From NCBI GenBank assembly GCA_900314495.1, contig OMVJ01000017.1, positions 1-50,523 on the forward strand: a stretch of 50,523 nt of DNA. Reading direction: 5' to 3'. Positions 1 to 50,523 of this stretch are shown piece by piece. A program made the position numbers and the translations under genes. Position 1 is the first letter of the stretch, and the number at the start of each line of letters is the position of its first letter. The DNA comes from an uncultured Olsenella sp. Lineage in GTDB: Bacteria > Actinomycetota > Coriobacteriia > Coriobacteriales > Atopobiaceae. The notes under the pieces were generated by a model, which was not told the DNA's origin, searched no databases, and saw nothing but the letters and a program-made list of their open reading frames with translations.

Positions 1-260
1 CAAGCCGCGTCAGCAGGTAGATGGGTCATCGTCCCGGCCATCCACTTAAGGGTAGGTCCTACGATCCCACCCCCTGACAACAATTATCAGTGCAGGTAGC
101 GCCCGTTGCAACCACTGGTTGACAAACTTCCAAGCGCGCTTGGTGGCCTGCAACCGCGCTCACTGGCATGCTCGAATCGTCACGAAGGCGCGGGCCTTGC
201 ACGCACCTTACAGGCCAGCGAGCGCCAGTCACTAGACTGGGCACGAGGAAAGGACCGACC
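1..260. other. Upstream non-coding region of the XRE regulator
   Basis: I see no gene here. Seen: a TTGACA hexamer at 119-124, followed at 130-143 by the perfect 14-base palindrome CCAAGCGCGCTTGG. A palindrome just after a -35-like hexamer would suit an operator, perhaps autoregulation by the downstream XRE protein, but no convincing -10 follows at normal spacing. The rest holds no recognisable signal. Confidence 0.35.
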
Positions 261-1247
261 ATGATTCTCGCCGACAAGATCATCGACCTCCGCAAGAAGG
301 AAGGGCTCTCCCAGGAGGAGCTCGCCAACAAGCTGGGCGTCTCGCGCCAGTCCGTCTCCAAGTGGGAGGGCGCGCAGTCCACGCCCGATATGGACAAGAT
401 CATCAAACTCGCCGACCTCTTTGGCGTGAGCACGGACTACCTGCTGCGGGACGAGATTGACGCCCCGGCCGCCGCCCCGTCCGAAGCCCCAGATCAGGCC
501 GTGGGTGCCGAGGACGAGCCTCTTGACCCCGTGAGCATGGAAGAAGCTAACGCCTACCTTGCGGACGCCGAGGGGCACGCCACCCGCGTCGCCATCGGGG
601 TCGCCCTGTGCATCCTGAGCTGCACGCCCATGCTCGTGCTGGTAAGCGCCGCGGAGTCGGAGCGCCTCGACCTTGGCGAGGAGCCGACCATTGCCCTTGG
701 CGCCGCGCTCCTGCTGGTCATGGTCGCATGCGCCGTCGCACTCTTCATCGTCAGCGGGCGCCGCATGGAGCGCTACGACCACCTGCAGAAGAACCCGCTG
801 GACACCGCCTACGGCGTGGACGGCATGGTTCGCGATCGCCGCCAGCGCAACGAGCGCGGCCGCACCGCGCAGATTGCCGCGGGTGTCGCGCTTTGCGTGA
901 TTGCGGCCATCCCCGTCCTGCTTTCCTTCGTCTTTACGACAACGAACGTCTGGCTGGGCATGGCAGGCGTGGCACTCCTGCTGCTGTTCGTTGCAGCCGG
1001 CGCCTTCCTGCTGGTGCGCGTGGGCATCATTGAGGGCTCGTACAACGTCCTCTTGGAGGAGAAGGACTACACCCGCCAGGCCAAGCGGGTCAGCAAGCGC
1101 TACAGCGGCATCTACTGGGGCGCCGTCACGGCCATCTACCTGCTGGTCAGCTTCGTCACCATGGACTGGGTAACCACCTGGATCATCTGGCCCGTGGCGG
1201 GCGTGGCCTACGCCGTTCTCTCCACCGTCGCGGGCAACCGCAGGTAA
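261..1247 (+). CDS. XRE-family transcriptional regulator with C-terminal membrane domain
   Basis: The 328-aa product begins with a lambda-repressor-like helix-turn-helix (about residues 1-60, including LSQEELANKLGVSRQSVSKWE), which should bind DNA as a dimer. An acidic Ala/Pro linker follows, then about six hydrophobic segments between residues 100 and 325, so the protein is predicted to be membrane-anchored. I chose the ATG at 261 because AGGAAAGGA lies just upstream; an in-frame ATG at 168 would add an unlike N-terminus. The combination of an N-terminal XRE domain and a multi-pass membrane tail is common in Gram-positive bacteria and usually uncharacterised. Its target is unknown; it stands alone, with a repeat unit downstream. 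Confidence 0.85.
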   Translation: MILADKIIDLRKKEGLSQEELANKLGVSRQSVSKWEGAQSTPDMDKIIKLADLFGVSTDYLLRDEIDAPAAAPSEAPDQAVGAEDEPLDPVSMEEANAYLADAEGHATRVAIGVALCILSCTPMLVLVSAAESERLDLGEEPTIALGAALLLVMVACAVALFIVSGRRMERYDHLQKNPLDTAYGVDGMVRDRRQRNERGRTAQIAAGVALCVIAAIPVLLSFVFTTTNVWLGMAGVALLLLFVAAGAFLLVRVGIIEGSYNVLLEEKDYTRQAKRVSKRYSGIYWGAVTAIYLLVSFVTMDWVTTWIIWPVAGVAYAVLSTVAGNRR

Positions 1248-1254
1248 CCGCGCC

Positions 1255-1302
1255 GTGTCAAAGGGGCGTGTCAGGGGGACGTTTCTCTTTTGACACGCCC
1301 CT
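1255..1302. repeat. REP-like palindromic repeat, locus 1 (one unit)
   Basis: The unit has arms AGGGGCGTGTCA (1262-1273) and TGACACGCCCCT (1291-1302) around a centre containing GACGTTT. It lies after the XRE gene. It belongs to the dispersed family described at 15636-15666. Confidence 0.85.
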
Positions 1303-1634
1303 CGGAGCGCCATGACCCCTATCCACATCGCACTGGCGCATAGCCATCGCAATTCTCGTGTCCCACGGAATCTTGGACAATAGCGCCCCCTCAAGGCGAC
1401 AATTTTGTCCAGAATTCCGTGGGGCAGGCCATGCGTGGGACAAGCCATGCCGGTCCGCGGACCACGGTGAGGCACGTATGCCTATCGATGTCCGCATCTG
1501 GCTAGCACGCCTTGGACAACTGGGCTAAGGTCAACGAGGCACCGCGACCAGGCATGATTCACTCATTGATATGCCTCGGCCTACTTCCAACTGAGCTGCA
1601 TCTGCCTATCCACATCTTCCAGGGGGGACCGCAC
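1303..1634. other. Non-coding region with a long inverted repeat
   Basis: I see no gene. It holds an imperfect inverted repeat at 1362-1380 and 1405-1423 (arms CCCACGGAATCTTGGACAA and its near complement, 24-base loop) and a 12-base perfect palindrome GGTCCGCGGACC at 1452-1463. The inverted repeat does not share sequence with the dispersed REP-like family. It may be a small non-autonomous element or a folded RNA. No T-run follows, so a classic terminator is unlikely. Confidence 0.5.
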
Positions 1635-2411
1635 ATGAACGCCCAACAGGTCAAGGCATCACTCGCTTCTTGCATCACGGGCGCAATCGCCCAGTTCAGC
1701 GCCGAGCACGAGGCCGCCACTGAGTGGGGCGCTCCCATCGTCGGCTTTGCCGATGCCCACGGCCCCTACGTCCAGGCGCTCCCGCAGATCATCTCCCCAA
1801 CGCACCACCTACCCCAGGACCTCCTTGCCGACGCGACCGTCGTTATCGTCTACTTCCTGCCGTTCGTGCCGGGCATCGAGCGCGCCAACCGCGCAGGCGA
1901 CGAGCCATCCCCCTCTTGGATCACCGCCTACAACGAGACGAACAGCATGTTCCCAGCCATAGACGCGCAGGTCACAGCCCTCATACGCAGCTGGGGGTAC
2001 GCGGCCGTATGCCCAGGAGACATCGGCACCGTCGACCCCCAGCACATCTACAGCAACTGGTCGCAGCGGCACTTTGCCTATGCAGCCGGCATCGGGACCT
2101 TCGGTCTCAACAACATGCTCATCACCGAGGTGGGCACCTGCGGCCGAATCCGCACCATCGTGACCAACCTGCCCGTCACGCCCGACCAGCCCCTGAAGGA
2201 GGAGCGCTGCCTCTACAAGCGCAATGGCAGCTGCAAGCTGTGCGCGCAGCACTGCCCCATCGGGGCCATTCACACGGACGCGCCCTTCGACCGACAGGCC
2301 TGCTGGTCACGGCTCGACGTGTTCGAGAGGAACCTGGGCGCCGACGCCTGCGGCAAGTGCGTGGTGGGTCTGCCCTGCTCCCTGCACGACCCCAGCCGCA
2401 GCGCAAATTAG
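1635..2411 (+). CDS. 4Fe-4S protein related to epoxyqueuosine reductase (QueG-like)
   Basis: The 258-aa product carries a C-terminal ferredoxin-type cluster motif (CKLCAQHCPIGAI, about residues 203-215) and further cysteines (ACGKCVVGLPC) near the end that could bind a second cluster. The N-terminal part resembles the cobalamin-dependent reductase fold of the QueG family, but it is shorter than true QueG (about 350-380 aa) and lacks the HEAT-like tail. A role in queuosine modification is therefore not secure; a corrinoid-linked redox role is possible. ATG at 1635 follows the purine-rich AGGGGGGACC. It is not obviously part of an operon. Confidence 0.7.
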   Translation: MNAQQVKASLASCITGAIAQFSAEHEAATEWGAPIVGFADAHGPYVQALPQIISPTHHLPQDLLADATVVIVYFLPFVPGIERANRAGDEPSPSWITAYNETNSMFPAIDAQVTALIRSWGYAAVCPGDIGTVDPQHIYSNWSQRHFAYAAGIGTFGLNNMLITEVGTCGRIRTIVTNLPVTPDQPLKEERCLYKRNGSCKLCAQHCPIGAIHTDAPFDRQACWSRLDVFERNLGADACGKCVVGLPCSLHDPSRSAN

Positions 2412-2606
2412 GGCTCACTACAAGGCTACGCGAGGGTTCGCCGCCCTGCTACAATAGCCCCTGCGTGTATGCCCTGGCCTGCCTTTCGCAAGCGGGCCCC
2501 AAGTTAGGAGAAAGAGACCTTGCGCAAGTAGACGCATCCCACACGGGAACAAGGCATCAATTCACTCTGTCGCCGCACGGCGGCTGCCAGCGTCTGCGAG
2601 GTCAGC
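2412..2606 (+). promoter_or_regulatory. Leader region upstream of the ABC-F gene
   Basis: This 195-base gap contains a TACAAT hexamer at 2450-2455 that could be a -10 box, leaving a leader of roughly 145 bases. ABC-F resistance genes are often controlled by ribosome-mediated attenuation in long leaders, which is the reason to note it. I could not identify a convincing leader peptide or -35 box. Confidence 0.25.
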
Positions 2607-4106
2607 ATGCAACTCAACCTTACGAACATCCACTACACCTATCCCGAGAGCCCCAACGAGGTGCTCCACGGCGTGACGCTGACCCTTCCCCAGGGTTGGA
2701 CCGGCGTCGTGGGAGACAACGGCTGCGGCAAGTCCACGCTCGCGCGCGTAGCCATAGGCGAGCACGCGCCCACGTCGGGCCAGGTCTTCCCGCATCTGCT
2801 GGGAGCCTACTGCGAGCAGGACTGCGCGGTGGCTCCGCCAGAGCTCAGCGACTTTGCGTGCGACTACAGCCGCGAGGCCATCCACCTGCGCGACCTCCTG
2901 GGCATACGCGACGACTGGCCCTGGCACTACAGGGAGCTCTCGTGCGGGCAGCAGAAGCGCCTGCAAGTGGCGGTCTCGCTCTGGCAAAGGCCAGACGTGC
3001 TGGTGATGGATGAGCCCACCAACCACCTGGACGCCCCGGCGCGCGAGGCGGTTGCCCGCGCGCTGGAAGGCTTCCGCGGTATCGGCATCCTCATCTCGCA
3101 CGACCGAGACCTGCTCGACCGGCTGGTCACCCAGTGCGTGAGCTTCGAGGCAGGCGACGTGCGCATGCGGCCAGGCAACTACTCCCAGGCGTTCGGCCAG
3201 CGGAGCTTGGAGGAGGCCACTGCCCGCGCCGAGCAGCGTGACGCTAGGCGCGAGCAAAAGCGTCTGGAGGCGGAGCGCCAGCGCAGGGCCGAGGCCGCGT
3301 CTCGTTCCGAGGCGCGCCGCAGCAAGGCGGGCCTAGACCCCCGTGACCATGACGCGCGGGAGAAGATTGGCCGTTACATTGTTTCTGGCCAAGACGGCCG
3401 CGCAGCGCACCTCTTCAAGACGCTTGACGCCAGAATCTCCGGCGCAGCCAGTCGGGCAAACGCCGCCGCAGTCGAGCACCGCTACGACGGCGACGTGCCT
3501 GACTACGGCATCCGCTCCAAACGAGGCGTGCTCCTGCGGCTGGACTCGCAGGTCATTCCCTACGCACCGGGCGCCGACGCGGGCATATCAATACCGCAGC
3601 TGGCGCTGGGTTCGGCAGACCACGTGGGCTTGGTGGGGCCAAACGGATCCGGCAAGTCCACGCTGGTGCGTGCCCTAGTCGATGCGCTACCAGACGACGT
3701 CCCACTGGTATACGTTCCGCAGGAGCTCGAGCAGCACGACGTCGAGCAGCTGCTGAACCGGCTGCGCAGGCTCTCCCCAGCGGACCGAGGCCGCGTTCTC
3801 TCCATGGTGGCACAGCTCAACTCCAAGCCGGAGGCCCTGCTTGACGGCAGCACCGCTAGCCCCGGGGAGCTGCGCAAGCTGGCCATCGCCGAGGGAGCGC
3901 TGGACCAACCTCAACTGCTGGTCATGGACGAGCCCACCAACCACCTTGACCTGCACTCCGTTGAAGCGCTGGAGCGCTTCCTCGCGCGATTCCCCGGCGC
4001 AGTGGTGTTGGTCTCCCACGACGCCCGGCTCATCCATGGAGCCACAAACGCACGTTGGGAGCTGGAGCCGCAACCCAGCGGCGGCTCAGTGCTTCGGGTG
4101 GGATAA
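2607..4106 (+). CDS. ABC-F family ATPase
   Basis: The 499-aa product has two ABC ATPase domains and no membrane segment. Walker A motifs are GDNGCGKST (about residue 36) and GPNGSGKST (about residue 345). The signature-like motifs are LSCGQQKRL and SPGELRKLA, and both Walker B motifs read LVMDEPTNHLD, keeping the catalytic Glu. A charged, Arg/Glu/Ala-rich linker (about 195-245) separates the domains, as in ABC-F proteins that act on the ribosome. Some members (Lsa, Vga, Msr types) protect ribosomes from antibiotics, others are translation factors; the sequence alone does not tell which. The ATG at 2607 follows GAGGT. A repeat unit begins 4 bases after the stop. Confidence 0.88.
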   Translation: MQLNLTNIHYTYPESPNEVLHGVTLTLPQGWTGVVGDNGCGKSTLARVAIGEHAPTSGQVFPHLLGAYCEQDCAVAPPELSDFACDYSREAIHLRDLLGIRDDWPWHYRELSCGQQKRLQVAVSLWQRPDVLVMDEPTNHLDAPAREAVARALEGFRGIGILISHDRDLLDRLVTQCVSFEAGDVRMRPGNYSQAFGQRSLEEATARAEQRDARREQKRLEAERQRRAEAASRSEARRSKAGLDPRDHDAREKIGRYIVSGQDGRAAHLFKTLDARISGAASRANAAAVEHRYDGDVPDYGIRSKRGVLLRLDSQVIPYAPGADAGISIPQLALGSADHVGLVGPNGSGKSTLVRALVDALPDDVPLVYVPQELEQHDVEQLLNRLRRLSPADRGRVLSMVAQLNSKPEALLDGSTASPGELRKLAIAEGALDQPQLLVMDEPTNHLDLHSVEALERFLARFPGAVVLVSHDARLIHGATNARWELEPQPSGGSVLRVG

Positions 4107-4109
4107 ATA

Positions 4110-4136
4110 TGACAGGGGGACGTTTCCCTTCTGTCA
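4110..4136. repeat. REP-like palindromic repeat, locus 2 (one unit)
   Basis: The unit has arms TGACAGGGGG and CCCTTCTGTCA around ACGTTT, between convergent genes. Its right end contains the stop codon (TCA on +, 4134-4136) of the esterase gene. Confidence 0.88.
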
Positions 4137-5309
4137 CACCTCCGGCACCATGCCCGGAAACTGCGCAAGCCAGTTGAGAAGCACCGTGCGGTTGATCTGC
4201 TGGTCGGTCCCGTGGTTGGAGTAGGGCAACTCCACCAGCGTCACGTTCGCGCCGCACTCGTCGGCCTGGCGCTTGTACTCCTCCGAGCCGTGCACGTCCA
4301 CCAGCGTGTCCTTCTCGCCGTGCAGGATGAGGACGGGTGGCAGGTCCGCGCCCATGTACGTGAGCGGCGAGACGAACTTCACGCGGTCCGGATACTCGCC
4401 CAGCTCGCCGCCGATGTAGGACTCGCAGATGCCGGGAATCTTCTCCGTGGTCATGTAGTGGGCGTTGTCCGCGGTCCATTGCAGATCCACCACGGGGTAC
4501 ATGGCGAGCACCGCCTGGGGCTCCGGCGCGTCCAGCTGCCCCGCGCTGGTCATGCCGGCATAGTGCAGCACGAGGTTGCCGCCCGCGGACTCGCCCGCCA
4601 AGATGATGTGGTCCGGGTCGCCGCCGTACTCGCGCGCATGGTCGTGAATCCAGTTCATGGCGTCGGCGCAGTCGTAGATAGCCTTGTCCCAGGTGGGGTT
4701 GCTGGTACCAGGGTAGGTGCACAGGCGGTAGTTGATGCTGAAGCCCACGTATCCGGCGTCAGCCATCTGCCGGTGCATGTTGGAGTTGGTGTCCGCGTCG
4801 TTTGAGCTCCAGCCGCCGCCGTGCATGTACACGTAGACCGGGCGCAGCTCGCCATCCGTAGCGCTTTCCGTCTGGTCGGGCTTGTAGATGGAAATGGTCA
4901 GGTCCTGGCCGTCGCGGTTGGCGTAGACGACCTGCTCGTCGGGCTCGCTCATCTGGACGTCCTTGAAGGTGAGGCTCTCCAGCAGGCTGTAGCTGCCTCC
5001 AGCGTCGCGTGCGACCATTTTGAAGTGAGCAGCCTCAACGCCCAGTACCGCAAACGCCACGACACTCGCCGCCAGCATCACGCGGAAGAAGCCCTTGCCG
5101 CCGTGCCCCTTGCGCACCACCAGCAGGCTGACGACGGCAGCCACCATCACAGCGATGAGCAGGAAGGGCAGAACCAAGGTAAAGAAGACCGTACAGAGCT
5201 GCGTGGTAATCCAGAAACGGTCGCCGAGGACACCGAGCCCGAAGAAGAGGCCGAGCAGAACAACGAGGCCGAAAAATATTCCCAAGAGCACGCGCAGAAC
5301 CTTCTTCAT
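4134..5309 (-). CDS. Alpha/beta hydrolase (HSL/BD-FAE-type esterase) with N-terminal membrane segments
   Basis: The 391-aa product starts with about three hydrophobic segments (residues 1-90), so the catalytic domain is probably tethered to the membrane. The hydrolase domain shows the oxyanion motif HGGGW, the nucleophile elbow GESAGG, and late Asp and His (EKDTLVD, YSNHGTDQ) completing the triad. This is the hormone-sensitive-lipase/carboxylesterase arrangement; the substrate cannot be predicted. AGGAGCAG precedes the ATG at 5309. The gene is divergent from the TetR/ABC operon, and its stop codon lies inside a repeat unit. Confidence 0.85.
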   Translation of the reverse strand: MKKVLRVLLGIFFGLVVLLGLFFGLGVLGDRFWITTQLCTVFFTLVLPFLLIAVMVAAVVSLLVVRKGHGGKGFFRVMLAASVVAFAVLGVEAAHFKMVARDAGGSYSLLESLTFKDVQMSEPDEQVVYANRDGQDLTISIYKPDQTESATDGELRPVYVYMHGGGWSSNDADTNSNMHRQMADAGYVGFSINYRLCTYPGTSNPTWDKAIYDCADAMNWIHDHAREYGGDPDHIILAGESAGGNLVLHYAGMTSAGQLDAPEPQAVLAMYPVVDLQWTADNAHYMTTEKIPGICESYIGGELGEYPDRVKFVSPLTYMGADLPPVLILHGEKDTLVDVHGSEEYKRQADECGANVTLVELPYSNHGTDQQINRTVLLNWLAQFPGMVPEV

Positions 5310-5341
5310 CTCTGCTCCTTCGATTCTTTAACCCGATTCAC

Positions 5342-5380
5342 TTGATTCTTGCAAGACATTTGTATCGTATGATATATTCG
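5342..5380 (+). promoter_or_regulatory. Candidate promoter/operator of the TetR-ABC exporter operon
   Basis: TTGCAA (5349-5354) is followed 18 bases later by TATATT (5373-5378). Overlapping it is a short inverted repeat TATC-N4-GATA (5363-5374), a plausible autoregulatory TetR operator. The region is markedly more AT-rich than its surroundings. Confidence 0.4.
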
Positions 5381-5443
5381 TCTCGTTTACAAGACCAAAC
5401 TAATAAGGCTCATCAGACGAAGAACCACGAGAGGAGTAGACCG

Positions 5444-5959
5444 ATGAACAGACGGGAGCGGATGACGATCGAACTCAAGGATGACCTTGGGCAGGCGCTC
5501 GTCAGCCTCATGCGCGAGAAGCCTTTCGACAAGATAACCGTGGAGGACATCATCACCTCCGCCAGCGCAAGCAGGGCCAGCTTCTACCGTCACTTCAAGG
5601 ACAAGGAGAAGCTCTTGAGCTACGAGCTCCTGCGCCAATGGGCACGGTATGCCACGGAGCACTCGCTCCTCAGCACGGACGCATCCAGGGAGCGCGACCA
5701 GCTCTTCTTTGAGTTCATCTATTCCATCCGCGAAGAGAACCAGTTGGTCATGGAGGCGGGTTGCGAATCCTGTATCTCCGAGGCCATATGGAACGCCTTC
5801 GAGGGCATCCAGCAGGACGAAGACCCGCACGAGTACTACCGGGATTGCTTCCGCGCAAGCGGGCTGAGCGGTCTGACCATTGGATGGATCAAGGCGGGTT
5901 ACGACTTGACCGTCGATCAGATGGCAGATCTTGCAGCCGAGCTCTTTGACAGGCTCTAA
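5444..5959 (+). CDS. TetR/AcrR-family regulator
   Basis: The 171-aa product has an N-terminal helix-turn-helix (about residues 12-55; KITVEDIITSASASRASFYRHFKDKEKLL is recognisable in pieces such as SRASFYRHFKDK) and a C-terminal ligand/dimer domain resembling TetR_C_7-type regulators. ATG at 5444 is preferred over an upstream in-frame start because GAGGAGTAG sits at proper distance. The stop codon abuts the ribosome site of the next gene, so it is the first gene of an operon with the two ABC exporter halves and most likely represses it. Confidence 0.87.
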   Translation: MNRRERMTIELKDDLGQALVSLMREKPFDKITVEDIITSASASRASFYRHFKDKEKLLSYELLRQWARYATEHSLLSTDASRERDQLFFEFIYSIREENQLVMEAGCESCISEAIWNAFEGIQQDEDPHEYYRDCFRASGLSGLTIGWIKAGYDLTVDQMADLAAELFDRL

Positions 5960-5968
5960 GGAGGACGA

Positions 5969-7702
5969 ATGGGAACCATGCTCTCCAAAGTCAGGCTGAG
6001 CGGCAGGCAAGTTGCATGCCTCGTGCTGCTCACGCTGGCTGCCTCGGTGGCCGAGATGATGCTGCCTACCATACTGGCAACCATGATCGACACGGGCGTC
6101 AAGTCCGCAAGCCGCGGGTTTCTCATCAGTCTGGGCATCGTTATGGCCGTAATGGCGACAGTATCCTGCGCGGCAAACGTCGCTGGAACACGCATCTCGG
6201 CGCGCATCTCGTCGCACTTCGCGGCCGACCTCCGCCGAGAGATCTTCTACAAGGTCCAAGACCTGTCCAGCTCAGAAATCGACCACTTTGGTACGGCGAG
6301 CCTCGTCACCAGGAGCACCTCTGACGTCACCAACGTACAGTCCTTCCTCACGCTCCTCTTGCGCATGGGCATCATGGCGCCCCTTATGGCCATCGCGGGC
6401 CTGGTGCTCTCATCAGCCACGGGCGGCAAGGTAAGCTCCGTGCTCAACACCGCTATCCCCGTCCTTCTCATCGTGAGCGTCATCATCCTGGTGGCGGCGG
6501 GCAGCTACTCCACCAAGATGCGCAAGATGATCGACCGCATCAACACCCTCTTCCTCGAGACCCTGGAGGGCGTGCGCGTAATCCGCGCCTTCAACAAGCA
6601 GGAGACGGAGATCGCCCGCTTCGGCGACGCCAATGCCAGCCTTTCCCACCTCATGGTGGGATCGGGCAGGCTGACGGGCGCCCTCATGCCCGCCATCACC
6701 GCGATCTTCGGCGTGACCACCACAGCCGTCATGGCACTTGGCTCCGTCTACGTGTCGCAGGGTCAGATGGAGGTGGGGGCCCTCGTGGCCAACAGCCAGT
6801 ACATCTCCATGATCCTCATGTCGATCATCATGCTGGCAGCCGTGATCATGATGCTCCCCAACGCCTTGACCTGCGCAAATCGTATCGCGGAGGTGCTTGC
6901 CGCCGAGAGCTCCCTCAAGGACGGCGACAAGACCCTCGCAGACAAGACCGCGAGCGCCACGGTGGAGTTTCGCAATGTGTCCTTCGTCTATCCCGGAGCC
7001 GAGGAGCCCGTGCTGCAGAACATCTCCTTCACCGCCAAGCCCGGTGAGGTCACCGCGATCATCGGCCGCACGGGCTGCGGAAAGAGCAGCCTGGTCAAGC
7101 TCGTTCCCCGCCTGTACGACGCGACGGTGGGCCACATTTTTGTGGACGGCATCGACGTTCGTGACTACGCAATCGCCGACCTACGCTCCGTCATCGGCTA
7201 CGTGCCCCAGAAGAACGTGCTCTTCTCCGGGGACATCGCCAGCAACCTCAACTTTGGCAAGGAGAACGGCACAGACGAGGACTGGGAGCGTGCGGCCCGC
7301 ATCTCTTGCGCGGACGAGTTCATCGCGCGCAAGGCGGATGGCTTCCACGAGCACATCGCCCAAGGCGGCACCAACCTATCCGGCGGCCAGCGCCAGCGCC
7401 TGGCCATCGCCCGCGCAGTCATGAAGCAGCCCGAGGTCTACCTCTTTGACGACAGCTTCTCAGCCCTGGACATGAAGACCGACCGTCAGCTGCGCCAAAA
7501 CCTGCGCGAGGCCGCCGGCGACGCCACGATCATCATGGTCGCCCAGCGCATCGGTACCATCCTGGACGCGGACCGCATTATCGTGCTCGAGGACGGCGAG
7601 GTGGCCGGTATGGGGACCCACAGGGAACTTCTGCGCGATTGCCCGATGTATCGCGAGATGGCTGAGCTGCAGCTCGGCAAGGAGGCGGTGGAGAATGAGT
7701 AA
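5969..7702 (+). CDS. ABC exporter half-transporter (degenerate-site subunit)
   Basis: The 577-aa product has an ABC transmembrane domain (about residues 10-310) and an ATPase domain with Walker A GRTGCGKSS (about 368), signature LSGGQRQRLAIA and Walker B VYLFDDSFSALD. The catalytic Glu is replaced by Asp, while the signature is intact. This matches the non-consensus half of heterodimeric exporters such as LmrCD, BmrCD or TM287/288. AAGGAGG overlapping the TetR stop gives the ATG at 5969. The next gene overlaps it by 8 bases. It probably exports drugs, lipids or peptides; the substrate is unknown. Confidence 0.9.
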   Translation: MGTMLSKVRLSGRQVACLVLLTLAASVAEMMLPTILATMIDTGVKSASRGFLISLGIVMAVMATVSCAANVAGTRISARISSHFAADLRREIFYKVQDLSSSEIDHFGTASLVTRSTSDVTNVQSFLTLLLRMGIMAPLMAIAGLVLSSATGGKVSSVLNTAIPVLLIVSVIILVAAGSYSTKMRKMIDRINTLFLETLEGVRVIRAFNKQETEIARFGDANASLSHLMVGSGRLTGALMPAITAIFGVTTTAVMALGSVYVSQGQMEVGALVANSQYISMILMSIIMLAAVIMMLPNALTCANRIAEVLAAESSLKDGDKTLADKTASATVEFRNVSFVYPGAEEPVLQNISFTAKPGEVTAIIGRTGCGKSSLVKLVPRLYDATVGHIFVDGIDVRDYAIADLRSVIGYVPQKNVLFSGDIASNLNFGKENGTDEDWERAARISCADEFIARKADGFHEHIAQGGTNLSGGQRQRLAIARAVMKQPEVYLFDDSFSALDMKTDRQLRQNLREAAGDATIIMVAQRIGTILDADRIIVLEDGEVAGMGTHRELLRDCPMYREMAELQLGKEAVENE

Positions 7703-9452
7703 GCAGAACAAAGGCAAGCTCGGCGGCCTCGGCCGCATGATGGGCTACCTGGGCAAGCACAAGGTCAGGCTCTTCTTCGTAATCCTCTTCGCCATCGTGA
7801 GCACCATCTTTACGGTGCTCGCCCCCATGGTGATGGGCCTCATCACCACGGAGCTCTTCGACGGGGCATCGTCGGGCGCCTTCGACTGGCAGCGCATCGT
7901 GACCCTGCTAGTCGTCCTCGCGGCCCTCTACATAGTGGCCCAGCTCTTCGCCTATCTGCAGAACGTGGGCATGACGCATGTGTCGGCCAGCGTCTTGCGC
8001 GGTCTGCGTGACGACATCGACCAAAAGATGCACCGTCTGCCGCTCAACTACTACGACACCAAGACCAACGGCGAGATTCTCTCCGTCATCACCAACGACA
8101 TGGACACGGTCTCCAACATGATCAGCCAGTCTCTGGCACAGATGGTGAGCCAAGTTGTCACGGCGGTGGGTATCCTGATCGTCATGCTCTCCACCAACGG
8201 CTGGCTCACTCTGATCGCCGTCGCCATGGTGCCACTCTCCCTGCTCTCCGCCCTGGGCGTCATGAAGGCCAGCACCAAGCACTACGGCCAGCAACAGGAG
8301 CTCATCGGCGAGATGAACGGTTGCATCGAGGAAATCTACAACGGCAACGCCGTGATCAAGGCCTTCGGTCGCGAGGGCCAGGCCAAGACCACATTCGACG
8401 ACATCAACGGCCGCCTGCAGGCGACCGCCGAGAAGGCCGACACCGAGTCAGGCCTCATCTCGCCCATCACGTCGCTGGTGAACAACCTGGGCTATGTGGT
8501 CAGCGCCGTCCTGGGCTGCTTCTTCGTGATCGGCGGCGGCATGACTGTTGGCGGCGTCCAGGCCATGTTGCAGTACACCAAGCAGTTCTCCCAGCCCTTC
8601 ACCAGCATCGCGGGGATGGCGGGCAGCATCGGCGCCGCCTCCGCTGCGGCCACGCGCATCTTCGAGCTCCTGGATGCCCCAGAGCAGGAGGCGGACGTCG
8701 CCGTATCCCAGCCCACAACGACCGCCGGCGGCGAGGTGACCTTCTCGCACGTGAAGTTCGGCTACGACCCCACGCGGCCCCTCATGACCGACGTGAGCTT
8801 CACGGCCAGGCCCAGCCAGAAGATTGCCATCGTGGGTCCCACGGGCGCGGGCAAGACCACCCTTGTCAACCTCCTCATGCGCTTCTACGAAATCGACGGC
8901 GGCCACATCTATGTTGACGGCGTGGACACTAGGCAGATGACGCGGGAGGACCTGCGACGGCACTTCTCCATGGTGCTGCAGGACACCTGGCTCTTTGAGG
9001 GCACCATCGGCGACAACCTGGCCTATGGCAGGGAGAATCTGACCAAGGAGGAAGTCCTCGCGGCTTCCAAGGCGGCAAGTGCGGACGACTTCGTGCGCAC
9101 GCTGCCCGACGGCTACGACTTCATGCTGAGCCACAGTGGCGAAAACGTCTCGCAGGGCGAGCGCCAACTCCTCACCATCGCGCGTGCCATGGCCTGCGAC
9201 CCAGAGATCATGATTCTGGACGAGGCCACCTCAAACGTGGACACCTATACCGAGCAGCGTATCCAGGACGCCATGGCCCAGCTGCTGCGTGGTCGCACGA
9301 GCTTTGTGATCGCGCATCGGCTCTCCACCATCCGCGACGCCGACATGATCCTCTACATGGAGAATGGCGACATCAAGGAGGCCGGCAGCCACGACGAGCT
9401 CATGGCCAAGCACGGCAAGTACGAGGCCCTCTATATGAGCCAGTTCGCATAA
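7695..9452 (+). CDS. ABC exporter half-transporter (catalytic subunit)
   Basis: The 585-aa partner of the preceding gene has a membrane domain (about 15-325) and an ATPase domain with Walker A GPTGAGKTT (about 382) and Walker B IMILDEATSNVD, keeping the catalytic Glu. Its signature reads VSQGERQ instead of LSGGQ. Together, the Asp-containing Walker B of the partner and this altered signature would form one degenerate nucleotide site, and the other site is consensus, as known for heterodimeric exporters. The ATG overlaps the end of the upstream gene (ATGAGTAA), implying translational coupling. Confidence 0.9.
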   Translation: MSKQNKGKLGGLGRMMGYLGKHKVRLFFVILFAIVSTIFTVLAPMVMGLITTELFDGASSGAFDWQRIVTLLVVLAALYIVAQLFAYLQNVGMTHVSASVLRGLRDDIDQKMHRLPLNYYDTKTNGEILSVITNDMDTVSNMISQSLAQMVSQVVTAVGILIVMLSTNGWLTLIAVAMVPLSLLSALGVMKASTKHYGQQQELIGEMNGCIEEIYNGNAVIKAFGREGQAKTTFDDINGRLQATAEKADTESGLISPITSLVNNLGYVVSAVLGCFFVIGGGMTVGGVQAMLQYTKQFSQPFTSIAGMAGSIGAASAAATRIFELLDAPEQEADVAVSQPTTTAGGEVTFSHVKFGYDPTRPLMTDVSFTARPSQKIAIVGPTGAGKTTLVNLLMRFYEIDGGHIYVDGVDTRQMTREDLRRHFSMVLQDTWLFEGTIGDNLAYGRENLTKEEVLAASKAASADDFVRTLPDGYDFMLSHSGENVSQGERQLLTIARAMACDPEIMILDEATSNVDTYTEQRIQDAMAQLLRGRTSFVIAHRLSTIRDADMILYMENGDIKEAGSHDELMAKHGKYEALYMSQFA

Positions 9453-9462
9453 ACGCTTTGGG

Positions 9463-9506
9463 GGCTCGTCCGGACCTCTACCCTTCGGCCTGGACGAGCT
9501 CTTTAT
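9463..9506 (+). terminator. Candidate terminator of the ABC exporter operon
   Basis: GCTCGTCC (9464-9471) pairs with GGACGAGC (9492-9499), followed by TCTTTAT. It begins 11 bases after the exporter stop and overlaps the 3' end of the convergent PIN gene. The loop is rather long (20 bases). Confidence 0.45.
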
Positions 9507-9942
9507 ACTGGGCACTCGTCATGGTCCGAATCATCGAATACCTGAAGGCATCCGCATCGCGCGTGAGGATGATCGAGACGTCATTGAGTTCCGCCGCGGC
9601 CCTCACCTGCCCGTCTTCAAAATCGGGCTCGTTTGACTTCAGCGCGAGCACACACTCTTCCTCGCCCACTGGTGCCACGACGAGGAGGTCAAGAAAGAGG
9701 CCCACGGCTTCGCGAGCTTGTTTTTCTCCAAAGCGTTTTGAGAGTACATAGTAGACATCCTTGAGTGACCCCGAGGTGACGAGACCGAGATCGCCCCCAC
9801 CGTTGCAGTGCCTGAGCGCGAAGCAAGCTTCCTGCGACTCGGGACGGTGCTCGTCAATGGCGTCCAGCAGGATGTTCGTGTCAAAAAGAATTCGCCGGGC
9901 ATTGAAGTCGTGCTTGCTGCGCCACACACTCTGCTCAGACAT
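9478..9942 (-). CDS. PIN-domain toxin (VapC-like ribonuclease)
   Basis: The 154-aa product has the acidic residues typical of PIN nucleases: the N-terminal ILFDTNILLD, the DFEDG motif and the late TRDADAF. PIN toxins cleave RNA, often tRNA, using Mg2+ held by these acids. The ATG at 9942 overlaps the stop of the upstream antitoxin gene by 8 bases, the usual coupling of toxin-antitoxin pairs; in-frame upstream codons would run into the antitoxin. Its C-terminal codons lie in a stem-loop that may terminate the convergent operon. Confidence 0.85.
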   Translation of the reverse strand: MSEQSVWRSKHDFNARRILFDTNILLDAIDEHRPESQEACFALRHCNGGGDLGLVTSGSLKDVYYVLSKRFGEKQAREAVGLFLDLLVVAPVGEEECVLALKSNEPDFEDGQVRAAAELNDVSIILTRDADAFRYSMIRTMTSAQYKELVQAEG

Positions 9943-10243
9943 ACTTCTCCTCCAACGCTGCTGTGACGACGTCGCGTATGCCCTCATCGTTCAAGTCGGC
10001 GAGCCAGTCCTCGCCTTCCCCGCTACCGTTCAGACCATCCCTGAACTCCATGAAGGCACGCCAGGATGCATCGCCGGAAAAATCGCTTTGCTCGACTGGC
10101 TGGGGAAGCTCACCAGTCCGAGCGATGTTGTCCCACACACGCTTGATGACGTCGCCCACAGTGAGACCCGCGGCTCGGATGATTGCCCCTACCTTTTCCT
10201 TCGTCGATTCTTCAACGCGTCCGGAAATGATTGCTGTCGCCAC
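9935..10243 (-). CDS. RelB/DinJ-like antitoxin
   Basis: The 102-aa product has an N-terminal ribbon-helix-helix segment (IISGRVEESTKEKVGAIIR, then LTVGDVIKRVWDNI) typical of RelB/DinJ antitoxins, and an acidic C-terminal half likely to wrap the toxin. The start is a GTG at 10243 preceded by GAGGGGG. It is paired with a PIN toxin rather than the RelE/YafQ nuclease most often found beside RelB/DinJ, which is a less usual but known mix. The palindrome upstream is the likely operator. Confidence 0.8.
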   Translation of the reverse strand: MATAIISGRVEESTKEKVGAIIRAAGLTVGDVIKRVWDNIARTGELPQPVEQSDFSGDASWRAFMEFRDGLNGSGEGEDWLADLNDEGIRDVVTAALEEKYV

Positions 10244-10268
10244 GGTGTAACCCCCTCAGCCAATAGAC

Positions 10269-10284
10269 TGTATACGCGTATACA
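10269..10284. promoter_or_regulatory. Palindromic operator of the toxin-antitoxin module
   Basis: TGTATACGCGTATACA is a perfect 16-base palindrome, 26 bases upstream of the antitoxin GTG, in an AT-rich stretch. Ribbon-helix-helix antitoxins usually bind such palindromes to repress their own operon. Confidence 0.6.
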
Positions 10285-10393
10285 CTATACCCATAATACC
10301 CCTGTTGAGACCAGCCCGCCACGGCTGTTGTGGTCATATTGTCGACTGCTTACGAGGCCCCAAAAGTCCTGATAGATTGGCTGACCAGCTGGA

Positions 10394-12385
10394 CTACTTT
10401 GAGCCAAAGAACGCCGCGTCGGCCGGTCGCCACGCAGTGAGTCGCGTGGGATCGTACGCGCAGTGGGCGTGCGTGGGCACGTCTTGCCAGCTCACGTTGT
10501 AGCCGGCGCCGTGGGAACAGAAGACGCTGTCCGGCGTGTTGGGCAAGTCCGCAACGGGGTCGTAGGCCGCACGTTCGATGACATCATCCACATTGTGGCA
10601 GGCCGCGTAGCCGTCAAACCGCAGAGACAGGCTGCCCTGGCCGTGCGTGTATGCCGCCAGCTCCACCGCGTAGTCTTGCACTTCGCTGGCAGGAACCCGG
10701 CCCTCAATGCGCATGCGGCTGGCACCCTCCGTGCTGGGCGCATCAAAGCTCGCGGACATCTTTTGCAGGTCGGCCATGGCTCGGCCCACGCAGTCCGCGG
10801 GCACCCGTAGCGCAAAGCGGTACATGGGCTCCAGCAGCACGGCCTGGTCGTCGGCCTTTGCCTGCATGAGGCCCTGGCGAATGGCCCGGTAGACGGCCTG
10901 CCTAAAGTCCCCGCCTTCGGTGTGCTTGAGGTGCGCACGCCCCGCCACCAGCGTGATGCGCACGTCCGTTATGGGCGCGCCGATGAGAACGCCGCGGTGG
11001 TCGCGCTCCATGGCGTTGGTCAGGGCCAGGCGCTGCCAGTTCAGATCCAGGTCGTCCACGTGGCAGCGGGTGCCAAAGACCACGCCGCTCCCCGCCGGCA
11101 GCGGCTCCAGCAGGAACTGTGCTTCCGCGTAGTGGCGCAGCGGCTCAAAGTGGCCAATGCCAAGCACGGGCGCAGAGATGGTCTCGCGGTAGAGAATGCC
11201 GCCCGGCCCAAAGTCCACGTCCAGTCCAAAGCGCGTGGCCAACGTCTGGCGCAGGGCCTCCAGCTGCACCGTGCCCATGAGGCTCACACGCAGCTCCTGC
11301 AGCTCCTCGCTCCAGGTCACGCCCAGCTGCGGGTCCTCGTCGGTCAGCTCGCGCAGGGCGGCGTGAACCTTATGGGCGTCGTTACCGCCGATAAGCACCT
11401 TGCTGGAGAGGACCGGTGCCAGCACGGGGCGGGGCGGCTCCTTCTCCGCGCCCAGCGCGCAGCCAACCTGCGCGTGGGCGAGGCCCGTGACTGCGACGAC
11501 CTGACCTGCCTGTGCTGAGTCCACGGCCGTGAACCGGCCACCCGTGTAAATGCGCAGCTGGTTGGCCTTCTCAGCGAAGACTTCGGAGCCTACCGCTACA
11601 TCCAATGGCCGCCGGGCCCGCAGCTCCCCGCCCGTCACCTTCAGCCACGCCAGCCGGTTGCCCTGATCGTCATGGGAAACCTTGAACACGCGGGCGCCGA
11701 AGTCCGCCGGCCAGGTCTTCTCGGCCGTAAACTCCATCAGCCCGTCCAGCAGATCGTCAATCCCCTCAAGCCGCAGCGCAGACCCAAAGAAGCACGGGAA
11801 CACGCGCCTCTCGGCCACCAACCGCCGCACCGTTTGTGGCGCAAGCACGCCAGCATCCAGGTACTCCTCCAGCGCGGCCTCATCGGTCATGGCACATTCC
11901 TCGGCCGGCGCTCCGCGCGAGAAATCTAGGCAACCCGCATCCAGCCGTTCCGCAAGCTGCGCGCAAACCTCCTCCCGCGTGGCTTCGGCGTGGTCCATCT
12001 TGTTCACGAAGATGAAGGTCGGCACCCCATAGCGCGCAAGCAAATCCCACAGCGTCTCGGTGTGGCTCTGCACGCCGCTGGCTCCGTCAATCACCAGCAA
12101 GGCGTAGTCCAGCGCCTGCATGGTGCGCTCCGCCTCGGCGGAGAAGTCCACGTGGCCGGGTGTGTCCAGCAGGGTAAACGACGCGTCGCCGCGCTGGACC
12201 ACGGCCTCCTTTGCATAAATCGTGATGCCGCGCTCGCGCTCCAGCGCGTTGAAGTCCAGCGTGGAGTCGCCGTGGTCAACGCGCCCCAGCTTGCGAATGG
12301 TGCCCGTGCGAAAGAGCAGGGCCTCGCTCAGGGTGGTCTTGCCGGCGTCCACGTGCGCCACTATGCCCAATACCAAGTGTCTCAT
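10394..12385 (-). CDS. TetM-like ribosomal protection / translation-factor GTPase
   Basis: The 663-aa product has an EF-G-like layout: GTPase domain with AHVDAGKTT (about residues 10-18), DTPGHVDF, NKMD, then EF-G domains II-V. Tet(M)/Tet(O) proteins remove tetracycline from ribosomes, but this belongs to a chromosomal relative with an added C-terminal segment (HNVDDVIERAAYDP...NTPDSVFCSHGAG) not found in Tet(M), so resistance should not be assumed. ATG at 12385 starts the GTPase domain directly. There is no Shine-Dalgarno site; a TATAAT lies 7 bases before the ATG, suggesting a leaderless message. Confidence 0.82.
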   Translation of the reverse strand: MRHLVLGIVAHVDAGKTTLSEALLFRTGTIRKLGRVDHGDSTLDFNALERERGITIYAKEAVVQRGDASFTLLDTPGHVDFSAEAERTMQALDYALLVIDGASGVQSHTETLWDLLARYGVPTFIFVNKMDHAEATREEVCAQLAERLDAGCLDFSRGAPAEECAMTDEAALEEYLDAGVLAPQTVRRLVAERRVFPCFFGSALRLEGIDDLLDGLMEFTAEKTWPADFGARVFKVSHDDQGNRLAWLKVTGGELRARRPLDVAVGSEVFAEKANQLRIYTGGRFTAVDSAQAGQVVAVTGLAHAQVGCALGAEKEPPRPVLAPVLSSKVLIGGNDAHKVHAALRELTDEDPQLGVTWSEELQELRVSLMGTVQLEALRQTLATRFGLDVDFGPGGILYRETISAPVLGIGHFEPLRHYAEAQFLLEPLPAGSGVVFGTRCHVDDLDLNWQRLALTNAMERDHRGVLIGAPITDVRITLVAGRAHLKHTEGGDFRQAVYRAIRQGLMQAKADDQAVLLEPMYRFALRVPADCVGRAMADLQKMSASFDAPSTEGASRMRIEGRVPASEVQDYAVELAAYTHGQGSLSLRFDGYAACHNVDDVIERAAYDPVADLPNTPDSVFCSHGAGYNVSWQDVPTHAHCAYDPTRLTAWRPADAAFFGSK

Positions 12386-12392
12386 GCGAGCA

Positions 12393-12398
12393 ATTATA
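12393..12398 (-). promoter_or_regulatory. -10 box for a leaderless transcript
   Basis: On the minus strand a perfect TATAAT ends 7 bases before the ATG at 12385. That distance places the transcription start on the A of the start codon. No clear -35 hexamer is seen; the upstream sequence is a REP-like repeat. Confidence 0.55.
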
Positions 12399-12402
12399 CG
12401 GG

Positions 12403-12480
12403 ATGACAAAGGGGGACGTTTCCCTTCTGACACACCGCCGGCTCGGTCGTGACAGTAGGGAAACGTCCCCATTTGTCACG
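12403..12480. repeat. REP-like palindromic repeat, locus 3 (head-to-head pair)
   Basis: Unit one (12403-12434) carries GGGGGACGTTTCCC and unit two (12449-12479) the opposite orientation, GGGAAACGTCCCC. The pair lies between the GTPase gene start and the end of the next gene. Confidence 0.9.
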
Positions 12481-12525
12481 CTTGTGGCATGACCCCTGGC
12501 AGGTCATTCATCGGTACCTAATCGC

Positions 12526-13257
12526 TCACCGGTACTCATGGTACAGCCCCGGCAGAATCTGCGCGAGGTTACGGTACTCCACGCAGCAATGTTCAGCCAT
12601 ACCGCGCGCCGTCTGGTCCGTGAGCACGAACTTCCTCAGCAGGGGATTGTGCAACGTCCTGCCCAGCCAAAAGCGACTCACAAGCAACAGGCCGTCATCC
12701 GTCTGTTTCAACATGTGCGCCATCTCGGTGTGCCAGACCAATCCGTTCAGAAGGCCCACATGCCCGCACACGATTATGGGAAAGCCAGCCCGCTCCATAG
12801 CGTCCGGTGAGAACCCGAACGTCCGGGGCTCCACAAAGTCGATGCGCAGCGGCATACGCATGCCGCTAATGCGCTCCGTGGGCAACTGGGTGTTTGGCTG
12901 GAACTCGGGCATGGTGTCCCGCTCAAAGTAGGGCGCCTCGCGCTTGGGGTAGCGGTTGGAGAAGTGCTCGCCCGGGAACCACACCTGGTAGCGCAGGTCC
13001 TCGCGCGGGTGCCACCAGAACCACCAGGCAATCATGTCTGCCGTGACCCCAGGCATGGGGCAGTACATGGAGACGAGGTAGCCCTGCTTGCCAGGAAACT
13101 TGCGGTAGCCCGTCTCCATGTGCAGGCGCTCGTCAGTAAGAATGCGGTTCTTGTCCTCAAACGCGGTAAGCGTGATCAGCGTCGGATCCTGCAGCGTACC
13201 TGCAATGTCTGCTGGAATCTTTGGCAGGGGCTTCTCAAGAAGGTCTTCCAGCGGCAT
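12526..13257 (-). CDS. PhlG-like (DAPG hydrolase family) metal-dependent hydrolase
   Basis: The 243-aa product resembles the 2,4-diacetylphloroglucinol hydrolase family, which cleaves a C-C bond using zinc held by two His and two Glu. Candidate ligands are the His in WWFWWHP, the Glu in HTEMAHML and the pair in EHCCVEY (HxxxE). The natural substrate here is unknown and need not be a phloroglucinol. I chose the ATG at 13257 because GGAGG stands five bases upstream; a TTG four codons earlier is possible. It is flanked by repeat pairs on both sides. Confidence 0.65.
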   Translation of the reverse strand: MPLEDLLEKPLPKIPADIAGTLQDPTLITLTAFEDKNRILTDERLHMETGYRKFPGKQGYLVSMYCPMPGVTADMIAWWFWWHPREDLRYQVWFPGEHFSNRYPKREAPYFERDTMPEFQPNTQLPTERISGMRMPLRIDFVEPRTFGFSPDAMERAGFPIIVCGHVGLLNGLVWHTEMAHMLKQTDDGLLLVSRFWLGRTLHNPLLRKFVLTDQTARGMAEHCCVEYRNLAQILPGLYHEYR

Positions 13258-13354
13258 GCCATCCTCCAAACGCTACATTGCGACTCGCACGCAATAGTCT
13301 TCCGTATGAGTCTAACGCCTGCCAAAGATGCGCGATAGCAGCGGGCAGACGAAA

Positions 13355-13412
13355 GTGACAGAAGGGGACGTTTACCTTTTGACATGACAGAAGGGAAACG
13401 TCCCCTTCTAAA
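13355..13412. repeat. REP-like palindromic repeat, locus 4 (pair)
   Basis: Unit one (13355-13385) and an inverted second unit (13385-13409) share the TGACA at the junction. The second unit lacks its outer TGTCA end, being replaced by TAAAC just before the TetR stop. Confidence 0.85.
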
Positions 13413-13414
13413 CA

Positions 13415-13957
13415 TCAGAAGTTGAGCAGCGTAAAGTCTCCCCGTGTGCGGCTTGCAAGGGCGACCCTGGTCATCTGCGCGGCGGACTCCCGCATGTCAC
13501 GCCCAAACCAGAGGAGCATGTCGTTGTAGATGCCGCCAACGTGATAGGCAACGGCGTACTGTGCGAGAGGCTCATCGGCACGGGTAAAGACCTCCAGACG
13601 GAAACGGGCGGACAGGACGTCCAGCAGCAGGTAAGCGGCCCCCGCCCGATAGACCGCCAGCATGTCATCCTTGCGCTCCAGCGCCACGGAGAAGACACAG
13701 GCCAGGTAGGTGCCCATGTCCTGTCCGCCCGACCTGCGGAACCGCTCCACGCATTCCGTAAGGTAGTCGTCGTAATAGGAGGTCACGATGGCATCTTTGT
13801 TGTCGAAGTGCCGGTAGCATGTTGCGCGGTCAACGCCTGCCACGCGCGCAATCTCGGCAACCGTAATCTTGTTGTAGGGCTTCTTTCGCATGAGGCGCAG
13901 CAGCGCCACGCGAATGTCCTCCTCCACCACGGGCCCTTCGATCACCACGCCAGCCAT
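13415..13957 (-). CDS. TetR-family regulator
   Basis: The 180-aa product has an N-terminal helix-turn-helix (KITVAEIARVAGVDRATCYRH within residues 26-60) and an all-helical C-terminal domain. ATG at 13957 follows GAAGGGG at good spacing; longer in-frame starts would run through the divergent promoter. It is transcribed away from the metallo-beta-lactamase-fold gene, with a 136-base shared promoter region containing a palindrome, so it probably controls that gene and itself. Confidence 0.85.
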   Translation of the reverse strand: MAGVVIEGPVVEEDIRVALLRLMRKKPYNKITVAEIARVAGVDRATCYRHFDNKDAIVTSYYDDYLTECVERFRRSGGQDMGTYLACVFSVALERKDDMLAVYRAGAAYLLLDVLSARFRLEVFTRADEPLAQYAVAYHVGGIYNDMLLWFGRDMRESAAQMTRVALASRTRGDFTLLNF

Positions 13958-14039
13958 GGCACCCCTTCCCGCCGCGCGACATTCTTCGCGCTCTGTTGCA
14001 TCCCTGCGCGACGCTTGCACCGCCGACCCTACCATAGCT

Positions 14040-14053
14040 GCAACACCTGTTGC
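14040..14053. promoter_or_regulatory. Candidate TetR operator between divergent genes
   Basis: GCAACA-CC-TGTTGC is an inverted repeat with perfect 6-base arms, located 41 bases before the metallo-beta-lactamase gene and 83 bases before the TetR gene. TetR proteins bind repeats of about this size. Confidence 0.5.
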
Positions 14054-14093
14054 GGGCACAAAGGCCACCCCAGCCATCCAGAAGGAGAAGACA

Positions 14094-14732
14094 ATGCAGA
14101 AAACTGCGGACAAGCTCTACCAGTTCTCTATGTACATCCCACCCATGGACTTCACCATCCACCAGTACCTCCTGGCCACCGATCCGGCCATCCTGTTCGC
14201 GGCGGGAACCGCCCAGCAGGCAGCGTCGATTCTGCCCGAGGTGCAGAAAGTCTTGGGCGAGCGGCCGCTGAAGTACGTGTTCGTCTCCCACATGGAGAGC
14301 GACGAGGTGGGCGGCATATTCGCCATCCGCAGAGCCTACCCTAACGTGCAGGTAATCTGCGGCCGACTTGCCGCGCGCGAGCTTCCAGGTTGGGGCTACG
14401 AGGGAGCTGTCCTCGCACAGGCGGGCGGAGGAACGCTGCGTGACGGCGAGCTTGACCTGCAGTTCATTGATTATCCCGCCGAAGTGCACGACCAAGACGG
14501 CATCATCGCAATCGACCGCACGTCCGGCATCCTCTACTCCGCGGACCTCTTCCTGCGCTACGGTAACGGGGTGGGTCAAGTAATCGACGGCAACTGGGCG
14601 GAAGAGGTCGCCTCCATAGACGAGGCGCGCGTTCCCGTGGACGCCAAGCGCGACGCGCTCAAGGCTGCGCTGGCGCAAGTGAACCCGAGCCTTCTCGCCG
14701 TGGGGCACGGTTTCTGCATCCGCTGCCACTAG
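14094..14732 (+). CDS. Metallo-beta-lactamase-fold protein (flavodiiron FprA-like)
   Basis: The 212-aa product matches the beta-lactamase-like diiron domain of flavodiiron proteins: SHMESDEVGG (HxExD metal motif), a later VHDQDG aspartate, and VGHGF near the C-terminus. The flavodoxin domain of true FprA is absent, and the usual His after the HxExD motif is Glu here, so a full diiron oxygen- or NO-reducing site is uncertain. AAGGAG precedes the ATG at 14094. It is divergent from, and likely controlled by, the TetR regulator. Confidence 0.75.
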   Translation: MQKTADKLYQFSMYIPPMDFTIHQYLLATDPAILFAAGTAQQAASILPEVQKVLGERPLKYVFVSHMESDEVGGIFAIRRAYPNVQVICGRLAARELPGWGYEGAVLAQAGGGTLRDGELDLQFIDYPAEVHDQDGIIAIDRTSGILYSADLFLRYGNGVGQVIDGNWAEEVASIDEARVPVDAKRDALKAALAQVNPSLLAVGHGFCIRCH

Positions 14733-14735
14733 TAC

Positions 14736-14777
14736 GTGACAAGGGGGTGACAAAGGGGGACGTTTCCCTTCTGTCAC
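14736..14777. repeat. REP-like palindromic repeat, locus 5
   Basis: A full unit (14747-14777; arms GTGACAAAGGG and CCCTTCTGTCAC) preceded by a partial arm GTGACAAGGG at 14736-14745. It starts 4 bases after the upstream stop. Confidence 0.88.
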
Positions 14778-14875
14778 GCCGCCGATGCGATCAGTGCATC
14801 TCCGTCACGCCACATCATCCCGGCGGTCGGCTATTCTGGATGGAACTTACGCGACCACATGGCGAGGGAGGCCGC

Positions 14876-15634
14876 ATGCGCGAGACGATACTCTCTGAGC
14901 TTACCAAGCTGGACCAGACCAACAACGTGCAGGTCATCTATGCCGTTGAGTCCGGCAGCCGCGCCTGGGGCTTCGAGTCACCGGACAGCGACTACGACGT
15001 GCGGTTCATTTACGTGCGCCCACAGGACGACTACTTGCGCATAGATCGCGTCCGCGACGTCATCGACTGGCAGCCGGACCCCCTCTTCGATGCGACGGGC
15101 TGGGACCTCCCCAAGACGCTGCGACTCATGCGAAAGTCCAACCCATCGCTGTATGAATGGGCTGCGTCGCCCATCGTCTACCGCAGCACACCCACATGGG
15201 AGCTGCTGGGACCGATGCTAGACCGCTGCTTCTCCCCGCGCGCCATCGGCATGCACTACCTCTCCATGGCGCGGCGCAACCGGGAGGAGCACCTGCTGGC
15301 GCCAACGGTCAAGCTGAAGAAGTACCTTTACGTGCTGCGCCCCATCCTCGCCTGCCGCTGGCTTGTGGAGCGCGGAACCATGCCACCCGTGCGGTTCTCA
15401 GACCTCGTGGAGGCGGAGCTGCCGCAAGACCTGAAACCATCCGTGGATGACCTACTTGCACGCAAGCGCGCCGCAAACGAGGCTAAGCGCATCGAACACA
15501 TGCCAGACATTGACTCCTTCATCGAACGTGGTCTGGCGGATATGGACGGCAAGATTCGCGAGCTGCCCAAGGCTGAGGACGTGCCCTGGGAGGACTTGGA
15601 TGCGCTCTTCCGCGAGATTCTCCAACGAGGGTGA
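14876..15634 (+). CDS. Predicted nucleotidyltransferase (YcgL/RlaP family)
   Basis: The 252-aa product has the polymerase-beta-type nucleotidyltransferase motif GSRAWGFESPDSDYDVRF (about residues 24-41), with the two Asp that bind metal. The rest matches the family of large predicted nucleotidyltransferases (DUF2043/RlaP-like), sometimes linked to RNA repair. The ATG at 14876 follows GAGGGAGG. The stop codon TGA (15632-15634) is the beginning of the TGACA run that leads into the next repeat. A RAYT transposase gene follows. Confidence 0.78.
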   Translation: MRETILSELTKLDQTNNVQVIYAVESGSRAWGFESPDSDYDVRFIYVRPQDDYLRIDRVRDVIDWQPDPLFDATGWDLPKTLRLMRKSNPSLYEWAASPIVYRSTPTWELLGPMLDRCFSPRAIGMHYLSMARRNREEHLLAPTVKLKKYLYVLRPILACRWLVERGTMPPVRFSDLVEAELPQDLKPSVDDLLARKRAANEAKRIEHMPDIDSFIERGLADMDGKIRELPKAEDVPWEDLDALFREILQRG

Positions 15635-15635
15635 C

Positions 15636-15666
15636 ATGACAAAAGGGGACGTTTCCCTTTTGTCAT
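15636..15666. repeat. REP-like palindromic repeat, locus 6 (best-formed unit)
   Basis: This is the cleanest unit: perfect 12-base arms ATGACAAAAGGG and CCCTTTTGTCAT around a 7-base centre GACGTTT. It would fold as a stem-loop in either strand. It lies 77 bases upstream of the RAYT gene, which has a repeat pair on its other side as well. Confidence 0.93.
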
Positions 15667-15743
15667 GCATCGGGCCCTTGCGCGAGGACCCTGCGCTCGT
15701 CATACTGTCGCCACCATTGGGCGGCTGTTGGGGGGCGGTGCCT

Positions 15744-16508
15744 ATGCCACGAGGAGCGCGGAAGCAAAGCGAGTCGAGCATCTACCACGTGATGGTTCGC
15801 GGCGTCAATCAGATGCAGCTCTTCTACGACGACGAGGACCGAATCGTGTTCGTGGAGCGCATCAGGCGTTACAGGGACGAATGCGGCTTCAAGCTGTACG
15901 CATGGTGCCTCATGGACAACCACGTCCACCTGCTCATCGAAGTGGGTAACGTTGAGCTTGCCACCATAATGAAGAAGCTCCTGCTCAGCTACTCGCATTG
16001 GTTCAACAACAAGTACGACAGGTCGGGCTACCTTTACGAAGGCCGGTTTGTGAGCAAGGCGGTTGACGACGACCACTACCTGCTGGGTGCCGTCCGCTAC
16101 ATTCACCGCAACCCACTCGAGGTGGGTGGCAGCGTCGACACGTGGACGAGCTACCGGGATTACATGGGCTCGGATGGACCGGGGATTACCGACACTGGCC
16201 TTGTGCTCGGCATGCTCGCGGAAGACCCCGAACGCGCGCGGCTTGCGTTCCACGAACTGGTGACTGGCGAAGCCGAACCGTGCGACTACGACTTTGGAAA
16301 ACCGCGTGGGCAGATTCAGGAGGAGCAGGCCGCCAGCCTCATCAAGGAGATCGCCGGTGTCGAGAATTGCACGGACGTTTGCGCGTTGGATTCCGTGCGC
16401 AGGAGCGCCGCCATTGCCGAGATGCGGTCGAAGGGGCTGAGCATCCGACGCATATCCCGTCTGACCGGTCTCAGCCGAGGCGTCGTGGAGCGAGCCGGTT
16501 ACATGTAG
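15744..16508 (+). CDS. REP-associated tyrosine transposase (RAYT, Y1/HUH family)
   Basis: The 254-aa product is an IS200-like Y1 transposase of the RAYT branch. It has the HUH motif (DNHVHLL, His60 and His62), the GYLYEGRF stretch at about 95-102, and the likely catalytic tyrosine in RYIHRNP (Tyr119). After residue 200 there is a helix-turn-helix-like tail (GLSIRRISRLTGLSRGVVER). Known RAYTs nick and join REP palindromes as single-stranded DNA and are single-copy, domesticated genes. GGGGGCGG precedes the ATG at 15744. REP-like units flank it at 15636-15666 and 16521-16612, exactly the arrangement of REP/RAYT loci, so it probably acts on this repeat family. Confidence 0.92.
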   Translation: MPRGARKQSESSIYHVMVRGVNQMQLFYDDEDRIVFVERIRRYRDECGFKLYAWCLMDNHVHLLIEVGNVELATIMKKLLLSYSHWFNNKYDRSGYLYEGRFVSKAVDDDHYLLGAVRYIHRNPLEVGGSVDTWTSYRDYMGSDGPGITDTGLVLGMLAEDPERARLAFHELVTGEAEPCDYDFGKPRGQIQEEQAASLIKEIAGVENCTDVCALDSVRRSAAIAEMRSKGLSIRRISRLTGLSRGVVERAGYM

Positions 16509-16520
16509 GGTATCAAGAGG

Positions 16521-16612
16521 ATGTCAAAGGGGGACGTTTCTCTATTGACACGCGTGACGTGACAAAAGTGAAACGTCCCCCTGACACATCCCGCCCTGAC
16601 GCCCCTGACACG
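16521..16612. repeat. REP-like palindromic repeat, locus 7 (pair plus fragments)
   Basis: Unit one 16521-16551 and inverted unit two 16559-16587, followed by two short TGACGCC/TGACACGCC fragments. It lies 12 bases after the RAYT stop and ends at the stop of the convergent AAA gene. Confidence 0.9.
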
Positions 16613-16613
16613 C

Positions 16614-18179
16614 CTAGGCTTCCTCGACGAGCCAGCCCTCCTCTATCGTGCGCTCGGCAGAGGAGTAGTTGACGCCGACCTTGACCAGCTTCTTGCCGCT
16701 GGCCTGGAAGGGAACCAAGTAGCCCTTGGAATCAATCTGCTCAAGTGCATCCCGCGCGCTGCCGTCGTACTTGAGCTCGAGCACGAAGATGGTGGTGCGC
16801 GTCTCGAGCACCGCATCAATCCTGCCCGTCGCGGTCCTGACCTCGGTGTCAATCCTGGCACCCACGGTCTTGAGCAGGATGAAGAGCTGAGCCTGGAAGG
16901 CCTTCTCGTCCTTTGCGGCAAGATCATACGGAATGCCAGCGAGGAAGCTCCTCAGCTCACGTAGCGCCGCTTCGATGTCGTCACCCCGCAGGGCTTTCAC
17001 AAACGAGATGAGAAACCCGCTTGAGCTCAAAGCGTTTGGAGTCACATAGGAAGGCAGCAGCGCCCGGTACAGTCCTTCTTCCACCTCCGCGTTGGGCACG
17101 CCCAAGGTATACAGATCCAGCTCGGAGTCATACCCTTTAATGGTGAGGTAGCCCGACTGGTAGAGCAGGGGCATGGGGCTCGTCATCTGCTCGGTGGGGG
17201 CGTCAAAGTCAACCTCTTGAACTTGGAGGCCCTCCAAGCTGGGTACATCGAAGTCGAAGCGCTTCAAGGTGTCGGCAAGTACCGCAGGTGTACCAGAGCC
17301 AAACCACCAGCTGCCAAGATCGCGGTTTTGAAGAGAAAGGACCAGGCTGTAGGGGTTGTAGACGTCGGGCGACCGCTTGGCGAAGTGATACCCATCGTAC
17401 TTCTCCCTGAGTGCCGCCATGGTCTGGTCGCGGGACATGCCAAGCTGCCCCGCCAGCCAGTCCACGTCAGGTGCCATGTCGCTCTCAAGCTCCTCCGCCG
17501 TGATGCCGCAGATCCCCGCATACTGCGGCAGCATGCTCACGTTGTTGAGGTTGTTCAGTTCGGAGAAGATCGAGAGCTGGCTGAACTTGGTGATGCCAGT
17601 AAGGAAGACAAAGCGCAGCAGTCCCTCCTCCGCCTTAAGTGGCGCGTAAAAGTCGCGCATGACCTCGCGGAATTTGCGCAGCATTTCAGGGTCATTGAGC
17701 ACCGGAAGCAGCGGCGAGTCGTACTCGTCCACAAGGACAACAACCTGCTCGCCCGTTTGCTGGTAAGCGGCCTCGATAAGGCGGCTCATGCGCACGGAAA
17801 AACTACCCTCCGTCGCGCTGATTCCATAGACCCTTTCCTGGGACTCCAGTACGAAGCCCAGCGTCTCCTTGAGGCCTTGGATGCCAGTGGCCTTCACGGC
17901 GGAGAGGTCGAAGCGCAGGACGGGGCTGTGGCGCCACTCAGTCTCGCGCTCGCCTATGTAGAGTCCTTGGAACAGCTCGCGCCGTCCCTCGAAATAGGCC
18001 TGCATGGTACTGACCAGCAATGTCTTGCCAAAGCGACGCGGGCGCGAGAGGAACCAATAGGACCCACCGCTGGTCACCATGTCCCAGATGTAGCGGGTTT
18101 TGTCCACGTAGAGGAAGTTGTCTTGGCGCATTTGGGGGAATACCGTCTTGCCAGCCGGGTACCTGTGAGGTGCTTCCAT
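16614..18179 (-). CDS. AAA-ATPase-like / PD-(D/E)XK nuclease protein (DUF1703 type)
   Basis: The 521-aa product belongs to the family with an N-terminal AAA-like domain (SRPRRFGKTLLVST, a Walker-A-like site at about residues 45-58, and VVLVDEYDSPL as Walker B) and a C-terminal PD-(D/E)XK nuclease fold (GRIDAVLET...FVLELKYDG). Such proteins are often multicopy in anaerobes and are suspected to be nuclease or mobile-element related, but their role is unproven. The ATG at 18179 follows GGGGGCAAGG at short spacing. The gene converges on the RAYT. Confidence 0.8.
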   Translation of the reverse strand: MEAPHRYPAGKTVFPQMRQDNFLYVDKTRYIWDMVTSGGSYWFLSRPRRFGKTLLVSTMQAYFEGRRELFQGLYIGERETEWRHSPVLRFDLSAVKATGIQGLKETLGFVLESQERVYGISATEGSFSVRMSRLIEAAYQQTGEQVVVLVDEYDSPLLPVLNDPEMLRKFREVMRDFYAPLKAEEGLLRFVFLTGITKFSQLSIFSELNNLNNVSMLPQYAGICGITAEELESDMAPDVDWLAGQLGMSRDQTMAALREKYDGYHFAKRSPDVYNPYSLVLSLQNRDLGSWWFGSGTPAVLADTLKRFDFDVPSLEGLQVQEVDFDAPTEQMTSPMPLLYQSGYLTIKGYDSELDLYTLGVPNAEVEEGLYRALLPSYVTPNALSSSGFLISFVKALRGDDIEAALRELRSFLAGIPYDLAAKDEKAFQAQLFILLKTVGARIDTEVRTATGRIDAVLETRTTIFVLELKYDGSARDALEQIDSKGYLVPFQASGKKLVKVGVNYSSAERTIEEGWLVEEA

Positions 18180-18277
18180 CCTTGCCCCCGCTCTGAGTGC
18201 TGTCTAGATGTTTCACTATAGCATCGGAGGAGGCACATCCCTCATCGTGCCGTGGCGAGGACGCGTCAGCCAAAAGG

Positions 18278-18383
18278 GTGTCAAAGGGGGATGTCAAGAG
18301 GGGACGTTTCCCTTTTGTCACATCACGCGCGTCAATAGGGAAACGTCCCCTTTTGTCCCTTTTGCCATCCCCCTTTGTCACGT
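18278..18383. repeat. REP-like palindromic repeat, locus 8 (nested mosaic)
   Basis: Two inward-facing units (18291-18323 and 18331-18357) are enclosed by outer arms GTGTCAAAGGGGGATG (18279-18294) and CATCCCCCTTTGTCAC (18366-18381), complementary except for one base. This is a mosaic arrangement like the BIMEs of enterobacteria. Confidence 0.88.
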
Positions 18384-19285
18384 CAGCGCTTGAGTTCGCG
18401 GGCCGCACGACGCAGGCGGGGCAGCGCATAGTCCGCAAAGCTGCGTGCCGCGGGTGAGGCAATCTCACGTCGGACGGTCGCCACGCCAATGGAGACGCTC
18501 ACGCTGGGCGTCAACGGCAGCGCACGCACGCGGTCATCGTTCCAGTCGGCGAAAATCTTGTTCGCCAGCGTCACTCCCAAGCCAATGGCCACAAGCTCGC
18601 GGGCCTCCCGCAACTCGCGCACGGTGTAGAGGCCGTTGGTACGAATGCCGCGCGCCGCAAGCGTGCGGGAGTTGTCGGACTCCTCGTCCGGGTACAGCAC
18701 GATGAAGGGATCCTTGGAAAAGCGCTCGATGGGATACCTGCCGACGCCAACAAGCGGGTGGTCGGCGGGCACGAGCGCAACCATCGGGTCATCCAACAGA
18801 AGCATCCAGTCAAACACACCGTCGCGATGGCTTATCACGGCAAGATCAATCTTGCCGTGCTCCAAATCGTCCGCCAACGGACTGCTGTTGCGGATGGTCA
18901 TCTCGACCTCCACGCCCGGGTGCGCGGCCTTGAACTCCTCCATGACCTGCGCGAGCGGCGCATAGAAGGAGCGGTAGGCGCAGCCAACCCTCACGTGGCC
19001 CACCTCCACTCCGCGGATGAGCGAGGCCTGCTGCTCGCACGTCTCGCCCAGGCGTGCCAGCTGCGTGAGCGTGGGGAGTATGCGCACGCACTCCGCGGTT
19101 GGGGTGACGCCCGACTTTCCGCGCACCAGGAGCGCGAAGCCCAGCTCCGACTCCAGCGAGAGCATCATGCGGCTGATGCCAGACGTTGTGTAGCCAAGGG
19201 ATTCCGCCGCGGCGGCCAGGCTGCCGCATTCGATTACGGTCAGGAGCGCCCTGCATTTTCCGGTGTCCACGCTACCCCCTATCAT
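18383..19285 (-). CDS. LysR-family transcriptional regulator
   Basis: The 300-aa product has an N-terminal winged helix-turn-helix (CRALLTVIECGSLAAAAESLG and TTSGISRMMLSLE, residues 11-50) and a periplasmic-binding-like effector domain (about 95-295). Start ATG 19285 follows GAGGAAA; a GTG five codons later preceded by GGGGG is also possible and fits the common LysR N-terminus. It is divergent from the first small-protein gene, and its start codon lies within a motif (CCTATCATTGCG) repeated in front of the second small-protein gene, so it may control one or both. Confidence 0.88.
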   Translation of the reverse strand: MIGGSVDTGKCRALLTVIECGSLAAAAESLGYTTSGISRMMLSLESELGFALLVRGKSGVTPTAECVRILPTLTQLARLGETCEQQASLIRGVEVGHVRVGCAYRSFYAPLAQVMEEFKAAHPGVEVEMTIRNSSPLADDLEHGKIDLAVISHRDGVFDWMLLLDDPMVALVPADHPLVGVGRYPIERFSKDPFIVLYPDEESDNSRTLAARGIRTNGLYTVRELREARELVAIGLGVTLANKIFADWNDDRVRALPLTPSVSVSIGVATVRREIASPAARSFADYALPRLRRAARELKR

Positions 19286-19350
19286 TGCGCTTTCCTCAAT
19301 GTTGAGTATAGATAGTTGCGCTTTACGCTGCGACTACAAGGCCGTATTCT
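19278..19350 (+). promoter_or_regulatory. Promoter region of small-protein gene 1
   Basis: TTTACG (19322-19327), 17 bases, then TATTCT (19345-19350) form a -35/-10 pair. Upstream is CCTATCATTGCG (19278-19289), 44 bases before the -35, and TTGCGCTTT occurs twice, 31 bases apart (19285, 19316). CTCAA-TG-TTGAG (19295-19306) is a further inverted repeat, perhaps a LysR site. The same layout occurs at 20234-20306. Confidence 0.65.
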
Positions 19351-19394
19351 CTAGCCGTCAAAAGGAACCAACCACCAAACATTGGGAGGCAACA

Positions 19395-19544
19395 ATGTTC
19401 AACGCAATCGCCAACAAGACCACCAACACCAACGCCTTCAACCGCCTGCGCAACGCCCTCGCGTCCAAGCAGGGCAACAACGCCGAGGTCCAGGCTGCCA
19501 CCCGCACCGCCCTCGCGCGTCGCGGCCTGCTCACCCTGTACTAA
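19395..19544 (+). CDS. Unrecognised small protein 1 (49 aa)
   Basis: The product starts MFNAIANK and ends RRGLLTLY. Its last 35 residues match small protein 2 (20344-20484) at 29 positions (shared blocks FNRLRNA, NAEV, AATR, ALARRGLLTLY), while codons differ at many synonymous positions, which supports real coding. It is basic (many Arg/Lys), lacks Cys and has no clear signal peptide or membrane helix. GGGAGG precedes the ATG. It has its own promoter and a strong terminator. I do not recognise the family; a regulatory peptide, DNA/RNA-binding peptide or precursor of a secreted peptide are all possible. Confidence 0.8.
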   Translation: MFNAIANKTTNTNAFNRLRNALASKQGNNAEVQAATRTALARRGLLTLY

Positions 19545-19578
19545 GTCGTGCGTCGCGCCACGCGGCCAAGCAAACGAC

Positions 19579-19625
19579 AAGAGCCCCGATGGTCCGCACG
19601 ACCACCGGGGCTCCTCTTTTGTGTT
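19579..19625 (+). terminator. Rho-independent terminator of small-protein gene 1
   Basis: GAGCCCCG-A-TGGT (19581-19593) pairs with ACCA-C-CGGGGCTC (19601-19613) with one mismatch, then CTCTTTTGTGTT. A near-identical hairpin follows small-protein gene 2. Confidence 0.85.
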
Positions 19626-19676
19626 GCGCCTCCGCGTTCGGTCTCTAGACCGGTATTGCGTTTTCGCGGCCAGGCG

Positions 19677-20066
19677 TTAGACCGTGATCTCCAGCTGGTT
19701 ACCCTCAAAGCCAAGGACGCTGCTCTCGTAGTAGCCGTCACCGGTGGTGCGCGGGCCACTCAGGGTCTGGTAGCCATCGGCCGCCAGGCGGGCCGTCAGC
19801 TCGTCCACCTTCTCGGGGGAGCCCAGGGCAAAGGCAAGGTGGGCGTAGCCCGTGCGGTTGAGCGGCTTCTCGAGGTCGTCCATCTGCGGCTTGTGCATGA
19901 GCTCCAGGCGAGCGCTGCCCTCGTCAAAGCCCATGAAATAGGAACGGAAGTCAGTCTTGGGGTTGTGGTAGGGGTTGTCGGTCACGTGGGCACCAAAGTA
20001 GGTCTCGAAAAAGGTGCGCGCACCCTCCAGGTCGTTCACATACATTGCAACGTGCTCAATCCTCAT
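19677..20066 (-). CDS. VOC-family (glyoxalase-like) protein
   Basis: The 129-aa product has the vicinal-oxygen-chelate fold: a start RIEHVAMYVNDLEGARTFF, a central LELMHKP, and a second half beginning GYAHLAFALGSPEKVDELTARL. His4, the Glu in LELMH and a His in AHLAF are possible metal ligands, and a late LE lies at the C-terminus. Members act as lactoylglutathione lyases, dioxygenases or resistance proteins; the sequence does not choose. AGGGAGAGGAG precedes the ATG at 20066. It sits between the two small-protein genes on the opposite strand. Confidence 0.85.
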   Translation of the reverse strand: MRIEHVAMYVNDLEGARTFFETYFGAHVTDNPYHNPKTDFRSYFMGFDEGSARLELMHKPQMDDLEKPLNRTGYAHLAFALGSPEKVDELTARLAADGYQTLSGPRTTGDGYYESSVLGFEGNQLEITV

Positions 20067-20233
20067 GGTTTGGCTCCTCTCCCTTGCGGGTGATGGTGAA
20101 AAGTTCCTCCCAACAGGTACAAGTATAAGAAGAGCAACGGGCAGCAGCCGTTACAAGCCATTCCAGCCTTACGAATCGGCCCGCTGACCTGCACCGATAT
20201 GGTCGGTCGTACGGAATCAGCCGTCGTGCACGA

Positions 20234-20306
20234 CCTATCATTGCGTGTTTGTCAATACAGCATGACCATTATTGCGCTTTACGTCCTTGAAACATAATCA
20301 TATGCT
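20234..20306 (+). promoter_or_regulatory. Promoter region of small-protein gene 2
   Basis: CCTATCATTGCG (20234-20245), then TTTACG (20278-20283), 17 bases, and TATGCT (20301-20306). The distance between the upstream motif and the -35 (44 bases) is identical to that in front of gene 1, and TTGCG boxes recur 31 bases apart (20241, 20272). Confidence 0.65.
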
Positions 20307-20343
20307 CTACTCAACGACGAAAGCCCGACAGTGCGAGGTCAAA

Positions 20344-20484
20344 ATGAGCACTCAAAACAACAAGATCGCAAACTTCTTCAATCGTCTTCGCAACGCATTT
20401 GCTGGCAAGCAGAACAAGAACGCTGAGGTTGAGGCAGCCACTCGCGTTGCCCTCGCCCGTCGCGGCCTTCTCACCCTTTACTAA
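20344..20484 (+). CDS. Unrecognised small protein 2 (46 aa)
   Basis: Paralogue of the 49-aa protein 0.95 kb upstream; the N-terminus differs (MSTQNNKIAN) and the C-terminal 35 residues are 29/35 identical, ending in the same RRGLLTLY. GAGGT precedes the ATG with a short AT-rich spacer. Codon choice here is less GC-rich (CGT, CTT) than in paralogue 1, which may indicate high expression or older divergence. After the stop come a stem-loop (20494-20513) and a terminator. Function unknown. Confidence 0.8.
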   Translation: MSTQNNKIANFFNRLRNAFAGKQNKNAEVEAATRVALARRGLLTLY

Positions 20485-20493
20485 TAACCTGTA

Positions 20494-20513
20494 TGCCGCT
20501 GTGCGCAGCGGCA
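20494..20513 (+). other. Stem-loop after small-protein gene 2
   Basis: TGCCGCTG and CAGCGGCA form a perfect 8-base stem with a TGCG loop, 10 bases after the stop codon. No T-run follows, so it is perhaps an RNA-stabilising or processing element. Confidence 0.6.
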
Positions 20514-20525
20514 GATAAAACCTAC

Positions 20526-20570
20526 TGGAGCCCCGGCGGTCGCGCAGGCCACCGGGGCTCCTTCTTGTGT
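20526..20570 (+). terminator. Rho-independent terminator of small-protein gene 2
   Basis: GGAGCCCCGG (20527-20536) pairs with CCGGGGCTCC (20552-20561), followed by TTCTTGTGT. It matches the terminator of small-protein gene 1 in stem sequence. Confidence 0.82.
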
Positions 20571-20641
20571 CAGGGGGGTGTCAACGGGGACGTTTCCCTT
20601 TTGACACGCCTGACAAAAGGGAAACGTCCCCAAGTGACACG
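20571..20641. repeat. REP-like palindromic repeat, locus 9 (pair)
   Basis: Unit one 20578-20607 and inverted unit two 20611-20641, between the terminator of small-protein gene 2 and the stop of the convergent HAD gene, which begins 2 bases later. Confidence 0.9.
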
Positions 20642-20642
20642 C

Positions 20643-21515
20643 CTAGCCAAAGACCTCGGGCAGGTGCTTGTACAGGCTGTGGGCGATGCCGTCTTCCTCG
20701 TTGGAATCGGTCACCTCGTCGCACGCGGCCTTGAGCTCCGGCACCGCGTTGCCCATGGCCACGCCAATGCCCGCGTACTTGCACATGGACGCGTCGTTCT
20801 GCCCGTCGCCAAAGGCGATCATCTCGTCGGACGCGTAGCCCCTGGGCTCAAAGGCCTCGCGCAGGGCGCGCGCCTTGTCCACACCCTTGGGCGTGAACTC
20901 ATAGTAGAAGGGAGCCGTGAACATGGAGGCCAGTCGGTCACGGAAGGGCTCTGCGAACTCCTCGGCATGTGCCTTCAGATAGTCCGGGTCCGCCAAGGTC
21001 AGAATCTTGTTGGGCTCCCAGTCCAGCGTGGTCGCCATGTCGCGCTTCTCCGCCAAAAGGAAGCCGTTGTTGTGAGCCTCGTAGTCATAAATGTTGAAGT
21101 CAGCGCCCTCGTTGGCCACATAGGACCCGCCACCGAACTTGATGTTGCAGTCGAAGACGTTCTCCACGTACATGTAGTCGCCGCGGTCGATCATGGCGCG
21201 GATGCGGGGGAACTTCTTCATCTGGGCCAGCACCGCGCGGGCGTCATCCACGCTTATGGCCTGGTTGAACCAGACCTCGCGCGTCTCGCAGTCCACCACC
21301 TGGGCTCCGTTGTAGCTCACATAGAAGCCGTGATGCTGGCGCATGTCCAGCATGTCGGCAAACTTGTCCAGCCCACGGGTCGCGCGACCGGACGCGAGCA
21401 CCAGGCGAACGCCCGCCTCTTGTGCGCGAATGAGCGCATCGTGCGTCTCTGGCGTGATGACCTTCTGGCTGTTGGTGAGCGTACCGTCAATGTCCAGCAA
21501 AATGAGCTTGATCAT
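20643..21515 (-). CDS. Cof-type HAD-superfamily phosphatase
   Basis: The 290-aa product begins MIKLILLDIDGTLTNS, the HAD motif I with both catalytic Asp. A Ser/Thr in VLASGRAT gives motif II, a Lys in the FTPKGVDKARAL region motif III, and AFGDGQNDASM motif IV. The large inserted cap domain (about residues 85-200) is of the Cof/C2 type. These enzymes dephosphorylate sugar phosphates, FMN or PLP; specificity is unclear. GAAGGGAG precedes the ATG at 21515. Confidence 0.9.
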   Translation of the reverse strand: MIKLILLDIDGTLTNSQKVITPETHDALIRAQEAGVRLVLASGRATRGLDKFADMLDMRQHHGFYVSYNGAQVVDCETREVWFNQAISVDDARAVLAQMKKFPRIRAMIDRGDYMYVENVFDCNIKFGGGSYVANEGADFNIYDYEAHNNGFLLAEKRDMATTLDWEPNKILTLADPDYLKAHAEEFAEPFRDRLASMFTAPFYYEFTPKGVDKARALREAFEPRGYASDEMIAFGDGQNDASMCKYAGIGVAMGNAVPELKAACDEVTDSNEEDGIAHSLYKHLPEVFG

Positions 21516-21604
21516 AGGGCTCCCTTCGCTTCTGTTGTGCCAAATTATAGAGGCACGCCGGGCAATGGATGTTCCAAGGCATTTCATCTCAACGCGCGTC
21601 AGGG

Positions 21605-21637
21605 GTGTGTCAGGGGGACGTTTGCCATTCGACACAC
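21605..21637. repeat. REP-like palindromic repeat, locus 10 (degenerate unit)
   Basis: GTGTGTCAGGGGG and CCATTCGACACAC arms around ACGTTTG, with several mismatches. It is in a divergent promoter region, just before the ribosome site of the next + strand gene. Confidence 0.75.
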
Positions 21638-21658
21638 CACGCCAAGAGGAGGTTTAGC

Positions 21659-21970
21659 ATGAGCAACGGCAAGCACAAAGTCCTGAAGGCCTTCGCCCGC
21701 ATCCTACTTGGCATCGCGAGCGCCGTACTCGGTTTGTATATCTCCGCTTGGATCATGGTCACCTTGGCCATCCACAGCGGAGTCGCGGGTGCCACCATCA
21801 CCGCAATCAAGCTCATAGCTTTTGGCCCAGCGGGGCTCACCGGCAAGGCAGTGCTGTTCGTTGTGGTTGCCATCGCCTTGGCCGTAGGCACCTACCTAGG
21901 CGTGTACAAGCTTACCCGCGCGATAGCCGCGTTTATCGCCAAGCGGCGCAGCCAAGAAGAGACAGAATGA
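21659..21970 (+). CDS. Small membrane protein of unknown function
   Basis: The 103-aa product has two clear hydrophobic segments (about residues 12-38 and 58-85) with an intervening Ile/Ala/Gly-rich stretch that may be a third, and a basic then acidic C-terminus (KRRSQEETE). AAGAGGAGG precedes the ATG at 21659. The stop overlaps the start of the alkyltransferase-like gene (ATGA), so both are co-translated. I do not recognise a family. Confidence 0.75.
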   Translation: MSNGKHKVLKAFARILLGIASAVLGLYISAWIMVTLAIHSGVAGATITAIKLIAFGPAGLTGKAVLFVVVAIALAVGTYLGVYKLTRAIAAFIAKRRSQEETE

Positions 21971-22326
21971 TGAGGCCAGACGATTTCTTCCAATCCCAAG
22001 AGCGTCTTTCCGAACAGCACGGCAAAGTCCTCACCGACGACCTTGCTTTCGAGGTGCTCTCCGTCGTGTCAGAAATCCCAGAAGGCAAGGTCGCCTCGTA
22101 TGGCCAGATTGCCCGCCTCATTGGCCGCGAGAAAAACTCGCGCCTCGTCGGCAAAATCTTGAGCCAAGCACAACACTACGGAGACTACCCCTGCCACCGA
22201 GTGGTCAATCATGCGGGCAGGCTGGCACCCGGCTTCACCGAGCAACGCGAACGGCTCCTAGCAGAGGGGGTCGCCTTCAGGGGCAACGGCAACGTGGACA
22301 TGAAGCGCTTCCAGTGGGATGCCTAG
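21967..22326 (+). CDS. MGMT-family DNA alkyltransferase-like protein (short form)
   Basis: The 119-aa product covers only the C-terminal, DNA-binding domain of O6-alkylguanine-DNA alkyltransferases: EIPEGKVASYGQIARLIGR, then YPCHRVV, then FTEQRERLLAEGV. The PCHR cysteine is kept, unlike the ATL proteins in which it is Trp, so methyl transfer may be possible. The N-terminal domain is missing. It starts within the stop codon of the upstream membrane protein. A full-length relative is encoded at 26888-27472. Confidence 0.85.
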   Translation: MMRPDDFFQSQERLSEQHGKVLTDDLAFEVLSVVSEIPEGKVASYGQIARLIGREKNSRLVGKILSQAQHYGDYPCHRVVNHAGRLAPGFTEQRERLLAEGVAFRGNGNVDMKRFQWDA

Positions 22327-22366
22327 CCGTAGACCCCGCAACGAGCACAAGCAGCGAGGCGCGCCC

Positions 22367-22978
22367 TCACTTCTTGCGCACAAACAGGAAATCGCAGGTC
22401 TGTCCGTCCACGCAAAGCGTGTGCTCCCGCCGGAACTCAATGCCGGGGATGTGACCGTAGTTGATGTCATCCGCATGGCAGAAGGCCGGCCCCAACTCGG
22501 GCGCGCCATACTTGTCAAAGAAGCCGGGGTAAATGCACTTCACGCACTCAAACTGCAGGTAGTCGCGGCTCTGGCTCTCCGGATGCCACACGTATTCCCA
22601 GCCAGCACCGCTCCCGTTGGCAAACATCTTGGGCAACATCTTGCCCAGCAGGCCGAAGACCCACGGCTTGCTGAAGAGCTTGCGATAGGTTGGCGCCGTC
22701 GTGGTTTCCACAACATCCCACATGGCTTGCGTCACGCGGTCATACGCCTCGTCCTTGGGAACACCGGCTTCCTGCAGCGCCTCGTACATGGCCAACGCGC
22801 TGAACATGTTGCACAAGTGTCCGTAGTTGCCCGCATCGCAGAACTCGCGATTCTCGCTGATAAGCTCGGCCACACGGGCCGTCACTCGCTCTTGCACGCT
22901 CGCATCCAGTGTGGAATACAGCCGCGCGCAGCGGCTCTCCTTAATCATCGGCCCTGGCTCGTATGTCTTCTTCCCCAT
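22367..22978 (-). CDS. L-2-amino-thiazoline-4-carboxylate hydrolase-family protein (copy 1)
   Basis: The 203-aa product resembles the ATC hydrolase family, whose founding Pseudomonas enzyme opens 2-amino-thiazoline carboxylate on the way to cysteine. Cysteines in FECVKCIY, AFCHADD and the C-terminal QTCDFLFVR, typical for these proteins, are present. In gut and oral anaerobes the family is common and its real substrate is unproven. GGAGAGGGG supports the ATG at 22978. A GTTAG-type box lies upstream (23019-23034), as in front of the second family member at 45019. Confidence 0.75.
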   Translation of the reverse strand: MGKKTYEPGPMIKESRCARLYSTLDASVQERVTARVAELISENREFCDAGNYGHLCNMFSALAMYEALQEAGVPKDEAYDRVTQAMWDVVETTTAPTYRKLFSKPWVFGLLGKMLPKMFANGSGAGWEYVWHPESQSRDYLQFECVKCIYPGFFDKYGAPELGPAFCHADDINYGHIPGIEFRREHTLCVDGQTCDFLFVRKK

Positions 22979-23018
22979 GCTGCCCCTCTCCGCCACTGAC
23001 AGAGTGTGGCTCACAAAC

Positions 23019-23034
23019 GTTTACTCAAACTAAC
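23019..23034 (-). promoter_or_regulatory. GTTAG-type box upstream of ATC hydrolase 1
   Basis: Read on the minus strand this is GTTAG-TTTGAG-TAAAC, preceded 7 bases earlier by TATGCT. It resembles the exact GTTAG-N6-CTAAC boxes at 44909 and 46977, with two mismatches in the right half. GTTTACT here also forms an inverted repeat with AGTAAAC at 23045-23051. Confidence 0.4.
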
Positions 23035-23185
23035 TTATTAGCATAGTAAACCGCACGTGGATGGACTGTTGGCGCAACATGTATATGCGTCGCGTTTGCG
23101 TAGGCTAACGGATACACCGAATCACTTCACAGCGTTGGGTCCGCAGAAAACCCGTCGGCAGGTAGCCGCAGACATCGTTGCGGTG

Positions 23186-23953
23186 TCACACGTTGTCTTC
23201 CCAGTAGTCGACAGCTGCTTCGTAGGCTTTGGGCTCGCCCAGTTCCTCAAAGTAAGCCATGGCGTCCTCGGCGTACTCATCGGGGTCGTCGTAGTCCAAG
23301 GGATCGGGTAACTCAGACTCTGTTTTTGGGGCCGGGACGACATCTCCCGAAGCCATCCGATTCGGGAGGTCTCGTTGCTCGAGAGAGTTCTCCACAGCCC
23401 AGTAGTTCTTATCGATATTCAGCCTTTCCATTGAAACCACTCGTCCGTCACGGACGAAAGCAACATAGACGTGATCGCCGGTACCGTTCTGCGCGTCCCA
23501 GTAGTAGGGCGTTGCTCCCTCCCGCCAGCTGTCGGTAGCCGCCTCACCAAGCTCATCATGGGCGCCCAGCCAAGTAGCGTCGATAAGGGAGGCGTCCATG
23601 TCCACCCAAGGAAGGGACTGCGAGACGGGCACCCCCTTCGGACTGGTTACCTCCGGGACAGTGCGGGAATCGTCCGGCGCATCAGTGGTTGGGGTGGGGT
23701 TCCCGGCCAGAGTCGGGTCCCCAGCCGGAGTCGGATCCCCAGTCCCCTCTGCCTTGTCGTCCGAGGTCGGTGTCATACGCACGGAGGCGGCCGCACCGGA
23801 ACCCATGGGCTGCGTGGACTGCGTAGCCACCGGTTGAACGGCTACTTGCCCAGACGTAGGCGAGGGAGCAGCCTGGCAGGAAGCATGTGAAAGGAGAGTC
23901 GCCAACGCCAGAGCGGCAGCCGCAACCGCGCCAGCGATTTGCCCGCTCGACAT
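23186..23953 (-). CDS. Secreted or lipid-anchored protein of unknown function
   Basis: The 255-aa product has an N-terminal hydrophobic signal-like segment (residues 5-25) ending HASCQAA; the Cys could be lipidated, but the lipobox is poor (His at -3). A Thr/Pro/Asp-rich linker with short repeats (DPTPAG, DPTLAG, NPTP) follows to about residue 110. The C-terminal half has WLGAHDELGEAATDSWREG and an acidic end (DYDDPDEYAEDAMAYFEEL). GGAGGAGG precedes the ATG at 23953. No family is recognised; it is divergent from the acetolactate synthase gene. Confidence 0.75.
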   Translation of the reverse strand: MSSGQIAGAVAAAALALATLLSHASCQAAPSPTSGQVAVQPVATQSTQPMGSGAAASVRMTPTSDDKAEGTGDPTPAGDPTLAGNPTPTTDAPDDSRTVPEVTSPKGVPVSQSLPWVDMDASLIDATWLGAHDELGEAATDSWREGATPYYWDAQNGTGDHVYVAFVRDGRVVSMERLNIDKNYWAVENSLEQRDLPNRMASGDVVPAPKTESELPDPLDYDDPDEYAEDAMAYFEELGEPKAYEAAVDYWEDNV

Positions 23954-24057
23954 ATGGCCTCCTCCCTAACCAGTTTGTGAAGGGATGATACTCCTGTTGC
24001 CATTGCCTGACGTGAACCCAATCCAAGCCCAGCATACGTTTTGCAACAGATTCGCTC

Positions 24058-24084
24058 GTTTTGTTGTAGGTATGAGAACAAAAC
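24058..24084. promoter_or_regulatory. Inverted repeat in the divergent promoter region
   Basis: GTTTTGTT (24058-24065) and AACAAAAC (24077-24084) are perfect 8-base arms with an 11-base loop, between the secreted-protein gene and the acetolactate synthase gene. An operator is possible. Confidence 0.35.
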
Positions 24085-24129
24085 AGGCAAAGCACCGCAC
24101 CACGCCAGTTGGGCGGCCTAGGATAGCCA

Positions 24130-25869
24130 ATGCGGTATACAGAGCACGTACTTGGGGGTATGGCAGTAATGAGTTCGGCTGAAACTAAAACGACCGTCCC
24201 AACCACGACGAAAGCGCCGACGGCAGCGGAGGTGCTGGTTCGCTGCCTGGAGGCTGAGGGTGTGGAGTACATCTTCGGCATTCCCGGCGAGGAGAACCTG
24301 GAGGTATGCCAGGCCCTGGGCGAGTCCGGCATCAAGTTCGTGACCGTCCGCCACGAGCAGGGTGCGGCCTTCATGGCAGACGTGTACGGCCGCCTCACAG
24401 GCAAGGCCGGCGTGTGCTTGGCGACCCTGGGGCCCGGCGCCACCAACCTCATAACCGGCGTGGCCGACGCCAACTCCGACGGCGCGCCGGTGGTGGCCAT
24501 AACCGGCCAGGTGGGCACGGACCGCATGCACCTCACTTCCCACCAGTACCTGGATCTGAACGGCCTGTATGCCCCCATCACCAAGCGCACCAAGCAGATC
24601 GTGCGGCCGGACTCCATCCCGGAGGTCGTGCGCATTGCCTTCAAGTACGCCCAGGCCGAGAAGCCCGGCGCCGCGCACATAGACTTCCCCTGCGACATTG
24701 CCGCCATGCCCGTGGAGCCCGGCCCGGCCACCACGCCCATCCTGCCTCCCCAGACGCGCGCCGAGTACCCGGACACCCGCGACGTTGCCGCCGCCGCGGC
24801 TCTGGTGAACGCGGCCAAGCACCCCGTCATCCTGGCGGGCAACGCCGCCGTGCGCGCGCACGCCGCGGAAGCCATCACGCAGTTTGCGGAGAGCCTGCGC
24901 ATACCCGTGGTCACCACCATGATGGCCAAGGGCGTCATCCCCTACAGCAGCCCCTATTCCGCGGGCACCGTGGGCATTCCGCAGAAGGACTACCAGAACG
25001 AGATGCTGGACGAGGCAGACCTTGTCATCTGCATTGGCTACGACCTGGTGGAGTACGCCCCGCCCAAGTGGAACCACAAGCCCGGCAGGCCGCTGGTGCA
25101 CATAGACGCCTCCATGGCGCACGTCAACAGCTACTACCAGCCCTCCGTCCAAGTGGTGGGCGACGTCTCCGCCGCGCTGGCGTGGATGCGCGAGCGTTGC
25201 AACCGCCACGAGGAACCCGTGTACGTGGAGCAGCTCCGCGCCAAGCGGAGGGAGGAGTTCCACAGCATTGCCGCGAGCGACGACTTCCCCGTGAAGCCCC
25301 AGCGCATCCTTGCCGACGTGCGCCGCGTGATGGGCCCGGACGACATCCTGCTTTCCGACGTGGGCGCCCACAAGATGTGGATTGCCCGCCACTACGGCTG
25401 CTACAAGCCCAATACCTGCATAATCTCCAACGGCTTCGCGAGCATGGGCATCGCCGTGCCGGGCGCCATCGCGGCCAAGCTGGTGCACCCCGAGCGCAAC
25501 GTGCTTGCGGTGACGGGCGACGGCGGCTTCATGATGAACTGCCAGGAGATCGAGACGGCGGTGCGCCTGGGCGTGCCATTCGTGACGCTGATCTTCCACG
25601 ACGACAGCTACGGCCTGATCAAGTGGAAGCAGGACGACCGCTACGGCGAGCACAAGTTCGTTGACTTTGGCAACCCGGATTTTGTGATGTTCGCACAGAG
25701 CATGCACGCCCGCGGCTACCGCATCACCAGCGCCGACGAGCTGGTACCCACCCTGCAGGATGCCTTCGCGTCCGGCCAAGTGTGCATCATCGACTGCCCG
25801 GTTGACTACGGCGAGAACGAGAAGCTCACGCAACGCCTGCAAGGGCTAACGACGGAGTTGGCGGGCTAG
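24130..25869 (+). CDS. Acetolactate synthase-like thiamine-diphosphate enzyme
   Basis: The 579-aa product has the three domains of the family: N-terminal ThDP domain with the catalytic Glu in GIPGEENLE, TLGPGATNL and the GAPVVAITGQ stretch, a central domain, and the C-terminal diphosphate/Mg site GDGGFMMNCQEIETAVRLG. It would condense two pyruvates to acetolactate. The single-subunit setting, with no ilvN or ilvC beside it, favours the catabolic (AlsS-like) role, but no decarboxylase is adjacent either. The start is uncertain: ATG 24130 has AGGA at good spacing, while ATGs at 24160 and 24169 also fit. Confidence 0.85.
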   Translation: MRYTEHVLGGMAVMSSAETKTTVPTTTKAPTAAEVLVRCLEAEGVEYIFGIPGEENLEVCQALGESGIKFVTVRHEQGAAFMADVYGRLTGKAGVCLATLGPGATNLITGVADANSDGAPVVAITGQVGTDRMHLTSHQYLDLNGLYAPITKRTKQIVRPDSIPEVVRIAFKYAQAEKPGAAHIDFPCDIAAMPVEPGPATTPILPPQTRAEYPDTRDVAAAAALVNAAKHPVILAGNAAVRAHAAEAITQFAESLRIPVVTTMMAKGVIPYSSPYSAGTVGIPQKDYQNEMLDEADLVICIGYDLVEYAPPKWNHKPGRPLVHIDASMAHVNSYYQPSVQVVGDVSAALAWMRERCNRHEEPVYVEQLRAKRREEFHSIAASDDFPVKPQRILADVRRVMGPDDILLSDVGAHKMWIARHYGCYKPNTCIISNGFASMGIAVPGAIAAKLVHPERNVLAVTGDGGFMMNCQEIETAVRLGVPFVTLIFHDDSYGLIKWKQDDRYGEHKFVDFGNPDFVMFAQSMHARGYRITSADELVPTLQDAFASGQVCIIDCPVDYGENEKLTQRLQGLTTELAG

Positions 25870-26236
25870 GCTGGCAATTCTCCACGGGCTTGTGGAGCAG
25901 CTTTCGCTCTTTTCGCTCCCGCGCTTCGCCTTCAGACGGCTACTGATAACTGATTTCGGGACCCCTACTCAAGGGGTCCCGAAAAGTTGTACACCTTAAC
26001 TTCGCTTGTCTAATATTGATACGCTGCGGGCACGGTCTCTACCTGCGGAAACGCAAATCCCATTCCTGGCCATGCTCCCTCACAAGCCCTTGAGGTGTAC
26101 AACTTTTTAGGACCGTCTGAGTACACCGTCCGCACGGCAACATCCGGCGCTCAATTTGGCCTCATTTTGCTATCACTTTCATCAATACCAAGGTCAAACG
26201 AAGGGCATTTCTGCCCGTTGCGGCCACAACAACCAG
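25870..26236. other. Non-coding region with a hairpin and a 126-bp inverted-repeat element
   Basis: I see no gene. A perfect hairpin at 25954-25984 (TTTCGGGACCCCT with its complement) follows the acetolactate synthase gene and may terminate it, although no T-run follows. Immediately adjacent, AAAAGTTGTACACCT (25982-25996) is repeated inverted at 26093-26107, framing a 126-bp stretch, as in a small non-autonomous transposable element. Confidence 0.6.
25982..26107. repeat. Inverted-repeat element (MITE-like)
   Basis: Perfect 15-base terminal inverted repeats (AAAAGTTGTACACCT) enclose 96 bases with no open frame. No transposase is nearby, so it would need one in trans. The two arms could also be paired operator sites. 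Confidence 0.5.
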
Positions 26237-26746
26237 CTACAACGCGGCCGCCGCGCGCTCTCGCCACGATTCCAGCACGTCCCGGCCGTCCAACCGCGCA
26301 TCCACGAGCACATCCTGCGCGTCGTAGACCACCTTGAGCGAGAAGAACGGCCGGCAGGGATCATCCAGCAAGGCGAGGAAGATCTCGTCCCCTTCCCAGT
26401 GGGGTAGGTCGTTCATCTGCGTCTTGGGCACCCACTTGAGCACGCCCTCATCGCACTGGTGCAGAGTGCCTTCCCAGCCGCTCACCGTGAACAGGTGCAT
26501 GTACTCGGTCTCCGCGCGCCCGGAGACGAAGGTGACAATGCCGCGGTAGCGCCATTCGGTCGGCGTAAGGCCAGTTTCCTCGCGCGTCTCCCGAACCATG
26601 CACTCCTCGGGGGACTCGCCGTACTCGAACTTGCCGCCCACGCCAATCCATTTGCCGTGGCTCACGTCCACAGCCTCATCCTTCTTCACGCGGTGGAGCA
26701 TCAGGTAGCATCCGTCGCGCTCCACGTACACCTGCGTCGTTTCCAT
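26237..26746 (-). CDS. Nudix hydrolase (MutT-like)
   Basis: The 169-aa product carries a complete Nudix box (GKFEYGESPEECMVRETREETGL, residues about 38-60), with the Glu residues that bind Mg. WIGVGGKFEYGES and the C-terminal extension resemble the 8-oxo-dGTP diphosphatase group found in Gram-positive bacteria. It would cleave a nucleoside diphosphate derivative; sanitising oxidised dNTPs is the best guess. GAGAGGGG precedes the ATG at 26746. Confidence 0.88.
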   Translation of the reverse strand: METTQVYVERDGCYLMLHRVKKDEAVDVSHGKWIGVGGKFEYGESPEECMVRETREETGLTPTEWRYRGIVTFVSGRAETEYMHLFTVSGWEGTLHQCDEGVLKWVPKTQMNDLPHWEGDEIFLALLDDPCRPFFSLKVVYDAQDVLVDARLDGRDVLESWRERAAAAL

Positions 26747-26887
26747 CGGGCCCCTCTCGACTGTTCGCTCCGCGCTCATACTCTAGCAGGCACACAAGAC
26801 TGGTCAGGAATCTGCAGGCATGAGCTCACAAGCAATGGCATTTGTCAGAGAATAAGGGTACCCCACGACCCGCAAGGAGCATGAACC

Positions 26888-27472
26888 ATGACCATGTACA
26901 TCTGCACGTACCCCAGCCCCGTCGGAGAGCTCACGCTGGCAAGCGACGGCCCACACCTGTGCGGCCTGTGGCTGGACGGCCAGAAGTACTTTGAGGAGAA
27001 GCTGCAGGTTCGCGTGCTGGGCTCCGCAAGCGACACGGACCAGACCGTGGAAGGCGAGGAGGCCGTAGCTGCCTCCTCGGCGCTGCAGGCGGCAATCAAG
27101 TGGCTGGACGTCTACTTCCAGGGCCACGACCCCGGCGCCCTGCCGCCCATCGCCCTGCACGGAACGCCCTTCCAGGAGCGCGTGTGGGACCAGATTGCGC
27201 AAATTCCTTATGGCCAGACCATCACGTACGGCGGCATCGCGAAGGCCCTTGCCGCGCAGAACGCCGACGGCAAGAAGGTCTCGGCCCGCGCCGTGGGCGT
27301 GGCGGTGGGCCGCAACCCGTGCTCCGTCATAGTGCCCTGCCACCGCGTGGTCGGCTCCACGGGCAGCCTGACCGGCTATTCCGGCGGCATCGCCCGCAAG
27401 GTCAAGCTGCTGCAGCTGGAGGGCGTGGACACCAGCCGCCTCAAGGTGCCCACCCGCGGCACGGCGTTGTAG
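26888..27472 (+). CDS. ogt: Methylated-DNA--protein-cysteine methyltransferase
   Basis: The 194-aa product has both MGMT domains: an N-terminal ribonuclease-like domain (YPSPVGELTLASDGPHLCGLW) and the C-terminal DNA-binding domain with FQERVWDQIAQIPYGQTITYGGIA and the active-site IVPCHRVVGSTG. It transfers the methyl group from O6-methylguanine to the Cys and is consumed in the act. AAGGAGC gives the ATG at 26888. It is distinct from the short single-domain copy at 21967. Confidence 0.92.
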   Translation: MTMYICTYPSPVGELTLASDGPHLCGLWLDGQKYFEEKLQVRVLGSASDTDQTVEGEEAVAASSALQAAIKWLDVYFQGHDPGALPPIALHGTPFQERVWDQIAQIPYGQTITYGGIAKALAAQNADGKKVSARAVGVAVGRNPCSVIVPCHRVVGSTGSLTGYSGGIARKVKLLQLEGVDTSRLKVPTRGTAL

Positions 27473-27624
27473 GCGCGGGTCAAAGCGCAGGTCAACGAAG
27501 CAAGTCGCACAGGTAACCAGCCCGTGAAGAAGCGGGCCTCGGAGCAGCTCGCCCCATGGTCCCCTCTTTACTATGGGGATGCTTTATCCGCAGCGCATGC
27601 ATTGCGTTGTAAAGGGAGGTCATT
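27473..27624 (+). promoter_or_regulatory. Region upstream of the nickel transporter operon
   Basis: It holds a CCCCAT/ATGGGG inverted repeat (27552-27578) and a CGCA..GCATGC..TGCG partial palindrome (27589-27606) just before the ribosome site of cbiM. I could not recognise a cobalamin or NiCo riboswitch. The palindrome might be a metal-regulator site. Confidence 0.3.
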
Positions 27625-28620
27625 ATGCACATACCTGAGAATTACCTGTCCCCCTCCACCTGTGGCGTCATGACGGTGGCCATGGTTCCCGTGTGGTACC
27701 ACGCAGTCAAGGAGGTCCGTCGCACCGTTCCCAAGGAGCGAATCCCCCTTCTGGGCGTAGCAGCCGCATTCTGCTTCCTGGCAATGATGTTCAATGTCCC
27801 CCTGCCCGGCGGAACCACAGGCCACGCGGTGTGCGGAACCTTGGTGGCCATCCTCTTTGGCCCATGGGCGGCAACGTTGGCCGTCTCCATCGCTCTGGCC
27901 ATCCAGGCGGTCTTCTTTGGTGACGGAGGCATCCTGGCCTTTGGTGCCAACTGCTTCAACATGGCCTTCGTGCTGCCCCTGCTGGGCTACACCATCTACA
28001 AGCTAATCGCCGGCAAGAACCCCGACCTGCGCCGAGAGCTCGTTGCCGCGGGCGTCGGCTCCTACGTGGGCATTAACGCGGCGGCCCTCTGCGCGGCCAT
28101 CGAGTTTGGAATCCAGCCCCTGCTCTTCACCAATGCCGCAGGTCAGGCCCTGTATTGCCCCTACCCCATCTGGGTCTCCGTGCCGGCAATGATGGTGGGG
28201 CACCTCACGATCTTCGGCCTTGCGGAGGTCATCTTCACCGTGGGCATCCTGGCCTACGTACGCAAGACCGCGCCGTCCTTCTCGGCCGAGGCAAGCCAGC
28301 AGACCGCCGAGAAGCCCACGCGCCCTGTTGCCATCCTCATTGCGCTGCTTGTTGCCGCATGCCCCTTGGGCCTTCTGGCAGTGGGTGACGCCTGGGGCGA
28401 GTGGGGCACCGAGGACCTTGCCTCCCTGGTTGGCTACACGCCTGCGGGCCTGGCAGAGGGCTGGGAGTGGAGCTCCTTCTTCCCCGACTACTCCATCGGC
28501 GGCATGCCGGACTGGCTGGGCTACATTCTCTCCGCCGTCATCGGCGTCGCCCTGCTGGTGATCATCTTCCGTCTGATCTCTGGCACTGTGAAGTCGCAGG
28601 TTGCTTTTGGCGACCGATAA
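27625..28620 (+). CDS. cbiM: ECF nickel/cobalt transporter substrate component CbiM (with CbiN-like tail)
   Basis: The 331-aa membrane protein starts MHIPENYLSP; the N-terminal Met-His-Ile-Pro is essential in the family because its amino group and His bind the metal ion. About seven hydrophobic segments follow, and the last 60 residues (PDYSIGGMPDWLGYILSAVIG) resemble CbiN, so M and N functions seem fused. GGGAGG precedes the ATG at 27625. It is the first gene of a cbiM-cbiQ-cbiO operon converging on a urease operon, so nickel is the more likely metal (as in ureM). Confidence 0.9.
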   Translation: MHIPENYLSPSTCGVMTVAMVPVWYHAVKEVRRTVPKERIPLLGVAAAFCFLAMMFNVPLPGGTTGHAVCGTLVAILFGPWAATLAVSIALAIQAVFFGDGGILAFGANCFNMAFVLPLLGYTIYKLIAGKNPDLRRELVAAGVGSYVGINAAALCAAIEFGIQPLLFTNAAGQALYCPYPIWVSVPAMMVGHLTIFGLAEVIFTVGILAYVRKTAPSFSAEASQQTAEKPTRPVAILIALLVAACPLGLLAVGDAWGEWGTEDLASLVGYTPAGLAEGWEWSSFFPDYSIGGMPDWLGYILSAVIGVALLVIIFRLISGTVKSQVAFGDR

Positions 28621-29440
28621 AGACAGCCCGCAACAATCCGTCACTCTGCCGGACTGGCTGCAGAAGTCCGAGGACTACCAGCCCGGCAGGGACCGCGACG
28701 GCTTCATAGCAAAGAGCATGCTTTCCGTGACGGGTGTGCTCGCGCGCCTGCGGCTGGACGACGGGGTAACATGGAGGTTCTCCCCGTCGGCCAGCTGCAA
28801 GCTCGTCTGCGGTTTTGTGTGCATTCTGCTCACGTCGCTCTCGCGCAACTATGCCTTTGTGCTGGTCATGCTTGCGCTCGTTCTGGGCCGCATGGCCCTC
28901 TTGCCCACCAAGATTCTGCGCAAGACGGCGTCGGTCGCCTTCACGGCGGCGGCACTCACAGCCCTTCTCATGCTGCCTGCCGTCCTTTTGGGACAGAACC
29001 ATTCGGCCCTGCTGGTGGGCACAAAAGTCCTGGTCACGGTGTCTGTGGCCATGATTGTGGCGGGAACCACGCCCTTCCATGAGCTCACGTCCGCCCTGCG
29101 CGGCTTCCACATACCCGATGTCGTGATCATGACCGTGGACCTTGCCCTGCGGAGCATCGCCCGCCTGGGGCGCCTTGCCATACGTACGCTGACCGCGCTC
29201 CAGCTGCGAAGCGTTGGCGTCAACGGCAACAAGGGGCAGTCCGCCGGTGGCGTGGGCGGCGTGCTCTTCCTCAAGTCAAACGAGACTGCCCAGACCTCCC
29301 ACGATGCCATGGTCTGCCGCGGCTTCACGGGCGAGTACCATCACGCGCCCGGCCGCCAACGGCGTAAGGTGGACCTCGTTTGGGCCGCGGGCACTGTGGC
29401 GCTGGCGGCACTCTTCTGCTACCTGCAAGCTTTGGGCTAG
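28601..29440 (+). CDS. cbiQ: ECF transporter transmembrane component CbiQ
   Basis: The 279-aa protein has four to five hydrophobic segments and the coupling motifs of ECF T-components: TTPFHELTSALRGFHIP and a later Ala/Arg-rich helix (LRSIARLGRLAIRTLTALQLRS, the second Arg-Gly-type coupling helix). It links the ATPases to CbiM. The likely start is a TTG at 28601, overlapping cbiM by 20 bases; a second TTG at 28607 is possible. Overlap indicates translational coupling. Confidence 0.88.
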   Translation: MLLATDKDSPQQSVTLPDWLQKSEDYQPGRDRDGFIAKSMLSVTGVLARLRLDDGVTWRFSPSASCKLVCGFVCILLTSLSRNYAFVLVMLALVLGRMALLPTKILRKTASVAFTAAALTALLMLPAVLLGQNHSALLVGTKVLVTVSVAMIVAGTTPFHELTSALRGFHIPDVVIMTVDLALRSIARLGRLAIRTLTALQLRSVGVNGNKGQSAGGVGGVLFLKSNETAQTSHDAMVCRGFTGEYHHAPGRQRRKVDLVWAAGTVALAALFCYLQALG

Positions 29441-29449
29441 GGAGAACAC

Positions 29450-30208
29450 ATGCACACTTCTCAGCACCCGCAGAGCCTCCACAACCCGCACGCCGGCATG
29501 ACCGCGGGCACGCGCCCCCTCATCGAGTTCGCCGACTTCTGCTATGCCTACGAGGCAACGCCAACCCTCAGCCACATTGACCTGACCATAGATGCCGGCG
29601 AGTCCGTGGTCCTCATGGGAGACAACGGCTCGGGCAAGTCCACCCTGCTCAAGGCCGTGAACGGCTTGATTCTGGCCCAACAGGGGTCCTACCGCTTTGA
29701 CGACCAAGAGGTCAATGCATCCAGCATGCGAGACCCCGCGTTCTCCAAGCGCCTCCACCAGCGGGTGGGCTTCATCTTCCAAGATTCGGATGCCCAGCTC
29801 TTTTGCGCGAGCGTGGAAGACGAGATTGCCTTCGGCCCCCGCCAGATGCAGCTGTCGGAGGAAGAGGTCGCGCGCCGGGTGGACGACGTCTGCCAGCTCC
29901 TGGGCATTCAGAACCTGCGCGGGCGCGCGCCCTACAACCTATCGGGCGGCGAGCAGAAGAAGGTAGCCCTGGCCTGCATCCTCTCCATGAACCCCGACGT
30001 CTACTGCTTCGACGAGCCCCTGAACGGCTTGGACCAGAAGACGCGCGCCTGGCTGGTGGACTTCCTCAAGCAGCTCAAGGCGGCGGGCAAGACCCTGGTC
30101 ATCGCCACGCACGACCAGTCCCTGGCCGACGAGGTGGCCGACTGGTTTGCCTACATGGGCGACTACCACGGCTACGAGGACCGGCCTCACGTGCACATTG
30201 GGGCCTGA
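29450..30208 (+). CDS. cbiO: ECF transporter ATP-binding protein CbiO
   Basis: The 252-aa ATPase has Walker A GDNGSGKST (about residues 60-68), a Q-loop (FIFQDSDAQLFCASVEDEIAFGP, characteristic of ECF A-subunits), signature LSGGEQKKVAL and Walker B VYCFDEPLNGLD. It would form a homodimer driving nickel uptake. GGGAG precedes the ATG at 29450, nine bases after cbiQ ends. Confidence 0.92.
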   Translation: MHTSQHPQSLHNPHAGMTAGTRPLIEFADFCYAYEATPTLSHIDLTIDAGESVVLMGDNGSGKSTLLKAVNGLILAQQGSYRFDDQEVNASSMRDPAFSKRLHQRVGFIFQDSDAQLFCASVEDEIAFGPRQMQLSEEEVARRVDDVCQLLGIQNLRGRAPYNLSGGEQKKVALACILSMNPDVYCFDEPLNGLDQKTRAWLVDFLKQLKAAGKTLVIATHDQSLADEVADWFAYMGDYHGYEDRPHVHIGA

Positions 30209-30469
30209 GGCGTCCGTTCCTTGCCCACCGTCCGCAAGCACCCAACCGCCTGTCATAGTGCGCATTCCATAGAGTGTGCGCGCCTAAGTGCCAATAGTGC
30301 GCACGTGGTGACCCTGACGTGCTACAACTCCAGTTGGCAGTGTGTACATTCCAACCGCATGCACACTTCCGCCCTCCTTTAGCGCACGTTCCATGGAATG
30401 CGCGCGACCTGCCGCCAAGAACAGCGACGCAGTTCCGAAGCGCCTGCTTTCCTCCTGGTACGCGAAAAC

Positions 30470-30577
30470 GGCACCCCCAAATCCGTCCCTATAAGTCCGT
30501 ATCATCAACTATGGAACTAGATTTATCTGGGCTTTTGTGGGGGACATCAAAGTTATAGGGACGGATTTGGGGGTGCC
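30470..30577. repeat. Inverted-repeat element with 25-bp perfect arms
   Basis: The left arm begins GGCACCCCCAAATCCGTCCC and ends TATAA; the right arm (30553-30577) is its exact complement. They enclose 58 AT-richer bases without coding capacity. The sequence is unrelated to the dispersed REP-like units. It looks like a miniature inverted-repeat element. Confidence 0.7.
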
Positions 30578-30869
30578 GCTGGTGCGTACGGGCGGTTCCG
30601 CGCCCCGCAAACGCGCAGGTAGAGGCCCATGGATTCTGGGTGCCATCCCGCACTGTGGGGAAATGTCACCGGAATCCATGGGCATCTAGCTGGGGCTTTG
30701 CGTGTGCCCGTGCGCCACCGTGGCAATACGGCACGCCACCGATGGCACGTGCCAGGCCGTCTAGCTGGGCAAATTCACCAGAGGCGTTCTGAGCCCCGTT
30801 GCCGCTTCGGGCGGGCCTTGACCCCACCTGCCCCCGGAGCGGCCGTACAGCGCCTTCTGGTGAGGCCGC

Positions 30870-30906
30870 TTGTTGAAGGCCCCCAAAATGCAAAGTCGTT
30901 CAACAA
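30870..30906 (-). terminator. Possible terminator hairpin of the urease operon
   Basis: TTGTTGAA and TTCAACAA (8-base perfect arms, 21-base loop) lie 45 bases beyond the ureD stop. The loop is long and no strong T-run follows on the minus strand, so the call is weak. Confidence 0.3.
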
Positions 30907-30950
30907 ACTATCCCCGGGATCTCGTGCGAATCCTTCGGCGTAAGCCGCCG

Positions 30951-31889
30951 TCAGTACCCCTGCTCGCTGGACTTCCGCAGGCGCAGCGGGCGCCAGCCGC
31001 ACACGTCCTCGCGGTAGGCACTCACAAACGCGTTCACGACCTGCGTTGCCTGGTTGTGCCGGGTGGCCAGCACGCGCAGGGCCATGCCGCCCCCTCCCAG
31101 TAGCGAGACGCCCCATATGGCCTCTGACCTGCCCAAACCCGAGCAGGTGCCATCAATCGCAACCCTCATGTGCTCCACGGTGCGCCCGTCCACGGCCTCG
31201 TCTACGACCGTCACCTGGCGCAGCACCTCGTAGCCCTCGAAGTAGCCCAAACCAGCCATGGGATCCGACCCCGGCATCAGCAGCTGGTAGTCGTTGGAGA
31301 CGAGCACACCCTCGCGACGCACCTGGGTATGCAGGCCCACGTCGCTAAAGCCAAAACCAGAAGCGTCCTCCGTCCAGCCCTTAGAAACGCCCTCTGCCAG
31401 GACCAACCGCGCGCCTCGGGCAAGGTCAACCCGGCAGTCCAGCCTAAAGACCGCGGTCGCGAAGGGGATCACGTCGTCCTGGTAGAACTCAAAATCCGCG
31501 TCCTCCCCCACCTGAATTCGCACGTCTTGGCTGGTCAGCCCCCCATGCGGGCACTTGAGCACGTAACTCGCGGCATTGGTGGTCACCGTGGCATGGCAGC
31601 GCGACGCCACCTGGTAACGCGCGGTGTACCGCTCGCCCTCCGTGAAGCCACCGCCCGAAGTCAGCACGTAGTAGTAGGGCTGCTCCCCCTCGCCAGTGAC
31701 CATGCGCGACGAAATGTGCGAGTTGCCGCGCCTGAACCGCCGCGAGAGGATGACCTCTGGCTCCGCATCATGGGCACCGGCGGCCTCCTGGCTGGTGAAA
31801 ACCATCTCCACCTCGCCGTCGGGCCTCTTTGCGCGCGCCTTCGCCAACGCCTCCGCGCTCTGCGGAGCCTGGAACTTACTCTGCGTCAT
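30951..31889 (-). CDS. ureD: Urease accessory protein UreD
   Basis: The 312-aa product matches UreD/UreH, the scaffold that with UreF and UreG binds apo-urease for nickel insertion; recognisable blocks are [30 protein letters not shown] and the [16 protein letters not shown] stretch. The ATG at 31889 overlaps ureG by 14 bases with GGAGG upstream inside ureG; a TTG two codons earlier is possible. It is the last gene of the operon. Confidence 0.88.
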
Positions 31890-32505
31890 CCTCAAGGTCC
31901 TCCAGCAGGCAGTCCTCCTTGATCCACTTGACCACCTTGTCCAGCCCCTCGTCCTTCATGAGGTTGGTGAAGAAGAAGCTGCCCGCGTCGCGGAACTTCT
32001 CGGAGTCCTGCCGCATGCGGTCCAGGTTGGCACCCACGTAGGGGGCCAGGTCAATCTTGTTGATGATGAAGAGGTCGCTCTTGATCATGCCTTGGCCGGC
32101 CTTGCGGGGAATCTTCTCGCCCTCGGCCACGTCGATCACATAGATGGAGAAGTCCACGAGCTCAGGTGAGAAGGTCGCGGCCAGGTTGTCGCCGCCCGAC
32201 TCCACGAAAATCAGGTCCAGGTCCGGGAAGCGATGCTCCAGCTCGTCGATGGCCGCAAGGTTCATGGACGCGTCCTCGCGGATGGCCGTATGCGGGCAGC
32301 CACCCGTCTCCACGCCAATGATGCGGTCCTCGGGCAGGACGGAGTTCTTGATCATGTACTCCGCGTCTTCCAGTGTGTATATGTCATTAGTGATAACTGC
32401 CATGGAGTAGTCGTGTTCCATGGCGCGGGTCAGGCGCTCGATCAGCATGGTCTTGCCAGAGCCCACGGGGCCGCCCACGCCAATCCTCACCGCACGCTTG
32501 CTCAT
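31876..32505 (-). CDS. ureG: Urease accessory GTPase UreG
   Basis: The 209-aa product is a SIMIBI-class GTPase with P-loop [11 protein letters not shown] (residues 8-18), the nickel-binding CPH motif in [18 protein letters not shown], and the [10 protein letters not shown] base-recognition motif. It supplies GTP-driven nickel delivery to urease. GAGGGA precedes the ATG at 32505. All key motifs are intact. Confidence 0.95.
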
Positions 32506-32564
32506 GTGATCCCTCGCTTTCCTGCCCAGGCTCGGCACCCGCCGCTAGCTGGGCGTAATTCTTT

Positions 32565-33305
32565 CTATGACATGAAGAGCCGCGCGCCCTGGGTCTCGTG
32601 GCGCATCTGCGCCAGCTCCAGCCCCGGCACGCACGCGCCCAAATAGCTGGCGTCCAAGCCCTCCACAAGCTCCCAAAGGGGCTCCAGCAAAGAGACGATC
32701 CTATCCAGCGCCACCTGGCCCTGCCGCTGACCCAGGGGAATGGCGCGCACGGCGTTCTGCGCCAGGGTCGAAGCAACGGAGTAGCCGTACATGACGAAGG
32801 CCTGGCGGGCATCCGCGCCGCTCGCGTGCGCCAGCAGAGAGAAGGCCAGCGCCGGGTTGCCGAAGCTCTCCCCCGCCGCCATGCGGTCAGCGTACTCCCC
32901 CAGCAGGGGCACCTGGCCGTGAAGCAGCCTGATGAGCGAGACCATCTGCTTGGCTATGAGCCTCGTGCCCTCGCGCGTCTCACGAGCGGGCGTGGAGCAA
33001 TACATGACGCGGTCCAGATCCCAAACCCCCTGCACGTCGCCAGCGTCGAGCGCCTGGTACGTCAGCCGCACCAAAAGGCCCTCGCCAAAGGCGTACTGAG
33101 AGCGGAAGTAGGCCTCGAACCACTCCTCGAACTGCGGAGCCTTTTTGATGCGCCGGTCAGAGAGGTAGTTCTCCATGCCGAAGGAATGGTTGAAGGACCC
33201 GATGGGAAAGGTGGAGTCGCACACCTGGAAGAGGCGCGCGTAGGCCATCACGTCCAAGGCCGCGCCGGCCAAAGGTTCCTGCCCGACGGGCTCACTCGTG
33301 GTCAT
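32565..33305 (-). CDS. ureF: Urease accessory protein UreF
   Basis: The 246-aa all-helical protein shows the UreF pattern: LFQVCDSTFPIGSFNHSFGME near residue 25 and the C-terminal QMRHETQGARLFMS, typical of the tail that contacts UreG/UreD. The start is uncertain: ATG 33305 overlaps the end of ureE by 14 bases without its own Shine-Dalgarno, while an ATG at 33248 also precedes the conserved part. I prefer the coupled start. Confidence 0.87.
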   Translation of the reverse strand: MTTSEPVGQEPLAGAALDVMAYARLFQVCDSTFPIGSFNHSFGMENYLSDRRIKKAPQFEEWFEAYFRSQYAFGEGLLVRLTYQALDAGDVQGVWDLDRVMYCSTPARETREGTRLIAKQMVSLIRLLHGQVPLLGEYADRMAAGESFGNPALAFSLLAHASGADARQAFVMYGYSVASTLAQNAVRAIPLGQRQGQVALDRIVSLLEPLWELVEGLDASYLGACVPGLELAQMRHETQGARLFMS

Positions 33306-33801
33306 GGTGGTGGTCGTGATCGTGGTGGTGCTCATGCTCGTGATGGTAATGGTGGTGCGTCAGGTCCGCATAGCGCATGGCCTCCGTCAGCTGGCGCTTC
33401 TCCACCACGAAGGCCACGCCCTTCTCGCGCAGGGTGTCCTCCACCACGGGGTCACGCAACAGGGTGATGGTGCCGTCCGCAACCTGCACGGGTTTGTGGA
33501 GGTTGCCCAGCATGTGAGCAATGCGACCCATCTGGTCAATACCCCCGGGCGTGATGATCATAACCTCGTCAGGAATGACAGAGAGCATGAGCAGGTTGCC
33601 GTCGCCCAGGTCAAAGACGGTCCCAGCCTCCAGCGTCGGCTCGCCCTCGTCCAGGCGAATGCCGTAGCTGTTGCCGTGGTCCGTCTTCACACGAAGGATC
33701 CGCTTCAGCAGGTCGTCGCTCTTCACCATGGCGGTTTCCACGTGGTAGGAGTCCAGGTGGGGCACGTCGTGCGCATTCCCCAGGGCTTTGGTCAGAATCA
33801 T
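33292..33801 (-). CDS. ureE: Urease accessory nickel chaperone UreE
   Basis: The 169-aa product has the UreE N-terminal domain and the metal-binding C-terminal domain, and ends in a His-rich tail (HHHYHHEHEHHHDHDHHHDHE in parts), which in UreE binds several nickel ions. The tail accounts for the last 21 residues, and its codons overlap the ureF start. AGGAGAAG precedes the ATG at 33801. Confidence 0.92.
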   Translation of the reverse strand: MILTKALGNAHDVPHLDSYHVETAMVKSDDLLKRILRVKTDHGNSYGIRLDEGEPTLEAGTVFDLGDGNLLMLSVIPDEVMIITPGGIDQMGRIAHMLGNLHKPVQVADGTITLLRDPVVEDTLREKGVAFVVEKRQLTEAMRYADLTHHHYHHEHEHHHDHDHHHDHE

Positions 33802-33842
33802 GGTCTCTTCTCCTGTTTGTTGCGAATGCTTTGTTGCAGACG

Positions 33843-33877
33843 CCGGGACGCCCCCGCAGGCGCGGGAGCGTCCCCGG
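33843..33877 (-). promoter_or_regulatory. Stem-loop between ureC and ureE
   Basis: CCGGGACGCCCCCGC and GCGGGAGCGTCCCCGG form a roughly 15-base stem with one mismatch and one bulge, in the 98-base ureC-ureE gap. There is no T-run. It may limit read-through or stabilise the structural-gene part of the message, so that subunits exceed accessory proteins. Confidence 0.5.
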
Positions 33878-33899
33878 ACGTCACCCGATTTGCCTGACG

Positions 33900-35621
33900 C
33901 TAGAACATGAAGTAGCGCTGGGCCAGCGGCACGTCGTCCACGGGCTCGCAGGTGACTTCCTCGCCGTCGATGGTGGTGACGAAGGTCTGCGGGTCAATCT
34001 TGATGCTGCTGGGCGCGTATTCGTTCAGCTTCATGTCGCGCTTCATGAGGTTGCGGCAGTTGTGCACCGGCAGCACGATCTTGGAAAGGCCCAGCTCCTC
34101 CTTGATGCCGTGGTCGTAGGCGTACTGGGACACGAAGGTCTTGAAGCAGGTGCCCAGCGCAGCGCCCTTGGCGCCGTAGAGCTCGCGCTCGAAGATGGGC
34201 TCGGGCGTGGGCAGGGAGGCCGAGGCGTCGCCCATGACGCCGTATACGATTGCGCCGTTGCCCAGAATCATCTTGGGCTTTGCGCCGAAGAACTTGGGGT
34301 CCCACAGCACCAGGTCCGCGTACTTGCCAACCTCGATGGAGCCAACGTAGTCAGAGATGCCAGCCACGATGGCCGGGTTGATGGTGTACTTGGCAACGTA
34401 GCGCTTGATGCGGTTGTTGTCGGAGTAGGCAAAGTCGCCGGGCAGGTAGCCGCGCTGGTCCTTCATCTTCGAGGCCAGCTGCCAGCAGCGCATGCCCACC
34501 TCGCCAATGCGGCCCATGGCCTGCGCGTCGGAGGTCATGACGGAGATGGCACCTAGGTCGTGCAGGACGTCCTCGGCGGCAATGGTCTGCTTGCGCACGC
34601 GGGACTCGGCAAAGGCCACGTCCTCCGGCACGTTCGGATCCAGGTTGTGGCAGACCATGGTCATGTCGAAGAGCTCGTCAATTACGTTGGCGGTGTAGGG
34701 GTCGGTGGGGTTGGTGGAGGAGGGCAGGATGTTCTGCTGGCCCACGCAGACCATGATGTCGGGGGCATGGCCGCCGCCGGCACCCTCGGAGTGGAAGGTG
34801 TGCACCGTGTTGCCGCCAAAGGCGGAGAGGGTGTTCTTGACGAAGCCGCCCTCGTTCAGCGAGTCCGTGTGCACCGCGTAGGAGACGTCATACTTGTTGC
34901 AGGCCTCAATTGAGTTTCTGATGCCAGATGCAGTGGCACCCCAGTCCTCGTGGGTCTTCACGCCGGCCGCGCCAGCCATGATCTGCTCGCCAATGGTCTC
35001 CGGCCGCGCGCCCGAGCCCTTGGCGTAGGCGCCGGCGTTCCAAGGCATGGCGTCGAAGGCCTCCAGCATGCGGTGGATGTTGTAGGCACCGGGGGTGCAG
35101 GTGGTGGAGCGGGTGCCCTCGGCCGGGCCGGTGCCGCCACCAAACACGGTGGTGATGCCGCCGTCCAGCGCGGCGTGGGGCAGATCGGCCGAGAGGTAAT
35201 GCACGTGCAGGTCGATGCCGCCGGCGGTGAGGATGCAGCCCTCGCCGGAGATTGCCTCCGTGGAGGCACCAACCACGAAGTCCACGTTGTCCATGAGGTC
35301 GGGGTTGCCGCCCTTGCCGATGCCAGCGATCTTGCCGTCGCGGATGCCCACGTCCGCCTTGTAGATGCCGGTGTAGTCAATGATGACCGCGCCGGAGATG
35401 ATCATGTCCACGACCTGCGGGTTCTCGGAGCGCAGCTCCGTGGCGCTCACGCCCATGCCGTCGCGCAGGACCTTGCCGCCGCCGTACTTGCACTCCTGGC
35501 CGTGCACGGTGTAGTCCTTCTCCACGCGCGCGTAAAGGTTGGTGTCACCCAGACGGACGGAGTCACCTTCCGCGGGGCCGAAGAGCTGGGCGTATTGCAC
35601 GTGGTCCATGTTGAAAGCCAT
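33900..35621 (-). CDS. ureC: Urease subunit alpha
   Basis: The 573-aa catalytic subunit hydrolyses urea to ammonia and carbamate at a dinickel site. Seen: the metal-binding DLHVHYL pair of His, the Lys to be carbamylated in [11 protein letters not shown], the [12 protein letters not shown] metal His, and the flap MVCHNLDP with the conserved Cys-His; the final metal Asp is in [11 protein letters not shown]. The second flap His common in many ureases is Asn here, as I recall for streptococcal and ureaplasma types. GGGGAGG precedes the ATG at 35621. Length is normal. Confidence 0.96.
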
Positions 35622-35636
35622 GGTTTGCCTCCCCTT

Positions 35637-35969
35637 CTATGCCTGCGGACGGTCAATGCCGTCCAGGTAGCCGTTTACCCTGTCGTTGAAGCCGAAGCAG
35701 CGGCGCTTGCCGCCAAAGTCCACCAGCGGAACCGTACGGGTCTGGCCCGGCTCGAAGCGGATGGCCGTGCCAGCCGCAATGTCCAGGTGCTTGCCGTAGG
35801 CGGCCTGGCGGTCGAACTTCAGGCCCTCCTCGTTCGCCTCATAAAAATGGAAATTGGACCCCACCTGCACGGCGCGGTCGCCAACGTTGGTGACCTCAAT
35901 CTCCGTGGCCTCGTAGCCAATGTTGTAGGGCACGGGGCCCTCGGTAAGGTGATACTCTCCTGGAACCAT
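35637..35969 (-). CDS. ureB: Urease subunit beta
   Basis: The 110-aa product is a typical UreB ([20 protein letters not shown], then [21 protein letters not shown] and [15 protein letters not shown]). It packs against UreC to support the active-site flap. AAGGAGG precedes the ATG at 35969. A longer in-frame read-through exists but would overlap ureA and is not credible. Confidence 0.95.
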
Positions 35970-35992
35970 GATTGCCTCCTTGGATGAGCCGG

Positions 35993-36295
35993 TTACTTGA
36001 TGGGGTCGTGCACGGTCACGAGCTTGGTGCCGTCGGGGAAGGTGCACTCCACCTGGATCATGGGAATCATCTCCGGCACGCCCTCCATGACGTCGTCGCG
36101 CGTGAGGAGGGAGCCACCCTCCGCCATGAGGTCCGCCACGGTCTTGCCGGCACGGGCGCCCTCCATGATGTCCTTGGTTATGTAGGCAACGGCCTCCGGG
36201 TGGTTGAGTTTGAGGCCCGCCTCCTTGCGCTGCTCTGCGATGAAGCCTGCCAGCCAGGCCTCCATCTTCTCGCGTTCCTTCTCGGTGAGGTTCAT
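35993..36295 (-). CDS. ureA: Urease subunit gamma
   Basis: The 100-aa product has the UreA hallmark blocks: [45 protein letters not shown] and the end [18 protein letters not shown]. With UreB and UreC it forms the trimeric (ABC)3 enzyme. GAAGGGAG stands upstream of the ATG at 36295. Confidence 0.96.
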
Positions 36296-36400
36296 GAGCG
36301 AGCACTCCCTTCTTGGTTGTGGGCTATCCGGTTTGACGAATACCGCCCAGGCCAGGCTGCCCGCAGGCAGGTGGCCGGGGCGGAGCGATGCCTACAGGGG

Positions 36401-36943
36401 CTACAGGGGCCAGACGCCCGTCAGCATGAGGAAGCCGGGAATCCACGCCGTGATGACGCCCTCGATGACGCCCAGGTAGCTGGGGAACTTGCCCAGGTCC
36501 TTGCCCAGGGTGCTGCCCAGGAAGCCCGTGAGCCAGAGCAGGCCCCACAGCCACCAGATGATTCCGTAGATGGGGCCGAACATGCCCACGAAGCCGGCCT
36601 TGCCGGCGTAGTTGACCCACGAGAGGATGCCGCAGGGGATGGAGTTGATGGCCACGAAGAGACTGAAGATGCCGTACAGGCGCTGGTCAAGCTCGAAGAT
36701 GGTGTTGAAGGCGGAGTACAGGTACGTGAAAGCAAAGAGCAGGCCAGTGGCGCAGCCGTAGAACCACCAGCAGTCCTGGCCCGTGCATGCGCCGTAGATG
36801 ATGACGGCAAAGTTGCAGACCACGCCCAAGCCGCCGGTGAAGATGTTCATGATTGCGCTGGACTTGTCCTCAATCCTGAGGAGGCCGCTCGCACCGTTGC
36901 TGATGAGCACGATGCCCACGTAGAGCAGAACCACTCCGAGCAC
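36401..36943 (-). CDS. ureI: UreI/AmiS-family urea channel
   Basis: The 180-aa product has six hydrophobic segments. It matches the UreI/AmiS family (MLGVVLLYVGIVLISNGASGL, TYLYSAFNTIFELD, WVNYAGKAGFV, PSYLGVIEGVITAWIPGFLML). In Helicobacter UreI is a proton-gated urea channel; the streptococcal relative also lets urea in. The start is a GTG at 36943 preceded by GGAAGGGGATGG. It leads the urease operon, as in Streptococcus salivarius. Confidence 0.9.
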   Translation of the reverse strand: MLGVVLLYVGIVLISNGASGLLRIEDKSSAIMNIFTGGLGVVCNFAVIIYGACTGQDCWWFYGCATGLLFAFTYLYSAFNTIFELDQRLYGIFSLFVAINSIPCGILSWVNYAGKAGFVGMFGPIYGIIWWLWGLLWLTGFLGSTLGKDLGKFPSYLGVIEGVITAWIPGFLMLTGVWPL

Positions 36944-37043
36944 GGTTCACCATCCCCTTCCACTTGGAGTTTTCGCGGCAGGTGGGGAGGCGAATCGCAT
37001 GACGCCCGCCGTGGTTACAAGCGAAGAAGATAGCAGCCGCACA

Positions 37044-37076
37044 TTTGGAGACCGTTACAGGGAGAAGACGGTAACG
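37044..37076. promoter_or_regulatory. Inverted repeat upstream of the urease operon
   Basis: CGTTAC (37052-37057) and GTAACG (37070-37075) flank 12 bases, about 110 bases before ureI. It could be an operator for urease control. No clear -35/-10 pair is visible in this 200-base region. Confidence 0.3.
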
Positions 37077-37170
37077 TGACAGGCCAGAAGCCGCAACACG
37101 GGGTTCTTATTTGGAGCGGCCGGAGTGAGCGAGTACCATAATGCAAGAGGCCGGCAGCAACGGAGGCATC

Positions 37171-37458
37171 ATGCCAGGAATCAGCCAGGTATATCGCCAA
37201 ATTGGAGAGTTTGCTCGGCAGAGAGGCGTACACCGCGTGATTCTGTACGGCTCACGCGCCCGAGGCACCAATGGGCCTAAGAGTGACATAGACATTGCCG
37301 CCGAGGGTTCGCGCAACTTTCGTGGCTTCGAAGAGGACGTGCAAGACCATTTGAACTCGCTTTTGGTAGTGGACCTGGTGAACCTCGACACCTGCCGCTC
37401 GAAGGCGCTACGCAGCGAAATTGCTCGGGACGGGAGAGTCATCTATGAAGAAGTATGA
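37171..37458 (+). CDS. MNT-type nucleotidyltransferase (antitoxin)
   Basis: The 95-aa product is a minimal nucleotidyltransferase with GSRARGTNGPKSDIDIA (about residues 24-40), the polymerase-beta metal-binding pair of Asp. Such MNT proteins act as antitoxins that attach AMP to a tyrosine of a HEPN toxin. CGGAGG supports the ATG at 37171 over an upstream in-frame ATG at 37141. The HEPN gene overlaps its end by 14 bases. Confidence 0.87.
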   Translation: MPGISQVYRQIGEFARQRGVHRVILYGSRARGTNGPKSDIDIAAEGSRNFRGFEEDVQDHLNSLLVVDLVNLDTCRSKALRSEIARDGRVIYEEV

Positions 37459-37852
37459 CAACTTCTGCTCCAACCTAAGCGTCCTCTCACGCGCGGAGGA
37501 ACAGGACCTTACGAATGAGTTCATACAGAGCGGAATCATCGACAAGTTCGCCCTGCAGTTCGAGCTTTCGTGGAAGCTGCTCGAGGCACTGCTTCAGTAC
37601 GAGGGTGATCCCCTTGGCAGTACAGGTTCGCCTCGCGAGGTGCTGAAGGGCGCATACCGCTGCTATGACTTCATAGACGAAGACCTTTGGCTCGATATGC
37701 TGCACGATCGCAACGTAATCGAACATACCTACGATGCCGAAGAGTTATCCCGAATTCTGCAAGAGGTCTTAACGAGCTACATTCCAGCCTTCATAGCGCT
37801 TCGTGACGCCATCAGTGCGCACTATGGGAACGTGCTCGACAACATTGTGTAG
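37445..37852 (+). CDS. HEPN-domain toxin (HI0074-like nucleotidyltransferase partner)
   Basis: The 135-aa helical product shows the HEPN motif RNVIEHTY (R-x4-H-x-Y), combining the RNase-type Arg/His with the Tyr that the partner MNT protein AMPylates. It also has LQFELSWKLLEALLQYEG, typical of HI0074-like proteins. HEPN toxins of this group cleave RNA. The ATG at 37445 lies within the MNT gene, so toxin and antitoxin are translationally coupled. Confidence 0.87.
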   Translation: MKKYDNFCSNLSVLSRAEEQDLTNEFIQSGIIDKFALQFELSWKLLEALLQYEGDPLGSTGSPREVLKGAYRCYDFIDEDLWLDMLHDRNVIEHTYDAEELSRILQEVLTSYIPAFIALRDAISAHYGNVLDNIV

Positions 37853-37880
37853 GGAAAGCCACCTGACAGTTGCGGCACCG

Positions 37881-38777
37881 TCACTCGCGCATGCTTAGCA
37901 GCGCGGTAACCAGCTTACATGCGTCGGCGTTCACAGAGAGCGATTTGCCCGCCAGCGACTCCGGAATCTTACCCGCCCAGTTAAAGACGGGCTGGCCCTC
38001 GTAAGCCAGGATGACGCGCACCAGGAAGGCCCCTTCAAGGTTCGTGGTCAGCCGCTGGAAGGGCGTGCGGATGACGCCGGGGGTGCTCAGGCCCACGCCC
38101 ATCTCCAACAGCAGCAGCTTACCGGTGGAGTGCTCTTCAATAAACCGCTGGTAGCGGGCATTGTCTTCATCCCAGTGGCCGGAATGCCTAAAGCAGAGGC
38201 GGGCGTCTGCGCCGCAGACGGGACACTTGGGAATGGTTTCCTCGCGGCACTCGAAGCTTTCGTGGTCAATGCCGGCCAGGGCGCGTTGGATGTCGTCGTG
38301 GTTGTCCCACGAAGGGACACCGCAACGCGCGCTGCAGCCAAAATCGTCGTAGTTGCCCTGAATCTCGAAGAAGCGGTCCGCAGGGAAGCCCGCACGCATG
38401 ATCTGCCGGTCGCAGTTGGAGGTCACCACGAAGTAGTCCTTGCCCGAGAGAAGCGCCAAGAGGTCGGTGTACGCCTTGGCCACGGGGAAGACGTTGCGAA
38501 CATAGTTGATGTGCGTGGCGGTGTACGCCCACTTGCGGCCGCGTGACCAGTTCTCGTCCCGCATGCCCACCAGCTCGTAGTCGCAGTGGTAGCCAAGACG
38601 GACCATCTCTGGGCAGTACTCCTGGAAGGTTTTGGTGTCGAAGTAGTCCAAGCCCGCACCAGCGGAGTAACCCGCGCCAAGGCCTACCAGCACCGCGTCG
38701 GCCTCGTCCAGCTTCTGCAGCAGCGTTGTGGCCACGCCGTCGTCCAGCTCAACACCAAACGTGCGGTACTCTTCCAT
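37881..38777 (-). CDS. Sirtuin-like protein (SirTM/class M type)
   Basis: The 298-aa product has sirtuin motifs in altered form: GLGAGYSAGAGLDYF (NAD-binding), TSNCDRQ (for TQNID) and FEIQGNY where classic sirtuins have the catalytic HG. The Gln in place of His is what is known for SirTM enzymes, which ADP-ribosylate a lipoylated GcvH-like carrier. Cysteines CSARC and CPVC should bind zinc. The usual partners (macrodomain, GcvH-L, LplA) are not adjacent. GAGGAGGAG precedes the ATG at 38777. Confidence 0.8.
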   Translation of the reverse strand: MEEYRTFGVELDDGVATTLLQKLDEADAVLVGLGAGYSAGAGLDYFDTKTFQEYCPEMVRLGYHCDYELVGMRDENWSRGRKWAYTATHINYVRNVFPVAKAYTDLLALLSGKDYFVVTSNCDRQIMRAGFPADRFFEIQGNYDDFGCSARCGVPSWDNHDDIQRALAGIDHESFECREETIPKCPVCGADARLCFRHSGHWDEDNARYQRFIEEHSTGKLLLLEMGVGLSTPGVIRTPFQRLTTNLEGAFLVRVILAYEGQPVFNWAGKIPESLAGKSLSVNADACKLVTALLSMRE

Positions 38778-38800
38778 GCACTCCTCCTCATCTTGACACA

Positions 38801-38882
38801 GTGTGCCAGGGGGACGTTTCCCGTTTGACACGCCCGTTTGTGCCTGTTTGCGTGTCAAACGGGAAACGTCCCCTATTGACAC
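38801..38882. repeat. REP-like palindromic repeat, locus 11 (pair)
   Basis: Unit one 38801-38832 and inverted unit two 38851-38882; both carry the variant CCCGTTTGACAC / GTGTCAAACGGG arm. The right unit overlaps the 3' end of the acetyltransferase gene. Confidence 0.9.
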
Positions 38883-39958
38883 ACCAGCTTCTCGAAGGCG
38901 ACCCGTTCGCGCGTGCCCTCCGCGCCTGGCTCCAGCAGAATGATGCCGCATTCCGTGTAGCCCAGCCGCCGCATGAGGGTCCGCATGCGGATGTTGCCCT
39001 GGTGCGTGTCTATGCGCACGCTCGTCCTGCCCAGCTCCCTCGCCCGACCCTCCGCAAAGGCGAGCAAGGCCTTGGCCATGCCGCGGTGCGCGTGGTCTGC
39101 CGCCGTCGCAATGCGATGAACCACCAGGTAGTTGGGGTTGGACGAGTCGCTCCCAGTCAGCCAGGCTCCGTCGATGCTGTCGTAGGTGGGCTCTCCCCCA
39201 GCGCCAATCATGGCCACCCCGCCAATACCCTCCGCGTCGGCAACGACGAAGGTCTCTCCGCGGGCAACGTCCGCCTCAATCATGTCGCGCCTTGGCTGGC
39301 CGTTCTGCCACTGGTCAATGCCGAGCGCCGCGAGCGCCCGCCGACCGTCGGCGTATATCTCCATGAGGCGGCCCATCTCGCTGGCGACCGCAGGCCGAAT
39401 CTGGAAGGGCTGGCAGGTAGCCCCTTGAACACCGTGCAGGTGCAGCTCGTACGAGGGGTGCATCAACCCGGTGGGCGCGTAGTACTCGGTTCCAATGGCG
39501 CTAAAGCCAAGCTTACCCAGCACATGCCCTGACCTGCTATTCATTGGGTGGTGACCCGCGAACAACACATCTGCGTCCAGGTTCTGCGCGGCAAACCGAA
39601 CCACCCGCGCCGCAGCCTCGGACGCGTAGCCCCTTCCCCAGAACTCTGGCAGCAGGTGAAAGCCAAGCTCGTACTCGCCAGCCTTGCGCGGGTGCAGCCC
39701 GCAACACCCCACAAAGGTGCCCGTCTCGCGCTCGAACAGCGGCCAGTACTGGACGCCGCAGTGCTCCTGCAGCCCAATCTCAAGGGCGAGCCGCTTGGCA
39801 ATTTCCTCCCCCGTGAAGGTTCCGGTCGCGCAAATGTACCTCGTGACCTGCGGGTTTCCCCAAAGCGACCGCGCCAGACCCAGGTCATCCTGCGTCCAGA
39901 AGGAAAACCGCAGCCTGTCGCTCTCCATGAGCCAATTCTGCCCGTCCGCCTGTGCCAT
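38873..39958 (-). CDS. Tandem GNAT acetyltransferase fusion
   Basis: The 361-aa product joins two GNAT domains. The first (about 10-170) is RimJ/RimL-like (DRLRFSFWTQDDL, FVGCCGLHP, ELGFHLLPEFWGRGYASEA). The second (about 185-355) has VHRIATAADHAHRGMAKALLAFAEGRA, the acetyl-CoA site of a general GNAT. Substrates are unknown. GGAAGG at 7 bases favours the ATG at 39958; ATGs at 39964 and 39994 also exist. The last codons and the TAG stop (38873-38875) fall in a repeat unit, so the C-terminal residues VCQ appear to derive from it. Confidence 0.82.
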   Translation of the reverse strand: MAQADGQNWLMESDRLRFSFWTQDDLGLARSLWGNPQVTRYICATGTFTGEEIAKRLALEIGLQEHCGVQYWPLFERETGTFVGCCGLHPRKAGEYELGFHLLPEFWGRGYASEAAARVVRFAAQNLDADVLFAGHHPMNSRSGHVLGKLGFSAIGTEYYAPTGLMHPSYELHLHGVQGATCQPFQIRPAVASEMGRLMEIYADGRRALAALGIDQWQNGQPRRDMIEADVARGETFVVADAEGIGGVAMIGAGGEPTYDSIDGAWLTGSDSSNPNYLVVHRIATAADHAHRGMAKALLAFAEGRARELGRTSVRIDTHQGNIRMRTLMRRLGYTECGIILLEPGAEGTRERVAFEKLVCQ

Positions 39959-40125
39959 TGGCATGCCTTCCCGTCCAGCCTCGCCGCCGGGCATCTTCGC
40001 AAGCGCCCGCCCCACTACTCTTGCACATGCAAGAAACGGGCACACCGCCTTTTCGCGATGCGCCCGAAAAAGTACTCGCCAAATACTCGCTCGCCAGCCG
40101 TCACAGCGCGGCCTCGCGCCCAGAC

Positions 40126-40974
40126 CTAGAACGCCGGCAGCACGTCCTGGTCGTAGGTGTCAGAGAGGTACTGCTTGAAGTCGTCTGAGGTAAGCACCTC
40201 CACCAGGGCCTTGATGCGCTCGTCGTCCTGCTTGTCGGGCGTGGTCACGATGTAGTTGGCGTACTGCTCGACGGCCTTGCCCTCCTTGGATTCCACGGCA
40301 ACGGCATCCTTCACGTGCAGGCCAGCCTCGATGGCGTAGTTGCCGTTGATGACGGCGAAGTCCACGTCCTGCAGCTGGCGCGGCACGGCGGCGGCCTCCA
40401 CCTCAACGAACTGGATGTTGTGGGGGTTGTCCGCGATGTCCACCGGCGTGGCCTCCAGGTTCTCAGGGTCGGACAGCGTGATGAGCCCCTCCTGCTGCAG
40501 CAGCAGAAGAGCGCGGCCCTCGTTGGTGGGGTCATTGGGGACGGCAATCTGGGCGCCGTCGGCAATGGCGGCCAAGTCGGAGGACTTGCCCGCGTACACG
40601 CCGAAGGGCTCGTAGTGAATGGCAGCCACGCCCACCAGGTCGGTGCCGTTCTCCTTGTTGTAGTTGTTGAGGTAGTTGATGTGCTGGAAGTAGTTGGCAT
40701 CAACCTCGCCGGAGCTGGTCACCTGGTTGGGAATGATGTAGTCCGTGTACTCCTTGACGGTGAGCTCAATGCCCTGCTCCTTGAGCTTGGGCACGGCAAA
40801 GTTGTTGAGAATCTCCGCGTGGGGTGCGGGGGACGCAGCCACGGTGAGCGTCTTGGCAGCGGCGGCGCTGGAGCCGGCGGAGTCGGAGCCGGCCGAGGTG
40901 CCACCGCAAGCGGCCAGCGCGCCGGTGGCAACGGCGGCGAACGAAGCGGCAACGAAGTTCCTACGGGTAATCAT
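40126..40974 (-). CDS. metQ: Methionine ABC transporter substrate-binding lipoprotein
   Basis: The 282-aa product is a NlpA/MetQ lipoprotein: a twin-Arg-containing signal (MITRRNFVAAS) ending in lipobox LAAC at residue 22, then GGTSAG. The body has the MetQ stretches ELTVKEYTDYIIPNQ, VDANYFQHINYLN and VGVAAIHYEPFGVYAGKS. It should bind methionine outside the membrane. AGGAAAGGAAC precedes the ATG at 40974. It is last in a metN-metI-metQ operon. Confidence 0.92.
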   Translation of the reverse strand: MITRRNFVAASFAAVATGALAACGGTSAGSDSAGSSAAAAKTLTVAASPAPHAEILNNFAVPKLKEQGIELTVKEYTDYIIPNQVTSSGEVDANYFQHINYLNNYNKENGTDLVGVAAIHYEPFGVYAGKSSDLAAIADGAQIAVPNDPTNEGRALLLLQQEGLITLSDPENLEATPVDIADNPHNIQFVEVEAAAVPRQLQDVDFAVINGNYAIEAGLHVKDAVAVESKEGKAVEQYANYIVTTPDKQDDERIKALVEVLTSDDFKQYLSDTYDQDVLPAF

Positions 40975-41081
40975 GGTTTGTTCCTTTCCTGCCGGCGGCT
41001 GCCGGCCTTTGGGCCCCGTTTGGGGCGCGTTTCATGTTGTCGGGCCAAGCCTGGCGTCCCGCGCCGGCAAGGCCAACGTAC

Positions 41082-41753
41082 CTAGCGATGGTCAATGCGC
41101 TTGACCACGGCGTCACAGGTGCTCTGGATCACCTGCACCACCACAATGATGAGCACCAGCGTGAAGATCATGACCTCGTCCTCGTAGCGGTAGTAGCCGT
41201 AGCGAATGGCGATGTCACCCAAGCCGCCCGCGCCAACCGCGCCGGCAATGGCCGTGTAGCCCAGCACCGCAATGAGCGTGATGGACACGCCGCGCACGAT
41301 GGAGGGAAGGGCCTCCGGCAGAAGGGCCGAGAAGACCACGCGGGGCAGGGAGGCTCCGCAGGCCACGGCCGCCTCGATGGAGTCGCGCGGGACCTCTGCC
41401 AGCGACTGCTCCACCATGCGGGCCACGAAGGGCGTGGTGGAGAGAACGAGCGGCGGAATGACGCCCGCCACGCCGGTGGTGGTGCCCACCAGGGCGCGGG
41501 TGAGGGGGAATGCCGTCACCAGCAGGATGATGAAGGGGATGGAGCGCGCGATGTTCACCACCCAGCCCAGCACGGCGTTGAGGATGCGCATGGGGTGCAT
41601 GCCGCCCGGCGTGGTGACGTAGAGCACCACGCCCAGCACGATGCCGAACACGTACGAGATGGCCGTCGACGCAAGGAGCATGGCCATGGTGTCAACCAGG
41701 CCCTGCCCCACAAGCGGGCCGTACTGAGCAAAGAATTCGGGAAGGCTACTCAT
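41082..41753 (-). CDS. metI: Methionine ABC transporter permease
   Basis: The 223-aa protein has five hydrophobic segments and the EAA coupling motif (EAAVACGASLPRVVFSALLPEALPS). It resembles MetI (IPFIILLVTAFPLTRALVGT, AVLGYTAIAGAVGAGGLGD). The ATG at 41753 overlaps the metN stop by 8 bases, with AAGGGAGAG inside metN as ribosome site. Confidence 0.93.
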   Translation of the reverse strand: MSSLPEFFAQYGPLVGQGLVDTMAMLLASTAISYVFGIVLGVVLYVTTPGGMHPMRILNAVLGWVVNIARSIPFIILLVTAFPLTRALVGTTTGVAGVIPPLVLSTTPFVARMVEQSLAEVPRDSIEAAVACGASLPRVVFSALLPEALPSIVRGVSITLIAVLGYTAIAGAVGAGGLGDIAIRYGYYRYEDEVMIFTLVLIIVVVQVIQSTCDAVVKRIDHR

Positions 41754-42492
41754 CCCAGCTCTCCCTTCCAAGCAGCTGACGCGTTACCTCGTGCTGGGGG
41801 TTGGCGAAGACCTGCTCCACGCTGCCCTGCTCCACCACTTGACCCTCAACGAGCACGGCAACGTTCTTGCAGACCTTCTCCACCACCTCCATGGAGTGGG
41901 TGATCACCACCAGGGTGACGCCGGTCTCCTCGTTGATCTGGCGCAGAAGCCGCAGGACCGAGGCGGTGCTCGCAGGGTCCAGCGCGGAGGTGGCCTCGTC
42001 GCACAGGATGTACTGGGGATGGCAGGCCAGGGCCCGGGCAATGGCCACGCGCTGCTTCTGGCCACCCGAAAGCTGCGCCGGGTAGGACTGCGCGCGGTCT
42101 GCCAGGCCCACGCGGTCCAGCAGGGCCAGGGCCTCCTTGCGGTTTTCCTCGGTCACCTTGCCCGAACTGGCGCGGTAGGGGAAGCAGACGTTCTCCAAGG
42201 CCGTCTTCTGGGCCAGCAGGCCGAAGTTCTGGAAGATCATGGCGACGCGGCGACGGTATTTGCGCAGGTCAGCGCCAGAGAGGGTCATGACGTCGGTGCC
42301 GTCCACAACCACCCGGCCGCTGGTTGGGCGCTCCAGGAGGTTGATGCAGCGCACCAGCGTGGACTTGCCTGCGCCCGAGATGCCGATGATGCCGAACACG
42401 TCCCCGTCTGGAATCGTGAGCGACACATCGCGCAGGGCGTGCACCTGCGCCTTGCCGTCGAACGTCTTTGTTATGTGTTCAAGAGATATCAA
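41746..42492 (-). CDS. metN: Methionine ABC transporter ATP-binding protein (short form)
   Basis: The 248-aa ATPase has Walker A GISGAGKST, signature LSGGQKQRVAIA, Walker B YILCDEATSALD and the MetN-like opening ISLEHITKTFDGKAQVHALRDV. No ATG fits; the probable start is a TTG at 42492 with GGAG six bases upstream. The C-terminal NIL domain of E. coli-type MetN (about 90 residues that bind methionine and inhibit transport) is absent, so trans-inhibition by internal methionine should be lacking. Confidence 0.88.
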   Translation of the reverse strand: MISLEHITKTFDGKAQVHALRDVSLTIPDGDVFGIIGISGAGKSTLVRCINLLERPTSGRVVVDGTDVMTLSGADLRKYRRRVAMIFQNFGLLAQKTALENVCFPYRASSGKVTEENRKEALALLDRVGLADRAQSYPAQLSGGQKQRVAIARALACHPQYILCDEATSALDPASTASVLRLLRQINEETGVTLVVITHSMEVVEKVCKNVAVLVEGQVVEQGSVEQVFANPQHEVTRQLLGRESWDE

Positions 42493-42825
42493 AAGAGGCT
42501 CCGCTTCGTGGGTTTGGTGGGCCAATCCCTGCCAGGCTTGGCCCTGAGGACGCCCGGTCCCACGCACGCGAAGCCCCGAGGGGCCTAGGGGCGCGGGTGC
42601 CCGGGCTTGGGCATGCACATGTACTCCATCGGGCCAAACCCGAAGGAGCAGCGCCGCAGGTGGACGCAGGTGGTATGTCCAAGACGCGTGTTCATCGTGT
42701 CATGATGGTATCCCGTACCTGAAAGCGCGGGAAATAGACAGTTCAGAACGGTGGCTATCTGTTTTGCTGATAGCCACCGTTGGTGCCGTTCTCGGCATGC
42801 GTCACATTTGAGTTGAGTCGCTAGG
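42493..42825 (-). promoter_or_regulatory. metNIQ leader region with possible leader peptide
   Basis: On the minus strand, an ATG at 42695 opens a 36-codon frame closed by TAG at 42585, encoding MNTRLGHTTCVHLRRC... with a Met/Cys-rich stretch PMEYMCMPKPG. A hairpin AGGCCC/GGGCTT overlaps its stop codon. This could be a Met- or Cys-sensing attenuator ahead of metN, but the ORF lacks a good ribosome site. I saw no known SAM riboswitch core. Farther upstream lies the 42747-42781 hairpin. Confidence 0.35.
42747..42781 (-). terminator. Strong stem-loop after the frameshifted hydrolase gene
   Basis: AACGGTGGCTATC (42747-42759) and GATAGCCACCGTT (42769-42781) form a perfect 13-base stem with a 9-base loop, 45 bases past the hydrolase stop. 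No T-run follows, so it may be a terminator of unusual type or a 3' stabiliser. Confidence 0.5.
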
Positions 42826-44204
42826 CTAGCCGATGCCAGACAGGTCCCCCGTACCCTTCAGGTAGTAGTCAAACCACTGCAGCACGATGCCGTTGAGCTT
42901 GACCATGAACTGCTCGTGGTCCACGTCACCCGAACCCAGCATGTTGGCCAGGAAGGGCGAGAGCAGGGGCAGGTCGGTGAAATCCATGTGCTCGGTGCCG
43001 CCGAAGCTCATGACGCGGGCGTCCTTGGCGCGCTCCACCACGTACTGGTTCACGTACTCGCTGCCGTCGGCGTTGCCCGTGGCGTAGCCCCTGCCATGCA
43101 CCTCGTTGTTCAGGGCCAGCAGCGGCACCTGGAAGGGCTCGGGGTTGTAGGCGAACTTGCTGCCATCGGCCTTCTCCTCCCCCAGCATGGTGCCGTCAAT
43201 GTCAATGACCGCACTGATGTCGTCGCGCTGGCGCGCCATGTCCATGCTCACCGCGCCACCAATGGAATGGCCCATGAGGCCGATCTTCTGAGTGTCCGTC
43301 ATGCCAAGGGCACGCAGGACCCGGCCCGTTCGTCGTCGGAGTCGACGTGCCAGGTGTCGTCCAGAGTCCCGGAGTCCGCGGCCGTCTTCAGGGAGTCCAA
43401 GGCGAAGTTCATGTCTGCGTCGCGCAGGGTCATCCATTCGCTGATGACCTTGGCGTACTGGGCGTCGGTCACGGAGGTGTCACCCTCGGCGTTGGAGACC
43501 GTCATGACGTCGTTCATGAAGTCCATGTCCACGGGAATCGTCTGCCCCGCGGTGTCCGTGCTGAAGAGGGAGTAGTAGGGGTGCTCCACGACCACGACCA
43601 CGTAGCCGTTGCTGGCCAGCTCCGTGTAGGTGGAGAAGTTGCTCTCGTGGTAGCCAAAGGATCCATGGTCGAACACTACCAGCGGGTACTGGTGGCTACC
43701 CTCGGAGGAGGCGTCATCGGGGTAGTAGAAGTAGGCGGGAACCTCGCGGTGGGAGCCGTCAGTCTCGAACTCCTCCAGGCGGGAGGGGTCCACCAGGATG
43801 GCATGGGCCTGGGCCACCTGGTAGGAGCCCGTGTTGGGCATGCCCTTGTAGCCAGTGAAGACCAGGGCGGGCACCGCGGCAATGGCCAGGGCCAGCACCG
43901 TGAAGATGGGCCCGGCGATGGCAGCCCCAAGCTTGCGGGTTCCCGTAACCTTCTTCCTACGCACGAAGTAGCTGACCAGGGCACAGGCAAAGAGCAGGCC
44001 CGCCATGCCCACAAGCAGGGAGAAGCGCCAGTTCTCGCCAAAAGCGGGGACCAGCCGAGCCACCAGGGCCACCGCCAGCTCAGTGCCGCGCAGGACAAGG
44101 CGGTCGCGCAGCCAGTCGGCCTTTGTTGCCTGGGCCTTGCGGGCCCGCACGGCAAAGGCGACCTCCGCCGCAACGAACAAAATCAAGAGTATCCCGAATG
44201 CCAT
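42826..44204 (-). pseudogene. Alpha/beta hydrolase with N-terminal membrane segments, frameshifted
   Basis: Two overlapping frames make one hydrolase. The first part (from ATG 44204, GGAAGGAA upstream) has about four membrane segments and the start of a platelet-activating-factor-hydrolase-like domain (YPLVVFDHGSFGYHESNF). Around 43300-43325 the frame changes: it continues as RVLRALGMTDTQKIGLMGHSIGGAVS, with the nucleophile Ser, and ends at 42826. A single base missing in a GGGCCGGG run near 43315 explains it. Either it is a recent pseudogene, a sequencing error, or a slip site. It lies downstream of a TetR gene on the same strand. Confidence 0.82.
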
Positions 44205-44215
44205 GGCGTTCCTTC

Positions 44216-44776
44216 CTATTCCTCTCCAGCCATTGCGCTGGCGTGCGCCATCAAAAGGATTCGCGTACATTCCTGCTCGTCGTAGACCATGGCGTTATTT
44301 GCCAGAAGGCTTGCCATGCCATGTGCCACGACGAAGAGAAGCGAGAAGGCCTCTCTGGCCCGCGACTTTGAGCAGCCGGCAGCTTGTTGCACCAAGCCGA
44401 GCATCCCGTCGATTCCAGGGTCGTCCATCAGGTCGTCCAGGCTGTGACCGGCAAACTTGGCAGTCTGGAACAGGAATCTAAAGAGATGGGGCTCCTGGGC
44501 ACCAAACCGAATGTAGTTGAGCCCGAGCTCCAGCAGGGGGTTCTGCGCCTCGTCCCCCGACGGGGCAATGAAGCGCGTGTGGAAGTCGTCCGCCACCTGG
44601 TAGACGGCATCACGAAGCTCTTCCACCGTCTTGAAGTTGTACATGATCGGCTGGGTGGAGCAGCCCAGGACCTCCGCGACCGCGCGGACGCTGAGGCTCT
44701 CGACGCCCTTCTCGCGCACGAGGCCAAAGGCCGCGTCCAGGATCATCTGCCGTGTGACCTTTGGCTTTGGCGGCAT
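44216..44776 (-). CDS. TetR-family regulator
   Basis: The 186-aa product has an N-terminal helix-turn-helix (RQMILDAAFGLVREKGVESLSVRAVAEVLGCSTQPIMYNF in pieces; residues 9-50) and a helical C-terminal domain. GGGGGG precedes the ATG at 44776. It ends 11 bases before the hydrolase gene starts, so both are one operon. An inverted repeat and a TATAAT lie immediately upstream, fitting autoregulation. Confidence 0.86.
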   Translation of the reverse strand: MPPKPKVTRQMILDAAFGLVREKGVESLSVRAVAEVLGCSTQPIMYNFKTVEELRDAVYQVADDFHTRFIAPSGDEAQNPLLELGLNYIRFGAQEPHLFRFLFQTAKFAGHSLDDLMDDPGIDGMLGLVQQAAGCSKSRAREAFSLLFVVAHGMASLLANNAMVYDEQECTRILLMAHASAMAGEE

Positions 44777-44799
44777 GGCAGGACCCCCCGTGATTACTG

Positions 44800-44827
44800 G
44801 TGTTACATAACACTTGTCATTATTATA
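44800..44827 (-). promoter_or_regulatory. Promoter and operator of the TetR-hydrolase operon
   Basis: TATAAT on the minus strand (44822-44827), then the inverted repeat GTGTTA-TG-TAACAC (44800-44813) around the expected start point. Binding there would block transcription. The -35 region falls into the repeat at 44828 and is not recognisable. Confidence 0.55.
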
Positions 44828-44896
44828 TGACAAAGGAGGCCAAAGGGGGACGTTTCTCTTTTGTCATGTGTCAAAAGAGAAACGTCCCCCTTGGCC
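44828..44896. repeat. REP-like palindromic repeat, locus 12 (long head-to-head pair)
   Basis: Two units in opposite orientation form a stem of about 26 bases: GGCCAAAGGGGGACGTTTCT and onward (44839-) against the complement ending GGCC at 44896, around TCATGTG. It lies in a divergent promoter region, unlike most others. Confidence 0.9.
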
Positions 44897-44908
44897 TATT
44901 ATGCTGAA

Positions 44909-44924
44909 GTTAGAGTAATCTAAC
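44909..44924 (+). promoter_or_regulatory. GTTAG-N6-CTAAC box upstream of ATC hydrolase 2
   Basis: GTTAG-AGTAAT-CTAAC, 95 bases before the gene and just after TATTAT/TATGCT (44897-44905), so it would cover the transcription start. The same spaced box stands upstream of the methyltransferase at 46977. Confidence 0.55.
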
Positions 44925-45018
44925 TATGTGTCCAAGCGCTTTCCTCAGCCACGGCGAGGTTGGTGGGAAGGCCAGAGTCATTCCCCATGACGCATAGGCA
45001 CAGGAAAAGGGGCGCGGA

Positions 45019-45660
45019 ATGCTAGCCTACAAGTCCTCCTACTACAACATTGTGGTGCCCCTCATGGCGCACGCCATCACCAAGCGCTGCGGGCGAGAAG
45101 TAACCCGTGCATGCAAAAAGGACTCCCACCGCATCTACCGCGACCTGTTGACCAAAGCCCCCAACATCGGCAAGAACAACCCCATGGAGCACAACATATA
45201 CATGGCCATCGCCCTCTTCTCCCTGCAGCTCTCCTCCAAGGGGGCGCTCAGCGTGGAGGACTTCAAGGCATGTGCGCAGGACATGATGGCCCTACCCATC
45301 ATGCGCGTAATGGGCATCGGTCGCGACTTCAACGACCCCAAGACGCTGGCAAAGTACGACAAGACCTTCCACGAAGACGAGCAGTGGCGCCTCGACCACC
45401 TGGACCAGATCGACTGTAGCTGGGAGTACCACTTCGACGACAGGCACAAGGACGGCGTCTTTTACTACTGCACCCGCTGCCCCATCAATGACTTCTGCTG
45501 GGCCAACGGCCTGCTGCGGCTGCTGCCCGCCATGTGCGCGATTGACTACCCGATGTGCCGTCTGGAGCACGCCATACTCCACCGCGACCACACGCTGGCC
45601 GAAGGCGGCCCCTGCTGCGACTTCTGGATCGTGGGCGACAAGATAAAGAACCCGCACTAG
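45019..45660 (+). CDS. L-2-amino-thiazoline-4-carboxylate hydrolase-family protein (copy 2)
   Basis: The 213-aa product belongs to the same family as the gene at 22367, with a Cys-rich C-terminal half (YYCTRCPINDFC, CAIDYPMC, GGPCCDFWIVGD). The final CDFW corresponds to CDFL in copy 1. The two are distant in sequence. The number of cysteines might suggest metal binding, but none is proven. AAAGGGGCG precedes the ATG at 45019. It has its own promoter region with a GTTAG box. Confidence 0.75.
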   Translation: MLAYKSSYYNIVVPLMAHAITKRCGREVTRACKKDSHRIYRDLLTKAPNIGKNNPMEHNIYMAIALFSLQLSSKGALSVEDFKACAQDMMALPIMRVMGIGRDFNDPKTLAKYDKTFHEDEQWRLDHLDQIDCSWEYHFDDRHKDGVFYYCTRCPINDFCWANGLLRLLPAMCAIDYPMCRLEHAILHRDHTLAEGGPCCDFWIVGDKIKNPH

Positions 45661-45661
45661 C

Positions 45662-45695
45662 CGTGACAAAGGGGGACGTTTCCCTCATATGACAT
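45662..45695. repeat. REP-like palindromic repeat, locus 13 (one degenerate unit)
   Basis: Left arm CGTGACAAAGGGGG and centre ACGTTTCCC are kept; the right arm is CTCATATGACA instead of TTTTGTCA. It fills the gap between two convergent genes. Confidence 0.85.
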
Positions 45696-45697
45696 GG

Positions 45698-46768
45698 CTA
45701 CTGGTCGCTTGCCTTCTTGCTGATCGCCGCCCGGCCGCGATGGGTGCGCGAGCGAAGCCCCTTGACGCGGGCCGAGACGTCCACGTTGATTCCCAGAATC
45801 ATGCGCGCGAGCCACACGAAGAAGAGCACCACCAGTATGGGCACCACGCAGTCGGCCACGACCATCACGACGAGCTTCTCTACCAGGTCATTCAGCGTAT
45901 CCCTTGCGGAGTCGACCAGCTTGGTCGCGCCCTCGCCCGCCGCATTGACGACATCGGTGGCGGCGCTCGTCACCGCGCTGCCCGCACCCGCAACCCAACC
46001 GGAAATGTTGCCCAAGAGGTCACCGTCCTGGGCGGAAGAACCGGCAGCATCGGCACTTTCCTGCGAGTCGCTGGTGCCAGCCTCGCTCGTTTCGCCGGAA
46101 GAGTCACTCTCCTGCTGGGCTTGCGACGCATCTTCCGCGGCAGTCTCGGAGATCTCTTCAATATTGTTGTCCTGCTCATACGTGGCCCAAATCATGTCCG
46201 AGGCCCAGACGCTCACGGGCACAACGAGCAGCCCCACCACCGCGAACACGAGAAGTTTGAAGGAGAGCTGGCCCCATATATGGTGCCATCTCGAACCCGG
46301 CGAGCTGATTGCCATGAGGACCACGGTGGCCAAGCCGAGCGGAACCAGGACGCGGCAGCTCACCATGCCCAAGATCGTGAGGAGGTATTTCTCGAGGTAG
46401 ATGGCCCCGAGAACCACGGCGAAGTCGGTGCTCAGATCCACGAGCTTATCGGCAATGGGCGTTCCGATGTCGTCAGGCGCAAGCGACACGAGCGCCGATG
46501 CCGAAGTCGAGGTACCGACAAGAGCCATCACCGTAGAGGCCTTGGCGTCGAGCGCGGCAATCTGGTGCTCGTAGGTCGCAGGGTTGCCAAAGTGGTTTGC
46601 CAGCGGAAAGGCAGAAACAAGGGCAAGCACGGCGCAGACGGCCACGATGATGATCAGCCGCGTGCGGTTGCCGCCAGGAAGCCTTGGCCCGCTGGTGCTG
46701 GTGTCAGGTTCGTCGCCGGACGTGGAAAGCTCGGCGCTAGTTGGGACGTTCTTGAGCTCGGTATCCAT
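45698..46768 (-). CDS. Membrane protein of unknown function
   Basis: The 356-aa product has a polar N-terminus, a hydrophobic segment at about 37-57, two or three more between 120 and 205, then a Ser/Glu/Ala-rich, low-complexity acidic region (about 210-270), a Gly/Ala stretch, and a last segment near 315-335, with a basic C-terminus. It looks like an envelope protein with an exposed disordered loop. GGAGG precedes the ATG at 46768. No family recognised. Confidence 0.78.
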   Translation of the reverse strand: MDTELKNVPTSAELSTSGDEPDTSTSGPRLPGGNRTRLIIIVAVCAVLALVSAFPLANHFGNPATYEHQIAALDAKASTVMALVGTSTSASALVSLAPDDIGTPIADKLVDLSTDFAVVLGAIYLEKYLLTILGMVSCRVLVPLGLATVVLMAISSPGSRWHHIWGQLSFKLLVFAVVGLLVVPVSVWASDMIWATYEQDNNIEEISETAAEDASQAQQESDSSGETSEAGTSDSQESADAAGSSAQDGDLLGNISGWVAGAGSAVTSAATDVVNAAGEGATKLVDSARDTLNDLVEKLVVMVVADCVVPILVVLFFVWLARMILGINVDVSARVKGLRSRTHRGRAAISKKASDQ

Positions 46769-46976
46769 ACAATCGCCTCCAGGTTTGTTGGCCTGTGCAC
46801 CATAGTGCCGCAGCCGGCGGTGATGACGCTGGTCGTGTACCGCCGGAGTCGCACAGTTGTAGGCCGAGTGGACAACTGGAGAAGGTGGGCGGTCTTGTAT
46901 GGCAGGTGCTCGCAGGCGAGGGGAGCCACACGCGGAGGCCGCGGGGCCGCCTGGGCCTCGCGCCCGCATCCCAACT

Positions 46977-47030
46977 GTTAGGCATCTCTAACTCATCGTG
47001 ATATGATGGTGCGAGTTAGCTTTACTTAAC
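46977..47030 (+). promoter_or_regulatory. Promoter with two GTTAG boxes before the methyltransferase
   Basis: Box one GTTAG-GCATCT-CTAAC (46977-46992) overlaps the -35 region; box two GTTAG-CTTTAC-TTAAC (47015-47030) lies 38 bases later, after TATGAT (47002-47007). Two spaced operators around a -10 box suit repression by a dimeric regulator. The half-sites recall DtxR-type boxes, but only loosely. Confidence 0.6.
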
Positions 47031-47052
47031 CTAGCTCAGCCGAGGTGACATC

Positions 47053-47862
47053 ATGGCCGAAGAGCGAACCCTCGCCGGCGTGCCGGACACGACCTACATC
47101 CCGCTGGTCGCACGCATCTACGTTTCCAAGCGCTTCCCCGAGTACTTCCGCGACGAACAAGCGCTGGCGCTGGAGAGCCAGATTCCCGGCGACGCCATCC
47201 AGACCAACTCGGGCGAGTACGAGTGCATGGCCTCGGTGGCGCGCAGCCACGTGTTCGACAGCAAGTTGAGTGCGTTCCTGGCGCAGCATCCAACCGGCAA
47301 CGTGGCATTCCTGGGCGGCGGGCTTGAGACCAACTGGAGCCGCGTGGGCGTACCCACGGCGCGGTGCTACCAGGTGGACCTGCCCGAGGTCCTTGACGTG
47401 CGCCGCCGCGCCCTCAGCCAAGCGGCAAACGAGGAGCTTATTGCGGGCGACATGCTTGCCATGGAGTGGGCCAAGCGCATGGACACCAGCCTGCCCACGC
47501 TGCTGGTGGTATCCGGCGTGTGGCAGTACTTCCACGAAGAGCAGATTCTTGCGATGATCGCCGACCTTAAGCGGCTCTTCCCCGCAGGCGAGCTGCTCTT
47601 TGACGCCACCGACACCGAGGGCCTCAAGTTCACCAACAAGTACGTGCAGAAGACGGGCAACACCGACGCCATGATGTACTTTGGCCTCGACGACCCGCAG
47701 GGCTTTGCCGAAAAGGCCGGCACGGAGCTGCTGAGCGTTGACGGCTTCTACGCCGACGCCCTCAAGCTGGGCCGCAAGCTCTCCATCCGCACGCGCGTCT
47801 TCATGTACTTTGCCGACAAGTGGGGCCGTGTGAAGGTGGTCCTCATGCGCCTCAACCCCTAG
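47053..47862 (+). CDS. Class I SAM-dependent methyltransferase (LCM/TcmP-like)
   Basis: The 269-aa product resembles the leucine carboxyl methyltransferase/TcmP group: FLGGGLETNWSRVG (SAM-binding loop), YQVDLPEVLDVRR (acidic ribose-binding residue) and LLVVSGVWQYFHEE. Members O-methylate polyketides or small acids; the substrate is unknown. GAGGTGAC precedes the ATG at 47053. Two GTTAG boxes sit in its promoter, tying it to the ATC hydrolase genes. Confidence 0.82.
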   Translation: MAEERTLAGVPDTTYIPLVARIYVSKRFPEYFRDEQALALESQIPGDAIQTNSGEYECMASVARSHVFDSKLSAFLAQHPTGNVAFLGGGLETNWSRVGVPTARCYQVDLPEVLDVRRRALSQAANEELIAGDMLAMEWAKRMDTSLPTLLVVSGVWQYFHEEQILAMIADLKRLFPAGELLFDATDTEGLKFTNKYVQKTGNTDAMMYFGLDDPQGFAEKAGTELLSVDGFYADALKLGRKLSIRTRVFMYFADKWGRVKVVLMRLNP

Positions 47863-47872
47863 GCGCGTCAAA

Positions 47873-47944
47873 CGTGTCAAAGGGGGACGTTTCTCTTTTG
47901 TCGTGACAATTGGGAAACGTCCCCTTTTGTCACCCCTTTTGTCA
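47873..47944. repeat. REP-like palindromic repeat, locus 14 (pair)
   Basis: Unit one 47874-47902 and inverted unit two 47903-47933, followed by CCCCTTTTGTCA, which contains the stop codon (47942-47944) of the glycosylase gene. Between convergent genes. Confidence 0.9.
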
Positions 47945-48550
47945 TGCCAGCGCTTCGGCGACGGCCGTGCGCAGGGCGGGCAGGGTCTCCTCCTCAAACC
48001 AGGGGTTCTTCTTCATCCACAGCTGGTTGCGGGGCGACGGGTGCACCAGCGGGAAGTACTCCGGCTGCCACCGCTGCCAGTCGCGCACGACGCCCGTGAG
48101 CGGTACGGACTGCTTGAGCCCCAGGTAGCGGTGGACGGCGTAGGTACCCACCAGCACCGTCAGTCGCACCTGGGGCATCATGCCCAAGAGCACCGGGTGC
48201 CACTTCTCCGCGAAGCCCTTGCGGGGCGGCAGGTCGCCACCCTTGCCCTTGCCAGGGAAGTAGAAGTCCATGGGGACGATGGCCACCTGGTGCGGGTCAT
48301 AGAAGGTGGCTCGGTCCACGCCCATCCAATCTCGCAGCCGGTCACCGGATTTGTCGTTCCAGGGAATGCGCGTATCCTGCGCAATGCGGCCCGGCGCCTG
48401 GCCAATCACCATCACGCGCGCGTCCGCGGCCACGGAGTACAGCGGGTCGATACCCGCCGCCGTATACTCCGCGTTCTGCGGGTCGGACTTTATGGCCCGG
48501 AAGACGTCGTCGAAGGTTTGAAGCTCGGTGCTGCGTGTCTCTTCTGTCAT
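47942..48550 (-). CDS. Uracil-DNA glycosylase family protein
   Basis: The 202-aa product has the family 4/5-like motifs: VIGQAPGRIAQDTRIPWNDKSGDRLRDW (motif 1, uracil-binding loop) and VHPSPRNQ (motif 2, DNA intercalation loop). No Fe-S cysteines are present, so it differs from family 4 proper. It should remove uracil from DNA. GGGAGCGAG precedes the ATG at 48550. Its stop codon lies in a repeat. Confidence 0.86.
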   Translation of the reverse strand: MTEETRSTELQTFDDVFRAIKSDPQNAEYTAAGIDPLYSVAADARVMVIGQAPGRIAQDTRIPWNDKSGDRLRDWMGVDRATFYDPHQVAIVPMDFYFPGKGKGGDLPPRKGFAEKWHPVLLGMMPQVRLTVLVGTYAVHRYLGLKQSVPLTGVVRDWQRWQPEYFPLVHPSPRNQLWMKKNPWFEEETLPALRTAVAEALA

Positions 48551-48858
48551 GATTCTCGCTCCCAAGAAGATGCGCCTGTAGCAAAGCGCTCGGTTTTCTC
48601 GCTACACCCTAGCGCATTGCGATAGCCATAATCAATCCGCCGTTTGGATCATTACGTTCGTTCAATAATTGATTACGTGCATCTGCTAGCTAGAGATGCC
48701 ATTTTCCGCCCTCTAGCTCGCATTTCAACGTAATCAATTCTTTGCCGAACGTAACGATTGCGGCACATCGACGTAACGGTCACTTCAACGTAACGATTGC
48801 GGCACATCGGCGGATTGATCGCAAGACACCAACGCGCTGCCCGCGGCCGTCCATTCCG
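48551..48858. other. Non-coding region with nested repeats
   Basis: I see no gene. ATCAATCCGCCG (48631-48642) is repeated inverted at 48808-48819; inside, AATTGATTACGT (48667-48678) is repeated inverted at 48728-48739, and a 23-base direct repeat AACGTAACGATTGCGGCACA(TCG) occurs at 48748 and 48787. ACGTAA occurs six times in both orientations. It may be an element of about 190 bp or a cluster of protein-binding sites. Confidence 0.6.
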
Positions 48859-49662
48859 CTACACAACTTCCGTCAGCACCTTCACAAAGAAGAGCGCGAC
48901 CACTGCAAGGATCATCGGCCGCGCCACCTTGGCGCCCTTGCGACTGAAGCTCCTTGCGCCCAGATAGCTGCCCAGCACAAGAAAGACGCCAGACAGCAGC
49001 CCCAACGGCACGTCGACGGACCCGTTTGCGAGCATCACCACCAGGCCCGCAAAGTTGGATGCGAGCGTCACGACCTTGCAGATGCCGTTGGACTCCTCGA
49101 GCGTCAGGTGCGCGAGCCCCGTGAGCAGCAAGAGCATGAACGTGCCCGACCCCGGCCCATAGAAGCCGTCGTAGAAGCCCATCAGTCCCGCAACGAATGC
49201 GATCAGCGCCATGGTCTTGCGAGGCGATGTTCGCATTCTGTCTGCTCCAGCCGCGGAGGGCTCTTCAGATGGGCCTACGGGTGCCGCGTCCGTCTTCCCA
49301 AACCCATGAAGGAGCACGTAGACAGCGGTCAGCGGCAGAACCACCAGCAGTGCGACCGTCAGAATCTTGGCATCGACCAGCAGGACCGCACGTGCCCCGA
49401 TGGCCGAGGAAGCCAACGACACCACCACGCACACGACGGCCTCACGCCAGGGCACGAAGCCGCTCTTGGCGTACTTCCACGTGACAACCGAGACCCCGAG
49501 CATGGAGCTCAGTTTGCCCGTGCCAAGGGCGATGTGCACCGGCGCGCCAGCGATGAGGTAGGCCGGCAACGAGATGAGCCCGCCCCCGCCCGCGACGGCG
49601 TCGACGAAGCCGGCGGCGGCACAAAGGCCGCAGACGATGACAAGAGTCGGCAGGTCGGGCAT
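48859..49662 (-). CDS. TSUP-family transporter (TauE/SafE type)
   Basis: The 267-aa protein has about eight hydrophobic segments and the repeated family motif GFVDAVAGGGGLISLPAYL near the N-terminus, matched by MGFYDGFYGPGSGTFMLLL in the second half. Family members export sulfite, sulfolactate or related sulfur or organic anions. Direction and substrate are unknown here. GAAGGGAAG precedes the ATG at 49662. Confidence 0.88.
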   Translation of the reverse strand: MPDLPTLVIVCGLCAAAGFVDAVAGGGGLISLPAYLIAGAPVHIALGTGKLSSMLGVSVVTWKYAKSGFVPWREAVVCVVVSLASSAIGARAVLLVDAKILTVALLVVLPLTAVYVLLHGFGKTDAAPVGPSEEPSAAGADRMRTSPRKTMALIAFVAGLMGFYDGFYGPGSGTFMLLLLTGLAHLTLEESNGICKVVTLASNFAGLVVMLANGSVDVPLGLLSGVFLVLGSYLGARSFSRKGAKVARPMILAVVALFFVKVLTEVV

Positions 49663-49880
49663 GCTTGCTTCCCTTCACGTGGCAACAAATGTTTGGAGCG
49701 ACCCATCAGGACCGCCCCTTCTGGGCCACATTGCTCATCCAGCTAATCGTACTCGCCCCACTCGCAGGCAACGCTTTCCGCCCGAATGTGGTGCACGACC
49801 ATCTGCCCACTATGCCTTGTTAGAATGCAGTGACGCACCAGGCATTCAAACATGGCTGAAGTGACTACGAAAGGAACATC

Positions 49881-50523
49881 ATGGCCGTTGGCAGTTCACC
49901 GAATACGTTGGGATTCTTCTCGACTGATCCGGAGCCAATTGCAAACGACAATGCGCTCCAGAGCCAGGTTGTCACCCTAGCTGAATGGCTACGTTGGGCA
50001 GATGCCGTGGTGGTCGGCGTGGGATCAGGCCTCTCCAGTGCGGGCGGCTGCAACCATTACCACACTGGCGACGCCTTCTTGCGCGGGTTCTCTGGGTTTG
50101 AGAAACGTCACGGCTTCTCGACCCTCATGGACGGCTACTACCATATGTATTCAAGCAACGAGGAGGAGTGGGGGTATCTTGCCAGCTACCTGGCCTTCAT
50201 GATTGACGAGCCAGCATACGGACCTTATGTAGATCTGGCGGCGGTACTCCACGACAAGCCGCACTTTGTGCTCACAACGAACATTGACACGCAGGTCACG
50301 AAGGCCTTTCCCGAGAATGCTGTGTGGACGTTTCAGGGCGATGCGCGATTCCTGCAGTGTTGCCAGCCTTGCGGAGACGAGCTTCTCAACGCTGAGCCAG
50401 TAGTGCACCAAATATGCGCGTCCTTGGATGAGGAGCTTCGCTGCCCCACCGAGCTGCTTCCACGCTGCCCCCATTGTCATCGCATCATGCGGCCTTGGGT
50501 CCGCGATGAGACGTTCTTGGAGG
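49881..50523 (+). CDS. Sirtuin-like protein, cut by the window edge
   Basis: The visible 214 residues start MAVGSSPNTLGFF and include a sirtuin NAD-binding motif VVVGVGSGLSSAGG, TTNIDTQ and FQGDARFLQC, then Cys pairs (CCQPC, CPHCHR) for zinc. As in the gene at 37881, the catalytic HG is replaced by QG, so it also looks SirTM-like. AAGGAAC precedes the ATG at 49881. The 3' part and any partner genes lie outside the window. Confidence 0.78.
   Translation, partial: MAVGSSPNTLGFFSTDPEPIANDNALQSQVVTLAEWLRWADAVVVGVGSGLSSAGGCNHYHTGDAFLRGFSGFEKRHGFSTLMDGYYHMYSSNEEEWGYLASYLAFMIDEPAYGPYVDLAAVLHDKPHFVLTTNIDTQVTKAFPENAVWTFQGDARFLQCCQPCGDELLNAEPVVHQICASLDEELRCPTELLPRCPHCHRIMRPWVRDETFLE

Follow-up and report, generated by a model that had tools for sequence, protein, structure and literature searches.

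A REP/RAYT-like locus with palindromic, locus-specific repeats in an uncultured Olsenella sp.

The stretch of DNA considered here, referred to below as the window (50,523 nt), comes from an uncultured Olsenella sp., a gut-type actinobacterium, and carries a gene for a Y1/HUH protein with palindromic repeats on both sides. A preliminary description took this to be a complete REP/RAYT locus, and the question is whether it is one, and if so how it stands in relation to the known REP/RAYT systems. Our answer is that the locus is REP/RAYT-like in the broad sense and not of the GTAG type. Three features of the broad sense are present, namely the Y1/HUH catalytic residues, an abundant intergenic palindrome that also flanks the gene, and one repeat family for each enzyme. 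The description stands as regards the association, which is repeated in a comparison of 207 loci and for a second RAYT, but not in the established GTAG sense, as the protein scores 60.7 bits with NCBIfam NF047646 (REP_Tyr_transpos), for which the curated cut-off is 80, and fits group 1.

The Y1/HUH protein and known systems

The gene (15744-16508, forward strand) is preceded by that for an RlaP-type nucleotidyltransferase and followed by that for an AAA-ATPase_like/PDDEXK_9 protein, and encodes a protein of 254 aa, P0001. The alignment of homologs begins at the ATG at 15744; an open reading frame taken from the first ATG would open at 15447. P0001 matches Pfam Y1_Tnp (E 9e-15), and a profile built from 50 homologs finds the E. 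coli TnpAREP chain 4er8 in the PDB (E 7e-9); phmmer with P0001 alone gave chance-level matches only against the PDB, and it is the alignment profile that recovers 4er8. The AlphaFold2 model (pLDDT 92.2) has the same structure, TnpAREP bound to a REP hairpin, as its best Foldseek match. The HUH motif is H60-V61-H62 (codons at 15921-15929) and the candidate catalytic residue is Tyr119 (16098-16100), as first described, and neither an alignment of 12 homologs nor one of 50 shows any variation at H60, H62 or Tyr119. The catalytic-site motifs are NHVH and YIHRNP, together with FQ in most homologs and YE in P0001 itself.

The helix-turn-helix-like tail of the preliminary description is also predicted by AlphaFold2, which gives a confident five-helix arrangement including an HTH for residues 193-250 (16320-16493, forward strand), with pLDDT above 90 in most blocks. 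Pfam models HTH_38 and HTH_23 match the tail below threshold. Its structural neighbours are ParB, DnaA domain IV and resolvase HTHs, with a best Z of 6.5 that is under the trust level, and as these matches are weak we take from them the type of fold, with no claim for a specific HTH family.

Judged by motifs and length and not by the HMM of the original authors, P0001 fits TnpA-Y1 subclass 2.1, which is RAYT group 1 and largely the 'TIRYT' proteins of Di Nocera. Subclass 2.1 has the core motifs NHVH, FQ or W[EQ], and a Y[IV]HLNP-like sequence, with a median length of 238 aa (PMC6006769), and the subclass 2.1/TIRYT proteins have a C-terminal HTH-like extension and a length near 240-250 aa, and occur in a broad range of phyla (PMC6006769, PMC3733652). 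P0001 resembles them in length, in NHVH and Y[IV]HxNP, and in the HTH-like extension. As an HTH tail has already been described for subclass 2.1, it is a trait of the whole subclass and not peculiar to P0001. The earlier suggestion of an added tail that may alter recognition holds otherwise.

The repeats of this subclass have been less clear. The 2018 survey found no REP-like sequences for subclass 2.1 by automatic or manual searches (PMC6006769), and Di Nocera in 2013 reported GGGGWSAS (GGGG[AT][CG]A[CG]) in the flanking inverted repeats of some members, and also some repeated families (PMC3733652). At the P0001 locus there are inverted repeats, and the GGGGAC part of that motif matches, but the next base is G and not A, and the core is GGGGACG(T/G) and not exactly GGGGWSAS; GGGGACAG is found at other loci. 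In contrast to the published picture of subclass 2.1, the repeats described here are palindromic, genome-wide, dimeric and locus-specific.

The canonical GTAG RAYTs (TnpAREP of E. coli, 4er8; groups 2 and 3) share with this system the HUH/Y1 fold, REPs near the gene, one enzyme for each type of REP, REPIN-like dimers and a low gene copy number. However the repeats here are without the GT[AG]G foot and have a constant motif between the arms, and the protein has an added HTH domain and falls below the NCBIfam cut-off given above. The CGTC REPs (PMC3733652) are alike in that the reverse complement of our core contains CGTC and in the predominance of one inverted dimer type, but their motif is an unpaired terminal tag and they have no transposase, whereas the system here has GACG between its arms and comes with a RAYT. 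The TnpA proteins of IS200/IS605 have the same HUH single-tyrosine fold but a Y---Q motif, in contrast to Y---NP here (YIHRNP, class 2), and our system has one gene with many gene-less units, and the HTH tail. Nothing relevant came from literature searches on the motif strings or on RAYT repeats in Coriobacteriia and Bacillota. The kind of system is thus known in outline, and what is new relative to the literature examined is that the palindromic plan is consistent, that the arms are specific to the locus and that the tail is linked to them, although Bertels et al. 2017, who define the RAYT groups, may have an earlier report.

Repeat family 1 in the window and the genome

The unit upstream of the gene (15636-15666, forward strand) begins 2 bases past the stop codon of the RlaP-like gene, has perfect arms, and is predicted to form a 13-bp hairpin (-11.7 kcal/mol, z -7.1). 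Downstream there is a convergent pair, with the first unit at 16522-16550 on the forward strand and the second, inverted, at 16560-16589 on the reverse strand, and 16522-16589 is predicted to fold as one long hairpin (z -7.7). The bracketing of the gene by a well-formed unit and a pair is as previously described.

These units belong to what we call family 1, for which 114 genome copies give the consensus YRTGWCAaarGGGGACGTTTCCCTTTTGWCAYR, with conservation dropping off one to four bases beyond the arms. The 2.8 Mb genome has 128 exact GGGGACGTTTCYC 13-mers (63 on the forward strand and 65 on the reverse), the reversed pattern giving 0/1, and 139 matches (71 and 68) to core plus right arm with at most one mismatch, for which the control gave 0. 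The family thus has about 140 copies in the genome. The absence of a GTAG-type tetranucleotide, noted in the preliminary description, holds for the family, with GTRG next to the foot in 5.1% of units and in 3.1% of neighbouring control positions.

Within the window there are 22 units with the core GGGACGTTT, all of them intergenic where the coding fraction is 0.78 (by a simple gene caller), and many units are directly downstream of genes. The window is enriched: at the rate seen elsewhere in the genome it should hold 2.0 exact copies, and it holds 19 (P 7e-13). Apart from those at the RAYT gene, single units are at 1268-1299, 4111-4141, 14746-14778, 21606-21636 (more diverged) and 45664-45695 (with a degenerate right arm), all on the forward strand, and convergent pairs are at 12403-12480, 13355-13412 (the outer arm of the second unit degenerate), 18290-18360, 20577-20641 (a single-hairpin fold, z -7.7), 38802-38884, 44838-44894 and 47874-47936. 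Predicted single-strand folding is strong for many family 1 units, while some, such as that at 1270-1298, fold poorly as a single hairpin.

The dimers have a fixed orientation. Among the listed places with two family 1 units less than 150 bp apart, 16 pairs are convergent, none divergent and 3 on the same strand, and every close pair in opposite orientation is convergent, which is REPIN-like. The REPIN arrangement of two inverted units in one fixed orientation with a short variable spacer is therefore present, the spacers being seen to differ among the dimers of a second family discussed below. The central W-W of the TGWCA arms, considered as possible evidence for the hairpin, does not covary within the source genome (45 of 87 complementary, 41.4 expected), and so the central arm pair is unconstrained there and free to mismatch.

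A second dense cluster of family 1, remote from the RAYT gene, is on contig C21 of the source genome (109991-119789, L080), with ten exact cores in about 10 kb, of which eight share a strand. The window has other repeats also. A 37-nt inverted repeat (30458-30494 and 30553-30589, 89% complementary with 58 nt between the arms) contains GGGACGGATTTGGGGGTGCC and is perhaps a miniature element of another kind whose core is related. There is a 48-nt imperfect inverted repeat (48648-48695 and 48711-48758) with a 15-nt loop, AT-rich against a GC-rich background. A 129-nt direct repeat of 75% identity (19416-19544 and 20356-20484) has at a similar distance after each copy a GGAGCCCC...GGGGCTCC hairpin (19572-19615 and 20519-20562), and the arrangement looks like the duplication of a short gene or a regulatory leader.

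Pairing of protein and repeat across loci

The source genome has two Y1 genes only. The second, whose product is 37% identical to P0001, is flanked by ATGAGACAAGGGGACGCACCTTTTGTCTCAT, and the core of this family 2 occurs 57 times in the source genome and not at all in the other 139 genomes of the family. Its close pairs are again convergent (7, with 0 divergent), and 7 of 28 listed places begin a convergent dimer; the five dimers that we read are near-identical, of about 65 nt each, and differ in their spacers and flanks. In another genus the RAYT of G006, 70% identical to P0001, has the core GGGGACGGTTCTCTCG, with 35 copies in G006 and none in the source genome, and the RAYTs of G006, G042 and G082 have each their separate flanking units.

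The preliminary description would have counted against it the finding of many repeats in relatives without the RAYT, and on this point the relatives are divided. The intact RAYTs examined in the source genome (G000), G042 and G082 have matching units on their flanks. G082 has 16 core copies, and in the five examined the GGGGACGTTTCCC core lies within GAGCCA/TGGCTC arms, so that identity of the core alone is not sufficient. On the other side, G035 (assembly 88% complete) has 36 copies of the GGGGACGTTTCYC core and only a distant Y1 protein with its catalytic residues ruined (L205, contig C29), which fits loss of the enzyme but also a repeat that is independent of it. That protein has DSVH for NHVH and RNIH for RYIH (Tyr to Asn) in a long reading frame that is intact, and is possibly a domesticated or dying RAYT.

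The wider comparison covered 207 homologous loci; where a host is named it belongs to Bacillota or Coriobacteriia, apart from a few other labels. For each locus we took the best repeat common to both flanks, without use of a motif and with a threshold of >35 bits, and mismatched flanks served as control. A locus-specific repeat was found on both flanks at 170 of 207 loci, with 4 of 207 for the mismatched controls, and is inverted in 144 of the 170. GGGAC/GGGGTC is present in 146 of these 170 repeats, as against 17% of random segments of the same length. Most loci have the same plan, with a constant GGGGAC(G) core surrounded by self-complementary arms that vary by locus, and the core itself has the variants GGGGACG, GGGGACAG and GGGGTCG. 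Bacillota units have GGGGACGGTTC in common and very different arms, for example TTGTCA..TGACAA, GGAAGCA..TGCTTCC and TAATCA..TGATTA. The arms compensate each other within a locus. In a test that was anchored on the core, as the flank comparison was not, the mean stem is 5.3 bp and 51% have 6 bp or more, whereas with right arms swapped between loci the mean is 3.06 bp and 4.7% have 6 bp or more, and the true value was never reached in 500 shuffles.

Two further observations concern individual loci. Homologous RAYTs at L048 (G079) and L114 (G006) have flanking palindromes without the GGGGAC core, such as TGACAATTCTCCTCGTAGGACTTTTGTCA in L048, which indicates that in some branches the core changes too. 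On contig C28 of G042 (L208) a RAYT has short tandem arrays of units on both sides (GAGACA..GGGACGGAGC..TGTCTC), with a 30-nt period and 2-3 copies in each array.

Comparison of repeat with RAYT across relatives had been proposed, and it was found that arm similarity follows protein similarity (Mantel 0/500). The arm sequence tracks the HTH tail no less closely than it does the catalytic core. For the C-terminal segment the partial correlation with the arms is 0.22 when the HUH core is controlled for (0/500), and the reverse control gives 0.14 for the HUH core (1/500). The strongest of 7161 tests of residue class against arm base is for residue 245, which in P0001 is Arg245 (codon at 16476-16478, forward strand), the first residue of the predicted recognition helix and a candidate reader of arm base -2. 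Among 110 anchored units, Lys or Arg at 245 goes with G at -2 in 58 of 70 loci, as against 2 of 40 otherwise, and the P0001 locus combines R245 with G at -2. In 43 loci outside the first set the figures are 23 of 32 and 1 of 11 (p 4e-4 by Fisher tests, which ignore relatedness). On a tree built without the tail there are 5 well-supported independent contrasts for residue 245, on average 4.4 concordant and 0.0 discordant (median p 0.125), and the tree-corrected support for the link is suggestive only. Positions 81-93, in the helix after the HUH motif, are also high-ranking, and the corresponding DNA-binding helix of TnpAREP contacts the REP stem and bulge (PMC8266576), so both domains may contribute.

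Explanations for the locus

The explanation that we think probable makes the locus a REPtron-like unit of RAYT group 1/subclass 2.1, with the single-copy HUH protein as the dedicated trans-acting enzyme of the approximately 140 palindromic units and the HTH reading their arms. A unit would consist of the constant GGGGAC(G) core with variable self-complementary arms around it. The HUH domain would handle the core region, Tyr119 nicking the strand, and the C-terminal HTH would read the arms, with Arg245 directed to the G of RTG-W-CA. It is chiefly as convergent pairs (REPINs) that the units would spread, travelling as single-stranded hairpins, and single units would be remnants. Specificity could then shift one arm at a time under an unchanged catalytic plan. 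We infer the binding to a folded single strand, the nicking by Tyr119 and the movement of dimers from the biochemistry of the TnpAREP HUH domain (PMC8266576) and general knowledge of Y1 enzymes, and the constancy of the GGGGAC(G) core suggests that it is the counterpart of GTAG. Genomes of the same genus have at this locus mostly short matches of 65-76% identity without synteny, and are too diverged for an empty-site comparison. A broader proposal, to which we give slightly less than even weight, is that the enzymes of RAYT group 1, a large class, are two-headed HUH proteins, in which the catalytic domain recognises the GGGGAC(G) core and the C-terminal HTH reads the stem arms by a simple code of residue and base, K/R245 going with G at -2.

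The nearest alternative in mechanism keeps the pairing of protein and repeat, and differs from the preferred explanation in the form of the DNA that is bound. The HTH could bind the unit as an ordinary double-stranded palindrome, as a dimer or autoregulator, with the hairpin irrelevant. The arms do resemble short inverted half-sites covarying with the HTH, and the W-W pair does not covary within the genome, but the HUH relatives with solved structures (4er8, 2vjv, 2xm3) bind single-stranded hairpins, the core is one-sided and asymmetric, and many units have strong predicted single-strand folds, and we think duplex binding unlikely. It is quite unlikely that we have an ordinary self-mobilising insertion sequence with no domesticated enzyme, which would end in the flanking units as terminal inverted repeats and have left the scattered units behind as MITE-like remains of earlier copies. 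Such an element could account for the inverted orientation of most flank repeats (144/170), for dispersed intergenic units and for the several RAYTs per genome in relatives. However the genome has just the two Y1 genes, 37% identical and each with a different repeat, for about 140 and 57 units respectively, the unit that looks mobile is the convergent dimer and not a gene with its ends, and the tyrosine motif is YIHRNP (class 2) and not the Y---Q of IS200/IS605.

The repeats might also be kept by some other activity or function, as terminators or as nucleoid or topoisomerase sites, the RAYT being a relic or an inserted bystander. Many units are just 3' of genes, and G035 retains many cores with only its catalytically ruined Y1 protein. 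We nevertheless consider this very unlikely, given that the unit matches the RAYT locus by locus (170/207), that homologs conserve the HUH, Tyr and tail residues, and that the two families of the source genome each match their own RAYT. That the RAYT is by chance in a repeat-rich stretch is scarcely credible, as although units cluster elsewhere too, with the ten copies on contig C21, the window has 19 copies where 2.0 are expected and the same association recurs at most of the 207 loci, a comparison strongly opposed to coincidence.

RAYT group 1/subclass 2.1, one of the largest RAYT classes, was scored as REP-less in the 2018 survey (PMC6006769). If our results hold it has a partner repeat after all, one that carries its constant motif between variable arms and not at the foot, and Coriobacteriia and Bacillota would be added to the systems available for study of REPINs. 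Changes of partner between a domesticated transposase and its intragenomic repeat population would also come under a residue-to-base rule that can be tested. The residue-base code, if true, would explain how many mutually exclusive REPIN families, several per genome, can exist on one enzyme plan.
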